A stretch of DNA of 6,551 nucleotides from Planctomycetota bacterium. GTDB lineage: Bacteria; Planctomycetota; Brocadiia; JAJRTI01. The translations under genes and the position numbers were made by a program. Below, piece after piece: positions 1 to 6,551 of the stretch (positions within the stretch are counted from its first letter, which is position 1; each line of letters opens with the position of its first letter). The notes beneath the pieces were generated by a model. The model saw only the letters and a list, made by a program, of their open reading frames with translations. It was not told where the DNA came from and did not search any database. The stretch lies in the NCBI GenBank assembly GCA_024278415.1, contig JAJRTI010000093.1:1-6551 (forward strand). The letters are read 5' to 3'.

Positions 1-279
1 ATCGAGCGCGCGGTGATCCTGTGCCAAGGCGACACCATCACGCCCGAGGACATCGCCCTTCCTATGGATCAGTTCCTCCCGCCCCCAGGAGACGTGGCGC
101 CATTGAAAGAGGCCCTGCGGGGCGCGGAGCGGCGAATCGTGCTGGATGCGCTCGAAAAGTGCGAGTTCGACAAGAGCCAGGCCGCGAAGCAACTACAAAT
201 CTCCCGCGCCAGCATCTATAATAAAATCAACGATCTGGGCCTGCGCGACCTCTTGGGTGGCCAGGATAGGACAGAATGA
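1..279 (+). CDS. Sigma-54-dependent response regulator/activator (NtrC family), C-terminal fragment
   Basis: This is the 3' end of a gene that begins before the window; the frame is open from base 1 to the TGA at 277-279. The first residues, IERAVILCQG followed by ITPEDIALP, match the segment just after the AAA+ ATPase domain in NtrC-type activators. After a proline-rich linker, the last ~55 residues form a Fis-type helix-turn-helix: a helix with ERRIVLDALEKC, then DKSQAAKQLQISRASIYNKI, which has the usual Ala-Ala and Ser-Arg-x-x-hydrophobic-Tyr-x-Lys-Ile pattern. Such proteins bind upstream enhancer sites and use ATP hydrolysis to open promoters held by sigma-54 RNA polymerase. The receiver and ATPase domains are outside the window, so the signal it senses is unknown. 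The ferritin-like gene starts 65 bases downstream, but I see no sigma-54 promoter (GG-N10-GC) in that gap. The internal GTG at 13 is not a start. Confidence 0.9.
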   Translation: MERAVILCQGDTITPEDIALPMDQFLPPPGDVAPLKEALRGAERRIVLDALEKCEFDKSQAAKQLQISRASIYNKINDLGLRDLLGGQDRTE

Positions 280-344
280 ACGAATCGCTTTGAGTCCAAA
301 TCAAGTCTCCTCAACCACCGCCATACCAACAAAAGGAGTGGTCA

Positions 345-854
345 ATGTCTGACAGCACGGGATCTGAGGCGCTACAGGTCGGCATCCAAACCGAAGAGGA
401 CGGCATGGCCTTTTACAGCAAGGCAGCCGAAAGCTGCGAAACTCCCTTTGGCAAGCGCATGTTCGAGTCGCTCGTGCAGGATGAGCGCAACCACCTCGCG
501 TGGCTCCACGATATCGCGAAGGGCATCGCGCCCAAGGACGATTGCACCCCCGGCGAGGTCTTCAAGGGCCAGGTGCAGAGCGTGTTCAAGGAGGCCACGG
601 ACAACATGACCAAGCGCATCGAGGCCGGCCCCGACGACGTGGAGGCCGTGCGGATCGCGATGGAGATGGAGGAGAAAGCGTACCACTTCTACGTGGACGC
701 CGCCAAGCAGGCCACGGACGAGGCCGAGAAGAAGCTCTTCCAGCGCCTCGCCGCAGAGGAGAACGTTCACTGGATGATGCTTGAGGACACGCACCTCTAT
801 CTGACCGCGCCCGAAATCTGGGACATCAAGAACAACCCGCCACTGCTCGACTGA
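345..854 (+). CDS. Ferritin-like / rubrerythrin-type diiron protein
   Basis: The 169-residue product is all-helical and built as two similar helical hairpins, as in the ferritin-like superfamily. The first has E17 seven residues before Y24 (EEDGMAFY) and then DERNH with E47 and H50. The second has E109 seven residues before Y116 (EEKAYHFY) and then EENVH with E139 and H142. These six residues match the carboxylate/His ligand set of a rubrerythrin-type diiron site. No C-terminal rubredoxin domain (CxxC pairs) is present, so it is not a full rubrerythrin. Members of this group handle peroxide, iron or other redox chemistry in the cytoplasm; which one applies here cannot be told. No signal peptide is seen. 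The start ATG at 345 is supported by AAAGGAG ending 8 bases upstream. A hairpin terminator follows 24 bases after the stop. Confidence 0.92.
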   Translation: MSDSTGSEALQVGIQTEEDGMAFYSKAAESCETPFGKRMFESLVQDERNHLAWLHDIAKGIAPKDDCTPGEVFKGQVQSVFKEATDNMTKRIEAGPDDVEAVRIAMEMEEKAYHFYVDAAKQATDEAEKKLFQRLAAEENVHWMMLEDTHLYLTAPEIWDIKNNPPLLD

Positions 855-878
855 CGGTCCCGGCGATCCGAAACCAAA

Positions 879-908
879 CTGGCCCGGAGCCTCGCTGTTC
901 CGGGCCAG
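879..908 (+). terminator. Hairpin terminator after the ferritin-like gene
   Basis: A perfect 10-bp GC-rich stem (CTGGCCCGGA at 879-888, TCCGGGCCAG at 899-908) encloses a 10-base loop. A run of A and C precedes it and a weak T-rich tail (CTTCGTTCT) follows. The position 24 bases after the stop codon fits an intrinsic terminator. The T tract is poor, so termination may be partial or Rho-assisted. Confidence 0.7.
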
Positions 909-989
909 CTTCGTTCTACCGCATCAAGCCCACGCGGGCAGGAGTCCCCCCCACGACTTGCGGACCGAAGCGGCAGATGCCGCAGGCTT

Positions 990-1053
990 GTAGTAGGGCG
1001 ATTCATCGCCCGTCCTTGCGCCCGAAGCAACGGGCGATAAACCGCCCTACTAC
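990..1053. repeat. REP/MITE-like palindromic element
   Basis: Two 23-base arms (990-1012, beginning GTAGTAGGGCG, and 1031-1053, ending CGCCCTACTAC) are reverse complements except at two positions. Inside them TTGC (1016-1019) and GCAA (1027-1030) extend the stem around a GCCCGAA loop. Read as RNA from the minus strand, both mismatches become G-U wobbles, so the fold is intact in that direction. A small perfect palindrome, GCGGCAGATGCCGC, lies just upstream at 970-983. The element lies in non-coding DNA between a terminator and a promoter, where dispersed palindromic repeats usually sit. Only one copy is in the window, so its repeat status is inferred. Confidence 0.65.
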
Positions 1054-1141
1054 GAACGGCCCCGCGTGCCCCCGCTCCGTGGGCGTGCTGCCGCGCGGCG
1101 ACAGACCGCCGTGGCCATGGCAGAAAAACCGGAGAATATCC

Positions 1142-1171
1142 TTGACAACGTTCGGGGGGGGGGGGTACACT
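1142..1171 (+). promoter_or_regulatory. Sigma-70-type promoter with a poly-G spacer
   Basis: A perfect -35 hexamer, TTGACA (1142-1147), is followed after 18 bases by TACACT (1166-1171), which matches four of six positions of TATAAT. Twelve of the 18 spacer bases are an uninterrupted G run (1154-1165). Loss of one G would give the optimal 17-bp spacing. The predicted transcription start is near 1178, about 90 bases before the ATG at 1270. The promoter lies after a terminator and before five same-strand genes for exported proteins, as expected for the head of a new unit. It is a pattern match only. Confidence 0.55.
1154..1165. repeat. Homopolymeric G12 tract
   Basis: Twelve consecutive G residues are far longer than any other homopolymer in the window; the next are C7 at 946-952 and C6 at 1203-1208. 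Such tracts mutate readily by polymerase slippage. The exact length may also be wrong in a consensus assembly. Confidence 0.9.
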
Positions 1172-1178
1172 TCCACTA

Positions 1179-1217
1179 TTGTGCAATCGGAAGCTGGCGG
1201 CTCCCCCCTATGCACAA
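1179..1217 (+). promoter_or_regulatory. Dyad at the predicted transcript start
   Basis: TTGTGCA (1179-1185) and TGCACAA (1211-1217) form a perfect 7-bp inverted repeat separated by 25 bases. The left arm coincides with the predicted +1 of the poly-G promoter. It could be a 5' stabilising stem in the leader RNA or a pair of operator half-sites. A 7-bp dyad can also occur by chance. Confidence 0.3.
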
Positions 1218-1269
1218 CCGTGCAGAGCAGGCGAGTCGGGCAATCAAGATGACATCACGGAGTGGACCT

Positions 1270-1524
1270 ATGCCGCGTAACCGGATTACTTGGAAATACG
1301 CTTTGCTCGCCGCTGTCGTATTGGGCGTCCTCGCGCTGGGATATGCGCTGAGCGTACGCCGCGCGTTGGCGGACTGCCCTACCGGCTGCGACTACTGCTC
1401 GGCCGATCCCGTGTTCGTGCAGCCCGATCTGCGGCGGCCCGAGATGATCGAGTTCATTCGCAAAGCCAAAGCCAAGGGCGCGGCGGTTATCGAGAAGAAG
1501 GGCCTCGTGCTCTCGGTGAAGTAG
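1270..1524 (+). CDS. Small exported protein with a CPTGCDYC cysteine cluster
   Basis: I do not recognise this 84-residue protein. It opens with a signal peptide or N-terminal membrane anchor: charged MPRNRITWK, a hydrophobic core at about residues 11-27, then a likely cleavage after ALA (residue 34). The mature part would be ~50 residues and begins with D35 and the cysteine cluster C36-x3-C40-x2-C43, then a charged helix rich in Lys and Ala. Three cysteines just after the cleavage site could bind a metal, form a disulfide or attach to a partner. They do not form a heme motif (no CxxCH), and the lipobox fit is poor because D35 precedes C36. The ATG at 1270 is chosen because GGAG lies 7 bases upstream. 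An in-frame ATG at 1249 has a weaker site and would put polar residues before the signal sequence. It is the first gene after the poly-G promoter; the next gene starts 97 bases downstream. Confidence 0.7.
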   Translation: MPRNRITWKYALLAAVVLGVLALGYALSVRRALADCPTGCDYCSADPVFVQPDLRRPEMIEFIRKAKAKGAAVIEKKGLVLSVK

Positions 1525-1621
1525 CTCCCGTAGTGGCCCCCTGTTTGGCCTCACGACAAACGGTTCTTCCCCCTTCTCAAGCCCGGCGGACACACCGGCG
1601 ACCATGTGATGGGAGTGTGCG

Positions 1622-2707
1622 ATGATACGCCATAGATTGAGTCGAGTCGTTTTCTCTGCCCTGTTGCTCTGGGCCATCTCCGTCGGGTCACGCGCGCACG
1701 CGGCCGGCGCGACCACCATTTACAAGCCGGTCCGAGCGGGGAACATCGGTGCGCTGTTCCACTTCGAGGCCGCGTGCAGTGAGGGCTGTCCCCACATGTG
1801 GTGCCGGGTCTACGAGAAAGTTGACGGCGACTGGCAGTTGCACAGCCAGTTCGGCACGGGCAGCGGCAATGTGTCATTCGATATAGCGCTTTGGGAGGGC
1901 AAGTATCGGGTCGACCTCGCCTGCCATTCGACCACGATGGATGTGCCTGAGTCCGGCTGGGCGACTTGCGCATACCTGGTCGCGTATTGGGCGGACCTTC
2001 AGGTGCGCCGCAAGGGCACGGCCGACGCCTTCGGCAACACCGCCACTGTGGCGGCCGGCGGGAAGGATTCCGACGTGCATAAAGCCGAAATCCAAGTGAC
2101 GGCCAATCCCCCCATCGCCGGCATTCCGGTGAACGTGTTCATCCAGGAAGGCACGGGCCAAGGCAAGGAAGGCACCGGCGGGCCCGCGACGTTGGAAATA
2201 GGGAACACGACCGATTGCAACGGCAAGATCACGGGCACGCTCACGTCGAGCAACAAAACCGAGGAGGTCCACTTGCAGGTGCACCCCACGGACGAGGCGT
2301 TCAACAGCGAAGTCCGCATCTACCAAGAATGGGACCACCAGAACGGCGGGGAGTGGCAATACGAGCCCTACTTCATCCCCAACGCGCCGTCAGATGTGTC
2401 TTGGACACTGGAGATCGCGGACGGCGTTCCGATCACCGGCCACACGGCCAAGTTCTACGCGCAGCGGGTCGTGTACTACGAGTGGGACGACGTGTTGCTG
2501 GACTATGTGCGCTATGAGGAGGAGCGATGTCCCGCGAACAACTGTGATCTGTCGTTCTACTCCGACTTCACTCCCGCCCAGACCCAGGACTCCGGCGACG
2601 GGGTTTACTCCTCGCAGCAGACCGTGTACGAGGACGACGAGAACTTCGATTGGTTCGTGGACGAGGTCGAGTTCCGAGGCGTGGACGACGATACGTATGT
2701 GCGGTAA
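1622..2707 (+). CDS. Exported protein of unknown function with an Ig-like (Big-1-type) segment
   Basis: The 361-residue product has a Sec signal peptide: basic MIRHRLSR, a hydrophobic core at residues 9-21 and likely cleavage after A25-H26-A27. The mature chain looks rich in beta strands. Residues 30-130 hold five cysteines (C52, C56, C61, C101, C116). Residues about 155-222 resemble a bacterial Ig-like domain of the invasin/intimin type: a strand after NPPIAGIPVNVFI, a gap, then TTDCNGKITGTLTSS, which recalls the TD-x-NGK-x-TGTLTS signature. The remainder carries C199, C303 and C308 and ends in a strongly acidic tail (residues 337-357). Eight cysteines would allow four disulfides, consistent with life outside the cytoplasm. 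GGGAG 6 bases before ATG 1622 supports the start. Its last codons are duplicated about 420 bases downstream. I cannot assign a function; a secreted or surface adhesin-like protein is possible but unproven. Confidence 0.8.
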   Translation: MIRHRLSRVVFSALLLWAISVGSRAHAAGATTIYKPVRAGNIGALFHFEAACSEGCPHMWCRVYEKVDGDWQLHSQFGTGSGNVSFDIALWEGKYRVDLACHSTTMDVPESGWATCAYLVAYWADLQVRRKGTADAFGNTATVAAGGKDSDVHKAEIQVTANPPIAGIPVNVFIQEGTGQGKEGTGGPATLEIGNTTDCNGKITGTLTSSNKTEEVHLQVHPTDEAFNSEVRIYQEWDHQNGGEWQYEPYFIPNAPSDVSWTLEIADGVPITGHTAKFYAQRVVYYEWDDVLLDYVRYEEERCPANNCDLSFYSDFTPAQTQDSGDGVYSSQQTVYEDDENFDWFVDEVEFRGVDDDTYVR

Positions 2708-2727
2708 TCCCTCAACAGCCATGCTGG
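2673..2727 (+). repeat. Boundary repeat, copy 1
   Basis: This copy covers the last codons of the exported-protein gene (GVDDDTYVR), its TAA stop, and the following leader through CAACAGCCATGCTGG. It aligns with 3098-3149 with four substitutions and one 3-base gap. In this copy an ATG at 2697 or 2721 opens a short reading frame that runs into the repeat island and stops. Confidence 0.8.
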
Positions 2728-2728
2728 G

Positions 2729-2884
2729 CTTGCTTAACACGACGTTCGTGTTGGCCGTCTCGGCTGTACGTGTTTAGCGTGCGCATGCGAAGAAACGAGA
2801 CGCGTAGCCGCATGCGCCAGCATGCGGGCCAGCCGGCGAGCGCCGCGCAGAACGCCCGCATTCTGGCGAATGCGGCTACCACGC
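2729..2884. repeat. 156-bp tandem repeat, unit A
   Basis: This unit is directly followed by unit B with no spacer; the two differ at 8 of 156 positions by my count. It begins CTTGCTTAACACG and ends GGCTACCACGC. Inside, arms 2804-2828 and 2855-2879 form a 25-base inverted repeat with two mismatches. Each arm is also a perfect 8-bp hairpin with a 4-base loop: CCGCATGC/GCATGCGG at 2808-2827 and CCGCATTC/GAATGCGG at 2856-2875. The unit length is a multiple of three, which keeps meaningless reading frames open across it. Confidence 0.92.
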
Positions 2885-3068
2885 CTTGCTTGATACGATG
2901 TTCGTGTTGGCTGTCTCGGCTGAACGTGTTTAGCGTGCGCATGCGAAGAAACGAGACGCGTAGCCGCATGCGCCAGCATGCGGGCCAGCCGACGAGCGCT
3001 ACGCAGAACGCCCGCATTCTGGCGAATGCGGCTACCACGCACGCTAAACACGTACACTCGGCCAACAC
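2748..3068. mobile_element. Candidate non-autonomous element bounded by inverted repeats
   Basis: The left arm 2748-2782 (starting GTGTTGGCCG, ending TAGCGTGC) is the reverse complement of the right arm 3039-3068 at 28 of 30 right-arm positions, apart from a 5-base gap in the middle. The enclosed DNA is the tandem 156-bp repeat with its hairpins and no credible gene. Small size, long inverted ends, strong foldback potential and intergenic position fit a MITE-like element. No transposase is present and no clean target duplication was found right at the ends. It could also be a dispersed structured repeat of another kind. Confidence 0.5.
2885..3040. repeat. 156-bp tandem repeat, unit B
   Basis: This is the second copy of the unit at 2729-2884. 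Its nested hairpin arms are at 2960-2984 and 3011-3035. The differences from unit A cluster in the first ~40 bases and in the loop between the arms; all four hairpin stems are unchanged. It runs directly into the right-end inverted arm at 3039-3068. Confidence 0.92.
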
Positions 3069-3097
3069 CCACAACACCTGTGGCCCCACTGGGCCGG

Positions 3098-3149
3098 TCC
3101 GAGCCGTGGACGACATGTATGTGCAGTAATCGCTCAACAGCCATGCTGG
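3098..3149 (+). repeat. Boundary repeat, copy 2
   Basis: This diverged direct copy of 2673-2727 keeps the codon phase of the upstream gene's tail. GTG GAC GAC ATG TAT GTG CAG TAA would read VDDMYVQ-stop, against VDDDTYVR-stop in copy 1; one whole codon is missing. It also contains the ATG candidates (3119 and 3143) for the helical exported protein downstream. Confidence 0.8.
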
Positions 3150-4363
3150 TGCTGATGGGCCTCCTTGGTCCGTGTGGCTCTGGCGCATGGGCCGGCCCCC
3201 CGCCTGTCCCCAAGGCCTTCACCCGCGAGATCGTCGAGGAACTCATCGCCAAGGTCGACGAAGGCCGCAACGCGATGCTGCTCAAGGTCCCCTACCTCGT
3301 GAGCCGGCGCAAGCACCCCTTCCCACATCATTTGGGCCTGAAGATGATGCGGGAAGCGGTCAAGGCTGAGGAGCCCAGCACGAAGCGGTGGATCCTGCTC
3401 AAGTGCCTCTACGCGTTCGGCACGTACCAACGCGGGGCATTCCTGGACACGACGACGTACATCGAACTGTTCGAGAACCAACTGGCGCGGCCCAACCCTG
3501 AGGCGAGCCGGGAGATCAACTCGGCGCTCTTCGACTTCCTCCACGAGTACAGCGCCTGCCCGTACCCGGAGACGGTTCGATCAGCCAAAACGGCGAAGGC
3601 CATGGGGTTGGCCGCCAGGCTCTATCTCGCGTGGCCAGAATTGCGGTATCGGGAGCTGGACTTCGGTCCCGTGCTCGAAAAGGCCAAGGACATCCAGATC
3701 GTCAAGGACGCCTTGGACCGCGCGGCGCAGAGCGCGCTGGCCGGGGAGAGCGGCTCGACGTACGTCGCGCTCAAGCGCGCGGGCATGATCTATAAGCCTT
3801 GGAAGCCAGAGGAGGCGCTGGCGCTGTTCCAGAAGGCCGAGCCCTTGCTGAATCGGGAGGACAGGGACGAGGTCGAGCGCTTCTACACGCACGAGGTGGA
3901 CGTGCTCGTGTCCCTGAAGCGCGTCGACGAGGCCATCGCTGCCCAGAAGAAGCTCCAGGATCTCACGGGCCGCGGCCAGGTGCGGCTGTTGGTGCTGCGT
4001 GAGCAAGCCGGGCAGAAGGACGCCATCGACCGTGGGCTGGGCACCATGGACTATGCCACGATCGGTGAGAAGGAGCTACGCGATCTCTGCGAGAGGCTCT
4101 TCCAAGCGAAGGAGTCCGTAAAAGCCGTGCCCGCGCTGAGGGGCTACCTGCAAGCCTCCCGCCAACGCGATCCAGGGTGCGAACTCTGGGCGCGCTACCG
4201 GCTGGCGAGCCTCCTCGCCACGGACAAGAAATTCGACGAGGCCAGGAAGGTGGCCGATGCCAGCCACCTGAAGCCGCCGTTCAGCACCGCCAAAGCAAGG
4301 ATCTATTATGGCCGGCTGGAGAAGCTGCGCCGTCGGCTCTCAGCCAAAGCAGGCAAGCAGTAA
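3119..4363 (+). CDS. Exported all-helical TPR-like protein
   Basis: Read from ATG 3119 this is 414 residues; from ATG 3143 it is 406. The open frame reaches back to 2978, but that part is repeat DNA and is not counted. Neither start has a strong ribosome binding site. I prefer 3119 because it adds R5 in front of the hydrophobic stretch (MLVLMGLLG) of a signal peptide that would be cut after AWA (residue 25). The mature chain is almost entirely amphipathic helices rich in Ala, Leu, Lys and Glu. Residues about 214-245 and 250-282 look like consecutive tetratricopeptide-type hairpins (PEEALALFQKAEPLL, then VDEAIAAQKKLQDL), with another near 355-383 (FDEARKVADA). Such repeats usually serve protein-protein contact. 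No catalytic motif is seen. It ends 19 bases before the next gene, so the two are probably co-transcribed. Its start region overlaps a duplicated boundary, which may have changed its expression. Confidence 0.75.
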   Translation: MCSNRSTAMLVLMGLLGPCGSGAWAGPPPVPKAFTREIVEELIAKVDEGRNAMLLKVPYLVSRRKHPFPHHLGLKMMREAVKAEEPSTKRWILLKCLYAFGTYQRGAFLDTTTYIELFENQLARPNPEASREINSALFDFLHEYSACPYPETVRSAKTAKAMGLAARLYLAWPELRYRELDFGPVLEKAKDIQIVKDALDRAAQSALAGESGSTYVALKRAGMIYKPWKPEEALALFQKAEPLLNREDRDEVERFYTHEVDVLVSLKRVDEAIAAQKKLQDLTGRGQVRLLVLREQAGQKDAIDRGLGTMDYATIGEKELRDLCERLFQAKESVKAVPALRGYLQASRQRDPGCELWARYRLASLLATDKKFDEARKVADASHLKPPFSTAKARIYYGRLEKLRRRLSAKAGKQ

Positions 4364-4382
4364 AGAGTGAGGAGCGAGATTG

Positions 4383-5516
4383 ATGGTATACTGTAAGCAT
4401 CCAGCCAGACATCCCAGCTTAGCAGTCACTTGCATGGCTGGAGCCCTTCTTGTGCTTGTCGTCGCCTGGTACCCTCCCCTGTGCTGGGCGGCCGAGGGAG
4501 ACCCGGATGACGTGAAGGGGAAGGCGGGCGCTGAAGGCGAAGCAATCGATGTCACTATTCTTCGAGACGGACAGTCTGTGACCCAGCAAAACAATCTAGT
4601 CTGGGTCGGGGAACGGATCAACTTGTCCGTGAGCGTGCCAAACGGCTACACGGTGTCCTTGTACAACTGGAGGATCCCGACCGTGTACGTGAAGGACTGG
4701 CCCGCGGCGAGGGACCAGGCTTCGGTTGCGCCGCTTCCGGCCGCGGACAAGGCCAAGTCGTCGCTCGACTTCTGTTGGGTGGACGGTGGCACAGTGAGTC
4801 AGCCCGCAGTCAAGACGGTCGAATGCTACGTGCACATCGAGGGCCAAGGAGGTGTGCACCGCAAGGCGGAGTTCCGCGTGCGCAGGCCGACCGTGACCAC
4901 TTTTTCGGCCACACTTGGCCCGGGAGCCAAGGCTCACCTCTCCCCCGCTGCAGGGCCTCCTGACTTCCCTCACACCATGATGAGATTCTGTGACGCAACT
5001 CCGAGTGAGGGCGCAGGTGTTGAGTATGCTGTCACGATCGCCAAGGTTGATGGAGCTTGGGTCGGCCAGTGGCAGCTTGTCCATGTCATGAAGCCACGCC
5101 GGCACGTCAAAGACATCGGTCTGTGGAGGCCCAGTCCGCAGAACGACAGGACTGACATTGGAGATGGCTATTGGTTCTACCGGCGCGGTGATGGAAAGGA
5201 GTGGTCTGGTATTCCAGACGCCCCTATGATAGGCCTGAGCGGCGAGCGTTGGGAGTTCGGCGGCGTGAGATGCGGCAATGTCGTCGGGGGTGGCCTGGAC
5301 CCGGAGCAGTTCTGGGTTTACCTCATGTGGAAGCCTCCCGTTTCGACCTCAATCTGGGTTCCTTTGGAGTACCTGTCATGGAAATGGGCTGGCGAGGCGG
5401 CGAAGATAGGCGGCGCTTGGACAATGATCGCACAGCCGACGCCGGTAATGGCGTTCAATCGCACGGTGACTACTGACTTCCCCCAATGGAATGAGGATTT
5501 CAAGACGGAATGGTGA
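4383..5516 (+). CDS. Exported beta-rich protein of an uncharacterised family
   Basis: The product is 377 residues. ATG 4383 is preferred over TTG 4380 because AGGAG lies 8 bases upstream. A signal peptide is present (MVYCKHPARH, hydrophobic core at about 19-29, possible cleavage after CWA at residue 36). Residues about 52-170 form an Ig-like strand pattern: IDVTILRDG, WVGERINLSV, YNWRIP, VKDW, SSLDFCWVDGG and AEFRVRRPT. Residues 200-377 are rich in Trp and Tyr and end with FWVYLMWKPP, SIWVPLEYLSW, a Trp-x-Gly turn and DFPQWNED. From memory, this order (a strand with YLM-x-KP, a WVPL strand, W-x-W, then FP-x-W) recurs in hypothetical exported proteins of many environmental bacteria, often with no assigned role. 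I know of no function and no named family. The gene follows the helical protein by 19 bases and shares its strand. Confidence 0.8.
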   Translation: MVYCKHPARHPSLAVTCMAGALLVLVVAWYPPLCWAAEGDPDDVKGKAGAEGEAIDVTILRDGQSVTQQNNLVWVGERINLSVSVPNGYTVSLYNWRIPTVYVKDWPAARDQASVAPLPAADKAKSSLDFCWVDGGTVSQPAVKTVECYVHIEGQGGVHRKAEFRVRRPTVTTFSATLGPGAKAHLSPAAGPPDFPHTMMRFCDATPSEGAGVEYAVTIAKVDGAWVGQWQLVHVMKPRRHVKDIGLWRPSPQNDRTDIGDGYWFYRRGDGKEWSGIPDAPMIGLSGERWEFGGVRCGNVVGGGLDPEQFWVYLMWKPPVSTSIWVPLEYLSWKWAGEAAKIGGAWTMIAQPTPVMAFNRTVTTDFPQWNEDFKTEW

Positions 5517-5764
5517 CTCTTCGGTCTATCCCCTTACTGGAACGACAGATGAGCCCGTTTGCGTGCTCCTGCAGATGCGCCGCGAAGATAGCGCTTCCCA
5601 GAACGCCCACCATCCGTCACTTTGACAGCGCCTCCCAAGCAACCTTGGCCCTTCGTTCGCTCAAGCCTTGGGTTGCTGCTTAGTACGTGCGCTCCATGGC
5701 AACAAACCTGAGCCAGCGTCGGAAATTACCGAATTCCGCTCTGCGAAAGATAGGAGATCAACTG
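5517..5764 (+). other. Gene-free gap of 248 bases
   Basis: No reading frame here looks coding. A 7-bp inverted repeat, AGCAACC (5638-5644) and GGTTGCT (5671-5677), could form a weak stem but has no T tract. A consensus TTGACA at 5622-5627 has no acceptable -10 box 16-18 bases on. The gap is long enough that the 185-residue gene downstream may have its own promoter, but none can be placed. Confidence 0.5.
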
Positions 5765-6322
5765 ATGAGACGGCAACCGATCGCGATCGAGATCATGGTT
5801 CCCATGGCACTGTGGGTCGTTATGGGGGCAGGCGTTGCGGCTTCCTCTGAAAAGAAGAAGCAAGCGGTGCGCGTAGAGAAGGCGGTAAGCCGCGACGGGC
5901 TGCGACTCGTTGTATCAGTGGTCAGGGACGTAGGCTTTTCTGAGCCGCTGTGGCTTCGTGCTACGCTGGTCAACGAGAAGCATGAGTTCGTGGTGGTGCG
6001 CGAACCGCAACGCTACGCTGCCTTCGAGTTGACGGTGTCCCGAGTCACCAGGGATGGCCTGACTCCCGTGAACAAGACGGCTCTTGGCCGACGTCTGTTG
6101 AGTCCAGATCCGAGGGGCTTGAGGGATAGGCTCACACGGTACCGGTTGCTGCGCGGGTACGGCATCCGCTACAAGCTCGATCTCTCAAAGCTCTTCGATG
6201 TTACTGATCCGGCCGAGTACGCACTGACCGTCTCTTCGCCGGAACTGCTGTATCCCAAAGGGCTGAAAGGACCCTCCGTCAGCGATCTGCGCGTCCGCGT
6301 CGATACCTTTGGCTGCATTTAG
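5765..6322 (+). CDS. Exported beta-rich protein of unknown function
   Basis: The product is 185 residues. ATG 5765 is chosen because TAGGAG ends 8 bases upstream and because it places the signal peptide at the N-terminus: MRR, hydrophobic core at about 8-24, cleavage near GVAA (residues 23-26). The frame is open back to a GTG at 5687, but that would bury the signal peptide. The mature part starts with a lysine cluster and then gives alternating strands: RLVVSVVRD, PLWLRATLVN, FELTVSRVTRDGLTPVN, YKLDLSKLFDVTDPAEYALTVSS and VSDLRVRVD. This looks like a single beta-sandwich of about 150 residues, of the kind seen in exported proteins that lack known activity. Only one cysteine (C184) is present, at the end. 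The same frame stays open and coding-like for 35 more codons after the TAG stop. Confidence 0.75.
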   Translation: MRRQPIAIEIMVPMALWVVMGAGVAASSEKKKQAVRVEKAVSRDGLRLVVSVVRDVGFSEPLWLRATLVNEKHEFVVVREPQRYAAFELTVSRVTRDGLTPVNKTALGRRLLSPDPRGLRDRLTRYRLLRGYGIRYKLDLSKLFDVTDPAEYALTVSSPELLYPKGLKGPSVSDLRVRVDTFGCI

Positions 6323-6430
6323 AATTACGTGCGCGCAGATGGACGTGTTGTTGACGACGTCGTCGAGTACGTTGACGTATGCCGCCGCAAAGAGGAAGAG
6401 ATCTATCACGGCGGGAAGGTACCGAAGTAG
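6323..6430 (+). pseudogene. Open in-frame tail after the TAG stop, possible broken C-terminus
   Basis: Immediately after TAG 6320-6322 the same frame reads 35 codons to a second TAG at 6428-6430, for example VRADGRVVDDVVEYVDVCRRK and then EEEIYHGGK. The composition is protein-like, with balanced charge, regular Val spacing and third positions ending G or C in about 22 of 35 codons. It has no start codon or ribosome binding site of its own. It could be a lost C-terminus cut off by a nonsense mutation, a remnant of another gene, or chance. Confidence 0.25.
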
Positions 6431-6551
6431 CCGTTGGCAAGATCGTGATTTGGCTTGGCCCGCGTTCCAGTCGTGTGCTCGACCTGTGGTCTTGCGGACA
6501 CTGATCTGAGGCCAGCGCACATGTTCGGTGTCTCCAAGCGCAGAGGCGCAG
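6431..6551 (+). other. Distal end of the window, no firm feature
   Basis: I see no supported gene here. An ATG at 6521 opens a frame (MFGVSKRRGA) that runs off the edge after ten codons. No clear ribosome binding site precedes it, so it is not called as a gene. Confidence 0.3.

Follow-up and report, generated by a model that had tools for sequence, protein, structure and literature searches.

To our knowledge, slippage promoters are known mainly from host-adapted pathogens. In the porA promoter of Neisseria meningitidis a poly-G tract lies between the -35 and -10 elements (PMC7864442, PMC5320596), and a spacing of 17 bp between these elements is called optimal (PMC7864442). The fetA promoter of Neisseria gonorrhoeae has poly-C between -10 and -35, ranging from C10 to C14 in six strains, and its expression is altered by the spacing (PMC5320596). 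A poly-G tract of varying length is also present in the promoter of tprL, which encodes a putative outer-membrane protein of Treponema pallidum; there the tract overlaps the -10 region in part, and the reporter signal was higher with 8 G than with 10 G, the spacing being unchanged (PMC7864442). The modal length of poly-G tracts in Neisseria is 9-10, and switching is more frequent in longer tracts (PMC5953494).

The window, by which we mean the whole 6,551-nt stretch of DNA analyzed here, holds a site that resembles these promoters to different degrees. As in porA, a G tract lies in the spacer of a promoter, here one whose product is predicted to be exported, and slippage would shift the spacing (PMC7864442, PMC5320596); the site differs from porA in lineage and gene and in having a perfect -35, and it is known here from its sequence anatomy. 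Like fetA it has a homopolymer in the spacer, the difference being that fetA has C on the coding strand where the window has G (PMC5320596). Unlike tprL, in which the run overlaps the -10, the window run falls wholly between the hexamers, as in porA (PMC7864442). By the Neisseria yardstick its 12 G are long enough to slip (PMC5953494). A promoter of the porA kind has a homopolymer between -35 and -10 and a spacing near 17, and here the homopolymer occupies an 18-nt spacer; if the site works as proposed, it would be a promoter of this already known kind in another lineage.

A promoter-like site with a poly-G spacer

The sequence-only reading of the window had described a perfect TTGACA, a spacer of 18 nt of which 12 are G, and TACACT. 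We checked this layout, and both letters and coordinates agree with it (Table 1). The porA-like arrangement claimed in that reading likewise holds as anatomy, with the G run between the hexamers and the tract in noncoding DNA. Scored as a sigma-70-like site the candidate promoter reaches 10 of 12, against 8 of 12 for the runner-up on the + strand between position 909 and the 84-aa gene. Transcription from sigma-70 promoters begins about 7 nt past the -10, and the start is predicted on that geometry. A possible operator, in the form of an inverted repeat, lies at the predicted start; a fold of the RNA leader around this repeat was no more stable than shuffles (z +0.67). A sigma-54 promoter was also considered, prompted by a Fis-type regulator that ends at 279, and was rejected when no sigma-54-like site was found at 850-1300 with up to 3 mismatches allowed.

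Table 1. Coordinates of the features at and around the candidate promoter, in window positions.
Feature	Position	Strand	Remarks
Rubrerythrin-type protein, 169 aa	345..854	+	Pfam Rubrerythrin, E 4.9e-18; taken as separate transcription unit
Terminator-like hairpin 3' of the rubrerythrin gene	879..908	+	12-pair stem, 9 G-C, T-rich tail
REP-like hairpin element, same intergenic region	990..1053	.	24-nt arms, 92% complementary
-35 hexamer TTGACA	1142..1147	+	6/6 consensus match
Spacer, ACGTTC followed by G12	1148-1165	+	18 nt
G12 tract	1154..1165	+	Two thirds of the spacer; abuts the -10
-10 hexamer TACACT	1166..1171	+	4/6 consensus match
Predicted transcription start	1178	+	About 7 nt past the -10
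Inverted repeat, candidate operator	1174..1222 (arms 1174-1185, 1211-1222)	.	Arms 83% complementary
Shine-Dalgarno-like GGAG of the 84-aa gene	1259..1262	+	
84-aa protein, first gene after the promoter	1270..1524	+	N-terminal hydrophobic stretch, conserved Cys-containing core
361-aa protein, signal-like N-terminus	1622..2707	+	Big_1 (Ig-like), E 0.0015, below Pfam cut-off; 9 relatives
406-aa protein, hydrophobic N-terminus	3143..4363	+	Weak TPR matches, below cut-off
377-aa protein, hydrophobic N-terminus	4383..5516	+	No Pfam match
185-aa protein, hydrophobic N-terminus	5765..6322	+	No Pfam match

Because the 84-aa gene lies 3' of the terminator-like hairpin that follows the rubrerythrin gene, it needs a promoter of its own; terminator-like hairpins are pattern matches only, the window holding 3 where 4.9 are expected. 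The gene begins 98 nt from the candidate promoter and is conserved. A protein search found 7 relatives of its product at 62-75% identity; six have 84 aa, the remaining one has 73 aa, and none is longer. All seven begin at a position matching 1270 or later, and we therefore place the gene start at 1270 and the G tract outside the coding sequence. An in-frame ORF at 1066-1524 spans the run and raised the candidate of a coding tract, which was rejected on these same seven starts.

In all five downstream proteins the most hydrophobic 15 residues lie near the N-terminus, unlike in the rubrerythrin. The sequence-only reading had proposed a row of exported proteins behind the promoter; exported-type N-termini are indeed present in five of five, while export itself stands as a prediction from hydropathy. 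We infer that the row forms one operon in which the later genes are co-transcribed. For relatives of each of the first three proteins (P0018, P0004 and P0020) the longest contig measures 17,893 nt, and the three would most simply lie on a single contig, so that the three-gene row looks conserved among relatives, to the extent that this single shared figure indicates. The family of the 361-aa protein was found in 0 of 5 and 0 of 340 Elusimicrobiota genomes, in a search that had no positive control and shows little.

Between the 361-aa and 406-aa genes the window contains an insert (2673-3149) with perfect 19-bp inverted repeats (2765-2783 and 3038-3056) and two direct copies of 156 nt at 2729-3040 that are 95% identical. 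The flanks of this insert are themselves duplicated over 41 nt at 90% (2687-2727 and 3109-3149), and within them one gene ends and the next begins.

Poly-G promoters in other genomes

We surveyed the phyla of two remote relatives of the window rubrerythrin, one from Elusimicrobia (L002) and one from Ancylomarina of the Bacteroidota (L001); the window protein compares with these two relatives at 24% and 32% over the best segments. The search pattern was TTGACN{5,9}G9N{0,3}TANNNT, and the same pattern read backward served as the control. The 198 genomes of the Elusimicrobiota set gave 11 rows, representing 10 places in 5 genomes, against 1 for the backward control. A version of the pattern with a C run gave 0 in the same 198 genomes and 1 with its own backward control. 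A looser pattern, run on the 296 genomes of the Bacteroidota set, likewise gave 11 rows; these are 10 places spread over 9 genomes, and the control gave 2. Three families were searched with a relaxed pattern. In the G029 family (59 genomes) it returned 25 rows, which represent 21 places and come from 14 genomes, and its control returned 2; in the G310 family (148 genomes) the counts were 6 rows and 3 for the control. There was no excess in the G180 family (90 genomes), with 15 rows against 15 backward-control rows; ten of those 15 rows come from G180 itself, leaving 5 against 14 control rows outside it. Promoter patterns in viral contigs numbered 0 with G and 0 with C, which is uninformative. 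The look-alike promoters are clustered in certain genomes and unevenly spread.

Spacers of 16-19 occur in 14 of 28 places flagged as noncoding versus 0 of 7 flagged as coding (36 places, one unassigned), where the flags were set by hand and are rough and the spacers are those of the pattern's own reading. Of the runs of G10 or longer in G029, 4 of 6 lie at such promoter sites, as do 12 of 15 in G180, where both tract sets are counted. The share is lower in G570 (1 of 12), G574 (1 of 6) and G539 (1 or 2 of 14). The likeness of these genomes to the window is one of promoter arrangement. A kinship search of the Elusimicrobiota set matched 23 of the 198 genomes, the best at 28-30%, and searches of viral contigs and of plasmids returned no relative.

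Seven promoters in G180 have near-identical flanks (74-96% over 50 nt upstream, 80-93% over 60 nt downstream), with tracts of G9, 10, 10, 11, 12, 15 and 16 and spacers of 10, 11, 12, 12, 14, 17 and 17. All seven genes behind them carry a prepilin N-methylation motif (Pfam), two of them being truncated at contig ends. In a second G180 set, six tracts of G10-12 directly abut TTGAC, with no clear -10; five of the five genes behind them carry the prepilin N-methylation motif (Pfam), and the sixth tract lies at a contig end. In total twelve prepilin-type genes of G180 thus stand behind poly-G in two promoter types (L037-L039, L041-L044, L131, L133, L134, L136, L137), and together they look like a switchable pilin repertoire. 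Sites in G157 and G033 are also upstream of genes with a prepilin N-methylation motif.

Assembled G-tract lengths are to be read as approximate, since one G180 contig end (L138, G180:C134:1-600) carries a G29 run that looks like a sequencing artefact. Here G29 and G18 stand next to the flank of a prepilin promoter, seen on the opposite strand; we take the two runs to be a probable artefact of two-colour sequencing at the tract. Differences in length among paralogous or distant loci are, moreover, not the same thing as variation within one population.

A second group comes from the family of G029, in which eight loci in six genomes lie upstream of proteins with a common anchored N-terminus. Their spacers are 16, 16, 17, 17, 18, 18, 18 and 19, with one run interrupted, and the eight proteins are pairwise 44-78% identical, some over just 58-100 residues. 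Pfam assigns an FGE-sulfatase domain to five of the eight (L035, L036, L064, L072 and L073, with spacers of 16, 17, 17, 18 and 19); the other three (L033, L063 and L074) have the common N-terminus without FGE, two being cut by contig ends and one having no Pfam match. A fourth poly-G promoter of G029 is upstream of a different protein, which has an N-terminal hydrophobic stretch.

The 10 places of the Bacteroidota set have spacers, counted by hand, of 10, 10, 15, 16, 16, 17, 17, 18, 19 and 19, that is, 16-19 in seven of ten. Three of these seven sites (L048, L050 and L051) precede a secreted-looking peptide of 67-71 aa, after which comes a lipoprotein of the DUF4221 or DUF5128 type, and the peptides themselves have no Pfam match. 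Of the seven, six of which were looked at, one is overlapped by a 538-aa ORF on the opposite strand. The window and this Bacteroidota trio both have a small exported-type protein and then a larger one, a likeness of layout only for which no homology is claimed.

Switch, fixed spacer or chance

With moderate confidence we favor the reading that the site is a sigma-70-type promoter of the transcription unit of the 84-aa gene, probably tuned by slippage in the G tract as in porA. RNA polymerase would use the promoter at 1142-1171, and replication slippage in this lineage would gain or lose G and thereby change the distance between -35 and -10. Tracts of 10, 11, 12 and 13 G correspond to spacings of 16, 17, 18 and 19 bp, and promoter strength would differ among them, giving a reversible high, medium or low setting of the exported proteins cell by cell. 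At 18 bp, the 12 G of the assembly would then represent an intermediate state, and 11 G would give the 17 bp that is the porA optimum (PMC7864442). Differing tract lengths behind near-identical flanks in other genomes are counted as support for a slippage class. Against a switch stand the -10 hexamer of the window, which matches just 4 of 6 positions, the survey counts for the families of G180 (15 rows, 15 in the control) and G310 (6 rows, 3 in the control), and the fact that most runs of G10 or longer in G570, G574 and G539 lie off such promoters.

The MraZ promoters of G546, G550, G565 and G567 (L065, L066, L069 and L071), where Pfam upholds the MraZ identity in four of four genes, contain a run of G8 or G9 that adjoins the -35, and they keep the spacer at a constant 17 bp by compensating for the one-base difference between runs. 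A G run is therefore possible in an ordinary promoter, and the arrangement alone is no proof of a switch. These promoters lend weight to the reading that the window site is a real promoter whose G run is a fixed, tolerated spacer, with too little variation or no selection for a switch. We judge this unlikely, though far from negligible: the MraZ tracts are shorter than that of the window (8-9 versus 12) and sit at the -35 side, the spacings at other loci in the G029 family range over 16-19, and in Neisseria slippage becomes more frequent as tracts lengthen (PMC5953494).

Whether the site could be a product of chance was addressed by simulation. The G12 tract is the sole G run longer than 5 in the window, where the longest C run is 7. 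In Markov models trained on the window without the G12 run, a G or C run of at least 12 appeared in 2, 1, 4 and 25 of 1500 windows (orders 1, 2, 3 and 4), so that the tract is improbable by chance. Its flanks are improbable as well: when G12 was given random window flanks, a perfect TTGACA together with a -10 matching at least 4 of 6 and a spacer of 16-18 was obtained in 2 draws out of 200,000, a count that rose to 62 with the -35 relaxed to 5 of 6, for a site that was picked post hoc on inspection of the window. These draws count against the reading that an unremarkable G run lies beside promoter-resembling sequence while transcription starts elsewhere, and so does the finding that no sigma-70-like site between 909 and the gene scored higher and no sigma-54-like site turned up at 850-1300. 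That reading draws on the post hoc choice and on a scan of the whole window for the promoter match alone, which was not above chance (1 found versus a mean of 1.5 in shuffles), and we hold it to be improbable.

That the tract is a protein- or structure-based element, such as a regulator site or an unusual DNA structure that overlaps the promoter, whose length acts with no change of spacing, as discussed for tprL, accords with the tprL reporter result (PMC7864442) and with the inverted repeat at the predicted start, but is very improbable for a run that, as reported for porA, lies cleanly between the hexamers.

Possible slippage-tuned promoters beyond the window

The set of look-alike promoters in other genomes is the unexpected and most interesting outcome of this analysis. 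They share with the window a TTGAC-type -35 and a G run abutting the -10, which in the look-alikes is of TATACT or TATTAT type, and differ from it in their unrelated downstream genes, which encode prepilins, anchored and mostly FGE-type proteins, and small secreted-looking peptides. Our search found no published account of these promoters; subscription journals were mostly outside it, and this is weak evidence of absence. Tentatively, and with slightly less than even confidence, we propose that promoters with a poly-G spacer may be a recurrent and independently evolved slippage switch in uncultured or little-studied bacteria of several phyla, one that would act gene by gene to vary prepilin repertoires, anchored proteins of FGE type and small exported peptides, the window being one such switch in a further lineage.

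If the switch is real, the seven prepilin promoters of G180, with tracts from G9 to G16, allow a direct test of the rule that relates spacing to output. Should the wider proposal be true, little-studied bacteria of other phyla would also randomize the expression of their surface proteins and pilins.
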